A stretch of 52,853 nt of DNA, taken from the NCBI GenBank assembly GCA_011526265.1, contig WTJN01000034.1, positions 1 to 52,853 on the forward strand. The letters run 5' to 3'. The notes under the pieces were generated by a model. It ran no database searches and had not been told where the DNA came from. It worked only from the letters and a program-made list of their open reading frames with translations. This DNA is from Candidatus Arcticimaribacter sp. GTDB lineage: Bacteria > Bacteroidota > Bacteroidia > Flavobacteriales > Flavobacteriaceae. Positions 1 through 52,853 of the stretch are shown here, one piece after another (within the stretch, counting starts at the first letter, position 1; each line of letters opens with the position of its first letter). The translations under genes were made by a program, and so were the position numbers.

Positions 1-477
1 ATCCACCTGATCCACCCGACATTGAAAATAGGCTACCATGTGTGGGTGAATGCCACGACGTTTTTGTGCACTGTTTTGGTGGACGACCGCATGGATTTGT
101 ATCGGTTGGAGGTACCCACCAAAAAAGCGACATTGCTCCAAAGACAAGTGGGGCGCAGTTTGCACCACATACCGGGCACCTCCGATTTTAGCTTCATCCA
201 TTGGAAAGACCAACAGGCAATTGTGACACGTATTGATGCAGAAATGCAGGTTCAAAACGCATTGTTCACGCTTCCTCCGGGGGTACAGGATCACGCCTGG
301 CTTCCCAATGGCGCGCTTGTCTATGGTGAGGGACAGAAATTGTATTCCGTCCAACCCAACCAACCACCTCGCGTTTTAAAGGATTTCTCCCCCAAGGAAA
401 TTCAATCCATCAGTCGGATCGCCATCAGCCCCAACGGGCAGCGCATTGCCTTGGTGGGTGAAGAAATAAAATTGTAA
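1..477 (+). CDS. C-terminal part of a WD40-like/TolB-like beta-propeller protein (truncated at window start)
   Basis: Reading frame is open from base 1 to the stop at 475-477; ends with 'ISRIAISPNGQRIALVGEE', typical of PD40 propeller repeats. Confidence 0.6.
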   Translation: MHLIHPTLKIGYHVWVNATTFLCTVLVDDRMDLYRLEVPTKKATLLQRQVGRSLHHIPGTSDFSFIHWKDQQAIVTRIDAEMQVQNALFTLPPGVQDHAWLPNGALVYGEGQKLYSVQPNQPPRVLKDFSPKEIQSISRIAISPNGQRIALVGEEIKL

Positions 478-525
478 TTTAGAGGAAAACGATGCCGCTC
501 CAACATCCGCAAAGAAGGAAAACCT

Positions 526-2139
526 ATGATGGAGTACGATTTTATCATCATCGGAGCAGGATCAGCCGGTTGTGTCTTGGCCAATCGCCTGTCGGCCGAC
601 CCCCACAATAAGGTGTTATTGCTTGAGGCCGGTGGCCCTGATCGCCACCCCAATATTCACATCCCAGGGGCCTATGGAAAACTTCATAAAAGCAAAGTGG
701 ATTGGGGCTTTTGGACCGAACCGCAACAGCATGTGAACAACCGTAAAATCTACCTCCCCCGCGGGAAAACCTTGGGCGGCAGCAGTTCCACCAATGCCAT
801 GGCCTATGTGCGAGGCAACCGTGCCGACTATGACGGATGGGCCGAACTGGGAAACAAGGGCTGGAACTATGATGCTGTTCTCCCCTACTTTATCCGTTCG
901 GAGAAACACCAGCAGTACGCCGAGATGGACCACGATTATCATGGGAAGGACGGCCTTCTTTCGGTAGGTTTACCCACCCCCACCGATTCGCCTCTGGTCG
1001 AGGCCTTTATTCAGGCCTGTGCCGCGGAACGCATTCCAACCACCAAAGATTATAACGGTGCCCGACAAACAGGCGCTGGCCATGTGCATTGCACCATTGA
1101 CAATGGAAAACGCGCCAGTGCAGCAGCGGCATTTTTAAAGCCCGCCCTTGCACGAAAAAACCTTATGGTACTCACCCGTGCCCAGGTGACCAAGATCAAT
1201 TTTGAAGGCAAAAAAGCCGTGGGCGTCGTCTACAATCATGGAAAACGCAGCAAAACCGCCAAAGCCGCAAAAGAAGTCATTCTTTCGGCGGGGGCGTTTC
1301 ACTCACCACAGCTACTGCAAATCTCTGGCGTTGGCCCGGCCAAGGTGTTAAAAAATGCTGGGGTTGACGTGGTGCACGAACTCAAAGGGGTGGGGAAAAA
1401 TCTACACGATCATCTGTTTTACCCCATCTGTTGTTCCGCCAAAAAACAAGTGGGCATCAACCACTACATTCCCCCGTGGGCGCAATTCAAAGCGGGACTG
1501 CAGTATTTTTTACAAAACAAAGGCGTCTTTTGCAATGGCCCCCTCGAGGGGATGGCCTTCTTCGATTTGGAACGCCAGGGCAATAGCCCCAATTTCCAGT
1601 TTCATTTTTCCCCCATGTGGATGGGGAACTCCTATGCCTACGATGCCTATGATTTAAGCACCTTCCCAAAAGAGGATGGATATACGATTCTCCCTACCCT
1701 ATTGCATCCCAAAAGTCGGGGAACGGTGCACATCCAATCGCCCAATGCAACGATGGCGCCCGTGATTCAACCAAACTTTTTATCGGAGGAGGAAGATCTT
1801 GCACAATTGGTTCACGGCGGAAAAATTGCCGTGAAAGTCATGGAACAAAGCGTTTTGAAGAAACATCAAAAAGCCAAAGCATTCCCAAAGATCTATACCA
1901 GCGAAAGTGCATTAAAAGCTCACATTAAACAAACCTTGGAAACGGTGTACCATCCTGTCGGTACCTGTAAAATGGGCCATGACCCCATGGCGGTGGTCAA
2001 CGACCAACTTCAAGTGCACGGCTTAGAGCATCTTCGTGTGGTGGATGCATCGATCATGCCCAAAATTGTATCGGGCAATACCAATGCGCCGGTCTACATG
2101 ATTGCCGAAAAAGCCGCCGATTTGATTTTGAATGCCTAA
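526..2139 (+). CDS. GMC family oxidoreductase (choline/alcohol dehydrogenase-like, FAD-dependent)
   Basis: N-terminal FAD motif [39 protein letters not shown] signature, C-terminal [11 protein letters not shown]...[28 protein letters not shown]. Confidence 0.95.
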
Positions 2140-2169
2140 CTTGAGTGAGTAACCCATAATGCTATCGTT

Positions 2170-3468
2170 TTGAAAAAACAAAGCACGCCAGTGGATCTAA
2201 AAACAGCCCCTATATCGACCCCGCCGCCAGGCTTTGGACAGATCATTCTGCTCATTTTTGCGGCGGAATCTATTTTTCTATTGCCCTTTTTGTTGGCCCG
2301 AATTTTCCGCCCCACTTTCTTGGCCGTTTTTGAGATCACCAACTTTGAATTGGGAACACTCTACTCGACCTATGGTGTCGTGGCATTGCTCTCCTATTTG
2401 TATGGGGGAACATTGGCTGACCGCTATTCTCCACGAAAGCTCATGGCAACATCCTTAGTGCTCACTGCTGCTGGGGGAATCCTCATGACCCAATATCCTT
2501 CTTTGCGCCTGCTTCAAATCCTTTACGGCTTTTGGGGCTTTTCGACCATTTTTCTTTTTTGGGCAGCCATGATCAAAGCCACCAGAAAATGGGGAGGACA
2601 CCACCAACAGGGACGTGCCTTTGGCTATTTGGAGGGCGGGCGAGGTTTGGTCGCAGCATTGATTGGAGGGGTTGGTGTCTACCTCCTGGCAGCCTTCTTA
2701 CCGAATCAAGTAGAACCTCTTTCCATCGCAGAAAGGCAAGCGTCTTTCCAGTCGGTCATTTGGTTCACTACAGCGCTTGTTGCGCTTGTGGGACTCGCGG
2801 TATTTTTCTTTCTCGATGATACGGAGATGCAAGGAACACAGCATCAATCCACGGCTTGGCATCACATCAAAACAGCGGCGCAGTATAACGTTGTGTGGTA
2901 TCTCATCGTCATTGTGGTCTGCGCCTATTGCGGTTACAAGGTCACGGATATCCTTTCGCTTTATGCGGCCGAAGTGATGGGTTTTGGTGAGGTCGATGCC
3001 GCCAAGGTCAGTGCTTTTCAAATGTATTTGCGCCCGCTAGTTTGTGTGAGTGTTGGCTACCTCGCCGATCGGCAAAGCAGCAGTAAATGGATTTTTTATG
3101 GTTTTGTGGTCTTGCTTTTCAGTGCCGCAGCCTTTGCCAGCGGAAAGATTGTGGCCACATACACTCCTCTCTTCATTGGGTTGGTCGTCACCACAGGTTT
3201 CGGGGTATACAGTCTGCGCACCTTGTACTTTTCGGTCATTAAAGAAGGGAAAATTCCTTTTACAATAACAGGAACTGCCGTTGGGATGATTTCAGTTGTT
3301 GGCTACACCCCAGATATTTTTATGGGGCCCGTGATGGGCTATTTTCTCGATGAATATCCGGGAATGGTCGGGCACCAAAAGGTTTTTTTGCTGTTGGCCG
3401 CATTCGCCTTGGTGGGCAGTGTCGTCGCTTTTATTTTGAAAAAAATGGTGCATCAAAATCACGCATAG
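2170..3468 (+). CDS. MFS transporter (TTG or downstream GTG start)
   Basis: About 12 hydrophobic segments; MFS motif 'YGGTLADRYSPRKLM' and 'GYLADRQSSSKW'; no in-frame ATG near the N-terminus. Confidence 0.88.
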   Translation: MKKQSTPVDLKTAPISTPPPGFGQIILLIFAAESIFLLPFLLARIFRPTFLAVFEITNFELGTLYSTYGVVALLSYLYGGTLADRYSPRKLMATSLVLTAAGGILMTQYPSLRLLQILYGFWGFSTIFLFWAAMIKATRKWGGHHQQGRAFGYLEGGRGLVAALIGGVGVYLLAAFLPNQVEPLSIAERQASFQSVIWFTTALVALVGLAVFFFLDDTEMQGTQHQSTAWHHIKTAAQYNVVWYLIVIVVCAYCGYKVTDILSLYAAEVMGFGEVDAAKVSAFQMYLRPLVCVSVGYLADRQSSSKWIFYGFVVLLFSAAAFASGKIVATYTPLFIGLVVTTGFGVYSLRTLYFSVIKEGKIPFTITGTAVGMISVVGYTPDIFMGPVMGYFLDEYPGMVGHQKVFLLLAAFALVGSVVAFILKKMVHQNHA

Positions 3469-3496
3469 CCACCGATATTTTTTTACCTTGAAAAAC

Positions 3497-6001
3497 ATGA
3501 ATCTATCCGCAGACTATCTCATTGTTGGCAGTGGCGCCATGGGCATGGCCTTTGCCGACATTCTTGTTGAAGAATCGGACGCTACACTCATTATTGTAGA
3601 CAAAAACGCAGCGCCGGGGGGGCACTGGAATTTTGCTTACCGATTTGTTCAGCTGCACCAACCCGCCGCCTTCTATGGTGTGAGCTCAAGAGAATTGAGC
3701 AACGGCACCACCGACCAACACGGCTTCAACGAAGGCTTTGCGAGTCTTTCCTCTCTTACCGAGATTCAACAGTATTACAAAGCAGTCATGGAAGAACAAT
3801 TCCTCCCCAGCGGACGTGTACAGTATTTCCCCCAGTGTGAATACATGGGCGAGCATCAATTCCGCTCGTTAGAAACAGGAGAAGTCTTCCAGGTTGATGT
3901 CGCAAAAAAACTGGTCAATGCGACCTATCTCAACACCTCGGTTCCCTCTACCCATACCCCCAACTTCAGTTGGAACAAAGGTACCTCCTTACGGCCCATC
4001 AATGATTTACCCGATCTGTACCAAAACCACGATCATTTCTGTATTATTGGTGGTGGAAAAACGGGCATGGACGCCATCATCTATCTTTTGCAAAACAATG
4101 TTTCTGCCAATGCAATCAGTTGGGTCATTTCCCGAGACAGCTGGGTCATTGACCGCGCAACTACCCAAAACACCGCTGACTTCTTTGTGCAGAGTATTGG
4201 GAATCAGGCGCATCAGTTTGAAGCCTTAACCGAAGCCAGCTCCATCGACGATCTTTTCCTTCGTTTGGAAGAGAAAGGGGTATTGATGCGTTTAGACAAA
4301 AACATTGTCCCAAAACAATTCCACGGCGCCACCGTGAGCAAAAAAGAATGGGCAGCGCTGCAAACGGTAGGGACAACCATTCGGAAAGGGAGAGTCAAAC
4401 GCATCAACGACAACACCCTGTTTTTTGATCAAGCCGAACACCATTGCCCGGACAACACTCTTTTTGTGGACTGTTCTGCGACGCCCATTCGCAAAGACCT
4501 AAAAAGCGTTCCTATCTTTCAAGACAAGCACATCACCCTACAAACGGTGCGCTCCTATCAGCCTGCGTTTAGTGCTGCTTTTGCAGCACACGTGGAATTG
4601 AACTATCCCAACGATAAAGAAAAAAACAAACGCACTGGGGTTGTTCCCCTACCGGATCGGGATACCGACTGGCTACGCGGACTAGCGGCCACCACCACCA
4701 ACCAATTGACGTGGAGTAGTGACAAACCCCTTCGCCAGTGGATGACCCAAAATCGATTGGATGGATTCAGCCACTTGGTGCGAGGAATCGCCAAAGACGA
4801 TCTTCCAAAGCAAAAAATCATACAGCGACTAAAAACCAATGGCCTTCCGGCCATGATGAAACTGCAACAATTTATTCAAGTACTCGACCAAATGGAACAA
4901 AAAAAAGTCAACAACCCACTCTTTCAAGTGGAAAAGAAACTCTTCTTCAAACACGAGTTGGTAGCCTCCCCTGCTTTGAAAGGAACCACAGGCGAAGGGC
5001 AAATTCTAGTAAAAATTGATCGATTTGCCTATACGGCCAACAACATTACTTATGCCGCCACCGGCGATGTCATTCGCTATTGGGAATTTTTCCCGGCTTT
5101 GGGGGACCGAAAAGACCTAATGGGTGTTATTCCCGTTTGGGGATTTGCCGATGTCGTTGAATCCAATTGTGAAGATGTTCCCGTTGGCGATCGCATCTAT
5201 GGATATTTCCCACCGACCGCTTTCTTGATGATGCACCCACAGAAAGTGCAAAAAGAACGTTTTTTTGAGGGCGCACCCCACCGTCAATCCTTGCCCATGG
5301 GATATAATCTGTATCGACGTGTCAACAACGAAGCCCAGTACAATCCTCGTTACGACAACGATCGTGCTTTGCTTTTTCCGCTATTCCTAACGTCCTTTTG
5401 CCTTTGGGACAGTCTTCAAGAGCAAGATTGGTTTGGTGCGGCACAGGTCTTGGTATTAAGCGCCTCGAGCAAAACCAGTATCGGGCTAGGCTATGCGCTT
5501 CAACGCGACCCCTCGGCACCCAAGTCTCTGGGCGTGACCTCCGAAAAAAATCAATCCGCCACGCAAAGCCTGGGCATTTGGGATGAAGTGATCACTTATG
5601 ACCAAATCGAGCAATTGGATGCCACCGTCCCTACGGTGATTGTGGACATGTCGGGAAACAATGCAGTGCTTCAGTTGCTGCATCAGCATTTTGGCGATCA
5701 AATGAAGTTTACCCTCAAGGTGGGGCTCACCCACTGGTCCAAAGCCAATCCAAATGTGGGGACCAACAACCAGCGAAGTAAATTTTTCTTCGCTCCGGCA
5801 CACATCGAAAAAAGGTTCAAGGAATGGGGACCTGCTCGTTTTGACGAAAAAGTAAATGGCTTTTTCATGGAAACCGTGCAAAAAACAAAAGACTGGCTGG
5901 AGTACAACGAAATGGAAGGCCTAGAGGCCTTGGCCAAAGTGCACCCCGAAGTGTGCAATGGAACACGTTCCCCCAAAGAAGGCATCATCATAAAACTGTA
6001 A
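3497..6001 (+). CDS. Fusion protein: N-terminal FAD/NAD(P)-binding oxidoreductase + C-terminal DUF2855 domain
   Basis: Rossmann motifs GSGAMGMAFAD and IGGGKTGMDA in the N-terminal half (about 3497-4900); C-terminal half (about 4905-6001) has DUF2855-like 'FAYTANNITYAATGDVIRYWEFFPA', 'WGFADVVES', 'HRQSLPMGYNLYRR', 'VLVLSASSKTSIGLGYAL', 'VDMSGN'. ORF track begins at TTG 3488; ATG at 3497 preferred. Confidence 0.85.
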   Translation: MNLSADYLIVGSGAMGMAFADILVEESDATLIIVDKNAAPGGHWNFAYRFVQLHQPAAFYGVSSRELSNGTTDQHGFNEGFASLSSLTEIQQYYKAVMEEQFLPSGRVQYFPQCEYMGEHQFRSLETGEVFQVDVAKKLVNATYLNTSVPSTHTPNFSWNKGTSLRPINDLPDLYQNHDHFCIIGGGKTGMDAIIYLLQNNVSANAISWVISRDSWVIDRATTQNTADFFVQSIGNQAHQFEALTEASSIDDLFLRLEEKGVLMRLDKNIVPKQFHGATVSKKEWAALQTVGTTIRKGRVKRINDNTLFFDQAEHHCPDNTLFVDCSATPIRKDLKSVPIFQDKHITLQTVRSYQPAFSAAFAAHVELNYPNDKEKNKRTGVVPLPDRDTDWLRGLAATTTNQLTWSSDKPLRQWMTQNRLDGFSHLVRGIAKDDLPKQKIIQRLKTNGLPAMMKLQQFIQVLDQMEQKKVNNPLFQVEKKLFFKHELVASPALKGTTGEGQILVKIDRFAYTANNITYAATGDVIRYWEFFPALGDRKDLMGVIPVWGFADVVESNCEDVPVGDRIYGYFPPTAFLMMHPQKVQKERFFEGAPHRQSLPMGYNLYRRVNNEAQYNPRYDNDRALLFPLFLTSFCLWDSLQEQDWFGAAQVLVLSASSKTSIGLGYALQRDPSAPKSLGVTSEKNQSATQSLGIWDEVITYDQIEQLDATVPTVIVDMSGNNAVLQLLHQHFGDQMKFTLKVGLTHWSKANPNVGTNNQRSKFFFAPAHIEKRFKEWGPARFDEKVNGFFMETVQKTKDWLEYNEMEGLEALAKVHPEVCNGTRSPKEGIIIKL

Positions 6002-6003
6002 GC

Positions 6004-6465
6004 ATGTATCAATTGGCCCAAATCAATATTGCAAAAATGAAAGGGGAAGATATCAATGCCCCCATCATGAAAGACTTTGTTGAGAACATTGACCGCATCA
6101 ACCAATTGGCCGAAGCAAGCCCAGGCTTTGTATGGCGATTAAAGGACGAAGGAGACAACGCCTTGTCTATCAATCCTTTTCCAGATAATAGCCTGCTGAT
6201 CAACGTTTCAGTTTGGACGGATGTAGAGCATTTGAAACAGTACGTCTACCAAAGTATGCATGCCGAAATCATGCAGCGCAAACGGGAGTGGTTTCATCAC
6301 ATTAAAGGCTTTTACTATGCTTTATGGTGGATAAAAACTGGCGAGTATCCCAGTGCAGAAAAAGCGGCAAAGAAGTTATCACAATTGCAAGCCAAAGGTC
6401 CCAATCAGGAGGTGTTTACTTTCAATACCGCCTACCCTCCACCACCAAACACAGCGAACTTATGA
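6004..6465 (+). CDS. DUF3291 domain-containing protein
   Basis: MYQLAQINIAKMKGEDINAPIMKDFVENIDRINQLAEASPGFVWRL...; ATG at 6004 follows the upstream stop with no spacing. Confidence 0.85.
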   Translation: MYQLAQINIAKMKGEDINAPIMKDFVENIDRINQLAEASPGFVWRLKDEGDNALSINPFPDNSLLINVSVWTDVEHLKQYVYQSMHAEIMQRKREWFHHIKGFYYALWWIKTGEYPSAEKAAKKLSQLQAKGPNQEVFTFNTAYPPPPNTANL

Positions 6466-6707
6466 TGAAAATGATGAAAATAGGAGGAATTGCAGGATGC
6501 GCCTTGGGTTTTGCGTGTGGTTATCTCTATGGGGTCGGTGGATTTGTCTTCGATATTTTTCATACAGGGATCAACCGTGGCAGCTGGCTCGCGCTGAATG
6601 CACTGTGGGGAATGCCGCTTCTCTTTACGGGGATAGGAAGCACCTTGGGTTTGTTTGTTGGTTTGCTGCTCTACTTGAGCAAAAAACTTTCAACGGCCAA
6701 GCGGTAA
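6462..6707 (+). CDS. Small hydrophobic membrane protein (about 81 aa)
   Basis: ATGA overlap with the upstream stop; two predicted TM stretches (IGGIAGCALGFACGYLYGVGGFVF; LLFTGIGSTLGLFVGLLLYL); tail overlaps aroQ convergently. Confidence 0.6.
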   Translation: MMKMMKIGGIAGCALGFACGYLYGVGGFVFDIFHTGINRGSWLALNALWGMPLLFTGIGSTLGLFVGLLLYLSKKLSTAKR

Positions 6708-7090
6708 ACGTCCAGCCCAAACCCCACTATTATCCCCTTGACATGCGGAGTAATGTAGGACGTATGGCGGAAATCCTCACGAGCAAATGTGTTTGAAATG
6801 TGTACTTCAATCACGCTGGTATCAATGGCTTTGATGGCATCGCCAATTCCGACAGAGGTGTGGGTGTAGGCCGCAGCATTGAGAATGATCCCATCCGAGG
6901 AAAAGCCAACATTATGCAAAGCATCGATGATCTCTCCCTCAACGTTGGATTGAAAGTAGTCGAATTCTACCGCTGGAAAACGATTTTTGAGCGTATCGAA
7001 ATAATCAAGAAAGCTTTGTGCCCCATAAATCCCCGGCTCGCGTTGGCCGAGTAAATTCAAATTAGGCCCATTGATAATACTGATTTTCAT
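6671..7090 (-). CDS. aroQ: Type II 3-dehydroquinate dehydratase
   Basis: MKISIINGPNLNLLGQREPGIYG... FQSNVEGEIIDALH... ILNAAAYTHTSVGIGDAI... EVHISNTFAREDFRHTSYI. Confidence 0.96.
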   Translation of the reverse strand: MKISIINGPNLNLLGQREPGIYGAQSFLDYFDTLKNRFPAVEFDYFQSNVEGEIIDALHNVGFSSDGIILNAAAYTHTSVGIGDAIKAIDTSVIEVHISNTFAREDFRHTSYITPHVKGIIVGFGLDVYRLAVESFLLK

Positions 7091-7169
7091 GGGTTAAAAA
7101 TACCCTAATTTTTTGAAAAATGTGGGGTAGACTCCTCTATCAAATGATTATCTTCACTAAAAAAAGAAG

Positions 7170-7484
7170 ATGAGCCAAGCTGTATATTCATTTGGACGCA
7201 TGAAAATCAAAGACTATGAGCAGTACTTGAAAACCTATGGCGTTCCCTTTTTGCCCATACTAACCAAATATGGTGGAAAGTTATTGGCGGCGACAAAGAA
7301 CGGTCGGGTAATCGAAGGGACAGAAGAGGGCAACTGGACGGTGCTAATCGCATTTCCCGATGGGAAATCAGCGGCCACATTTTATCAATCGCCAGAATAC
7401 GCTCCCTTAAAAAAACTCCGATTGGAAACCCTGACCGACAGTGCCCTGGCCATTACCTTCCCCGCAGAAATACCCACTGAATGA
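7170..7484 (+). CDS. DUF1330 domain-containing protein
   Basis: KDYEQYLKTYGVPFLPILTKYGGKLLAATKNGRVIEG...FPDGKSAATFYQSPEYAPLKKLR is the DUF1330 pattern. Confidence 0.85.
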   Translation: MSQAVYSFGRMKIKDYEQYLKTYGVPFLPILTKYGGKLLAATKNGRVIEGTEEGNWTVLIAFPDGKSAATFYQSPEYAPLKKLRLETLTDSALAITFPAEIPTE

Positions 7485-8386
7485 GGACGTTACTCTCCTT
7501 TTTGCTTTGGGGTTCGATGTTTTTTGTGCAGGCCCAAGAAGTGACACTCACCGTTTTGGGCATTGCGCAAGACGCAGGGGCGCCTCAAATGAATTGTACA
7601 AAAAAATGCTGTGAGAATCGATGGGGTGAAAAAGCAGTACCAGTCGTCGCTCTCGGCGTGGCCGATACAGACACCAATCGGTTTTTTTTGTTTGAAGCTA
7701 CCCCGGATCTTCCCGAACAACACCACTTCATGCAGCAAGCATACCCTCTTCAAACACTGGGTGGAATTTTTCTTACTCATGCGCACATTGGTCACTACAG
7801 CGGCTTGATGTATTTGGGAAAAGAAGCCATGGGCGCCAAGAAAGTCACCGTATACGCAATGCCTCGCATGCGTAATTTCCTCAACAACAACGCACCTTGG
7901 GATCAATTGATCACCGAAAGCAATATCCGCATTCACCCACTCACAGATGGGAAAAGGGTCGATATCTCTCGCCAACTGAAGGTGACACCCTTGCAGGTGC
8001 CCCACCGAGATGAATATTCTGAAACGGTTGGCTATGTGATCGAAGGGCCCACCAAAAAAGCACTCTTTATTCCAGACATCGACAAATGGGAACGTTGGGA
8101 AACAGCCATTGAAACCGTGTTGAGCACGGTTGATTATGCCTTTTTAGATGCAACTTTCTTTGATGGAACTGAACTCCCCAACCGTGATATGGCCGCCATC
8201 CCCCACCCTTTTGTACTTGAAAGCATGGACCGATGGAAAGATTTACCGCTTGCAGAAAAATCTAAAATTTTTCTCATCCATTTCAACCACACCAATGCAC
8301 TACTGCAACCTAACAGCCCTGCTGTTGAGCGCGTCAAAAAAGCAGGCCTTCAAATTGCAAAAGTAGGACAACAATTCCAGCTCTAA
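7481..8386 (+). CDS. PqqB-like MBL-fold metallohydrolase, secreted or periplasmic
   Basis: N-terminal signal-like segment; LTVLGIAQDAGAPQMNC; metal motif THAHIGHYSG; 4-nt overlap with the DUF1330 gene. Confidence 0.85.
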   Translation: MRTLLSFLLWGSMFFVQAQEVTLTVLGIAQDAGAPQMNCTKKCCENRWGEKAVPVVALGVADTDTNRFFLFEATPDLPEQHHFMQQAYPLQTLGGIFLTHAHIGHYSGLMYLGKEAMGAKKVTVYAMPRMRNFLNNNAPWDQLITESNIRIHPLTDGKRVDISRQLKVTPLQVPHRDEYSETVGYVIEGPTKKALFIPDIDKWERWETAIETVLSTVDYAFLDATFFDGTELPNRDMAAIPHPFVLESMDRWKDLPLAEKSKIFLIHFNHTNALLQPNSPAVERVKKAGLQIAKVGQQFQL

Positions 8387-8388
8387 TT

Positions 8389-9285
8389 ATGCAATGGGAA
8401 CAGGCGCTTAAACATTATAAAATTTATCTTCGGTTGGAACGCGGCTTGTCTGACAACACCATCAAAAGTTATGCTTTTGACCTCCAAGCGTTCATTGATT
8501 TTTGCACCAACAATACAACCGCAGTAACGCCCATCAATGCAACAAAAGAAGATATACAAGCCTATTTGTATCAAACTGCGCAAACGGTCAATGCCCGGAC
8601 ACAAGCGCGGCAAATATCAGGGTTGAAAAGCTTTTTTAACTACCTGATCATTGAGCATCTCCGCACCTCTTCGCCCATGGAGTTTATCGAAACTCCGAAG
8701 ATAGGCCGAAAGTTGCCGGAAGTGCTGAGTCTGCAACAAATCGACAAAATGATTGCGGTTTTTGATCGAAATAGCCCCCTTGGTCAGCGCAATGTGGCCA
8801 TCCTAGAAATCCTTTATGGCAGCGGATTACGGGTCAGTGAACTCATTCAACTGAGAATCTCCGACATTCATTTTGACGAACAATTATTACTCATCACAGG
8901 AAAAGGAAACAAACAGCGATTGGTGCCCCTAGGCGGGGTTTGTGCGGCGCAATTGACAACCTATTTGGAGAATTTTCGTTCGGCACAAAAAATTGCTCCT
9001 GAAGCGCGCGATATTGTTTTTTTAAATCGTCGAGGTAAAGCGCTCACACGGGCCATGATCTTTACTATTGTGCGACAGGCAGCAGCACGGGCTGGCATCA
9101 AAAAAACAATCAGTCCGCATTCTTTTCGTCATTCCTTTGCAACGCATTTGCTGGAAAATGGTGCAGATTTGCGCTCAATTCAAATCATGATGGGACATGA
9201 AAGCATTACCACCACGGAGGTCTATGTCCATCTCAACACCAAGTTTTTATCCGAAAGTCTCATGACTTTTCACCCGAGGGGCTAA
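8389..9285 (+). CDS. xerD: Tyrosine recombinase XerD/XerC
   Basis: LYGSGLRVSELIQLRISDI, HSFRHSFATHLLENGADLRSIQIMMGHESITTTEVYVH: catalytic R-H-R-H-Y present. Confidence 0.95.
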   Translation: MQWEQALKHYKIYLRLERGLSDNTIKSYAFDLQAFIDFCTNNTTAVTPINATKEDIQAYLYQTAQTVNARTQARQISGLKSFFNYLIIEHLRTSSPMEFIETPKIGRKLPEVLSLQQIDKMIAVFDRNSPLGQRNVAILEILYGSGLRVSELIQLRISDIHFDEQLLLITGKGNKQRLVPLGGVCAAQLTTYLENFRSAQKIAPEARDIVFLNRRGKALTRAMIFTIVRQAAARAGIKKTISPHSFRHSFATHLLENGADLRSIQIMMGHESITTTEVYVHLNTKFLSESLMTFHPRG

Positions 9286-9986
9286 GCATTGACGACCAAT
9301 CGGAAGCCCTCTCCATGGATGTTGAGGATTTCGACATTTTGGTCTTGCTTGAGGTATTTTCGCAGTTTGGCAATATACACATCCATCGAACGGGAGGTGA
9401 AATAATTGTCATCGCGCCAAATCTTGTTCAGGGCTTTTTCCCTTGGAAGTAAATCGTTGATGTGCAACGCCAAGAGGCGTAAGAGCTGATTTTCTTTAGG
9501 CGACAACTTGACCGGTTTTTCCTCTTTATAGCTCAACAAGCGTAGCTTGGCATTGAGGTTGAATGAACCTATCGCAAATTCCATTTCTTCGGAATCTGGC
9601 GAAGCCACCATGACGCGCCGTCCGAGTATAGATTTTATTTTCGCCAACAGTACTTCCGAGTCAAAGGGCTTGGACAAATAATCGTCTGCGCCAATTTTAA
9701 ACCCTTTCAACACGTCTTCTTTCATGGTTTTGGCGGTGAGAAAAATAAGCGGGATGGTCTCGTTTTTTTCTCTTATTTCTTTGGCTAAGGTAAAACCGTC
9801 TTTGTAGGGCATCATGACATCCAATAAACAAAGATCAAAGTCTTCTTTTTTAAACTTTTCAAACCCTTCGATACCATTTTTTGCCAGGGTTACCTCGTAG
9901 CCATTGATCATCAAATATTCCTTGAGGATATTGCCAAAGTTGGGATCATCTTCGACCAACAATATGCGACGTTGATTTGTTTTCAT
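9282..9986 (-). CDS. rprY: OmpR-type response regulator RprY-like
   Basis: REC domain (ILLVEDDPNFGNILKEYL... LLDVMMPYKDGF) plus winged-helix C-terminus (KLSPKENQLLRLL... SRSMDVYIAKLRKYL). Confidence 0.88.
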   Translation of the reverse strand: MKTNQRRILLVEDDPNFGNILKEYLMINGYEVTLAKNGIEGFEKFKKEDFDLCLLDVMMPYKDGFTLAKEIREKNETIPLIFLTAKTMKEDVLKGFKIGADDYLSKPFDSEVLLAKIKSILGRRVMVASPDSEEMEFAIGSFNLNAKLRLLSYKEEKPVKLSPKENQLLRLLALHINDLLPREKALNKIWRDDNYFTSRSMDVYIAKLRKYLKQDQNVEILNIHGEGFRLVVNA

Positions 9987-9995
9987 AGTTTGGTG

Positions 9996-11567
9996 TTATT
10001 TAGAGATTAAGGGTAGCGCAATCATAAAGGTCGATCCTTTTCTCAGTTTACTTTTTACTTGAATTGTTCCGCGAAAAAATTCGACGATTTTTTTTACATA
10101 AGAAAGCCCCAGTCCGTGTCCTTTGATGTTGTGAATGTTCCCTCCCTGTTCGCGATAAAATTTTTGAAAAATGAGTTGAAGGGTTTCATTGTCCATGCCC
10201 ATGCCTTCATCTTTGACTTCGATGATGATCTGCTGGTTTTCTTGGCGGGTGCGCACTTCAATAATGGGCGACCCTTCGGAGTATTTTATAGCGTTGTCCA
10301 GGAGGTTGATCACCACGTTTGTAAAATGACTGCTGTGGCCCATGACCTGGTCGTTGGAAGCTTCAAAGTGCTTGTAAATCATCCCTGCCCGATTTTGAAC
10401 AATCAGTGCCACATGGCTAATGGCTTCCTCTATCAGGGCATGAACACTGACGGGGGTTAGCTCAATGGGCGTGGTTCCGCGTTCGAGTTGAGAGATCATC
10501 AATACCGTTTCGATTTGGTCTTGCATGCGCTTGTTTTCTTCTCGCATCATCTTCAAATAACGCGCCACTTTTTTTTCATCTTTAATATTGACCGGATTCT
10601 CAATGGCATCGATGGCCAAATTAATCGTTGCGATTGGGGTCTTAAATTCGTGCGACATATTGTTGATGAAGTCTGATTTGATTTCTGAAATTTTCTTCTG
10701 CTGAAGAATTTGATATAAAGAAATTCCACACAAAACAATGATGAGTAAGGTGAGCAAAAAGGACAAGCTGGCCACCCCCACAATGGAAGAACGAACAAAA
10801 CGCTTTTTCTCGGGAAAAGTCACCACCAAATCGTAGATGCTCGTACCATCGTTTTTTACAAAAATGGGGATATTGTACTGTTGTCCCTCGGGAATTTCAC
10901 TGTAATCTGTGGAACTAATTTTGGTCGCCAACCCTTCACTCAAAACCACAAAATCAAAGGGTATATTGATGTTGCGTTGTAAAAAAGCATCCTTCAATAG
11001 ATCTTCGAGTTCGTAGGCATCGAGTCGTTTGTGGATGGGAAAAGTATTGGCGATATTGGAAAAAAATGATGCAAACGTGGCTTTTTCAAACGCATTGATT
11101 CGCTGAATACGTTCAAATTTTTGTGTAGAAAAAGTACGTCGATTTTCGCGATCAAAGGCCTCTTTAAAAATGCGTTTGGTTTGCATGCCCTTAAAATCAG
11201 AAACCTGTGTAAACTCCCCCGCGCTTCCAGGAATGGGGATGGTGTAGTCCTCCTGCAAAATCCCAAAGGTTAATAGCGAGGAGAGGTTCGATTCATCGTC
11301 GCTATCGTAGAAAATAAAATTCCCCAAAAGCGATGAGTCTGAGGAAGGAAGACTGTCGGTGAGTTGTTCAAAAGTTTCAATATAATCCAACAATTCGTTG
11401 TCCTGAATGTCTTTTGAAACCGCACTGAGAGAGGCTTGAACCGCCATGGAAAATTCTTCCTCGCGGTTGTCAACAGCAGTATAGATGAAATACCATTGAA
11501 TCCAGATGATCCCCCCCACGGAGAGGATCATAAAAATCATCAAGGCCAAAAAATATTGTTTTTTCAT
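9996..11567 (-). CDS. rprX: Sensor histidine kinase RprX-like
   Basis: Two TM segments; H-box NNMSHEFKTPIATINLA; N and G boxes VVINLLDNAIKYS...DEGMGMD...GHGLGLSYVKKI; adjacent to rprY. Confidence 0.88.
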   Translation of the reverse strand: MKKQYFLALMIFMILSVGGIIWIQWYFIYTAVDNREEEFSMAVQASLSAVSKDIQDNELLDYIETFEQLTDSLPSSDSSLLGNFIFYDSDDESNLSSLLTFGILQEDYTIPIPGSAGEFTQVSDFKGMQTKRIFKEAFDRENRRTFSTQKFERIQRINAFEKATFASFFSNIANTFPIHKRLDAYELEDLLKDAFLQRNINIPFDFVVLSEGLATKISSTDYSEIPEGQQYNIPIFVKNDGTSIYDLVVTFPEKKRFVRSSIVGVASLSFLLTLLIIVLCGISLYQILQQKKISEIKSDFINNMSHEFKTPIATINLAIDAIENPVNIKDEKKVARYLKMMREENKRMQDQIETVLMISQLERGTTPIELTPVSVHALIEEAISHVALIVQNRAGMIYKHFEASNDQVMGHSSHFTNVVINLLDNAIKYSEGSPIIEVRTRQENQQIIIEVKDEGMGMDNETLQLIFQKFYREQGGNIHNIKGHGLGLSYVKKIVEFFRGTIQVKSKLRKGSTFMIALPLISK

Positions 11568-11627
11568 CTATGGTTGAATGCTTCACAAAGGTGATTATTT
11601 TCCATCAAAACATGTGTTAAGGCAAAC

Positions 11628-12215
11628 TTAAAGCCGCAAAAACTTCTGATGATAAAGGGCGAGTTGGGCTTGGGTTTTTTCCCAATCGATATTTTCGATG
11701 ACCCCGTCAGCCAAGGGTATTTTTTGTTCGTCCGTCCACTGTTGTTTCATTCGGGTGCGCACAGCATCTTCATCCACCTGATCCCTTCGCATAACCCGCT
11801 GCAGTCGCAACGTTTTTGGCGCAACCACCAAAAGTGTAAAATCCGTTTGTTTGTACCCTCCTGTCTCGAATAGAATGGCGGCTTCTTTGACGACATATGG
11901 GGTCTTTTGTTGCCTCACCCAATCCTTGAAATCTGCCCCTACAACAGGATGAACAATGGCGTTGAGTTGCTGTAATTTTTCGGGATGAGCAAAGACCTGT
12001 TGTCCTACATATACCCGGTTGAGTGTCGTTCCCTGATAGGCGGTTGTGCCCAAAAGGGCGATCACCTTTGCCCGCACTTCTTTGTTATTAGACATGAGTG
12101 CTTTTGCCGCTTTATCTGCCTCATAACAAGGCACTTGTTGCTGCTTGAACCAGTCCAATATACGCGACTTTCCGCTGCCGATCCCCCCTGTAAGTCCAAT
12201 TATTTTTGTGCTCAT
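11628..12215 (-). CDS. coaE: Dephospho-CoA kinase
   Basis: IIGLTGGIGSGKSRILDWF... VPCYEADKAAKALM... HPVV...F..W. Confidence 0.95.
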   Translation of the reverse strand: MSTKIIGLTGGIGSGKSRILDWFKQQQVPCYEADKAAKALMSNNKEVRAKVIALLGTTAYQGTTLNRVYVGQQVFAHPEKLQQLNAIVHPVVGADFKDWVRQQKTPYVVKEAAILFETGGYKQTDFTLLVVAPKTLRLQRVMRRDQVDEDAVRTRMKQQWTDEQKIPLADGVIENIDWEKTQAQLALYHQKFLRL

Positions 12216-13177
12216 TTTTCTCGAATCAAGTATTCAATTTCGGTGGGTGTCCATCGGAGGTTTTTGATGTTGTCCGGGGCTTTAAAAAGCCGAAGGCTAA
12301 GCGTGCGGTTTTTGCTTTTTTCAATTTCTGAAAAATCCACCCCTAATTCAATGGCCGTAGGATCTAATGTTTTTAGGATTTCTAAGGGGGCAGATAGCGT
12401 CACTTCCACCGTTTCGGGGTAAAGTTTAAGTACTTTTCCTGTTGGGGTGTTTTTTAAGCGCACAGGAACCGTAAACTGCTGCTCTGAGAATCGGTCGACG
12501 TCAACTTGCATTGCAATGACAGTTTGCAATGCACTCACCCGTAGGGGCAAAAATGGGAGCGCTACGGAGGTCTGAAAACTTTCTTTAATCGTTTGATCAC
12601 TAGAAAATAGCGGTGTTATTGTGTTGATATTGTCGACAACAGACTTTGGCCCTGAAAGATCGATACTATCGGGAGAAAAAGTCACCGATACCGCTGAATA
12701 ACCAAGCGCTAGGGGAATTTGAGGAGTTACAACAGGAACGCGTTTGGTGTATTGTTGTTGATAATCAAACTCTACCGTGGTGGGAAAATAATTGATGATT
12801 TGTGTATCTCCCAACAGCTGTTCTTGCAACGACTGAAATTGGGCGCCCAAAGGCAACTCCGCCTTTCCATCCAAAAATTTTGCAGCAGTCATATCAACGT
12901 CTAGTGTATTATTTATCCATGTATAATACAAGAATTGAAAGCCCGTAGCGCTCAGGGTGGCCTCAACTTTTATGGGGGCGTTTAACAGTGGAATAACTTC
13001 TGTAGGAAGCTTCTGCAGAGTCAATTCCAGCGTGATGACTTCGGTGTAGGTACGCGAAAATTTAGACGCAAACCAGAAGAAAAACGAGAGAACAAGAAAA
13101 AAGAGAAAATACTTGGTCCGCCCTTTTTCTCGCGACGCCTTTTGAAGGGCCGTAAAAATGGACGGATCTTTTTTCAT
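12212..13177 (-). CDS. YbbR-like domain protein (CdaR-like)
   Basis: N-terminal TM; repeated 'VPVVTPQIPLALGYSAVSVTFSPDSIDLSGPKSVVDNI' YbbR patterns; adjacent to coaE. Confidence 0.8.
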   Translation of the reverse strand: MKKDPSIFTALQKASREKGRTKYFLFFLVLSFFFWFASKFSRTYTEVITLELTLQKLPTEVIPLLNAPIKVEATLSATGFQFLYYTWINNTLDVDMTAAKFLDGKAELPLGAQFQSLQEQLLGDTQIINYFPTTVEFDYQQQYTKRVPVVTPQIPLALGYSAVSVTFSPDSIDLSGPKSVVDNINTITPLFSSDQTIKESFQTSVALPFLPLRVSALQTVIAMQVDVDRFSEQQFTVPVRLKNTPTGKVLKLYPETVEVTLSAPLEILKTLDPTAIELGVDFSEIEKSKNRTLSLRLFKAPDNIKNLRWTPTEIEYLIREK

Positions 13178-13192
13178 GGTCGTAATGCTGCT

Positions 13193-14002
13193 TTATTGCA
13201 ACGCATCAATCACCTCTTGACTAACACCTGTGGTAGAGAAACCGCCGTCGTGAAAAAGGTTTTGCATGGTCACTTTTCGAGTGAAATCAGAAAACATCAT
13301 CACGGTATAGTTGGCGCATTCTTCGGCGGTGGCATTCCCCAAGGGAGAAGTTTTTTCCGCATAGGTCAAAAAGCCGTCCAAACCTTTTACCCCCTGCCCA
13401 GCCGTTGTCAAGGTCGGAGATTGGGAAATGGTATTCACACGTACTTGTTTGTCCTTACCCATGTAATAACCAAAGCTTCGGGCTATGGATTCCAAATAAG
13501 CTTTGTTATCGGCCATATCGTTATAATTTGGAAAAGTACGTTGTGCAGCAATATAACTCAGAGCAACGATGCTCCCCCAAGGTTTCATAGCGTCTTTTTT
13601 GTACAATGTTTGTAGCAATTTGTGAAAAGAAACGGCAGACACATCCCATCCCTTGGTCATCCAATCATGGTTTAGGGCGGTGTAATGTTTTCCTTTTCGC
13701 ACGTTGACAGACATTCCTATCGAATGCAAAACAAAGTCGAGTTGGCCACCCAAATGCTCCATCGCCTGATCGATCAATTGTTCCAAATCTTCCAATGAGG
13801 TTGCATCGGCTGGAATAATGGGGGCATTAATTTTTTCTCCCAGTTCATTGATGGTTCCCATGCGCAGGGCCACAGGGGCATTGGTCAGTACCACTTGGCC
13901 GCCTTCTGCATGCACACGTTCTGCCGTTTTCCAAGCAATGGATTGATGGTCTAATGCACCAAAGATGATGCCTTTCTTCCCTTGTAATAATTGGTGGGAC
14001 AT
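13193..14002 (-). CDS. fabI: Enoyl-ACP reductase (NADH), FabI
   Basis: GKKGIIFGALDHQSIAWKTAERVHAEGG... SYIAAQRTFPNYNDMADNKAYLESIARSFGYYMG. Confidence 0.93.
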   Translation of the reverse strand: MSHQLLQGKKGIIFGALDHQSIAWKTAERVHAEGGQVVLTNAPVALRMGTINELGEKINAPIIPADATSLEDLEQLIDQAMEHLGGQLDFVLHSIGMSVNVRKGKHYTALNHDWMTKGWDVSAVSFHKLLQTLYKKDAMKPWGSIVALSYIAAQRTFPNYNDMADNKAYLESIARSFGYYMGKDKQVRVNTISQSPTLTTAGQGVKGLDGFLTYAEKTSPLGNATAEECANYTVMMFSDFTRKVTMQNLFHDGGFSTTGVSQEVIDALQ

Positions 14003-14035
14003 ATGTAGTTGGATTTAATTCGCTGTAAATATACG

Positions 14036-15688
14036 CTAATTCAGTAATTCTTTGGCGTGGATGAGGGCGGCCTCACTCATGGTATTCCCGCCCAACATTT
14101 GTGCAATTTCGGTGGTGCGTTCTTCCATAGAAAGTTTTTTTACTTGAGAGGTCGTTGTCCCGCCCTCATCAAATTTAAAAACCTTGTAGTGATGCTTTCC
14201 TTTGGCGGCAACTTGTGGCAGATGGGTGATGGTGATGACTTGCATGTACTGGCTCATCCCCCGCATGATTTCTGCAATCTTGTTTCCAACTTCTCCCGAA
14301 ACCCCCGTGTCAATCTCATCGAAAATAATGGTCGGTAGGGTTTTATACTCCGACAAGATGGCTTTAATGGCCAACATTATACGTGACAATTCCCCGCCAG
14401 AGGCTACTTTTTTTAACGCTCCAAAACCTGTGCCTGCGTTGGCCGAAAAGCCAAAATGCAAGCGTTCATTCCCGTTGGAGTTAAATTGATCGATTGGTTC
14501 TAGGTTCAATTCAAACCGTGCATTGGGCATGCCAAGATGGTGTAGGATTTGGGTCAGCTGTGTTGTCAATTGCGGGATAGCCATCACCCTATTGTTGTGC
14601 AACTTTTCGGCATGGGACTGTAATTGACTTTTCAACCTATTTCCCTCTTGATCTAGCACCAATAAACGCTCTTCCATTCCCTGGGTATCCGTTACTTTTT
14701 GTGCAAGTTCGTCCCGCCGATTTTGCAACTCTTCCACCGAACCTAACTGATGTTTTTGCAACAAATGTTGCAGCTGATGTAAAACAGCATCAACCTCTTC
14801 CAAACGCGCTGGATTGGCTTCTATTTGTTCACTAACTTGTTCTATCTCTTGTGCCAAGTCATTCATCTCAATGACCAAACTATCCATTCGCTCGCTCAAT
14901 GCTTCGTAGAGCGTCCCGTAGCCAACGGTTTTCCCCAACGCGAAGCGCATGGAATTTAGTTGTTCCAGCACCCCCATCTGTTCGTTGTAAAAATGTTGAT
15001 GCACACTTCCCAACTGTTGTTGCAATGCCTCTACATTCGAAAGGGTTTGTGATTCTTCCTCCAATTCGCGCATCATGTTGGGACGAAAATCAATACGGTT
15101 GAGTTCCTCCAGCAAAAACTGATTGTAGTCTTGTTCTTGCACCAACTGGGATTGCTGGGCTTTCAGCTGGGTATACTCTTTTTGGACAGCTTTAAAGGCC
15201 ATCAATAAATCCTGATATTCACCAAGGATCGAACCATTCCCGGCCAATGCATCCAAAACTTCCAGTTGATAATCTTCTTGGGTCAATGAAAGGGTTTGAT
15301 GCTGGGAATGAACGTCGATGAGTTGATCGCCGAGAGCTTGCAATATATCAAGGGTAACTGGGGTGTCGTTGATGAATGCTCTAGATTTTCCAGAGGGTAC
15401 GATTTCTCGTCGAATACTGGTGATTGGGCTATAGTCCAAGTCATGTTTGTCGAAAAAATGGTTTAAATCGTAATCGCGAAGAGAAAAAGTGGCATCGACA
15501 AAACATTTCTTGGTGCTGTCTTTAAGGGCGGATAGATCCGCACGTTTGCCCAATACAAGGGCCAAACCCCCAATCAAAATAGACTTTCCAGCGCCGGTTT
15601 CACCAGTGATGGAAGACATTCCCTTGGAAAAATTAATTTCCAAATGGCTAATCAAAGCATAATTGGAGATGTTGAGTTCTGTCAGCAC
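14036..15688 (-). CDS. recN: DNA repair protein RecN
   Basis: LTELNISNYALISHLEINFSKGMSSITGETGAGKSILIGGLALVLGKRAD; FGFSANAGTGFGALKKVASGGELSRIMLAIKAIL; IIFDEIDTGVSGEVGNKI. Start placed at GTG 15688; ORF track extends to 15712. Confidence 0.95.
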   Translation of the reverse strand: MLTELNISNYALISHLEINFSKGMSSITGETGAGKSILIGGLALVLGKRADLSALKDSTKKCFVDATFSLRDYDLNHFFDKHDLDYSPITSIRREIVPSGKSRAFINDTPVTLDILQALGDQLIDVHSQHQTLSLTQEDYQLEVLDALAGNGSILGEYQDLLMAFKAVQKEYTQLKAQQSQLVQEQDYNQFLLEELNRIDFRPNMMRELEEESQTLSNVEALQQQLGSVHQHFYNEQMGVLEQLNSMRFALGKTVGYGTLYEALSERMDSLVIEMNDLAQEIEQVSEQIEANPARLEEVDAVLHQLQHLLQKHQLGSVEELQNRRDELAQKVTDTQGMEERLLVLDQEGNRLKSQLQSHAEKLHNNRVMAIPQLTTQLTQILHHLGMPNARFELNLEPIDQFNSNGNERLHFGFSANAGTGFGALKKVASGGELSRIMLAIKAILSEYKTLPTIIFDEIDTGVSGEVGNKIAEIMRGMSQYMQVITITHLPQVAAKGKHHYKVFKFDEGGTTTSQVKKLSMEERTTEIAQMLGGNTMSEAALIHAKELLN

Positions 15689-15751
15689 GTGATAAAAGAT
15701 TCTTTCAATCAAAGATACACGCCCCTTAGCGCATCACAAAGAAAAAAGATA

Positions 15752-16633
15752 TTATTTCAACCGCTTCCACTTGGGGCCAAAAAATGGCGCAATGCGGTTG
15801 AGTGTTGCTTGGGTTCTAGACAATTCTATGTCTGGTCCAGCAGTAAACAAATCGACGATTTCGTCTGATTTTGCATCAAAAAAAGTTTGCAGCAACAAGG
15901 CATTAGGACGACGATTGTACAGCGGATGAAAAAGCTCCAAAGCATCCATAACTCCTTGTTTTCCTTGCAAGGTGTTTTGTTCCATAAGGTCCATGCCATT
16001 ACGGTGATAGTTGTACTGCACTTGGCGGTATTCTCTGAATGTATTGGACAGTAGGGTGTCGATCAACCAAAAACGATTGCGGTTCCCATCTCGCTGATTC
16101 CAGCCTTTCATGGTATTTTGCTGGGCCAAGATCATGACTTGTTGAGCCGCCTTAAAATGCTGAGTTCCGGCGCGTAGACCGAAGCTATCGGCCTCCATCC
16201 CTAACGCAATATAAACATAGAAGCTAATGAGGGAGATTAGATTGGATTCATAGGTCGCTGGATTGAAGAACAAAGGCTGGTATTCTTGGTACCCAAAGAC
16301 GATATCTTTATCCAAAAAATTAAATAAAGGGGTGTAATAATTGGTTCCAAACACGGGTCGTTCAACCTGCACCTGAAGCGTTCCCTCAAAACGCGACCCG
16401 GAGTAAGCTGTGAGATTCAAAATCATACTGCAGCGCACTCTTTCTTGGGCGGGTAAATCTTCATCGGTCCAAGCATTGGCGTTTAAAAATTCGTTTAGCG
16501 AACGCTCAAGGGTTTCAAATATTTGTTGATTGGTCTGGTTGACAAATTCGGCATTTACCACAAAACGCCCCTCGATGGATTGCCCAAAGACCAAGCTGCT
16601 TGTCAGTAAAAAAAGAAGATTCAGGTAACGCAT
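15752..16633 (-). CDS. DUF4835 family secreted protein
   Basis: Signal peptide MRYLNLLFLLTSSLVFGQ; ...RVRCSMILNLTAYSGSRFEGTLQVQVERPVFGTNYYTPLFNFLDKDIVFGYQEYQPL. Confidence 0.85.
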   Translation of the reverse strand: MRYLNLLFLLTSSLVFGQSIEGRFVVNAEFVNQTNQQIFETLERSLNEFLNANAWTDEDLPAQERVRCSMILNLTAYSGSRFEGTLQVQVERPVFGTNYYTPLFNFLDKDIVFGYQEYQPLFFNPATYESNLISLISFYVYIALGMEADSFGLRAGTQHFKAAQQVMILAQQNTMKGWNQRDGNRNRFWLIDTLLSNTFREYRQVQYNYHRNGMDLMEQNTLQGKQGVMDALELFHPLYNRRPNALLLQTFFDAKSDEIVDLFTAGPDIELSRTQATLNRIAPFFGPKWKRLK

Positions 16634-16634
16634 G

Positions 16635-17837
16635 CTAGCGGAGAATTTGATCAAAAATGTCTTGCGCGACCGCCGCTTTTGACTTAAGGTCAAAATGAAC
16701 GATATCGCCTTCGGCATGAATAAAGGTAACCTTATTTTGATCACCACCAAAACCGTCGTGTGGGTCGTTCAATGAATTCAAGACAATTCCATCAAGTTTT
16801 TTACGACGGCATTTCTCTGTCGCATTTTCCAATTCATTTTCGGTTTCGAGCGCAAATCCGAGCAGGTATTGTTTGTTTTTCTCCTCGCCCATCTGCGCAA
16901 GTATGTCTTTGGTAGGCTGCAATTCAATGACCGGTATTGCTGCGGTTTTTTTAATTTTTTGAGCAGCCACTTGCGTGGGAGAAAAGTCGGCAACGGCAGC
17001 GGCGGCTATGGCAATATCCACTGTGGCATAGACCTCAAAAACAGCCGAATACATTTCTTGCGCACTCACTACGGGAATAACGGTAATGTTCGAATGCTTA
17101 GCGGTCAAAGCTGTTGGCCCAGAGACAAGCAGAACTTCTGCGCCTTTATGGGCAGCTGTTTCAGCAAGGGCATACCCCATTTTGCCCGAAGAGTGGTTGC
17201 CGATAAATCTCACCGGATCAATCGCTTCATAGGTGGGTCCCGCAGTAATCAATACTTTTTTCCCATAGAGGGGCGCTGTTTTTTGTAGAGTTTTTTCTAC
17301 TTGGACAAGGATGTCTTCAGGCTCCATCATGCGGCCTTTGCCTTCCAAACCACTCGCCAAGAAGCCTTCTTGAGCGGGAAGTATATGATGACCAAACGCT
17401 TCTAGTTGTGCTAGATTACGTTGATTGGCAGGATGGGCATACATGTCTAAATCCATAGCAGGAGCAACGAAAACAGGACAATTAGACGATAAATAACACG
17501 CCAACAGCAGGTTATTGCAACGGGCGTGGGCCATGGCCGATAGGGTATTGGACGTTGCCGGGGCGATGAGCATGAGATCGGCCCAAAGCGCCAAGTCCAC
17601 ATGGTTGTTCCATTCGGGGTATTCTCCGTCCTTTTGTGTAGTAAATTGTGCAACAACAGGGTTGTTGCTCAAGGTCGAGAGTGTTAATGGGGTAACAAAA
17701 TCTTCAGCAGCAGGAGTCATGACCACTTTTACCTCGGCACCCGCTTTAACCAGTGCACGCACCAACAAGGGAGTCTTGTAGGCAGCGATACCCCCGGAGA
17801 TACCCAGTAGAACGTTCTTGCCCCGAAGAATCGACAT
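16635..17837 (-). CDS. coaBC: Bifunctional phosphopantothenoylcysteine decarboxylase / phosphopantothenate-cysteine ligase
   Basis: GKNVLLGISGGIAAYKTPLLVRALVKAGAEVKVVMTPAA... TAGPTYEAIDPVRFIGNHSSGKMGYALAE; start chosen at ATG 17837. Confidence 0.95.
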   Translation of the reverse strand: MSILRGKNVLLGISGGIAAYKTPLLVRALVKAGAEVKVVMTPAAEDFVTPLTLSTLSNNPVVAQFTTQKDGEYPEWNNHVDLALWADLMLIAPATSNTLSAMAHARCNNLLLACYLSSNCPVFVAPAMDLDMYAHPANQRNLAQLEAFGHHILPAQEGFLASGLEGKGRMMEPEDILVQVEKTLQKTAPLYGKKVLITAGPTYEAIDPVRFIGNHSSGKMGYALAETAAHKGAEVLLVSGPTALTAKHSNITVIPVVSAQEMYSAVFEVYATVDIAIAAAAVADFSPTQVAAQKIKKTAAIPVIELQPTKDILAQMGEEKNKQYLLGFALETENELENATEKCRRKKLDGIVLNSLNDPHDGFGGDQNKVTFIHAEGDIVHFDLKSKAAVAQDIFDQILR

Positions 17838-17842
17838 TGGTT

Positions 17843-18163
17843 CTATTCTTCCGTATTGCGGTGATAAACGCGGTCGTTTAACCACTCCTCTACGGCCAAA
17901 GCATGTGGCTTAGGAAGGCTTTCATAAAACTTAGAAACCTCAATCTGTTCCTTGTTTTCGAAAATTTCTTCTAGGCTATCGTTGTGAGTGGCAAACTCAT
18001 CGAGCTTTTCGTGCAACTCTTTCTTGATGTCAAGATTGATTTGCGCCGATCGTTTTGCGATAATCGAAATGGCTTCGTAAATGTTTTGCGTGGACTGCTC
18101 TACGTTGTTTTTGTCGTAAGTTGTCGTAGATGTCGGTGCTTTTGATTCTCTGTACTTGGTCAT
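17843..18163 (-). CDS. rpoZ: DNA-directed RNA polymerase omega subunit (Bacteroidota type)
   Basis: NIYEAISIIAKRSAQINLDIKKELHEKLDEFA...; position between coaBC and bamD. Confidence 0.85.
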   Translation of the reverse strand: MTKYRESKAPTSTTTYDKNNVEQSTQNIYEAISIIAKRSAQINLDIKKELHEKLDEFATHNDSLEEIFENKEQIEVSKFYESLPKPHALAVEEWLNDRVYHRNTEE

Positions 18164-18181
18164 CCTGCTAGTATTTTGAAG

Positions 18182-18997
18182 TTAAGGTTGTGTTGTTTCG
18201 AGCAACGCGATTTCTTTACTCACGCGTTTCATTTTTTTATCAATTTCATCCAGATAAAGGGTTTCTGGATAATAGCGCAACAAGGTCGATTGAATTTGCT
18301 CCAATCCTTTCAAGCGCTCTAATTTTTTGGTGATGATACTATTTACCGCAATTTCATAGGAGGAAAGAAACTTATAATAGATTGCATCTTCCCTAAAAGG
18401 GGTCCCGGGATAGCCTCGAATGAAATTATCCATGGCCTTAATGGCTGCTTTGTAATCGCGTATTGTGTGGTATTGCTTGGCGATTTCAAAGTCTTTCTTC
18501 TCCAGTTTGGTTTGCAATTCTTGCACGTAGGTGTTGGCCTCTGCAACAAAACTTGAGTTGGGATAATTGTCGATAAATATTTGCAGCTTATCCATGGCCT
18601 CGATGGTATTGGACTGGTCAAGACTAAAGAGTGGAGAAAGCATGTAATATGACTTGGCGGCCATGAAATTGGCTTCATCGATACGGTCACTGTTGGGGAA
18701 CGAACTCACAAAACTTTCAAACTGATAGGCTGCGAGATAATAATCTTTGGTTTCAAAATAGGTGTTGGCAAAGAAAAAGACAATCCGCTGGGATTGAGGT
18801 TTCCCTCGGTAGGCGGGCATGATCTGTTCAAACAAACGGTTGGCACGGCGATAATCACCCGAACGGTAGTATTCCTCCGCCGCTTTGTATTTTGCTGACA
18901 TGTCTGTGGAGTTGAGTACTTTCTGATAAGGACTACAAGCAGTGAACAAGAAAGTGGCTAGAAATATAAAAGCCACATGATTACAGAATTGTTGCAT
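18182..18997 (-). CDS. bamD: Outer membrane assembly lipoprotein BamD
   Basis: Lipobox LFTACSPYQKVL; TPR-like AEEYYRSGDYRRANRLFEQIMPAYRGKPQ...YYLAAYQFESFVSSFPNS. Confidence 0.9.
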   Translation of the reverse strand: MQQFCNHVAFIFLATFLFTACSPYQKVLNSTDMSAKYKAAEEYYRSGDYRRANRLFEQIMPAYRGKPQSQRIVFFFANTYFETKDYYLAAYQFESFVSSFPNSDRIDEANFMAAKSYYMLSPLFSLDQSNTIEAMDKLQIFIDNYPNSSFVAEANTYVQELQTKLEKKDFEIAKQYHTIRDYKAAIKAMDNFIRGYPGTPFREDAIYYKFLSSYEIAVNSIITKKLERLKGLEQIQSTLLRYYPETLYLDEIDKKMKRVSKEIALLETTQP

Positions 18998-19063
18998 GCC
19001 GCAAAGGTAGTAAAATTGTCAAGGAATTCCACGGCATCAATATTGCCAAAAAAGTGTGAAAGT

Positions 19064-19942
19064 TTAATCTATGTTTTGTGCAGCAACACGAATCCGCTCA
19101 TAGAGCGTCTCTGATGCGGAAACCAATGGAAGTCTGAGTTGATTTTCCATGGCGTTTTGTTGGTGCAATAAGGCTTTTAGACCTGTTGGATTTCCCTCTT
19201 CGAACAACAAAGAGATCAGGGGAAGAAAATTTTGCAACAACGCTTCTCCTTTTTCTTTTTTCCCTTCAAAACCGTAGCGAATCAATCGACTAAAAGCTTC
19301 GGGAAGTCCCCCTCCGATCACAGAAATAACACCGTCTCCCCCGGCCAAAGTCAGGTGAAAAGCGGTGGAATCATCTCCCGACAACACCAAAAAGTGTTCG
19401 GGCGTCTGGGCAATGAGCTCTTTTCCCAAGGTCAGATCACCCGTAGCGTCTTTAATCCCTATAATGTTGGTGTGGTCCTTGGCAAGGGCTAGTGTGGTTG
19501 AATTGGCAATGGACACGCCCGTTCTAGAGGGGACATTATAGAGCATAACCGGCAATGGTGCAGCCTTAGCGATCGCAGAATAATGCATGTAAATCCCCTG
19601 TTGATTGGGGCGATTGTAGTAGGGACAAACAGAAAGTATAGCGCAATACCCTGTGAAATCTGTGGTCGCTAGTTCATCCACCAACGCCTGGGTATTGTTT
19701 CCTCCCAATCCATAGACCAGGGGCAAACGGCCATCGACGAGGGCTACAATATGACGAGCAATCTTTTGTTTTTCAGCGGTTGTCAATGTAGCTGTTTCGG
19801 CTGTCGTTCCCAGAGCCACAATATAGTCTATCCCGGCGTGAATATAGGTCTCGATCAAGCCTGAAAAAGCAACATAATCCACCTGCCCATTCGCATCAAA
19901 TGGTGTCACTATTGCTACTCCAGTCCCTCTTAATTCTTTCAT
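19064..19942 (-). CDS. dapA: 4-hydroxy-tetrahydrodipicolinate synthase
   Basis: GTGVAIVTPFDANGQVDY... GTTAETATLT... YYNRPNQQGIYMHY... LYNVPSRTGV... IKDATGDL. Confidence 0.95.
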   Translation of the reverse strand: MKELRGTGVAIVTPFDANGQVDYVAFSGLIETYIHAGIDYIVALGTTAETATLTTAEKQKIARHIVALVDGRLPLVYGLGGNNTQALVDELATTDFTGYCAILSVCPYYNRPNQQGIYMHYSAIAKAAPLPVMLYNVPSRTGVSIANSTTLALAKDHTNIIGIKDATGDLTLGKELIAQTPEHFLVLSGDDSTAFHLTLAGGDGVISVIGGGLPEAFSRLIRYGFEGKKEKGEALLQNFLPLISLLFEEGNPTGLKALLHQQNAMENQLRLPLVSASETLYERIRVAAQNID

Positions 19943-19943
19943 T

Positions 19944-20507
19944 TCAGATACGATTTAATTGCCGTAGGTATTTTTTAAGTTCCGTCTTCAATACGTCAAC
20001 TTCTTGGGGAGAAAACGCAAATATAAGGTCATTCAAGTCTTTTTCTGTGGGTAAAAAACCAACACTCAAACGGTGCTTTTTCGCCGATGATAACCAATTC
20101 AAATACAGGTCGTTGGATTGATGCATGTTGATCAACAAGTCGACTTCTTCTGCACAACTAACCTCAATTTCGTTGGGAAGTTTTCCAAAGAAACTGATTT
20201 CTTTGGGCCGAAGTACTGCACACATGGCATTGTCTTCCTGCGCAACAGTTCGTCGGACAGTCATGATCTGAATCTTATTCGCTTTAATGTTGAAGAAATC
20301 ACCTAGAGACGTGATTTGTTGGACGCTAATCTCCAAAGCCTCGTCCAAAACAACTCCAAGAGAGGTGACTTTGAATGAAGGTTCGTATCGCTTGGAAACA
20401 ACCATTTGCTCCAAACGTTTACGATAGGCTCTTTGATGAAAAAAACGCTTCACTTTTTTTTTGCAAATGTAAAAAACCTCGTGGGGTTTTCTTACGCAAT
20501 GATACAA
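19944..20507 (-). CDS. Conserved hypothetical protein, DUF6913-like
   Basis: Conserved position between dapA and ligA; start uncertain (possibly an internal GTG). Confidence 0.6.
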   Translation of the reverse strand: MYHCVRKPHEVFYICKKKVKRFFHQRAYRKRLEQMVVSKRYEPSFKVTSLGVVLDEALEISVQQITSLGDFFNIKANKIQIMTVRRTVAQEDNAMCAVLRPKEISFFGKLPNEIEVSCAEEVDLLINMHQSNDLYLNWLSSAKKHRLSVGFLPTEKDLNDLIFAFSPQEVDVLKTELKKYLRQLNRI

Positions 20508-20536
20508 ATGTTACAAAACAACCGTTAAAGTTCTAT

Positions 20537-23357
<2,821 letters not shown>

Positions 23358-23382
<25 letters not shown>

Positions 23383-23840
23383 ACGTTACATGAGGTATGC
23401 CCCGTGGCCCCCATAGGTCCATCGATATAACCAAATGCCTTTTTCTTGTATAGCTTTTGCGCGGCCTTCATATATGGCATTGTTTCGAGATAACATTGGG
23501 TAAACCCTTTTTCTTTTGCAAAGCCAAGACAGGCGTCGATTAACTTTTCTCCCCACCCCATTCCTCTTGCTTGGGGGAGAAAATACATTTTTTGCAATTC
23601 ACATATCGCCTCCGGTCCCCCGGCAAGTGGTGCGATTCCTCCACCGCCCAACAGTTGCCCATCGACCTCGATGACAAAATAGGCAGAACGCGCCTTTTGA
23701 TAGGTAGAAAACATGGTGTCCAATTCTGGATCTGCATAGGCTGTACCCACCTTGGGAACACCCAATTCCACAAGGACCTCGCGGATTATTTTTGCGATTG
23801 CTTCATTATCATTTACTGAAATTTTTCTGAGGATAACCAT
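23358..23840 (-). CDS. GNAT family N-acetyltransferase
   Basis: LGGGGIAPLAGGPEAICELQKMYFLPQARGMGWGEKLIDACLGFAKEKGFTQCYLETM. Confidence 0.9.
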
Positions 23841-23897
23841 TACTTTTTACCTTTGCGATGCAAGATATCATTTACTTATCTGATTCGAACAGCTTTG

Positions 23898-24914
23898 AAA
23901 GAAACTTTGATCATCGACGAACGTTTTATGCAACGCTGTTTGCATTTGGCTGAAAAGGGCCGTTCGACGGTTGCCCCCAATCCCATGGTGGGCTGCGTGA
24001 TTGTTCATCAAAACAAAATCATTGGCGAAGGCTGGCATCAAAAAGCAGGACAGCCCCATGCGGAAGTCAACGCAATTGCCAACGTGAAAGACAAAGCACT
24101 TCTAAAAAAAAGTACCGTATACGTTAGTTTAGAGCCCTGTAATCATTATGGACGCACCCCACCTTGCGCACATCTTTTGGTAGCGCAAGGCGTAAAACGT
24201 GTGGTTGTGGGCTGCCAAGACCCCTTTGAAAAAGTCAATGGCAGTGGCATAGAGACCCTACGCCAAGCCGGAATTGAAGTTGTCGTCGGAGTTTTGGAAA
24301 AAGCGTGCCAAAGACAAAACGAACGCTTTTTCATCTTTCATCAACAAAAACGCCCTTATATCCTTCTCAAATGGGCACAAACGGCCAACAACATGATTGC
24401 GCCATTGCCCGAAGACAAGGCCTCACAACGACCATTTTATATTGCGCAGCAATCCGATTTGCGTCGTGTACATCAATGGCGAAGCGAAGAGGCGGCGATT
24501 GCTGTGGGTGCACAAACCGCCATGGACGATGATCCTGCATTGACCACCCGATGGGTGCATGGGAATAACCCTGTACGTGTTTTGCTCGATCCGCATGACC
24601 GCGTTGGGAAAGAACACCGAATTTTTAATGGAGAAGCCAAGACCCTTCATTATACCCATTTGACCTTGGGGCTTTCCCCCAACCCCTCCCCAAAAGAATA
24701 CCTTTCGGCTGTATTAAAAGACTTGTACACAAAAGAAATCACGAGCCTGTTGGTCGAAGGAGGCCGATTTACACTTCAGCAGTTGATTGATGGCAATCTC
24801 TGGGATGAAGCTAGGATTTATATTGGAGAAAAAACTATTTCAGAAGGGATTGAAGCTCCTCAATTTCCCGCTATGCGTCAAGGGAAGCGTCATCAAGGGT
24901 GGCAGCATCGATGA
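23898..24914 (+). CDS. ribD: Bifunctional riboflavin biosynthesis deaminase/reductase RibD
   Basis: FMQRCLHLAEKGRSTVAPNPMVGCVIVHQNKIIGEGWHQKAGQPHAEVNAI; CNHYGRTPPCAHLL. Start uncertain (TTG 23898 or ATG 23928; track begins at TTG 23853). Confidence 0.93.
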   Translation, partial: KETLIIDERFMQRCLHLAEKGRSTVAPNPMVGCVIVHQNKIIGEGWHQKAGQPHAEVNAIANVKDKALLKKSTVYVSLEPCNHYGRTPPCAHLLVAQGVKRVVVGCQDPFEKVNGSGIETLRQAGIEVVVGVLEKACQRQNERFFIFHQQKRPYILLKWAQTANNMIAPLPEDKASQRPFYIAQQSDLRRVHQWRSEEAAIAVGAQTAMDDDPALTTRWVHGNNPVRVLLDPHDRVGKEHRIFNGEAKTLHYTHLTLGLSPNPSPKEYLSAVLKDLYTKEITSLLVEGGRFTLQQLIDGNLWDEARIYIGEKTISEGIEAPQFPAMRQGKRHQGWQHR

Positions 24915-25287
24915 CCTGTTTGAATACGGCCTGAAATTGCGCTGGACATCGCATGGGTTTACGACTATCGGAACGCATAAATGCCAGAGTCGTCATGGCT
25001 TCACAAACCAAGTCGTTGTGCTGATTATAGACACGGTAATCAAAACGCATTTTTACGAGGGGGACCGCATCCAAATGAATATGAACACGAAGGGTATCTT
25101 CAAATCGTGCAGGGGTTTTAAACTGTATGTTTGCCTCAATCACTGGCATCATCACACCGGCCAGCTCCATTTCGGCATAGGAAACTCCCAGTTGCGTTAA
25201 CCATTCGAGGCGGGCAACTTCAAAATAGCGCAAATAATTACTGTGATGCACAACACCCATTTGATCGGTTTCTCCATAACGAACCAA
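24871..25287 (-). CDS. Acyl-CoA thioesterase (YbgC/4HBT family), TTG start
   Basis: VRYGETDQMGVVHHSNYLRYFEVARLEWLTQLGVSYAEME. Confidence 0.9.
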   Translation of the reverse strand: MVRYGETDQMGVVHHSNYLRYFEVARLEWLTQLGVSYAEMELAGVMMPVIEANIQFKTPARFEDTLRVHIHLDAVPLVKMRFDYRVYNQHNDLVCEAMTTLAFMRSDSRKPMRCPAQFQAVFKQVIDAATLDDASLDA

Positions 25288-25478
25288 TAAGGGCGCAGAA
25301 ATGAAATGTGGCGTATTAAATTTAATCTTATTTTAATTAAATGAATGGGCTTAATTTCCAGAAAAAAAAAAAGAAAATCAAGAGCAAAACGTGTTTTTTT
25401 TTCACTTTTTTTACCCAATATTTGTCAAGACAAAATCGCATGGTAGAAACCACCTGCAAACCATTTTTTTGAAAGTCA

Positions 25479-26906
25479 ATGCAAAGAACTGCTTCTCAAT
25501 CTTGGAATAGCTGTTTGTCCTTTATAAAAGACAATATTCAACCACAAGCATACAAAACTTGGTTCGAGCCCATTGTCCCCTTAAAATTGACCGACAATGC
25601 CCTGAGTATTCAGGTGCCGAGTAAGTTTTTTTACGAGTGGCTGGAAGAGCACTACGTGAAACTGCTCAAAATTGCGTTGACCAAAGAACTGGGAGAAGGA
25701 GCCCGTTTGGTGTATGTCATCAAAATGGAAAACACCTATGGAAACAAACAACCGTTTACTGAAAGTATTCCCAGTAGTCAACAAACAGCTGTTGGCGCTC
25801 AACAGGTTGATGCACCTCTGAGTAGCATCAGTACCCAACTAAAAAACCCGTTCATCATTCCTGGCATAAGGAACCTGCAAATTGAATCCCAACTCAACCC
25901 CAACTATAATTTTCAGAATTTCCTTGAAGGCGACTCCAACCGTCTTGCGCGTTCGGCAGGAATTGCTGTTGCCAACAAACCGGGAGGTACGTCGTTCAAT
26001 CCACTCCTTATATTTGGAAATGTTGGACTAGGAAAAACCCACCTTGCGCATGCCATTGGTGTGCAGATCAAAGAAAAATTCCCCGATAAAACGGTCCTCT
26101 ATATTTCTGCCGAAAAATTTACCCAGCAGTACATTGAATCGGTGAAGAAAAATACCCGCAACGACTTCATTCATTTCTATCAACTCATCGATATCTTGAT
26201 TATAGATGATGTGCAGTTTTTTTCGGGCAAGTCGGGAACACAGGATGTATTCTTCCATATTTTCAATCACCTCCACCAAAACGGAAAGCAGGTCATTCTC
26301 ACCTCTGACAAAGCCCCTGTGGATATGCAAGACATTGAGCAGCGCTTGCTCTCACGTTTCAAGTGGGGACTCTCGGCAGAGTTGCAACAACCCAATTTTG
26401 AAACGCGTATTTCAATCCTGAAAAACAAGCTTTATCGCGACGGTGTGGTTATTGACGATGAAATCATTGAGTATGTCGCCAAAAACATCAAGACCAACAT
26501 CAGAGAACTGGAGGGCGCGATTATTTCTTTGATCGCTCAGTCTTCCTTCAACAAAATGGAGGTCACCATTGATTTGGCCAAAGAGATTGTAGAGAAATTT
26601 GTCAAAAACACCAAACGCGAAGTCAGTATCGACTACATTCAAAAAGTGGTGTCTGAATACTTTCAAATGGATGTGGAAACCCTTCAATCCAAAACACGCA
26701 AACGACATATTGTGCAAGCGCGACAATTGGCCATGTACTTCGCCAAAAAGTTCACCAAAGCCTCATTGGCTAGTATTGGTAGTCAGATTGGTAAGCGCGA
26801 TCACGCTACGGTGTTACACGCCTGTAAAACCGTTGACAACCTTTCTTTTACCGACAAACAATTTCGTAAATACGTCGAAGACCTCAACAAAAAGCTGACG
26901 CTCTAA
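25479..26906 (+). CDS. dnaA: Chromosomal replication initiator DnaA
   Basis: SWNSCLSFIKDNIQPQAYKTWFEPI; LLIFGNVGLGKTHLAHAIG; LIIDDVQFFSGK; C-terminal GSQIGKRDHATVLHACKTV. Confidence 0.97.
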   Translation: MQRTASQSWNSCLSFIKDNIQPQAYKTWFEPIVPLKLTDNALSIQVPSKFFYEWLEEHYVKLLKIALTKELGEGARLVYVIKMENTYGNKQPFTESIPSSQQTAVGAQQVDAPLSSISTQLKNPFIIPGIRNLQIESQLNPNYNFQNFLEGDSNRLARSAGIAVANKPGGTSFNPLLIFGNVGLGKTHLAHAIGVQIKEKFPDKTVLYISAEKFTQQYIESVKKNTRNDFIHFYQLIDILIIDDVQFFSGKSGTQDVFFHIFNHLHQNGKQVILTSDKAPVDMQDIEQRLLSRFKWGLSAELQQPNFETRISILKNKLYRDGVVIDDEIIEYVAKNIKTNIRELEGAIISLIAQSSFNKMEVTIDLAKEIVEKFVKNTKREVSIDYIQKVVSEYFQMDVETLQSKTRKRHIVQARQLAMYFAKKFTKASLASIGSQIGKRDHATVLHACKTVDNLSFTDKQFRKYVEDLNKKLTL

Positions 26907-26914
26907 CCCCCGCA

Positions 26915-27361
26915 ATGGTGTCCAAAAGCGTATTGATGGTATGTTTGGGGAACATTTGTCGTTCTCCACTAGCGCATGGCATTATGGCCCATTTAACACA
27001 AACACTCCCTGTAGAAGTCGATTCTGCCGGGACAGCCAGTTACCATGTGGGTAACCCACCCGACCCAAGAAGTATTGCAGAAGCGGCCAAACATGGCGTT
27101 GATATTTCGAACCAAAAAGCCCGACAATTTACCCCCAATGATTTTAAGGCATTTGACCATATCTTTGTCATGGACAGGCAAAACCTCAAACATGTGCTTG
27201 CACAGGCGAGTAGTCAACAAGAAATGGATAAAGTACAACTGTTGCTCGGCGATACAGAAGTAGAAGACCCTTACTACGGCGGAGAAGAAGGCTTTGCCAT
27301 TGTGTACAATAAAATTTTCGCTGCTTGCACCAGCATTATTTCGGCATGGGAAAAAGCGTAG
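26915..27361 (+). CDS. Low-molecular-weight protein tyrosine phosphatase
   Basis: VLMVCLGNICRSPLAHGIM (CX5R) ... VEDPYYGGEEGF. Confidence 0.93.
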   Translation: MVSKSVLMVCLGNICRSPLAHGIMAHLTQTLPVEVDSAGTASYHVGNPPDPRSIAEAAKHGVDISNQKARQFTPNDFKAFDHIFVMDRQNLKHVLAQASSQQEMDKVQLLLGDTEVEDPYYGGEEGFAIVYNKIFAACTSIISAWEKA

Positions 27362-28089
27362 AAATCAAAAACAATCCACCCACACTCTACTTGATCCCTT
27401 GTCCTTTGGGGGACAATGCACCTTTGGAAGTTCTCCCGTTAACCATCCGAAAAACACTCGAACCGTTGACCCATTTTATTGTTGAAAACGAAAAAGAGGC
27501 CCGACGGTTTATCAAGCGGATTGCCCCGCAGAAAAAACAAGATGAATTGGTGCTTTTTCCGCTCAATAAATTCACCGATCCGCTAGAGCTGCAACATTAT
27601 TTAGATCCCATGGCCCAGGGGCACTCTATGGGGCTGCTTTCCGATGCGGGTTGCCCGGGCGTGGCTGACCCTGGTGCTGTAATGGTGCAAAGAGCCCACC
27701 GAAAAAACTATCGCGTTCACCCTCTTGTAGGGCCCTCTTCCCTCCTTCTCGCACTCATGGCCTCAGGGATGAACGGACAATCGTTTGCCTTTAACGGCTA
27801 TTTACCCATCGACAAACAAGAACGGCTGAAAGAGATCAAAAAAAAGGAAAAACTTTCAGCGGAGCACAACCAAACACAACTGTTTATTGAAACGCCCTAC
27901 CGCAACGAACAATTGCTGAAGGATTTCACCCGCGTACTGCACCCCTCGACCTTGCTCAGCGTAGCCATTGATTTAACCTTATCAACTGAATGGATCAAAA
28001 CAGCACCTGTGGGGGAATGGAAAAAAACAACATTAGCTTTCCACAAACGCCCAGCCGTCTTCCTTTTTCACAAATCGCTATCGATATAA
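27346..28089 (+). CDS. RsmI-like SAM-dependent methyltransferase
   Basis: TLYLIPCPLGDNAPLEVLPLTIR... GLLSDAGCPGVADPGA; start ATG 27346 overlaps the upstream gene. Confidence 0.85.
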   Translation: MGKSVEIKNNPPTLYLIPCPLGDNAPLEVLPLTIRKTLEPLTHFIVENEKEARRFIKRIAPQKKQDELVLFPLNKFTDPLELQHYLDPMAQGHSMGLLSDAGCPGVADPGAVMVQRAHRKNYRVHPLVGPSSLLLALMASGMNGQSFAFNGYLPIDKQERLKEIKKKEKLSAEHNQTQLFIETPYRNEQLLKDFTRVLHPSTLLSVAIDLTLSTEWIKTAPVGEWKKTTLAFHKRPAVFLFHKSLSI

Positions 28090-29121
28090 TTTACGTTGAT
28101 TGAGATAGCGATAATATGACCGTGCCTTGCGGTTGTGCTCTCGAAGTGTTTTAGAAAACAGGTGAAAGCCGGGTTGCTGAGGATTGGCCACAAAGTACAG
28201 GTAACGATGTACTGTAGCATCAAGCACGGCATCGATAGAGGAAACATCAGGCATGCTTATGGGACCCGGCGGGAGTCCACGGTATTTGTAGGTATTGTAG
28301 GGGGAATCGATTTTTAAATCTTTTTTCAATACCCGACGAATGATGAGGTCAAAATCGTTCTTTTGTTGCTTGAGGGCGAAAACCACCGTGGGGTCGGCCT
28401 GCAAACGCATGCGTTTTTTCAAACGATTGAGGTAGACCCCTGCGACCACGGGTTTTTCACTATTCTGTTGGGTTTCTTTCTGCACGATGGCGGCCAAACA
28501 AATCACCTCTTGGGGGGAAAGACCAAGGGCTTCGGCTTTTGCCCTGCGTTCTGCCCCCCAGAAACGTTGGTATTCTTTCCACATGCGTTGTTGAAATTCT
28601 GCGGGAGAAGTATTCCAATAAAAAGAATAGGTGTTGGGAATATACATGGCCAAGGCATTGGCGGGGGTGAAATCATGCGCTTGCAAAAAGGCACTGGACC
28701 GCATTTGCGTCAATAAGCTAAGACTATCGGCCTCGATTTGTTGGGCAACGCGCCCGGCCAAGTTTTCCAATCGCTCCATGTTGTTGAACGTTACCCGAAC
28801 CGAAAGCGAACCACTGCGGAGGGTATTGATGATTTCATTGTTGTTTGCCCCTTTTTTGAGGCGGTATTTTCCACCACGAATACGCGTAGCGTACCCTTTT
28901 TTCTGTGCCGCTAAAGCAAAGTCTTCAAAAGACAGCAACAAAGGAGACAACTCGGCCCGCAATTCCTCGAAGGTGGCGTTTGAAGGAATAAACACATAAG
29001 CAGCATCATTGGTAAATGCTGTATTCTGAAAAAAGAACACCCGATAGAAGGTGTAGACAAAATAGCATCCCCCAAGAGCAATCAAGAGCGTCACCAACAA
29101 CGCAATTCTTCGTTTAATCAT
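28078..29121 (-). CDS. mltG: Endolytic transglycosylase MltG
   Basis: N-terminal TM; VICLAAIVQKETQQNSEKPVVAGVYLNRLKKRMRLQADPTVVFAL; SPYNTYKYRGLPPGPIS. Confidence 0.95.
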   Translation of the reverse strand: MIKRRIALLVTLLIALGGCYFVYTFYRVFFFQNTAFTNDAAYVFIPSNATFEELRAELSPLLLSFEDFALAAQKKGYATRIRGGKYRLKKGANNNEIINTLRSGSLSVRVTFNNMERLENLAGRVAQQIEADSLSLLTQMRSSAFLQAHDFTPANALAMYIPNTYSFYWNTSPAEFQQRMWKEYQRFWGAERRAKAEALGLSPQEVICLAAIVQKETQQNSEKPVVAGVYLNRLKKRMRLQADPTVVFALKQQKNDFDLIIRRVLKKDLKIDSPYNTYKYRGLPPGPISMPDVSSIDAVLDATVHRYLYFVANPQQPGFHLFSKTLREHNRKARSYYRYLNQRKLYR

Positions 29122-29626
29122 TGTATATCTTTTGTACCATCACTTCGTCGTGATAGGTATTGTTGCTAAAATTCCATTGCTTCTTTACCCCGGCAACACG
29201 GTACCCCATGGACTGAAACAATGCTTTACTCGCCTCATTTTCGGGCGCAAAATTGGCATACAATTGATGCAACTGCAGTACGCCAAAAGCTTGTTCTTCC
29301 AACAGAGCCAGTGCTTTTTTTCCGATCCCTTTTCCACGATAAGCATCCAATAGAACAATCCCAACACCCGCCCGTCGGTGGGTGGGATGAAAATCAAACA
29401 AATCGACACATCCAAGAACATCACCCTCCTTTTCCTGTGCAATGATGTAGCGGTATTGCTTGGCGGTGTAGATATCCTCAGACGCCGATTGGAGATAGGC
29501 GGCTAAAACCGCTTTTGAGAAAGGAAGTTGGGTGTGAGAAAGGTGCCACAAATCCTGATCGTTTTCGAGGCGATAGAGAACATCTAAATCTGCGGGTTCC
29601 GCGGCCCGAAGCATTACCCCTTCCAT
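29114..29626 (-). CDS. GNAT family N-acetyltransferase
   Basis: LRAAEPADLDVLYRLEND...GVGIVLLDAYRGKGIGKKALALLEEQAF. Confidence 0.9.
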   Translation of the reverse strand: MEGVMLRAAEPADLDVLYRLENDQDLWHLSHTQLPFSKAVLAAYLQSASEDIYTAKQYRYIIAQEKEGDVLGCVDLFDFHPTHRRAGVGIVLLDAYRGKGIGKKALALLEEQAFGVLQLHQLYANFAPENEASKALFQSMGYRVAGVKKQWNFSNNTYHDEVMVQKIYND

Positions 29627-30396
29627 TGACCGTGGTATACTAAGGTTGCCGGACCAATGAGGTCGATCTGTTCATACCCTTGCGCTGTGGGCTGAAATTG
29701 GACCACCAATTGGCCACCTTGCACATGAATAGTCACGCTGTTGGCCGCTGTTTTGCCCAAATGATGCATGGCCAATGCCACTGCCGTAGCTCCGGTTCCG
29801 CAAGAAAGCGTTTCGTCTTCTACCCCACGTTCGTAGGTGCGAATCGCAAATGTATCTTCGCGCTGTTGCTCAACAAAATTCACGTTGGTCCCCGCATCAA
29901 AGTACGGAGCTCCCCGACGAATGGTACGTCCTTTATCGACCACCGGGAAAGTAGACAAATCATCCACCAGTTCGACGTGGTGGGGAGAACCAGTATCTAA
30001 AAAAATACGCTTCTGCGCGTGCACAATCTCGTTGACGTCATGCATACGCAAAGCAACAATACCATTGTCGAAGCGCACAGCAGAATGCAGTCCGTCAATG
30101 GCTTCGAAGGTCGTTTTATGGTCGATAATTCCCAAGCTTGCAGCAAAGGCCACGGTGCATCGCGCACCATTACCACAAAGAGTGCTTTCATTGCCATCGG
30201 CATTGAAATACACCATCTTAAAATCGGCTATTTTACTCTGCTGCACTAGAATCAATCCATCGGCGCCGATGCCAAACCGTCGATTACAACAATGCGCTAC
30301 AAAGGCCTGATCTTCTTGGGGAAACACCTCATCACGATCGTCGATCATGATAAAATCATTGCCCGTGCCTTGGTATTTATGAAAAGCAAATTGCAT
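29614..30396 (-). CDS. dapF: Diaminopimelate epimerase
   Basis: FHKYQGTGNDFIMID...FNADGNESTLCGNGARCTVAFA...ETLSCGTGATAVALA; start ATG 30396 preferred over track start. Confidence 0.96.
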   Translation of the reverse strand: MQFAFHKYQGTGNDFIMIDDRDEVFPQEDQAFVAHCCNRRFGIGADGLILVQQSKIADFKMVYFNADGNESTLCGNGARCTVAFAASLGIIDHKTTFEAIDGLHSAVRFDNGIVALRMHDVNEIVHAQKRIFLDTGSPHHVELVDDLSTFPVVDKGRTIRRGAPYFDAGTNVNFVEQQREDTFAIRTYERGVEDETLSCGTGATAVALAMHHLGKTAANSVTIHVQGGQLVVQFQPTAQGYEQIDLIGPATLVYHGQWKG

Positions 30397-30504
30397 GTTC
30401 AAAGGTACAATTATTTTAAGGTTTTTTTTGGCTGTTAAAAGCACGTTAAAGCCCATAGAAAATCGCCATTAGTTGCCCTAATTTTACATCAAAAAAAACG
30501 CACC

Positions 30505-31875
30505 ATGATCAAAAAAATCAGTTCTCTTGCCTTTGTCGCCGTGCTTAGTGCCTCCACCACTTTTGTGCTATTGCAACATGTTCCAGAAAACATGACAAGC
30601 CCACCCCCGGCGCCCACCTATACCCCTGCGGGATACCGCTACAACCTGAGCGGAGTGAGTGCCGCACCCACAGACTTTGTTGATGCTGCCGCCAAAAGCA
30701 TCGATGCTGTTGTACACGTCAAAAACACCAATCTGGGCACTACCCCGCGCTCCCCTTGGGAATATTTCTATGGCCGTGGCAATGCGCCTAGTGTTGGTAT
30801 GGGATCTGGCGTGATTGTCTCTCCCGACGGTTTTATTTTAACGAACAACCATGTGATTGAAGACGCCTCCAAAATTGAAGTAACCACCAACGACAACCGC
30901 CGTTTTGAAGCCCAACTAATTGGGACCGATCCCTACACCGATATTGCGGTCCTTAAAATTTCGCCCCAACAAAATCTGCCCTTCCTTTCCTTTGGTAATT
31001 CCGATGCAGCCAAAATCGGGGAATGGGTGCTGGCCATCGGCAATCCGTTCAATCTCAACTCTACCGTTACCGCTGGCATCATCAGTGCCAAGGCCCGTGA
31101 CCTGAATGAACGCGACGATAAAAATCAATCGTTTATCCAAACCGACGCGGCGGTGAATCGCGGCAATAGCGGCGGGGCACTCATCAACACCCAAGGTGAA
31201 TTGATTGGCATCAACACCGCCATCACCTCGCTGTCGGGTGGTTTTGAAGGCTACTCCTTTGCCGTGCCCAGTAATATCGCCCTCAAGGTTTTTGAAGATT
31301 TGGTCGAATACGGCAGCATCCGAAAAGGCTTGCTTGGTGTACGCGGAAGCGCTATTGTTCCCGAAATCAAAGCCGCTTTGGAGGAACGCAATGTGTTTGA
31401 AAATGAAGGGTTCTATGTGAATGAAGTCATGGAAGGTATGGGCGCACAAGCGGCGGGCATTCAAGCCGATGATGTGATCCTGCAAGTGGATGATGTGAAA
31501 ATCAGAAAATTCTCCGACCTCACGGGCTACTTGGAAAGCAAGCGTCCGGAAGATGTGGTGCGCGTCAAAATCAGTCGCGCCGGGAAAATCAAAACCCTCG
31601 AGGTGAGCTTGACCAAAACCACTACCGCTCAATTTTTACGCATGGAGCTCAGCAACATGACCCCACAAGAGCAAGAAGCCTTTGGCTTGAAAGAAGGCGT
31701 AGTCATTCGCAACGCCAATCGCTTGGGCAACATAATCGAAGAGGGATCGCTACTGCTTGAAGTCAACGGGGAGCGCATCCGCTCGGTCGAAGACTTGGCC
31801 AGCATCAGCCAGTGGGAGGTGGATTGGATCACCTACATCACCCCTGACGGCGAAAAATACCAACTGCAACTCTAA
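30505..31875 (+). CDS. Trypsin-like serine protease, HtrA/DegP family with PDZ
   Basis: [22 protein letters not shown] (His), [11 protein letters not shown] (Asp), [20 protein letters not shown] (Ser), PDZ region. Confidence 0.95.
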
Positions 31876-31880
31876 AAAAA

Positions 31881-31913
31881 GAAAAGGCTTTCCCACTGGA
31901 AAGCTTTTTTTTT
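31881..31913 (+). terminator. Rho-independent terminator after htrA
   Basis: gaaaaggctttcccactggaaagcttttttttt: stem AAGGCTTTCC/GGAAAGCTTT-like followed by T-run. Confidence 0.7.
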
Positions 31914-31951
31914 GGCCGTTTAATCCGCATTTTTGTAGCACAGACATTCGT

Positions 31952-32629
31952 ATGCGCATCGACATTATCACCCTTTTTCCCGAATTATTGGAAAGTCCCT
32001 TTGGGGCGTCTATCGTTAAACGCGCTATTGAGGGAAACAAAGTCGAGATTCATTTCCACGATCCGCGCGACTACAGCAGCAACAACTATCGGCAAGTGGA
32101 TGATTATCCCTACGGAGGTGGCGCCGGCATGGTGATGATGGTCGAACCGTTGGACAAATGCATTGCCCAACTGCAATCGGAACGCCGCTACGACGAGGTG
32201 ATTTACATGACCCCCGACGGAGAAACCCTCACCCAACCCTTGGCCAACCGCTGTTCCCTCTACGAAAACATCATTATTCTTTGCGGTCATTACAAAGGGG
32301 TCGATCAGCGCGTGCGCGACCACTTGGTAACGCGCGAAATCTCTTTGGGCGATTTTGTTCTCTCGGGAGGAGAGCTGGCCGCCGCTGTGTTTTGCGACAG
32401 CATCATCCGACTGATCCCGGGGGTACTGGGCGACGAATCCTCGGCCTTGAGCGACAGCTACCAAGACGGCCTGCTGGCCCCACCCATCTACACCCGACCG
32501 GCCAATTACAAGGGCTGGGAAGTGCCCCCCATCCTCACCTCTGGCAACACTCCCGCCATTGACCAATGGCGCGAAGAACAAGCCGTGCAACGCACCCAAC
32601 GGTTGCGCCCCGACTTGCTAGGGGAGTAA
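31952..32629 (+). CDS. trmD: tRNA (guanine37-N1)-methyltransferase
   Basis: [33 protein letters not shown]...[11 protein letters not shown]...[12 protein letters not shown]...[14 protein letters not shown]. Confidence 0.97.
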
Positions 32630-32722
32630 ACGGCCATATGTTAAATCGTTGATTAAAAACCTATTGTACATCATTTTTTTGTTACATTAGTGCTAAACAG
32701 TCCCAAATGCTGTTCTACGCCG

Positions 32723-32896
32723 ATGATTGACCTACGCAACAAACCCGACGCACACCCGCACCAGAATCGCTACACCACCGTGGGCATGTCTATGTTCATG
32801 CGGGAGCAATCTCTTACAAGGTGTAAAAATATTTTCGATCCTCTAGGTGAAACACAAGTCATTGATAATAATTGTAATAGAAAGATAAGTGAATAA
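32723..32896 (+). pseudogene. Possible truncated ORF remnant (MIDLRNKPDAHPHQNRYTTVGMSMFMREQSL...)
   Basis: Short ORF whose first ~32 codons look coding and match neighbouring composition, then runs into AT-rich sequence at ~32818; identity not recognised. Confidence 0.25.
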
Positions 32897-32965
32897 AAAA
32901 AAGACAAAGGAACATAAACGCCTTGGGTGGATTTAAATAAGTAGTATTACATGCCTAGTAAACGA

Positions 32966-33523
32966 ATGGAAAGAAACTATCTGAATAGTGTAAAAAAGCA
33001 ATTCGAGTACTACAAAGTACTTGGGGAAAAAACTTTTGCCCAACTTCAAGAAGAAGACCTGTTTTGGCAATATAATGAGGAGACCAATTCTATTGCCATA
33101 ATTGTAAATCACCTTAGTGGAAATATGAAATCTAGATGGACTGATTTCTTGACTACCGATGGAGAAAAAGAATGGCGAAATCGAGATTTGGAATTTGAAT
33201 CGGTAATTAAGTCAAAGACTGAATTAGTCCAAAAATGGAATGATGGATGGACTTGTCTTTTTGAAGCGCTAAATTCGATCAATGAATCCAACTTTGACTG
33301 TGAAATCCTCATTAGAAGTCAAACTCACTCAATAATTGAAGCGGTCAACAGACAAATGATGCACTACGCATATCACATTGGACAAATCATCTTTATTGGA
33401 CGAATAATAAAAAGAGAAACTTGGAAAAGTTTATCGATACCAAAAGGACAGTCAAATGAGTTCAACATGATGAAATTCGCAAAAGGAAAACATTCTGGTC
33501 ATTTTACAGATGAATTAAAATAG
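32966..33523 (+). CDS. DUF1572 / DinB-superfamily protein
   Basis: NYLNSVKKQFEYYKVLGEKTFAQL...EEDLFWQYNEETNSIAIIVNHLSGNMKSRWTDFLTTDGEKEWRNRD...MHYAYHIGQI; track start 32951. Confidence 0.85.
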   Translation: MERNYLNSVKKQFEYYKVLGEKTFAQLQEEDLFWQYNEETNSIAIIVNHLSGNMKSRWTDFLTTDGEKEWRNRDLEFESVIKSKTELVQKWNDGWTCLFEALNSINESNFDCEILIRSQTHSIIEAVNRQMMHYAYHIGQIIFIGRIIKRETWKSLSIPKGQSNEFNMMKFAKGKHSGHFTDELK

Positions 33524-33623
33524 GTAGTGATATGAATAAAAATTCCTATAGCGTGCGTTTGTAATACTTATCCGATGATTGATATGATCAAAAGAAGTAA
33601 CGTCATTTTATCCCCCAAACCCC

Positions 33624-33655
33624 TTTGCTGAAGAAAAAATAAAATTGTACTTTTG
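33624..33655 (+). promoter_or_regulatory. Bacteroidota-type promoter (TTTG-N20-TACTTTTG) for rplS
   Basis: TTTG at 33624-33627, 20-nt spacer, TACTTTTG (TAnnTTTG) at 33648-33655. Confidence 0.65.
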
Positions 33656-33724
33656 CCAGCGCAATCAACCTCTGACGAAAATCGTGCATGTTGGCTGACA
33701 TTAATCAACGTTTAAAAGATAAAC

Positions 33725-34078
33725 ATGGAATCTTTAATCAATTTTGTTCAGGACCAATTCATCGAAAAGAAAGAATTTCCTGAGTTTGCGGCCGGTGACA
33801 CCATCACCGTGTACTATGAAATCCGCGAAGGCGAAAAAGTAAGAACGCAGTTTTTTAAAGGCGTGGTCATCCAAATCAAAGGCCAAGGTGAATCGAAAAC
33901 CTTCACCATTCGCAAAATGTCCGGGACTGTTGGGGTAGAACGTATCTTCCCGATCAACCTCCCTGCTTTGCAAAAAATTGAAATCAACAAGCGCGGAAAA
34001 GTGCGTCGTGCACGCATCTACTATTTCCGTGAACTACGCGGGAAGAAGGCGCGCATCAAAGAGCGTCAACTTCGATAA
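33725..34078 (+). CDS. rplS: 50S ribosomal protein L19
   Basis: FAAGDTITVYYEIREGEKVRTQFFKGVVIQIKGQG...TFTIRKMSGTVGVERIFPINLP...RAKLYY-like RRARIYYFRELRGKKARIKE. Confidence 0.97.
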   Translation: MESLINFVQDQFIEKKEFPEFAAGDTITVYYEIREGEKVRTQFFKGVVIQIKGQGESKTFTIRKMSGTVGVERIFPINLPALQKIEINKRGKVRRARIYYFRELRGKKARIKERQLR

Positions 34079-34080
34079 TT

Positions 34081-34114
34081 TTTTTAAAGGTTGCGCTATG
34101 CAGCCTTTTTTTTT
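34081..34114 (+). terminator. Rho-independent terminator after rplS
   Basis: aaggttgc-gctat-gcagcctt hairpin followed by T-run. Confidence 0.7.
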
Positions 34115-34149
34115 AACCAAAACTGAATAAACAAAAACAGCAATTTTCA

Positions 34150-35376
34150 ATGAAAAAAATTCATGTACAAAACCCTGTAGTTGAGATGGATGGAGAGGAA
34201 ATGACGGTTATCATTTGTTCGTTCTTCAAAAAGAAACTTATTCTCCCCTATCTCGAATAAGACATCAAATATTTTGACCTTTCCGTGACTTCCCGCGATG
34301 CCACCAACGACGAAATCACTGTCAAAGCGGCCAACGCTATCAAAGAATACAACGTAGGGATCAAATGTGCGACCATTACCCCAGACGAAGATCGCGTAAA
34401 AGAATTCAATCTATCGAACATGTGGCGTTCCCCCAACGGAACCATTCGCAACATTGTTGGTGGAACGGTTTTCCGTGAGCCCATCATCATGAGCAATGTT
34501 CCCCGCTATGTACAGGGGTGGACCAAGCCCATTTGCATTGGGCGTCATGCCTTTGGAGATCAATACCGCGCTGCCGATACCGTCACCACCGGGAAAGGAA
34601 AATTAACCATGACCTTTACGCCCGACGATGGCGGAACCCCAAAGACTTGGGAAGTCTATCAGTTTGAGGAAAATGGGGTGGCCATGTGTATGTACAATAT
34701 CGATTCATCCATTTATGGATTTGCGCGTTCGTGCATGAACCAAGCTTTACGCAAGGGATGGCCATTGTATCTTTCAACCAAGAACACCATCATGAAAGCC
34801 TACGACGGACGTTTCAAAGATGTATTCCAAGAAGTGTATGACAACGAATTCAAAAATCAATTCGAAGCTGCAGGCATTACCTACGAGCATCGTTTGATTG
34901 ACGATATGGTTGCCGCTGCCATGAAATGGAACGGTGGATTTGTATGGGCTTGTAAAAACTATGACGGCGATGTACAATCCGACACCGTTGCACAAGGCTT
35001 TGGGTCCTTAGGCTTGATGACATCAACCTTGGTCACTCCCGACGGAAAAACCATGGAAGCCGAAGCTGCTCACGGAACAGTGACACGTCACTACCGCCAG
35101 CATCAGCAAGGGAAAGAAACGTCAACCAACCCCATTGCGTCCATTTTTGCTTGGACCCGTGGGTTGCAACACCGTGGAAAATTGGACAACAACCAAGCGT
35201 TGATCGATTTCTGCCAAACCCTTGAAGACGTTTGTGTAGAAACCGTTGAAAGTGGAAAAATGACCAAAGACTTGGCCTTGTTAATTCACAAGGAAAACAT
35301 GACCAAGGAACACTATTTGACCACCCAACAATTTTTAGATGCACTGAAGGAGAACTTAGAAGCAAAGCTCAACTAA
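34150..35376 (+). pseudogene. icd: NADP-dependent isocitrate dehydrogenase (eukaryotic-type/IDH1-like), interrupted by in-frame TAA at 34258-34260
   Basis: Frame from ATG 34150: [79 protein letters not shown]... same frame on both sides of the stop; the remaining 363-codon ORF (track start GTG 34285) retains IDH motifs. Confidence 0.85.
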
Positions 35377-35400
35377 GTCCTTTCAATATTTTGATATCCA

Positions 35401-35434
35401 AACCCTGGCCCTTGGCCGGGGTTTGTTGTTTTTG
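35401..35434 (+). terminator. Rho-independent terminator after icd
   Basis: aaccctggcc-ctt-ggccggggtt hairpin followed by T-rich tract. Confidence 0.7.
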
Positions 35435-35473
35435 AGCACCAGCCAATTCCACCCAATTTTGTATTTTCACACC

Positions 35474-36292
35474 ATGGCCTTTGAAAAAATTACCGAACAA
35501 GACTCCAACCACAATGACCTGGAAAACAAGTCAGTTACTGCACTGATACATGGCATTCACAGTGAAGACAAAACGGTGGCTTTGGCCGTTGAAAAAGTAC
35601 TCCCCGCAGTAATTGCATTGACGGAAAAAATAATAGCACAATTGGAAAAAGGAGGAAGACTATTTTACATGGGGGCTGGAACCAGCGGACGACTGGGGAT
35701 TTTGGACGCCTCCGAATGTCCACCCACCTTTGGCAGTGACCCCAACCAAGTCGTTGGCCTCATTGCCGGCGGAAATGAGGCCGTCTACAAAGCCGTTGAA
35801 AATGCGGAAGACTCAACCACCCAAGGATGGCAAGATTTGTTGGACCGAAAGATAGGCCCCTTGGATATCGTCGTGGGGATTGCCGCTTCGGGCACCACCC
35901 CCTATGTGGTTCACGCCCTTAAAGCCTGTCAAGAGAATCACATTCCAACGGGATGCATTTGCTGCAATCCCAACGCTCCCATAACGCAAGTAGCAGACTT
36001 CCCCATTGAAGTTGTCGTTGGGCCAGAATTTATAACCGGTAGTTCGCGCATGAAAGCCGGCACCGCACAAAAAATGATTTTGAACATGCTCTCTACAGCC
36101 ACCATGATTCGTTTGGGACACATTGCAGGAAACAAAATGATCGACCTTCAACTGTCCAATGCAAAATTGCACGAGCGGGCAATACGAATGATTGTCGAAA
36201 AAACAGGTTGTAGCAAAGAAAAAGCAACCGAACTGCTTCAAGATCATCGAAGTGTGCGAAAGGCCATTGAACACGGATCAAACAACGGCTAA
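35474..36292 (+). CDS. murQ: N-acetylmuramic acid 6-phosphate etherase
   Basis: ITEQDSNHNDLENKSV...FYMGAGTSGRLGILDASECPPTFG...GSSRMKAGTAQKMILNMLSTATMIRLGH. Confidence 0.95.
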   Translation: MAFEKITEQDSNHNDLENKSVTALIHGIHSEDKTVALAVEKVLPAVIALTEKIIAQLEKGGRLFYMGAGTSGRLGILDASECPPTFGSDPNQVVGLIAGGNEAVYKAVENAEDSTTQGWQDLLDRKIGPLDIVVGIAASGTTPYVVHALKACQENHIPTGCICCNPNAPITQVADFPIEVVVGPEFITGSSRMKAGTAQKMILNMLSTATMIRLGHIAGNKMIDLQLSNAKLHERAIRMIVEKTGCSKEKATELLQDHRSVRKAIEHGSNNG

Positions 36293-36373
36293 GCCAGTTT
36301 GATCGCTCAATTCAGCCGTTGGAAAGACAACATCAATTTCCCGTATACGGTTCAATTATTGTATTTTTGATCC

Positions 36374-36601
36374 ATGAATAAAGCGTTACTCCAACAAGGA
36401 CTAAAACAAATGACCTATGCCATCCTCTGTGCCTTTACGGGGCCTGTGGTGATCATGCAAGCCTTTCAAAACGAAGGGCATCCGTTGTATTGGCCCGTCT
36501 TGCTTGTTGGACTTCTCCTCTCTGGCGGGGCAATCGCTTGGGGGTTTACGGGGATCCGTAATTTAGTCGATGCAATCTTGGGCAAAAAAAGACGGCGTTA
36601 A
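36374..36601 (+). CDS. Small two-TM protein, DUF6095-like
   Basis: MNKALLQQGLKQMTYAILCAFTGPVVIMQAFQNEGHPLYWPVLLVGLLLSGGAIAWGFTGIRNLVDAILGKKRR; location downstream of murQ. Confidence 0.7.
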   Translation: MNKALLQQGLKQMTYAILCAFTGPVVIMQAFQNEGHPLYWPVLLVGLLLSGGAIAWGFTGIRNLVDAILGKKRRR

Positions 36602-36655
36602 AGCCATTTCACTGTTGTTTGGCGTGGGATATCCCATTATCTTTGTCGCTTATTG

Positions 36656-38608
36656 ATGACCATGATTTCAATTACACTTCCCGATGGTTCCGTCCGTCAA
36701 TACCCAGAACCATTAACTGTTCTAGAGGTTGCCAAAGACATCAGCGAAGGCTTGGCCCGCAATGTGCTATCGGCTCAATTCAACCAACAAACGGTAGAGG
36801 CGTCTACCCTCATCGAAGAAGACGGAGATTTGCGTCTCTTTACCTGGAATGACGACGAAGGGAAAACAGCTTTTTGGCATTCCTCTGCCCATATTTTGGC
36901 GCAGACAATCTTGGCGCTTTACCCCGAAGCGAAACTCACCATTGGACCCGCCATTGAAAATGGGTTCTATTACGACGTTGACTTTGGTGACCACAGTTTT
37001 TCCGAGAAAGACTTGGCGGCGGTAGAAAAACAGTTTCTTGCCTTTGCCCGCGAGAAGTTTGCCTTTAAAATGCGTCGCAGCTCCAAAGCAGATGCCTTGG
37101 CTTTTTACCAAAAAGAGAACAATCCGTTTAAGGTCGAACTCATTGAAAATTTAGAAGACGGAACGATCACGTTTTGCGATCATGCCGACTTTACCGACCT
37201 CTGCCGTGGGGGACATATTCCCCACACCGGTTTTGTGAAAGCGGTAAAATTACTCAACGTCGCTGGTGCCTACTGGCGCGGCGATGAGACCAAGCCACAG
37301 CTCACTCGTATCTACGGCATATCGTTCCCCAAGCAAAAAGAGTTGACCGAGTACCTCGCCTTATTGGAAGAAGCCAAAAAACGTGATCACCGTAAACTGG
37401 GCAAAGAACTCGATCTCTTTACCTTTTCCCAAAAAGTAGGACAAGGCCTCCCCTTGTGGTTACCCAAAGGAACCGCTTTACGTGAACGCCTAGAAAACTT
37501 TTTAAAAGAAGCTCAAAAGAAAGCCGGATATGAGCAAGTGATTTCTCCCCATATTGGCAACAAAGAGTTGTACATGACCTCCGGACACTATGAGAAATAT
37601 GGTGCCGATAGTTTCCAACCCATTGAAACCCCAGCCGAAGGAGAAGAGTTTTTATTGAAACCCATGAATTGCCCCCACCACTGTGAGATTTATAACGCCC
37701 GCCAGTGGAGCTATAAGGACTTGCCCAAACGCTATGCCGAATTTGGAACGGTGTACCGCTACGAGCAAAGTGGCGAACTTCACGGACTAACCCGTGTTCG
37801 CGGTTTCACCCAAGACGATGCGCACATTTTCTGTATGCCTACCCAACTGGATGAAGAATTCAAAAAAGTGATCGATTTGGTGTTGTACGTTTTTGGATCA
37901 CTAGGCTTCGAAAACTTTACGGCACAAGTGTCACTTCGTGATCCTGAAAAACCTGAGAAATACATTGGATCAGACGAAAATTGGGATTTGGCCGAAACCG
38001 CCATCATCAATGCAGCTAAAGAAAAAAATCTGAACTACGTGATCGAATATGGAGAGGCAGCGTTTTATGGGCCTAAACTCGATTTTATGGTCAAAGACGC
38101 GTTGGGAAGAAAGTGGCAATTGGGGACCATCCAGGTAGATTACAACCTCCCCGAACGTTTTGATTTGTCCTACAAAGGCAGCGACAACGAACTGCATCGC
38201 CCTGTAATGATTCACCGCGCACCCTTTGGCAGTCTGGAACGCTTCGTCGCTATCTTGCTCGAACACACTGGTGGAAACTTTCCCCTTTGGCTCATGCCCG
38301 AACAAGTGATCTTGTTGTGCGTGAGTGAGAAGTATGAAAAATACGCGCAAAAAGTTTTAAATCAACTAGAAAATAACGAAATTCGCGCTCTCATCGACAA
38401 TCGAAATGAGACCATAGGGAAAAAAATCCGTGAGGCACAGCTGAACAAATATCCCTACATGCTGATTGTTGGCGAGAAAGAAGCCGCCGAAAACACTGTT
38501 GCTGTTCGTAGCCGTGCCGAAGGCGATACTGGCACACTAACTGTCGAAACTTTTATCCAAAAACTATCGGCAGAAGTTGAGGCCAGCAGTGCAAAATTTG
38601 AGGTTTAA
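36656..38608 (+). CDS. thrS: Threonyl-tRNA synthetase
   Basis: TGS domain, [57 protein letters not shown]. Confidence 0.98.
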
Positions 38609-38623
38609 TTAAAACACAGAGCC

Positions 38624-39178
38624 ATAGCAATACGTAGAAGAAGGACCAATCGTCCTGGCCGAGTTATCAAGGAGAATCCACATCGGATCAATGAAAAGAT
38701 TACCGCTTATGAGGTGCGCCTTGTGGGTGACAACATTGAGGTGGGGGTTTACAAATTGCGTCAAGCCCTGCAATTGGCCGAAGAGCAGGAACTGGATTTG
38801 GTAGAAATATCACCCAAAGCCTCCCCTCCTGTTTGCAAAATTCTCGATTACAAGAAATTCCTCTACGAGCAGAAAAAAAGAGAAAAAGCGCTCAAGTCAA
38901 AAGCGACAAAAGTGATCATAAAAGAGATCCGCTTTGGTCCGCAAACCGATGAGCACGATTACGAATTCAAAAAGAAGCACGCAGAAAAGTTTTTGAAAGA
39001 AGGCGCCAAATTAAAAGCCTTTGTTTTTTTCAAAGGACGCTCGATTGTGTTTAAAGAACAAGGCCAAATTTTATTGCTGAAATTAGCTCAAGAACTCGAA
39101 GAATTCGGAAAAGTGGAACAACTGCCAAAACTCGAAGGAAAACGAATGACCATGTTCATCAGTCCTAAAAAGAAATAA
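38624..39178 (+). CDS. infC: Translation initiation factor IF-3; start codon non-canonical/uncertain
   Basis: ...[76 protein letters not shown]...; no in-frame ATG in the N-terminal region; candidates ATA 38624/38630; track ORF begins at GTG 38714. Confidence 0.93.
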
Positions 39179-39208
39179 TAATAAGAGTACCTAAATAAAT
39201 AAGAAGTA

Positions 39209-39406
39209 ATGCCAAAAATGAAAACAAAATCCTCTGCCAAGAAACGCTTTAAGCTGACGGGCAGTGGTAAAATCAAAAGAAAGCATGCTTTTAAGAGCCA
39301 TATCTTGACCAAGAAGTCAAAAAAGCGTAAGCTAAAATTGACCCACTCGGGATTGGTTCACGAAAGTGATGCCGACAACATCAAAGAACAACTGAGATTA
39401 AAATAA
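39209..39406 (+). CDS. rpmI: 50S ribosomal protein L35
   Basis: [44 protein letters not shown]. Confidence 0.97.
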
Positions 39407-39497
39407 ACCGTTGTTCCGGTTGAAACAAACATTAACCCTGTTTCGGGCACCAAAGTGTAAAATGATTACCGCCTTGTAACAAAAAACAAAGAAAAAA

Positions 39498-39842
39498 ATG
39501 CCAAGATCAGTCAATTCAGTCGCTTCAAGAGCGCGCAGAAAAAAAGTACTTAAACAAGCCAAAGGTTATTTTGGCCGTCGTAAAAATGTGTGGACCGTAG
39601 CTAAAAACGCGGTGGACAAAGCCATGCAGTACGCCTACCGCGATCGAAAAACCAAAAAACGTAATTTCCGTGCATTATGGATCGTTCGTATCAATGCAGC
39701 CGCACGCCTACACGGAATGTCTTACAGTCAGTTCATGGGAAAAATCCACGCCAACAATATTGCCCTCAACCGCAAAGTATTGGCCGACCTCGCCATGAAC
39801 AACCCCGATGCTTTCAAAGCCATCGTGGACAAGATAAAATAA
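39498..39842 (+). CDS. rplT: 50S ribosomal protein L20
   Basis: [80 protein letters not shown]. Confidence 0.98.
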
Positions 39843-39863
39843 ATAATTACAAACGGTACTCCT

Positions 39864-39894
39864 TAAAAAAACCCACCATTCGGTGGGTTTTTTA
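39864..39894 (+). terminator. Rho-independent terminator after rplT
   Basis: aaaaaacccacc-att-cggtgggtttttt near-perfect hairpin with T-run. Confidence 0.85.
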
Positions 39895-39958
39895 TTTTCC
39901 AAGTTTTTTTATTGATTCGACATCCCTGTCGCTTCCAAAGGGCGTTTACTCTCCTATT

Positions 39959-41485
39959 TTAAAAAGGAACCCCGTCATCATCAGCATCGTCAAACGAAGT
40001 GCCGAAGGCATCCCCTGCCGAAGGAAACTGTTCAGGAGCAATGGTGTCATTCATTTTTGACGGAAATTCGAAGGGTGAATCATAGGTATCGAGGTTATCA
40101 AACTTACCTAGATTACCAATAAACTTTAGTCGAATGTTGTCTAACCCTCCATTACGGTGTTTGGCGACAATAAACTCTGCTTGACCAATGGAGGATGTTC
40201 GTTCCTCATCGTCCCATTCTTCGATACCATAATATTCTGGACGGTAGATGAAAGATACAATATCGGCGTCTTGCTCAATTGCCCCCGATTCCCGCAAATC
40301 TGAAAGGATCGGGCGCTTGGTGCCTCCACGGGTTTCAACGGCACGCGACAATTGCGACAAGGCAATGACAGGAACGTCAAGCTCTTTTGCCAAGGCTTTG
40401 AGGTTTCGAGAAATGGTTGAAATTTCTTGTTCTCGGTTTCCTGTTTTGTTTGAGGTGCCTGCCGTCATCAATTGAAGGTAGTCCACAATGATGAGTTTGA
40501 TGCCGTGTTGAGAAGATAAACGTCTTGCCTTGGCACGAAGATCAAAAATCGATAGTGAGGGGGTATCATCAATGTATAAGGGCGCTTTTTCCAAGTCACT
40601 GACCTTGACATTGAGTTGTTCCCACTCATGGTTCTCTAATTTTCCTGTACGTAGTTTTTCTGAAGACAAACCAGTTTCAGACGAGATCAAACGCGTAATC
40701 AACTGCACCGAAGACATTTCAAGCGAAAAGAAAGCGACGGGGGTTTGTTTCATCACGGCGATATTGCGAGCCATGGAAAGGGTCAGTGCTGTTTTTCCCA
40801 TCCCCGGACGTGCCGCAACGATAATCAAATCACTGGGTTGCCAACCAGAGGTTAATGCATCCAGCTTTTCGAAACCTGTGGCTACACCGCTTAAACCTTC
40901 TTTCTTGGCAATTTCTTCAATCCGTCGTTTGGCCTGAATAACAAGATTTTGCGCACTTTCCGAAGATTTTTTAATGTTGCCCTGCGTTACGTCATAAAGC
41001 TTTGATTCGGCTTCGTCGAGCAAATCAAAAACATCGATCGAATCCTTAAACGCGTTCTCGATAATCTCATTGGAGATTTTGATTAAACTTCGTTGTATGA
41101 ACTTTTGAAGGATGATGCGCGCATGGAATTCAATGTGGGCAGAGGTCGAAACTTTTTTCGATAATTGAACCAAATAAAAATCGCCCCCTACTTTTTCTAA
41201 AGTTCCTTCTTTCCGTAACTGGGCAGAGACGGTGAGCAAATCAATGGGCTCAGAGGTTTCAAACAAATGATGAATGGCCGAAAAAATATGCTGATGAGCT
41301 TCTTTATAAAACGCATCCACTTGGAGGATATCGATGACCTCATCGACACCTTTTTTGTCGATTAACATGGCGCCCAAAACAGCTTCTTCTAGGTCGACTG
41401 CTTGCGGTGGGATTTTACCTTGTTCCAGGTTTACGATGCCCGCGCTGGTTGCCGCAGGTGCAATAATTGGTTTCCGTTCTTCCAT
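39959..41485 (-). CDS. dnaB: Replicative DNA helicase DnaB
   Basis: PPQAVDLEEAVLGAMLID; DLIIVAARPGMGKTALTLSMA; IIVDYLQLM; LSQLSRAVETRGGTKRPILSDLRESGAIEQDADIV. Confidence 0.97.
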   Translation of the reverse strand: MEERKPIIAPAATSAGIVNLEQGKIPPQAVDLEEAVLGAMLIDKKGVDEVIDILQVDAFYKEAHQHIFSAIHHLFETSEPIDLLTVSAQLRKEGTLEKVGGDFYLVQLSKKVSTSAHIEFHARIILQKFIQRSLIKISNEIIENAFKDSIDVFDLLDEAESKLYDVTQGNIKKSSESAQNLVIQAKRRIEEIAKKEGLSGVATGFEKLDALTSGWQPSDLIIVAARPGMGKTALTLSMARNIAVMKQTPVAFFSLEMSSVQLITRLISSETGLSSEKLRTGKLENHEWEQLNVKVSDLEKAPLYIDDTPSLSIFDLRAKARRLSSQHGIKLIIVDYLQLMTAGTSNKTGNREQEISTISRNLKALAKELDVPVIALSQLSRAVETRGGTKRPILSDLRESGAIEQDADIVSFIYRPEYYGIEEWDDEERTSSIGQAEFIVAKHRNGGLDNIRLKFIGNLGKFDNLDTYDSPFEFPSKMNDTIAPEQFPSAGDAFGTSFDDADDDGVPF

Positions 41486-41604
41486 GTACTAAAAGTATAG
41501 AAAATGTAAAGTAATCAGTGGTCTTTAAACTAAACAAATGTTATCAAAACAGTAAACACAGCCTGTTTATAAATTGCTTATTCTGTTGATAAGTACCGTA
41601 ACCC

Positions 41605-42558
41605 TTATCCCTTAAAGACCCCCATTTGATTGAACTTTTCGCGACGGGCTTCGATAAGTTCATCGGCAGAAAGTTTTTGAAGGTTTTTAAAAGTAGTCTC
41701 GATTTCTTTCCTTACTGTCTCATAGGTTTTGTCGCGATCAAAATGCGCCCCCCCCAATGGCTCTTTGATAATTTTATCGATGAGTTTCGACTTTTTCATG
41801 TCGTTGGCCGTGAGCTTTAAGGCTTCAGCGGCTTGTTCTTTGTATTCCCAACTTCGCCAAAGGATGGACGAACAAGACTCTGGAGAGATTACGGAGTACC
41901 ACGTGTTTTCAAGCATAAAGATACGGTCGCCTACCCCAATACCCAGAGCACCGCCTGAGGCACCTTCGCCGATAATGACGACAATAATAGGCACTTTAAT
42001 GGAAAGCATTTCGAAAATATTGCGGGCTATGGCTTCGCCCTGTCCGCGTTCTTCTGCCTCGAGCCCTGGATAGGCCCCTGGGGTATCAATAAAGCAGACA
42101 ATTGGAATGTTAAACTTTTCGGCAGATTTCATCAAGCGCAATGCTTTGCGGTACCCTTCGGGATTGGCCATCCCAAAATTTCTGTACTTTCTTGTCGCAG
42201 TGTTATAGCCTTTTTGGGTACCAATAAACATATAGGACTGGTCGCCAATTTTTCCTAATCCACCAATCATGGCTTTGTCGTCCCGCACATTTCGGTCGCC
42301 GTGTAACTCCAAAAAAGTATCACCACAAAGGGCTTTGACATAATCTAAGGTATAAGGGCGCGATGGATGCCGTGAAAGCTGGACACGCTGCCATGGGGTT
42401 AGGTTACCGTAAATTTCTTTTTGAGTGGAAATGAGTTTTTCTTCCAATTGCGCGCAAGGGTCTGTGACATCAACTTCGCTTTCATCGCCAATGGCTTTGC
42501 ATTTGCCTAGCTGGGCATGAATTTCTTTGATCGGTAATTCAAAATCTAAATACTCCAT
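41605..42558 (-). CDS. accA: Acetyl-CoA carboxylase carboxyltransferase subunit alpha
   Basis: [22 protein letters not shown]...FVELHGDR-like [20 protein letters not shown]...[25 protein letters not shown]. Confidence 0.97.
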
Positions 42559-42594
42559 TTGGTTTCATTCTTGACAAACAAAGGTAGAAATTTT

Positions 42595-43491
42595 TCATTG
42601 TGTGAGCGATTTTTTTTGTGCCCTACGTTTATAGATCCCATTCCCTATCACCCCCAGCAAGATGACAAGTACACCCACATAAAATTGAGGACTCATGTAC
42701 TCTTTCTCGCCAAAAATAAACAAGGAAAAAACAATAGCATAAACGGGTTCCAAATTCAATGAAATCATCATAGTAAAGGGGCTCACGTGCTTCAATACTT
42801 CAACCGATGCAATGGTTGCATAGGCTGTACACACTGAGGCCAATAGGAACAACCACAAAACATCCCATCCATCCTTTGGGAGCAATTCTGCTGGTGAATC
42901 GAGTGAAAAGAAAAGAAACGGCGTCAAGACCACTGCGCCCGTCAACAATTGATAAAACGCAATATTCTTGGCGGGATAATGTTGAATCAATCGTCCATTC
43001 AAGAGCGAAAAAAGCACAGAGAGCAAGGTGGCCAAGAGCGCAATTGCTATACCAAAAAGCTGTTCTTTTTGTACGCCGTAGATCAACAATAAACCGAAAA
43101 TCACCACGACACCAAAAACTATTTCATAACGGCGAAATGGGCGTTGATACAAAATCGGTTCTAGAATTGAAGTCATTAAAGAGGCCGAAGAGAGGATGGA
43201 AAGGGTGAGCGCAATGGTGGTGATTTTGATGGCGTAGAAAAACAAAATCCAGTGAATGGCGATCAAAACTCCGCCCGTTAAATACCATTTAAAAACCCCA
43301 GGATGTATTCGAAAAGAGGCGCGGGAAAAAAACCAAAAATAAACCGCGATCATCACGGTAGCAAAAGTCATTCTATGCCACACAATCGGCAACGAATCAA
43401 GTGATATCAGCGCACCTAATATGGACGTAAATCCCCAGATGAAAATTAAAAAATGGAGTAAGAGAAGGCTTTTTGATCTATCGTTTTGCAT
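42595..43491 (-). CDS. EamA/DMT-family transporter
   Basis: ~10 TM segments; LHFLIFIWGFTSILGALI; C-terminal LNLEPVYAIVFSLFIFGEKEYMSPQFYVGVLVILLGV. Confidence 0.88.
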   Translation of the reverse strand: MQNDRSKSLLLLHFLIFIWGFTSILGALISLDSLPIVWHRMTFATVMIAVYFWFFSRASFRIHPGVFKWYLTGGVLIAIHWILFFYAIKITTIALTLSILSSASLMTSILEPILYQRPFRRYEIVFGVVVIFGLLLIYGVQKEQLFGIAIALLATLLSVLFSLLNGRLIQHYPAKNIAFYQLLTGAVVLTPFLFFSLDSPAELLPKDGWDVLWLFLLASVCTAYATIASVEVLKHVSPFTMMISLNLEPVYAIVFSLFIFGEKEYMSPQFYVGVLVILLGVIGNGIYKRRAQKKSLTQ

Positions 43492-44557
43492 AGGATAACA
43501 ATGCTGCAGCCAAAAGGCCAAAGATCAACAAAGGTGACCAAGCCGCAACGGCCGGCGAAAAGTTGGATTTGGCGACCAAGACACCAAAAATTTTGTCGAA
43601 AAAAATGAAGATAAAACCAAGGGCAATCCCAAAAGCCAGATTCACCCCCATCCCCCCTCTCCGCTTAAACGAAGAAACGGCGACGGCAATAATGGTCAGA
43701 ATAAATGCAGAAATGGGCAGGCTGTACCGTTTGTGACGTACCAATAAGTGTTGGTTGATCAACACCGAACCGCTGCGTTTTTCGTCTTCAATAAATGCGT
43801 TAAGCGGGCCCATGGTGAGTGTTTCTGCTTTGTAGTTCAATGGCGCTAGATCTTGAATTTGAAAATCAAAAAGCGTGTCTTTGGAATTGACACTTTCCAT
43901 ACGCTCTTTGTCGCCTTCAATGATTCTTTTCTTCACATTGATCAATCGAAATACCGAGTCTTTCTCTACCCAACGGATGGATTGAGCCATGATTTTAAAG
44001 GTCAACGAATCACCCTCGAAATGTTCTAAGGTGAAGTCACTTCCGCGCAATCGACTGGGGTTATAACTCGATACAAAGACATATTCTTTCTCATTGATCT
44101 GTTTGAACAAATTGGACGTTTGCCGATCCACCACTTTTTTGTTGAGATATTTGTAGGTAAAGGCATTGAATCCTTCGCTGGCTGTGGGCACCACAAACAT
44201 GCCCGCCAAAAAAGAGAACCCGGCAATCAGACTTGCCGCAATGAGGTAGGGGCGTAAAAACCGATTGAATGAAATCCCCGAACTAAGGATGGCTATGACT
44301 TCAGTATTGTTGGCTAATTTTGAGGTAAACCAAATCACGGCCAAGAACAAGAAAATAGGAAAGAGCATATTCCCGAAATACCACATGAAATCTAAATAGT
44401 AGGCAACAATCTCTTCAAAAGGAACTTCGTTTTCCTTGAACTTGTCAATTTTTTCTGCAACATCGACCATGATCCCTATCGGGATAAACAGAAGTAGCAT
44501 TACTGAAAAAGTAATGAGATAGCGTTGAATGATGTAACGATCTATTTTCTTGAGCAT
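43478..44557 (-). CDS. lptG: LptF/LptG family LPS export permease
   Basis: IDRYIIQRYLITFSVMLLLFIPIGIMVDVAEKIDKF...; TM-domain/beta-jellyroll/TM layout; downstream of tgt. Confidence 0.88.
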   Translation of the reverse strand: MLKKIDRYIIQRYLITFSVMLLLFIPIGIMVDVAEKIDKFKENEVPFEEIVAYYLDFMWYFGNMLFPIFLFLAVIWFTSKLANNTEVIAILSSGISFNRFLRPYLIAASLIAGFSFLAGMFVVPTASEGFNAFTYKYLNKKVVDRQTSNLFKQINEKEYVFVSSYNPSRLRGSDFTLEHFEGDSLTFKIMAQSIRWVEKDSVFRLINVKKRIIEGDKERMESVNSKDTLFDFQIQDLAPLNYKAETLTMGPLNAFIEDEKRSGSVLINQHLLVRHKRYSLPISAFILTIIAVAVSSFKRRGGMGVNLAFGIALGFIFIFFDKIFGVLVAKSNFSPAVAAWSPLLIFGLLAAALLSYAKR

Positions 44558-44558
44558 T

Positions 44559-45689
44559 CTACAATCGTTTATTCATTTGCTGTACCATTTGATTTTTCCA
44601 CGAAGCAAATTCACCGCTAATGATTTTCTCGCGCGCTTTACGCACCAGGGCCATGTAGAAACCGAGGTTATGCAGCGTAGCAATTTGTTTACCCAACATT
44701 TCATTGACCGTAAAGAGGTGCCTTACGTAGGCTTTTGTGTATTGCGTATCGACAAAGGTATGGGCGTCTGGATCGAGGACTGAAAAATCATTTTCCCACT
44801 TTTTGTTTTTAATGTTAATGGACCCCTCCCAAGTGTAGAGCATCCCGTTGCGTGCATTGCGGGTGGGCAACACACAGTCAAACATATCCACGCCCAAGGC
44901 AATGTTTTCAAGTAAATTGATGGGGGTTCCCACGCCCATGAGATAACGCGGCTTATCGGCAGGTAAAATGCGGCAGACCACATCGGTCATGGCATACATT
45001 TCTTCGGCGGGCTCGCCTACAGAAAGACCACCGATCGCATTGCCGGCAGCCCCGCAGGAAGCAATATATTCCGCCGATTGTTCTCTTAAGTCCGTGTAAG
45101 TACTTCCTTGGACAATGGGGAACAAGGTTTGCTCATAGCCATACAGAAAGGGACTTTTCTTGTCTTGTTCAATGCAACGCTCCAGCCAACGGTGCGTCAT
45201 ATGCATCGAGCGTTTGGCATATTGATAATCGCAGGGATATGGAGTACATTCATCAAAAGCCATGATGATGTCTGCCCCGATTTGGCGCTGAATATCAATG
45301 ACGCGTTCAGGGGTGAAAATATGATAGGAACCATCGATGTGGGATTTAAATTTCACCCCTTCTTCCTTGATTTTTCGATTGGCCGACAGGGAGTAAACTT
45401 GATAACCTCCCGAATCGGTGAGTAGCGGACGATCCCAACCCATGAACCGATGCAATCCTCCTGCTTCCTGAAGAATAGTAGTTCCAGGACGGAGATAAAG
45501 GTGATAGGTGTTTCCCAGAATTATATCGGGATTCACGGCTTGTTTTAAGTCTTGCTGGTGCACCCCTTTGACGGTAGCAGCTGTACCCACCGGCATAAAA
45601 ATAGGGGTTTGTATTTCACCGTGCGCCGTGGTAATGGTCCCGGCACGGGCCTTGGATTTTGGGTCGTTATGTAGTAGTTGAAACTCCAT
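44559..45689 (-). CDS. tgt: tRNA-guanine transglycosylase
   Basis: TPIFMPVGTAATVKGV; GNTYHLYLRPG; LTDSGGYQVYSLS; DIIMAFDECTPYPCDYQYAKRSM; LMGVGTPINLLENIALGVDMFDCVLPTRNARNG. Confidence 0.97.
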   Translation of the reverse strand: MEFQLLHNDPKSKARAGTITTAHGEIQTPIFMPVGTAATVKGVHQQDLKQAVNPDIILGNTYHLYLRPGTTILQEAGGLHRFMGWDRPLLTDSGGYQVYSLSANRKIKEEGVKFKSHIDGSYHIFTPERVIDIQRQIGADIIMAFDECTPYPCDYQYAKRSMHMTHRWLERCIEQDKKSPFLYGYEQTLFPIVQGSTYTDLREQSAEYIASCGAAGNAIGGLSVGEPAEEMYAMTDVVCRILPADKPRYLMGVGTPINLLENIALGVDMFDCVLPTRNARNGMLYTWEGSINIKNKKWENDFSVLDPDAHTFVDTQYTKAYVRHLFTVNEMLGKQIATLHNLGFYMALVRKAREKIISGEFASWKNQMVQQMNKRL

Positions 45690-45883
45690 GCAGCAAACAA
45701 AGCGTAAAGATAATCAACTGACTTAGTGGATGCCGTTTTTTTCTCCTAAAAAAAGTAGATACAGATAGAAATGTTGCTTTAGGGCATCTTTAAAAAAAAT
45801 GTTTGTAAACAGTGAAAAAATCACCACTCAGCATCAATAAAATATCACCCGATCAATTACTTTTGCTTAGAACAAAATCACAA

Positions 45884-46729
45884 ATGAAAACAGACATTTC
45901 CCTCGACCAACTCGTCACACAAGTACGGAGAGACATTCTTCGCATGGTACACAAGGTAAATTCTGGCCATCCCGGGGGGTCCTTGGGCTGTGCCGAATTT
46001 TTTGTTTGCCTCTACAATGAAATCATGCAACTCAAAGAAGGATTTGATATGGACGGGCACGATGAAGACTTGTTCTTCTTATCCAACGGACATATTTCAC
46101 CCGTTTTTTATAGCGTACTTGCCCGTCGGGGTTATTTTCCTGTAGAAGAACTCAATACTTTCCGCCTGATCAACTCACGCCTTCAGGGGCACCCGACGAC
46201 CCACGAAGGACTTCCCGGCGTGCGCATTGCTTCAGGATCTTTGGGACAAGGACTCTCGGTGGCCATAGGTGCAGCACAAGCCAAAAAACTTAACAACGAT
46301 CCACATTTAATCTATGCGCTGATGGGTGATGGAGAGTTGCAAGAGGGGCAAAACTGGGAAGCCATTATGTATGCAGCCGCAAAAAACGTAGATAACTTAA
46401 TTGCTACGGTGGATCTCAACGGTAAACAAATCGACGGGAGCACAGACCAGGTTCTTCCCATGGGGAGCGTGGAAGAAAAATTCACTTCTTTTGGTTGGAA
46501 AGTCCTGACCATTGAGGACGGCAATCACATCCCCTCGATTTTGGAGACCTTAAACAACGCCAAAGCTATGACTGGAAATGGGCAGCCCATATGCATTTTG
46601 CTCAAAACAGAAATGGGGAATGGGGTTGACTTTATGATGCACACCCATGCTTGGCACGGGAAAGCACCTAATGACGAACAACTTGAAGCTGCTCTTGCAC
46701 AAAACCCTGAAACCCTGGGGGATTACTAA
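45884..46729 (+). CDS. Transketolase N-terminal subunit
   Basis: VNSGHPGGSLGCAEFFVCLY...GHPTTHEGLPGVRIASGSLGQGLSVAIGAA...ALMGDGELQEGQNWEA; start ATG 45884 preferred over GTG 45812. Confidence 0.93.
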   Translation: MKTDISLDQLVTQVRRDILRMVHKVNSGHPGGSLGCAEFFVCLYNEIMQLKEGFDMDGHDEDLFFLSNGHISPVFYSVLARRGYFPVEELNTFRLINSRLQGHPTTHEGLPGVRIASGSLGQGLSVAIGAAQAKKLNNDPHLIYALMGDGELQEGQNWEAIMYAAAKNVDNLIATVDLNGKQIDGSTDQVLPMGSVEEKFTSFGWKVLTIEDGNHIPSILETLNNAKAMTGNGQPICILLKTEMGNGVDFMMHTHAWHGKAPNDEQLEAALAQNPETLGDY

Positions 46730-46746
46730 TCAAAAAAAAGATTCTC

Positions 46747-47700
46747 ATGACAAAATATACCAACCAAGGATCACAAGACACGCGCTCAGGTTTTGGCGCA
46801 GGGCTCGCTGAACTAGGAAGAACCAATCCCAATGTAGTTGCATTATGTGCAGATTTGATTGGATCCCTAAAAATGGATGAATTCATCAAAGAGAACCCCG
46901 AGAGGTTTTTTCAGGTAGGGATTGCCGAAGCCAACATGATGGGGATCGCTGCTGGGCTTACCATCGGGGGAAGAATTCCATTTACAGGAACCTTTGCAAA
47001 CTTCTCCACTGGACGTGTTTATGACCAAATCAGGCAGTCTATCGCATACTCGGGGAAAAATGTAAAAATCTGCGCTTCCCATGCGGGAGTTACCCTAGGT
47101 GAAGATGGAGCGACCCACCAAATTTTGGAAGACATTGGACTGATGAAAATGCTTCCTGGAATGGTGGTCATTAACCCTTGTGACTACAATCAAACCAAAG
47201 CAGCTACAATAGCCATTGCTGATTACCAAGGGCCGGTATACTTGCGTTTTGGCCGACCTAAAGTAGCTAACTTTACTCCTGAAAACCAGTCGTTTGAAAT
47301 TGGTAAAGGAATCATGCTTCAGGAAGGGACTGACGTGACCATCGTGGCCACTGGGCATCTGGTTTGGGAGGCATTGGAAGCCGCTAAGATTTTACATGAA
47401 AAGGGAATCTCCGCGGAAGTCATTAACATTCATACCATCAAACCGTTGGACAAAGATATCATCCTCAAATCAGTGGCAAAAACCAAAGCCATTGTAACCG
47501 CTGAAGAACACAATTATCTTGGTGGTCTTGGAGAAAGCGTCGCACGTGTGTTGGCAGAAAACTCCCCTACCCCTCAAGCGTTTGTTGCGACAAAAGACAC
47601 CTTTGGCGAATCTGGAACACCAGCGCAATTGATGGAAAAATATGGACTGGATGCCAATGCGATTGTGCGATCGTCTCAAGAAGTCATTCAACGTAAATAA
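46747..47700 (+). CDS. Transketolase C-terminal subunit
   Basis: VVALCADLIGSLKMDEF...FQVGIAEANMMGIAAGLTIGGRIPFTGTFANFSTGRVYDQIRQSIAYSGKNVKICASHAGVTLGEDGATHQ. Confidence 0.94.
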   Translation: MTKYTNQGSQDTRSGFGAGLAELGRTNPNVVALCADLIGSLKMDEFIKENPERFFQVGIAEANMMGIAAGLTIGGRIPFTGTFANFSTGRVYDQIRQSIAYSGKNVKICASHAGVTLGEDGATHQILEDIGLMKMLPGMVVINPCDYNQTKAATIAIADYQGPVYLRFGRPKVANFTPENQSFEIGKGIMLQEGTDVTIVATGHLVWEALEAAKILHEKGISAEVINIHTIKPLDKDIILKSVAKTKAIVTAEEHNYLGGLGESVARVLAENSPTPQAFVATKDTFGESGTPAQLMEKYGLDANAIVRSSQEVIQRK

Positions 47701-47711
47701 AAACAATAGTT

Positions 47712-48338
47712 ATGCACTCCAAATTCACTCCTTTATTTCTCCTACTTTTCTGTTCTTATTCTTTGATTGCGCAGTTTGATTTTGGTATCAAAGGAGGACT
47801 TACTTATGACTCCATTGGTTCGCTCAAAAATGAATTGAGTACCCTTGCTGATCTGGAGGCCAAAGCGCAAACTGGCTTTCAATTTGGGGTTTATGGACAA
47901 GTCAATTTTTTCACTTTTTACCTACGACCCGAATTGCAATTTAATCAATCCAACAGTGCATTTGCCGACAATGGGACGCTGGCGTTGAGTAAACTTGAAA
48001 TGCCTGTACTGGTGGGGTATCGTTTTTTTCCTTTTTTAAGCTTTTTTGCTGGCCCTTCATTTCAATACATCTTGAATAGAAAATCCAATACGCTCAATCT
48101 AGGAGCCTTGGCCGAAAAGGCCACAGTGGGCTTACAAATAGGTACCCGATTTCAACTTGGACGGGTTGGTCTCGGCGTTCGCTTTGAAAGAGGTTTCACC
48201 GAAAATGAAATTGATCTTCTAGGCAACAACAGCATCGACATTGTTGGGCGGGTGGATACCAGACCCAAGCAATGGATCATTAGCGCTTCCTACGCCCTTA
48301 AAGCAAGAAATAAAAGAAATTCTAACAACGAAGATTAG
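47712..48338 (+). CDS. Outer-membrane beta-barrel protein (PorT-like)
   Basis: Signal peptide; FDFGIKGGLTYDSIG...GFQFGVYGQVNFFTFYLRPELQFNQ... alternating beta pattern. Confidence 0.75.
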   Translation: MHSKFTPLFLLLFCSYSLIAQFDFGIKGGLTYDSIGSLKNELSTLADLEAKAQTGFQFGVYGQVNFFTFYLRPELQFNQSNSAFADNGTLALSKLEMPVLVGYRFFPFLSFFAGPSFQYILNRKSNTLNLGALAEKATVGLQIGTRFQLGRVGLGVRFERGFTENEIDLLGNNSIDIVGRVDTRPKQWIISASYALKARNKRNSNNED

Positions 48339-49234
48339 TTGTTGTCAGGGTCGAGATAATTCGGGATGCCGTCGTTGTCGTCGTCATCTGGTTGTCCGTC
48401 TTCATCTACGTCATACTCTAGGCTTGTTAGCACACCGTCACCGTCATCATCTGGATCAAACATATTGGTAATTCCATTTCCATCGGTGTCATCATTATAA
48501 GGATTTCCGTCGCCATCAGGATCTTCATTGATGGAAAGGATGCCGTCCGCATCATGGTCGGTGATGTTGGTGGTGTATACTGCCACTTCAAAAATCAAAG
48601 GAGAATAAGCAGGGATACTGCCGCGAGCTTGATTGTAATATCCTAATCCAGAAGGCATGAAAAGTATGCCTTGCCCATAATTTTCAAAAGCAAAAGTACC
48701 GTTGTTTTCTACGGTATAACTCCCAGGTGCAAAATGCTGTAAACCATAGCGAAAACCGGGGATCACAGAGGCAAGATCGAACCAAATGGGAAACTCATTT
48801 TCGTCAAAAACAGTGCCGTCGAGTAATTTGCCTTTATAGGCCAAATAAACAGAATCAACAATAGTAGGCTTGTTTGGCACCCTATTCCCTTGCTGTGCCA
48901 CGAGATGATACAAACGATGCTGGACAATTTCACCTTCAGCATCAACAGGAACCTCAATGGATTGAACCAAGTCGATGAGAGGAGTTTTATTGGCGTCATC
49001 TCCTGCGAGAGTGTCTAAGACAATGGCACCCGAGTAGCGTTCCGCCCCCGAAAAATCTTCATAATTATAGGTGTGTGTCTGCAAATATTCTTGCAAAAGT
49101 GCATCATCTGTAATGACTTGCTCTGCATAGTCAACCAGTTCGACTTCATCAACTGAAGTGTCGTCAGGACCACAAGCGACAATGAATAATGTTGCTAGAA
49201 GTAGGGATTTCGAAAAAACGTGACGTAGTTTCAT
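48335..49234 (-). CDS. FKBP-type peptidyl-prolyl isomerase lipoprotein with C-terminal thrombospondin type 3-like Asp-rich repeats
   Basis: Lipobox LLATLFIVACGPDD; FKBP core YLAYKGKLLDGTVFDENE...VIPGFRYGLQHFAPGS...ILFMPSGLGYYNQARG; tail DHDADGILSINEDPDGDGNPYNDDTDGNGITNMFDPDDDGDGVLTSLEYDVDEDGQPDDDDNDGIPNYLDPDNN. Confidence 0.88.
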   Translation of the reverse strand: MKLRHVFSKSLLLATLFIVACGPDDTSVDEVELVDYAEQVITDDALLQEYLQTHTYNYEDFSGAERYSGAIVLDTLAGDDANKTPLIDLVQSIEVPVDAEGEIVQHRLYHLVAQQGNRVPNKPTIVDSVYLAYKGKLLDGTVFDENEFPIWFDLASVIPGFRYGLQHFAPGSYTVENNGTFAFENYGQGILFMPSGLGYYNQARGSIPAYSPLIFEVAVYTTNITDHDADGILSINEDPDGDGNPYNDDTDGNGITNMFDPDDDGDGVLTSLEYDVDEDGQPDDDDNDGIPNYLDPDNN

Positions 49235-49300
49235 TGAAAAAATTTGAGCGAAAATACAATTTTGATTTATTTTAGGACTGAACTTTAACGCTAATTTATC

Positions 49301-49687
49301 ATGAGAATTGACCAATTTCTTTGGTGTGTCCGTTATTTTAAATCCAGGAATATTGCCAGTAATGCTTGTAAGAAAGGGCAAATAAAAATCAATGGTCAGG
49401 TGGTCAAACCTTCTCGTGAGGTGCTGCGTCAAGACCAACTGGAAATTAGAAAAAATCAAATCATTTACCAGTGTACCGTTTTGGATATTCCAACATCGAG
49501 AGTAGGTGCAAAACTGGTCGCTATCTATTGCATGGATACAACGCCTAGAGAAGCCTTTGAAAATCAGGCGATACAGCAACTTTCGCAAGACTATTATCGT
49601 CAAAAAGGTGAAGGACGTCCAACAAAAAAAGATCGTCGAGAATTGGAGGAATACCTTGACGAAGAAAAAGAAAAAGTAGAAGACTAA
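49301..49687 (+). CDS. S4-domain RNA-binding protein (Hsp15/HslR-like)
   Basis: MRIDQFLWCVRYFKSRNIASNACKKGQIKINGQVVKPSREV. Confidence 0.9.
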   Translation: MRIDQFLWCVRYFKSRNIASNACKKGQIKINGQVVKPSREVLRQDQLEIRKNQIIYQCTVLDIPTSRVGAKLVAIYCMDTTPREAFENQAIQQLSQDYYRQKGEGRPTKKDRRELEEYLDEEKEKVED

Positions 49688-50169
49688 GCTTTATGTGATC
49701 GATAACGAAGGGTAGAATAGGCCACCCCAAAATCGTTATGGACAATATGAGACATTTTGATCGCTTTAAGCCCTATTTTAATCAAAGCTTGATGGTGAAT
49801 AGCATGGTCTAAACAATAGATCAACTCGCGTTCAATGGAAGTAGCGGTAGCATTGTTCTGCGCCTCTCTTGCGTGTAGAATCAATGGACGGTCGTTGGTA
49901 TGAAGGTCAAGTTTTTCAAGCAGTTGTTTGATTTTTAGCTGGGCATAAGCACACTGCTGTTCAATTTTTTTGTCGCGGGGGCGGGCGTCATAATCCACGA
50001 AACCTTCAGGAATTGCATTTAGTAAACAATCGTAAAACTCAAAAGCATGCCGCAAATGCTCCCCGATTGAAGATTGATTCAAAAGTTGGGTTTTATAACG
50101 GTATTGCTCTTCACTCAGGGCTTGACACATCAGTAACATGTCTTCCCAAAGTTGTTTATGAATTTGCAT
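49684..50169 (-). CDS. DinB family protein
   Basis: LNQSSIGEHLRHAFEFYDCLL...ELIYCLDHAIHHQALIKIGL: His metal-site pattern of the DinB/YfiT superfamily. Confidence 0.8.
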   Translation of the reverse strand: MQIHKQLWEDMLLMCQALSEEQYRYKTQLLNQSSIGEHLRHAFEFYDCLLNAIPEGFVDYDARPRDKKIEQQCAYAQLKIKQLLEKLDLHTNDRPLILHAREAQNNATATSIERELIYCLDHAIHHQALIKIGLKAIKMSHIVHNDFGVAYSTLRYRSHKA

Positions 50170-50174
50170 AACTA

Positions 50175-51182
50175 CTATCGGCGCGCGGCTTGGATTAATT
50201 CAATTAAAAAAGGAACCAATGGTTTCGGTTGGATTCCCAGTTGGAGGTTTTCACGGCTAATTTCATAAATAATTTTCATATGAGAAAAAATATCCTTGTA
50301 GGCCTGAAAAATGGAATAGCGGGGATCATAAATGTGTGTAGGCTCGGCATTTACACCATTAATTTCTATGATCTTAAAGGCTTTTCCTTGTGCCAATTCT
50401 TCCCACGATTGAAACTTAATGTCGAAACGGCCGAAATAAAAACCCGGAAGTTGATCGGCCCAATGGTTGATCGTCGTTGTCAAGGCAGTGGAAATTTGAT
50501 CCCGACCATCCATAAACTTCGTCCCTCGATTATGACTACCGATGGGTTCGACCAAAACTGTCTTATTGGGTTCTGATAGCCTGTTCCAGTCGGCAGCCCA
50601 TTCTTGTTTTAAAAAAACCAAGCGATGAGCCACCCGCAATTGCTGTGCCATCAATTGTCCCCATGTTTGCTTTCCGTCTCCTGTTACTTCGCAAAACGCT
50701 TTGGTTGTTATCGATAAAATTTTGCCCCGCGGCTGTGAGGGAAATTTGCAAAATAAAATACCTGTTTCTTGAGGGTAATCGCAATATGCTTGAAGTAAAT
50801 AACGGCCGTCGGGAACCGCTTGAAAACATTCATCCAGATGATTTCTTGAGCGCACAAAAATCACTCCTTTCCCCCTTTCACCAGAGTCTGGCTTTAAAAT
50901 CATTGGAAATTTTTTGAGAGTAATCGGAGGAAGTTCAAGAAGTTCTCCCCCTTGTTTTTCCAACAAATAAGTCTCAGGAATCCATTCTTTGGGGAGTTGA
51001 AAAAGATAACTGCTTTTGGGAACATTCACGGCTCCACCGTTATTCATCATGGGATTTGCCGTTGTGAAATAGGTAGTTCTTCTGGAAAAAAAGGCAAGTA
51101 GTCCCCAATAAAAATAAGTAGGAAAATAAAAGACCCAAAAGGGCCAAAACTCATAGCGCAACAAACGCATAAATCGCATCAT
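50175..51182 (-). CDS. ATP-grasp domain protein (D-Ala-D-Ala-ligase-like), N-terminal membrane segment
   Basis: FPMILKPDSGERGKGVIFVRS; GRFDIKFQSWEELAQGKAFKIIEINGVNAEPTHIYDP; start at ATG 51182 gives an ATGA overlap with the YHS gene. Confidence 0.8.
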   Translation of the reverse strand: MMRFMRLLRYEFWPFWVFYFPTYFYWGLLAFFSRRTTYFTTANPMMNNGGAVNVPKSSYLFQLPKEWIPETYLLEKQGGELLELPPITLKKFPMILKPDSGERGKGVIFVRSRNHLDECFQAVPDGRYLLQAYCDYPQETGILFCKFPSQPRGKILSITTKAFCEVTGDGKQTWGQLMAQQLRVAHRLVFLKQEWAADWNRLSEPNKTVLVEPIGSHNRGTKFMDGRDQISTALTTTINHWADQLPGFYFGRFDIKFQSWEELAQGKAFKIIEINGVNAEPTHIYDPRYSIFQAYKDIFSHMKIIYEISRENLQLGIQPKPLVPFLIELIQAARR

Positions 51183-51640
51183 TCTTTGGCCATTTTGTCC
51201 CATTGATTATCCGCTTGAACTTGAAAATTCTCTGGTTGCACCAACCACTTTTCCAAGGTATTTGTCCAGCGAGTTTGGTAAAAAAGATACAGCCTGTTTT
51301 CTTGAATCAAAAAAGCCTCGGGGTTGATCGATACTTTTTTTCCTTTGGACATCGCATAGGCACACCATCCACCGTATTGTGGAATAAAATGCTCGGGATT
51401 TGCGTCAAACTGTGCCTGGTTTTCCACCGAAGAAAAATGATAAAAAGCCCCCTTAAATTCTGATGTTAAGGTATTATTTCCCAAAACAGCTTTGTTTTCC
51501 TGAAAGTAACTGACGACATCATAGCCCTGTAACGCTACTCGCTGCTTATCAAGGTTGAATTGTTGCCCCCATAGATGAGCAGAAAAACAAAAGGAGAACA
51601 CCCAAAAAAAGACTGGATTTATCTTCACGAGGGTAAACAT
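51179..51640 (-). CDS. YHS-domain secreted protein
   Basis: Signal peptide; VALQGYDVVSYFQENKAVLG...FKGAFYHFSSVENQAQFDANPEHFIPQYGGWCAYAMSKGKKVSINPEAF. Confidence 0.88.
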   Translation of the reverse strand: MFTLVKINPVFFWVFSFCFSAHLWGQQFNLDKQRVALQGYDVVSYFQENKAVLGNNTLTSEFKGAFYHFSSVENQAQFDANPEHFIPQYGGWCAYAMSKGKKVSINPEAFLIQENRLYLFYQTRWTNTLEKWLVQPENFQVQADNQWDKMAKE

Positions 51641-51671
51641 AAAAAATCAATGCTTAAATGCCAATTCTTTC

Positions 51672-51679
51672 TACCTTTG
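51672..51679 (+). promoter_or_regulatory. Putative -7 element TACCTTTG upstream of the phosphoribosyltransferase gene
   Basis: Exact TAnnTTTG match; supports a start at 51691/51697 rather than 51658; no clear -33. Confidence 0.4.
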
Positions 51680-51696
51680 TTAATAACACTATGCCA

Positions 51697-52200
51697 ATGA
51701 ACACTCCATCGGAAAGGATTTTTGACGCAGAAAAAATTGAAAAATGCACGCTGCGTATGGCCTACCAAATTTATGAAGCAAATTTTGGGATAAAAAAGCT
51801 TTTCCTGATCGGTATTGCAGAGAATGGGCTAAAATTTGCCTTACAACTGAAAAAACAATTGGAAGCTGTGAGCCCATTGGAAGTTGAATTGCATGCGTTG
51901 AGCATAAATAAAAAAGACCCTCTTAATAAGGTAACTTTGAGCATTGCGAAAGAAGAAATTCAAAATCAATCGGTTGTTGTTATCGATGATGTCCTCAATA
52001 CGGGAAGTACGTTGATGTATGCCGTGAAACATCTTCTTGATGTGCGCATTAACCAATTGAACACGGCTGTTTTGGTAAACCGCAATCACAAAAGATATCC
52101 CATCAAAGCAGATTTTAAAGGGGTTTCACTTTCAACGTCCATCAACGAACATGTGGCGGTGGTTCTCGAAGGCGACAACGCAGGGATCTTTCTAAGCTAG
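51697..52200 (+). CDS. Phosphoribosyltransferase (PyrR-like)
   Basis: PRPP motif VVVIDDVLNTGSTLMYAVKHLL; track start 51658, ATG 51691/51697 more likely. Confidence 0.85.
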   Translation: MNTPSERIFDAEKIEKCTLRMAYQIYEANFGIKKLFLIGIAENGLKFALQLKKQLEAVSPLEVELHALSINKKDPLNKVTLSIAKEEIQNQSVVVIDDVLNTGSTLMYAVKHLLDVRINQLNTAVLVNRNHKRYPIKADFKGVSLSTSINEHVAVVLEGDNAGIFLS

Positions 52201-52710
52201 AATTTGATCGATGTCTTGCACGATTTCCTCCAGCGTTCTATCATCTACTTGAATCGTGGCTTTGGCTTTCTGATAAAAGGGTGCACGTTCAAACAAATGC
52301 TTGCCAACAAATTCTGAAAGTTGTGCTTCACTATCTAGATGAGAAATCATCGGCCGTTGCATTTTTTCATTCCAAAGGCGTTGCACCAGTGTTGGGATTT
52401 TCGCTTGTATATAACAACTGAAATGGGCAGAAGCAACAATGTCTTCCATGTTGGAAAAGTAACATGGGGTACCTCCACCAACAGCAATGACGGTGTTGGC
52501 GAAATTTTGAAGCACTTCAAGAAGTGCCTCTCGCTCAATTTTTCTAAAAAACAACTCCCCCTTGAGAGAAAATATGGAAGGGATATCACAACCTTGTTGC
52601 TGCACTATATAGTCGTCTAAGTCAATGAAATCCATTTTTTTATGCTGAGCCAAGGCACGTCCAACCGTCGATTTCCCACTTCCCATATACCCCACCAAGA
52701 GAATATTCAT
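52192..52710 (-). CDS. aroK: Shikimate kinase
   Basis: ILLVGYMGSGKSTVGRALAQHKKMDFIDLDDYIVQQQG...FRKIEREAL...AVGGGTPCY. Confidence 0.95.
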   Translation of the reverse strand: MNILLVGYMGSGKSTVGRALAQHKKMDFIDLDDYIVQQQGCDIPSIFSLKGELFFRKIEREALLEVLQNFANTVIAVGGGTPCYFSNMEDIVASAHFSCYIQAKIPTLVQRLWNEKMQRPMISHLDSEAQLSEFVGKHLFERAPFYQKAKATIQVDDRTLEEIVQDIDQILA

Positions 52711-52777
52711 TTTGCAAATAATTTTAATGAAGATTCAAATTTACAAATTAAGACAAGGGAATTTGAAGATTTGAATG

Positions 52778-52785
52778 TATATTTG
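52778..52785 (+). promoter_or_regulatory. Putative -7 element TATATTTG upstream of tRNA-Lys
   Basis: TAnnTTTG match 18 nt before the tRNA 5' end. Confidence 0.45.
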
Positions 52786-52803
52786 CCCCCTGAAAAATGT
52801 AAC

Positions 52804-52853
52804 GACTTGGTAGCTCAGTTGGTAGAGCATCTCCCTTTTAAGGAGAGGGTCCT
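52804..52853 (+). tRNA. tRNA-Lys (anticodon TTT), truncated at window end
   Basis: GACTTGGTAGCTCAGTTGGTAGAGCATCTCCCTTTTAAGGAGAGGGTCCT: D-arm GCTCAGTTGGTAGAGC, anticodon stem TCTCC/GGAGA with loop CTTTTAA. Confidence 0.95.

Follow-up and report, generated by a model that had tools for sequence, protein, structure and literature searches.

The question raised by this locus is what a flavoprotein and a DUF2855 domain accomplish when joined in a single 834-aa polypeptide. The gene lies in a 52,853-nucleotide stretch of contig WTJN01000034.1 (referred to here, in its entirety, as the window) from a member of Candidatus Arcticimaribacter, which belongs to the NS5 group of marine Flavobacteriaceae (PMC9122927), and an in-frame TTG at 3488, nine bases upstream of the ATG at 3497, would extend the protein to 837 aa. 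All of the motifs quoted in an earlier note on this DNA are located in the protein, including both dinucleotide motifs (GSGAMGMAFAD and IGGGKTGMDA, the latter at residues 184 to 193), GDRIYGYFP (residues 564 to 572), and SASSKTSIGLGYAL (residues 655 to 668). The C-terminal half carries a complete DUF2855 domain, as had been claimed; Pfam DUF2855 (PF11017) matches residues 510 to 823 over profile positions 1 to 333 of 335 (E 3.5e-97, 326.7 bits, cut-off 30.9), and alignment with stand-alone copies puts the beginning of the DUF2855 portion near residue 474. On the N-terminal half, Pfam gives weak matches to NAD_binding_8 and Pyr_redox_3 and nothing stronger. A literature search, drawn mostly from papers outside subscription, yielded no paper that names DUF2855/PF11017, no function assigned to it, and no report of a natural flavoprotein-DUF2855 fusion; text matches to "PF11017" look like Plasmodium gene numbers and were dismissed.

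Table 1. Positions in the window of the fusion gene, its halves and motifs, and the adjoining genes
Feature	Coordinates	Strand	Remark
GMC oxidoreductase gene	526..2139	+	Upstream, in the same gene run
MFS transporter gene	2170..3468	+	Directly upstream of the fusion
Fusion gene, 834 aa, Candidatus Arcticimaribacter	3497..6001	+	Single uninterrupted open frame
Flavoprotein half, residues 1-470	3497..4906	+	Two dinucleotide-binding motifs
First dinucleotide (FAD) motif GSGAMGMAFAD, residues 11-21	3527..3559	+	
GGHW, residues 41-44	3617..3628	+	FMO-like "GG.W" position; 28/28 homologues
Second dinucleotide (NAD(P)H) motif GGGKTG, residues 185-190	4049..4066	+	G[GAS]GKT in 28/28 homologues
Helix and junction between halves, residues 436-473	4802..4915	+	From the AlphaFold model
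DUF2855 half, residues 474-834	4916..5998	+	Predicted MDR fold
NNITY, residues 515-519	5039..5053	+	N515, N516, and Y519 invariant in 69 DUF2855 proteins
SASSKT, residues 655-660	5459..5476	+	SSKT in 69/69; at the place of MDR AxxGxVG
THW, residues 745-747	5729..5737	+	H in 60/69, W in 50/69; near the ene-reductase Tyr position in the profile alignment
DUF3291 protein gene	6004..6465	+	Starts 2 bases past the fusion stop codon

Among 19 Arcticimaribacter genomes, nine carry the fused gene and eight carry a stand-alone DUF2855 gene (~367 aa) at a different locus, with the flavin gene absent from the available sequence of all eight of the latter. The fused frame is full length in eight of the nine species, that of the window included, and runs off the contig end in the other (L040); the remaining full-length Arcticimaribacter proteins are 62 to 77% identical to that of the window. 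The order of GMC, MFS, and fusion genes, followed by AroQ, DUF1330, hydrolase, and XerD genes, is kept wherever the contigs extend. The stand-alone copies (L029:9380-10483, L039:9563-10663, and those of six further Arcticimaribacter genomes) are ~55% identical to the fused domain and are convergent with a beta-oxidation operon that includes thiolase, FadB-like, thioesterase, acyl-CoA dehydrogenase, and regulator genes. Beyond the genus, when species genomes were scanned with a DUF2855 alignment, a Saprospiraceae MAG (L057) proved to encode the same fusion (837 aa); the scan required an alignment as query, and a single query sequence gave no match.

Elsewhere the same two proteins are encoded by separate neighboring genes, including those of an Acidobacteriota MAG, Alteromonas profundi, Ahrensia, Arenicella, and other Proteobacteria, located on one strand, where they overlap or have a few tens of bases between them; further adjacent pairs are present in additional Pseudomonadota genomes, and a TetR-type regulator gene adjoins the pair in L069, L102, L177, and L178. 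Of 349 Pseudomonadota genomes sampled, 11 contain the flavin family, 32 (~9%) contain DUF2855 (over the cut-off), and nine contain both, with the two genes side by side in three of these and apart in the rest. DUF2855 is thus found in 9 of 11 genomes with the flavin gene versus 23 of 338 without it (Fisher p 7e-9, uncorrected for relatedness). It also occurs in Caulobacter vibrioides, Bradyrhizobium, SAR86, and others, and outside Arcticimaribacter is mostly stand-alone; because most copies elsewhere stand alone and eight Arcticimaribacter species have DUF2855 without the flavin gene, the flavin partner is not obligatory.

Phylogenetically, DUF2855 proteins fused to or beside a flavin gene all fall on one side of a branch with a support of 100, together with some stand-alone ones, and the linked flavin genes form a clade with a support of 98 that contains two unlinked flavin genes. 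Sequence distances of the two halves correlate across 12 pairs (r 0.55, permutation p 0.001), a pattern that shows shared history and not function. The trees disagree on whether the fusion had one origin or two, but one origin alone is not rejected by AU tests of either half (p 0.46 and 0.17). Among other members of the flavin family, the Acidobacteriota genome of L065 has a second copy (L135), a more distant paralogue alongside which no DUF2855 gene was found, and a haloarchaeal member on a Natronosalvus amylolyticus plasmid (L234:6935-8404) is annotated simply as "NAD(P)-binding protein." A homologue on a Pseudonocardia plasmid (NZ_CP012182.1 293346-294575) is spread across three annotated hypothetical proteins and is therefore probably a broken gene.

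Two trivial origins of the fusion have to be weighed against these observations. An assembly or frameshift error could join two genes, and the genome behind the window is indeed a 186-contig draft; however, the same fused frame is open in nine separately assembled species and in the Saprospiraceae MAG, and some of the fusion-bearing Arcticimaribacter assemblies consist of only 4 contigs. Because the frame is open in nine species of the genus and its neighborhood is conserved, we exclude an artefact, whose probability is negligible, and the fusion is genuine, as the earlier note had supposed. Alternatively, neighboring genes could have merged incidentally when a stop codon was lost, their products sharing no reaction, and both the frequent occurrence of DUF2855 alone and the two unlinked genes within the linked flavin clade would agree with this. 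We regard such a merger as very improbable, since gene adjacency recurs across many unrelated genomes, and every fused species retains both domains in intact, conserved form. The occurrence of the same two proteins as products of adjacent genes elsewhere argues instead that the fusion fixed a pre-existing partnership. Adjacency in other phyla, together with co-occurrence, also supports the proposed Rosetta-stone link of DUF2855 to a flavin-dependent step, as far as sequence comparison can indicate.

The DUF2855 half is predicted to adopt the fold of the medium-chain dehydrogenase/reductase (MDR) superfamily, which would make it a distant relation of alcohol dehydrogenases and ene-reductases. 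An AlphaFold2 model of the fusion built with 96 sequences has a mean pLDDT of 94.6 and a pTM of 0.75; the pLDDT with 9 close relatives was 51, and the higher value was reached when stand-alone homologues of both halves were added. When the whole fusion protein was used as the Foldseek query, the top matches in the PDB were zinc-less MDRs (PTGR1/LTB4 12-hydroxydehydrogenase, plant double-bond reductases, and a fungal ene-reductase), with a TM by target of ~0.67 to 0.71 for the best of these. The fold match is assigned to the DUF2855 half by profile comparison, in which hhalign aligns DUF2855 colinearly with 18 ADH_N_2-type MDRs over 305 columns (97.2%, E 4.3e-11), versus 0.3% in a control comparison with FMOs. 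The profile alignment, the Foldseek matches, and the predicted structure thus agree with the remote MDR relationship suggested previously, and we infer that DUF2855 is a divergent member of the zinc-less MDRs. Pfam MDR models do not match the fusion protein, a search of a viral structure library gave weak MDR or monooxygenase matches at most, and no conserved zinc-ligand Cys pattern was seen in DUF2855. The MDR glycine loop [AG]xxGxxG is present in only 3 of 69 DUF2855 proteins, with the invariant SSKT in its stead. The Tyr of the CGxISxY motif is catalytic in PTGR and double-bond reductases, and this motif is present in 13 of the 18 reference MDRs, with DUF2855 proteins mostly having VGxTHW there. 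The Rossmann half is intact in the AlphaFold model, a conserved TSxxN at the end of beta-2 would fit binding of a phosphorylated nucleotide, and nucleotide use by DUF2855 is likely.

The flavin half is FMO-like but lacks the fingerprint of the class. Its first motif is GxGxxG-like (GxGAxG) in 26 of 28 flavin-half homologues, and the second motif and GGHW are universal among them; a profile match with FMO-like proteins (98% probability) spans residues ~7 to 214. The Foldseek match of the fusion model to flavin-containing monooxygenases is lower than those to MDRs (TM by target 0.45, rmsd >10 Å), and PDB searches with the single sequence or a narrow profile gave no match past the N-terminal FAD motif. 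The fingerprint FxGxxxHxxx(W/F/Y/P) of FMOs and type I BVMOs (as defined in PMC5407406) is absent from all 28 homologues, so that membership in the class-B FMOs and BVMOs, to which the class-B-type architecture described in the earlier note pointed, is unsupported. The LATGY motif of N-hydroxylases is likewise found in 0 of 28, and the fusion protein has no match to the Pfam FMO-like family PF00743. The FMO-like half may work like a class-B monooxygenase.

These departures from both classes admit other readings of each half. The flavin half could be an NAD(P)H-dependent flavin reductase or dehydrogenase, that is, a two-dinucleotide-domain flavoprotein that is no oxygenase and passes electrons to an acceptor or reduces a double bond, with DUF2855 performing a second redox step. 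The missing fingerprint and LATGY motif would suit such an enzyme, as would the weakness of the PDB sequence matches beyond the first ~60 residues, where thioredoxin reductase-like proteins appear alongside monooxygenases; however, the best 50 Foldseek matches list FMOs and the LbmA Ox oxygenase domain and no thioredoxin reductase, and the monooxygenase entries 4a9w and 4usq align over the GGxW and LHQP region, leaving this a possible but rather doubtful reading. A different departure would make DUF2855 a non-redox MDR-derived domain (a lyase, an isomerase, or a ligand- or acyl-CoA-binding domain), in which case the fusion would pair a flavin step with a non-redox one. The replacement of the glycine loop by SSKT fits this, as do the positions of stand-alone copies, which in Arcticimaribacter adjoin beta-oxidation genes and elsewhere lie near acyl-CoA dehydrogenases, but the intact modeled Rossmann half and the conserved TSxxN oppose it, and we judge it unlikely. 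A further and tentative proposal is that DUF2855, with its glycine loop changed to an invariant SSKT and its catalytic Tyr gone, is an undescribed MDR branch with a chemistry new for MDRs, for which an FMO-like flavoenzyme lacking the fingerprint would supply the substrate, such that the fusion would be a self-contained two-step enzyme.

The neighboring genes offer some metabolic context. The GMC oxidoreductase of the window scores 596.9 bits on the NCBIfam choline dehydrogenase model PRK02106, just below its cut-off of 605, and a 151-aa ORF (22-477) has no Pfam or NCBIfam match. In sister species, the neighbors of the fusion encode GNAT, a phospholipid-methyltransferase-like protein, an alpha/beta-hydrolase, a glyoxalase-like protein, and DDAH. 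Neighbor families of stand-alone DUF2855 genes lean to catabolism (as raw counts, with no background), and a TetR gene precedes the stand-alone DUF2855 of a Pseudosulfitobacter plasmid. A flavin-half homologue on a plasmid of Rhizobium sp. SSA_523 (L231:6998-8389) has no DUF2855 nearby and is located near NO- and oxidative-stress genes, among them those for superoxide dismutase, flavohemoprotein, and truncated hemoglobin. In an Alphaproteobacterium, a classical MDR (ADH_N_2/ADH_zinc_N; L085:11362-12378) is encoded just downstream of the flavin-DUF2855 pair, with a TetR-like gene beyond. Taken together, these contexts suggest that reactive or hydrophobic compounds are catabolized or detoxified but single out no one substrate, and because the neighbors differ between phyla, they fix no pathway. 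A lactone pathway of GMC oxidation, a Baeyer-Villiger step, and alpha/beta-hydrolase action, suggested by the neighbors in L049 and L053, was considered and set aside: no such hydrolase was found beside the cluster in the window, and the FMO/BVMO fingerprint is missing.

We view the protein as a naturally occurring fusion in which an FMO-like flavoprotein is followed by a predicted divergent MDR, and the best explanation of the whole, to which we give about an even chance, is a two-domain, two-step redox enzyme that acts on one hydrophobic carbonyl substrate. The N-terminal half would bind FAD and NAD(P)H and would most likely oxygenate, or otherwise oxidize, a small hydrophobic carbonyl-type substrate; the DUF2855 half, most likely an NAD(P)H-dependent reductase, would use either that substrate or what the flavin half makes from it. 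The flavin step may come before the DUF2855 step, and the fusion may channel an intermediate between the halves. In the window, the pair probably belongs to a small catabolic or detoxification cluster with the GMC alcohol oxidase/dehydrogenase, the MFS transporter, and the DUF3291 protein. Monooxygenation followed by enone reduction, as the earlier note put it, would be one conceivable chemistry, and its "ketone/enone reduction" amounts to a guess, because the MDR half has neither the canonical nucleotide loop nor the double-bond-reductase Tyr. Through fusion, gene adjacency, and co-occurrence, DUF2855 is tied to a specific flavoprotein family, and its function becomes testable as a concrete pair of enzymes that are otherwise products of neighboring genes.

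Among known systems, the PTGR/LTB4DH/double-bond reductase branch of the MDRs (Pfam ADH_N_2 plus ADH_zinc_N) has the predicted GroES-like plus Rossmann fold in common with DUF2855, although identity is ~15%, SSKT stands for AxxGxVG, and the CGxISxY Tyr is missing. Members of Pfam DUF2855 are usually stand-alone, whereas here the domain is placed behind a flavoprotein. The flavin half has the GxGxxG FAD motif, the GG.W, and the second, GxGxxG-like NAD(P)H motif of FMOs and type I BVMOs, but neither FxGxxxHxxx nor a PF00743 match. Outside the MDRs, the ene-reductase XenB is an Old Yellow Enzyme. Engineered ene-reductase-BVMO fusions exist, for example XenB-CHMO (PMC9354712), and likewise combine a C=C reductase with a BVMO to run a cascade; they are artificial, unlike the present fusion, which would be a natural counterpart to the flavin-monooxygenase/reductase fusions that chemists have built by hand.
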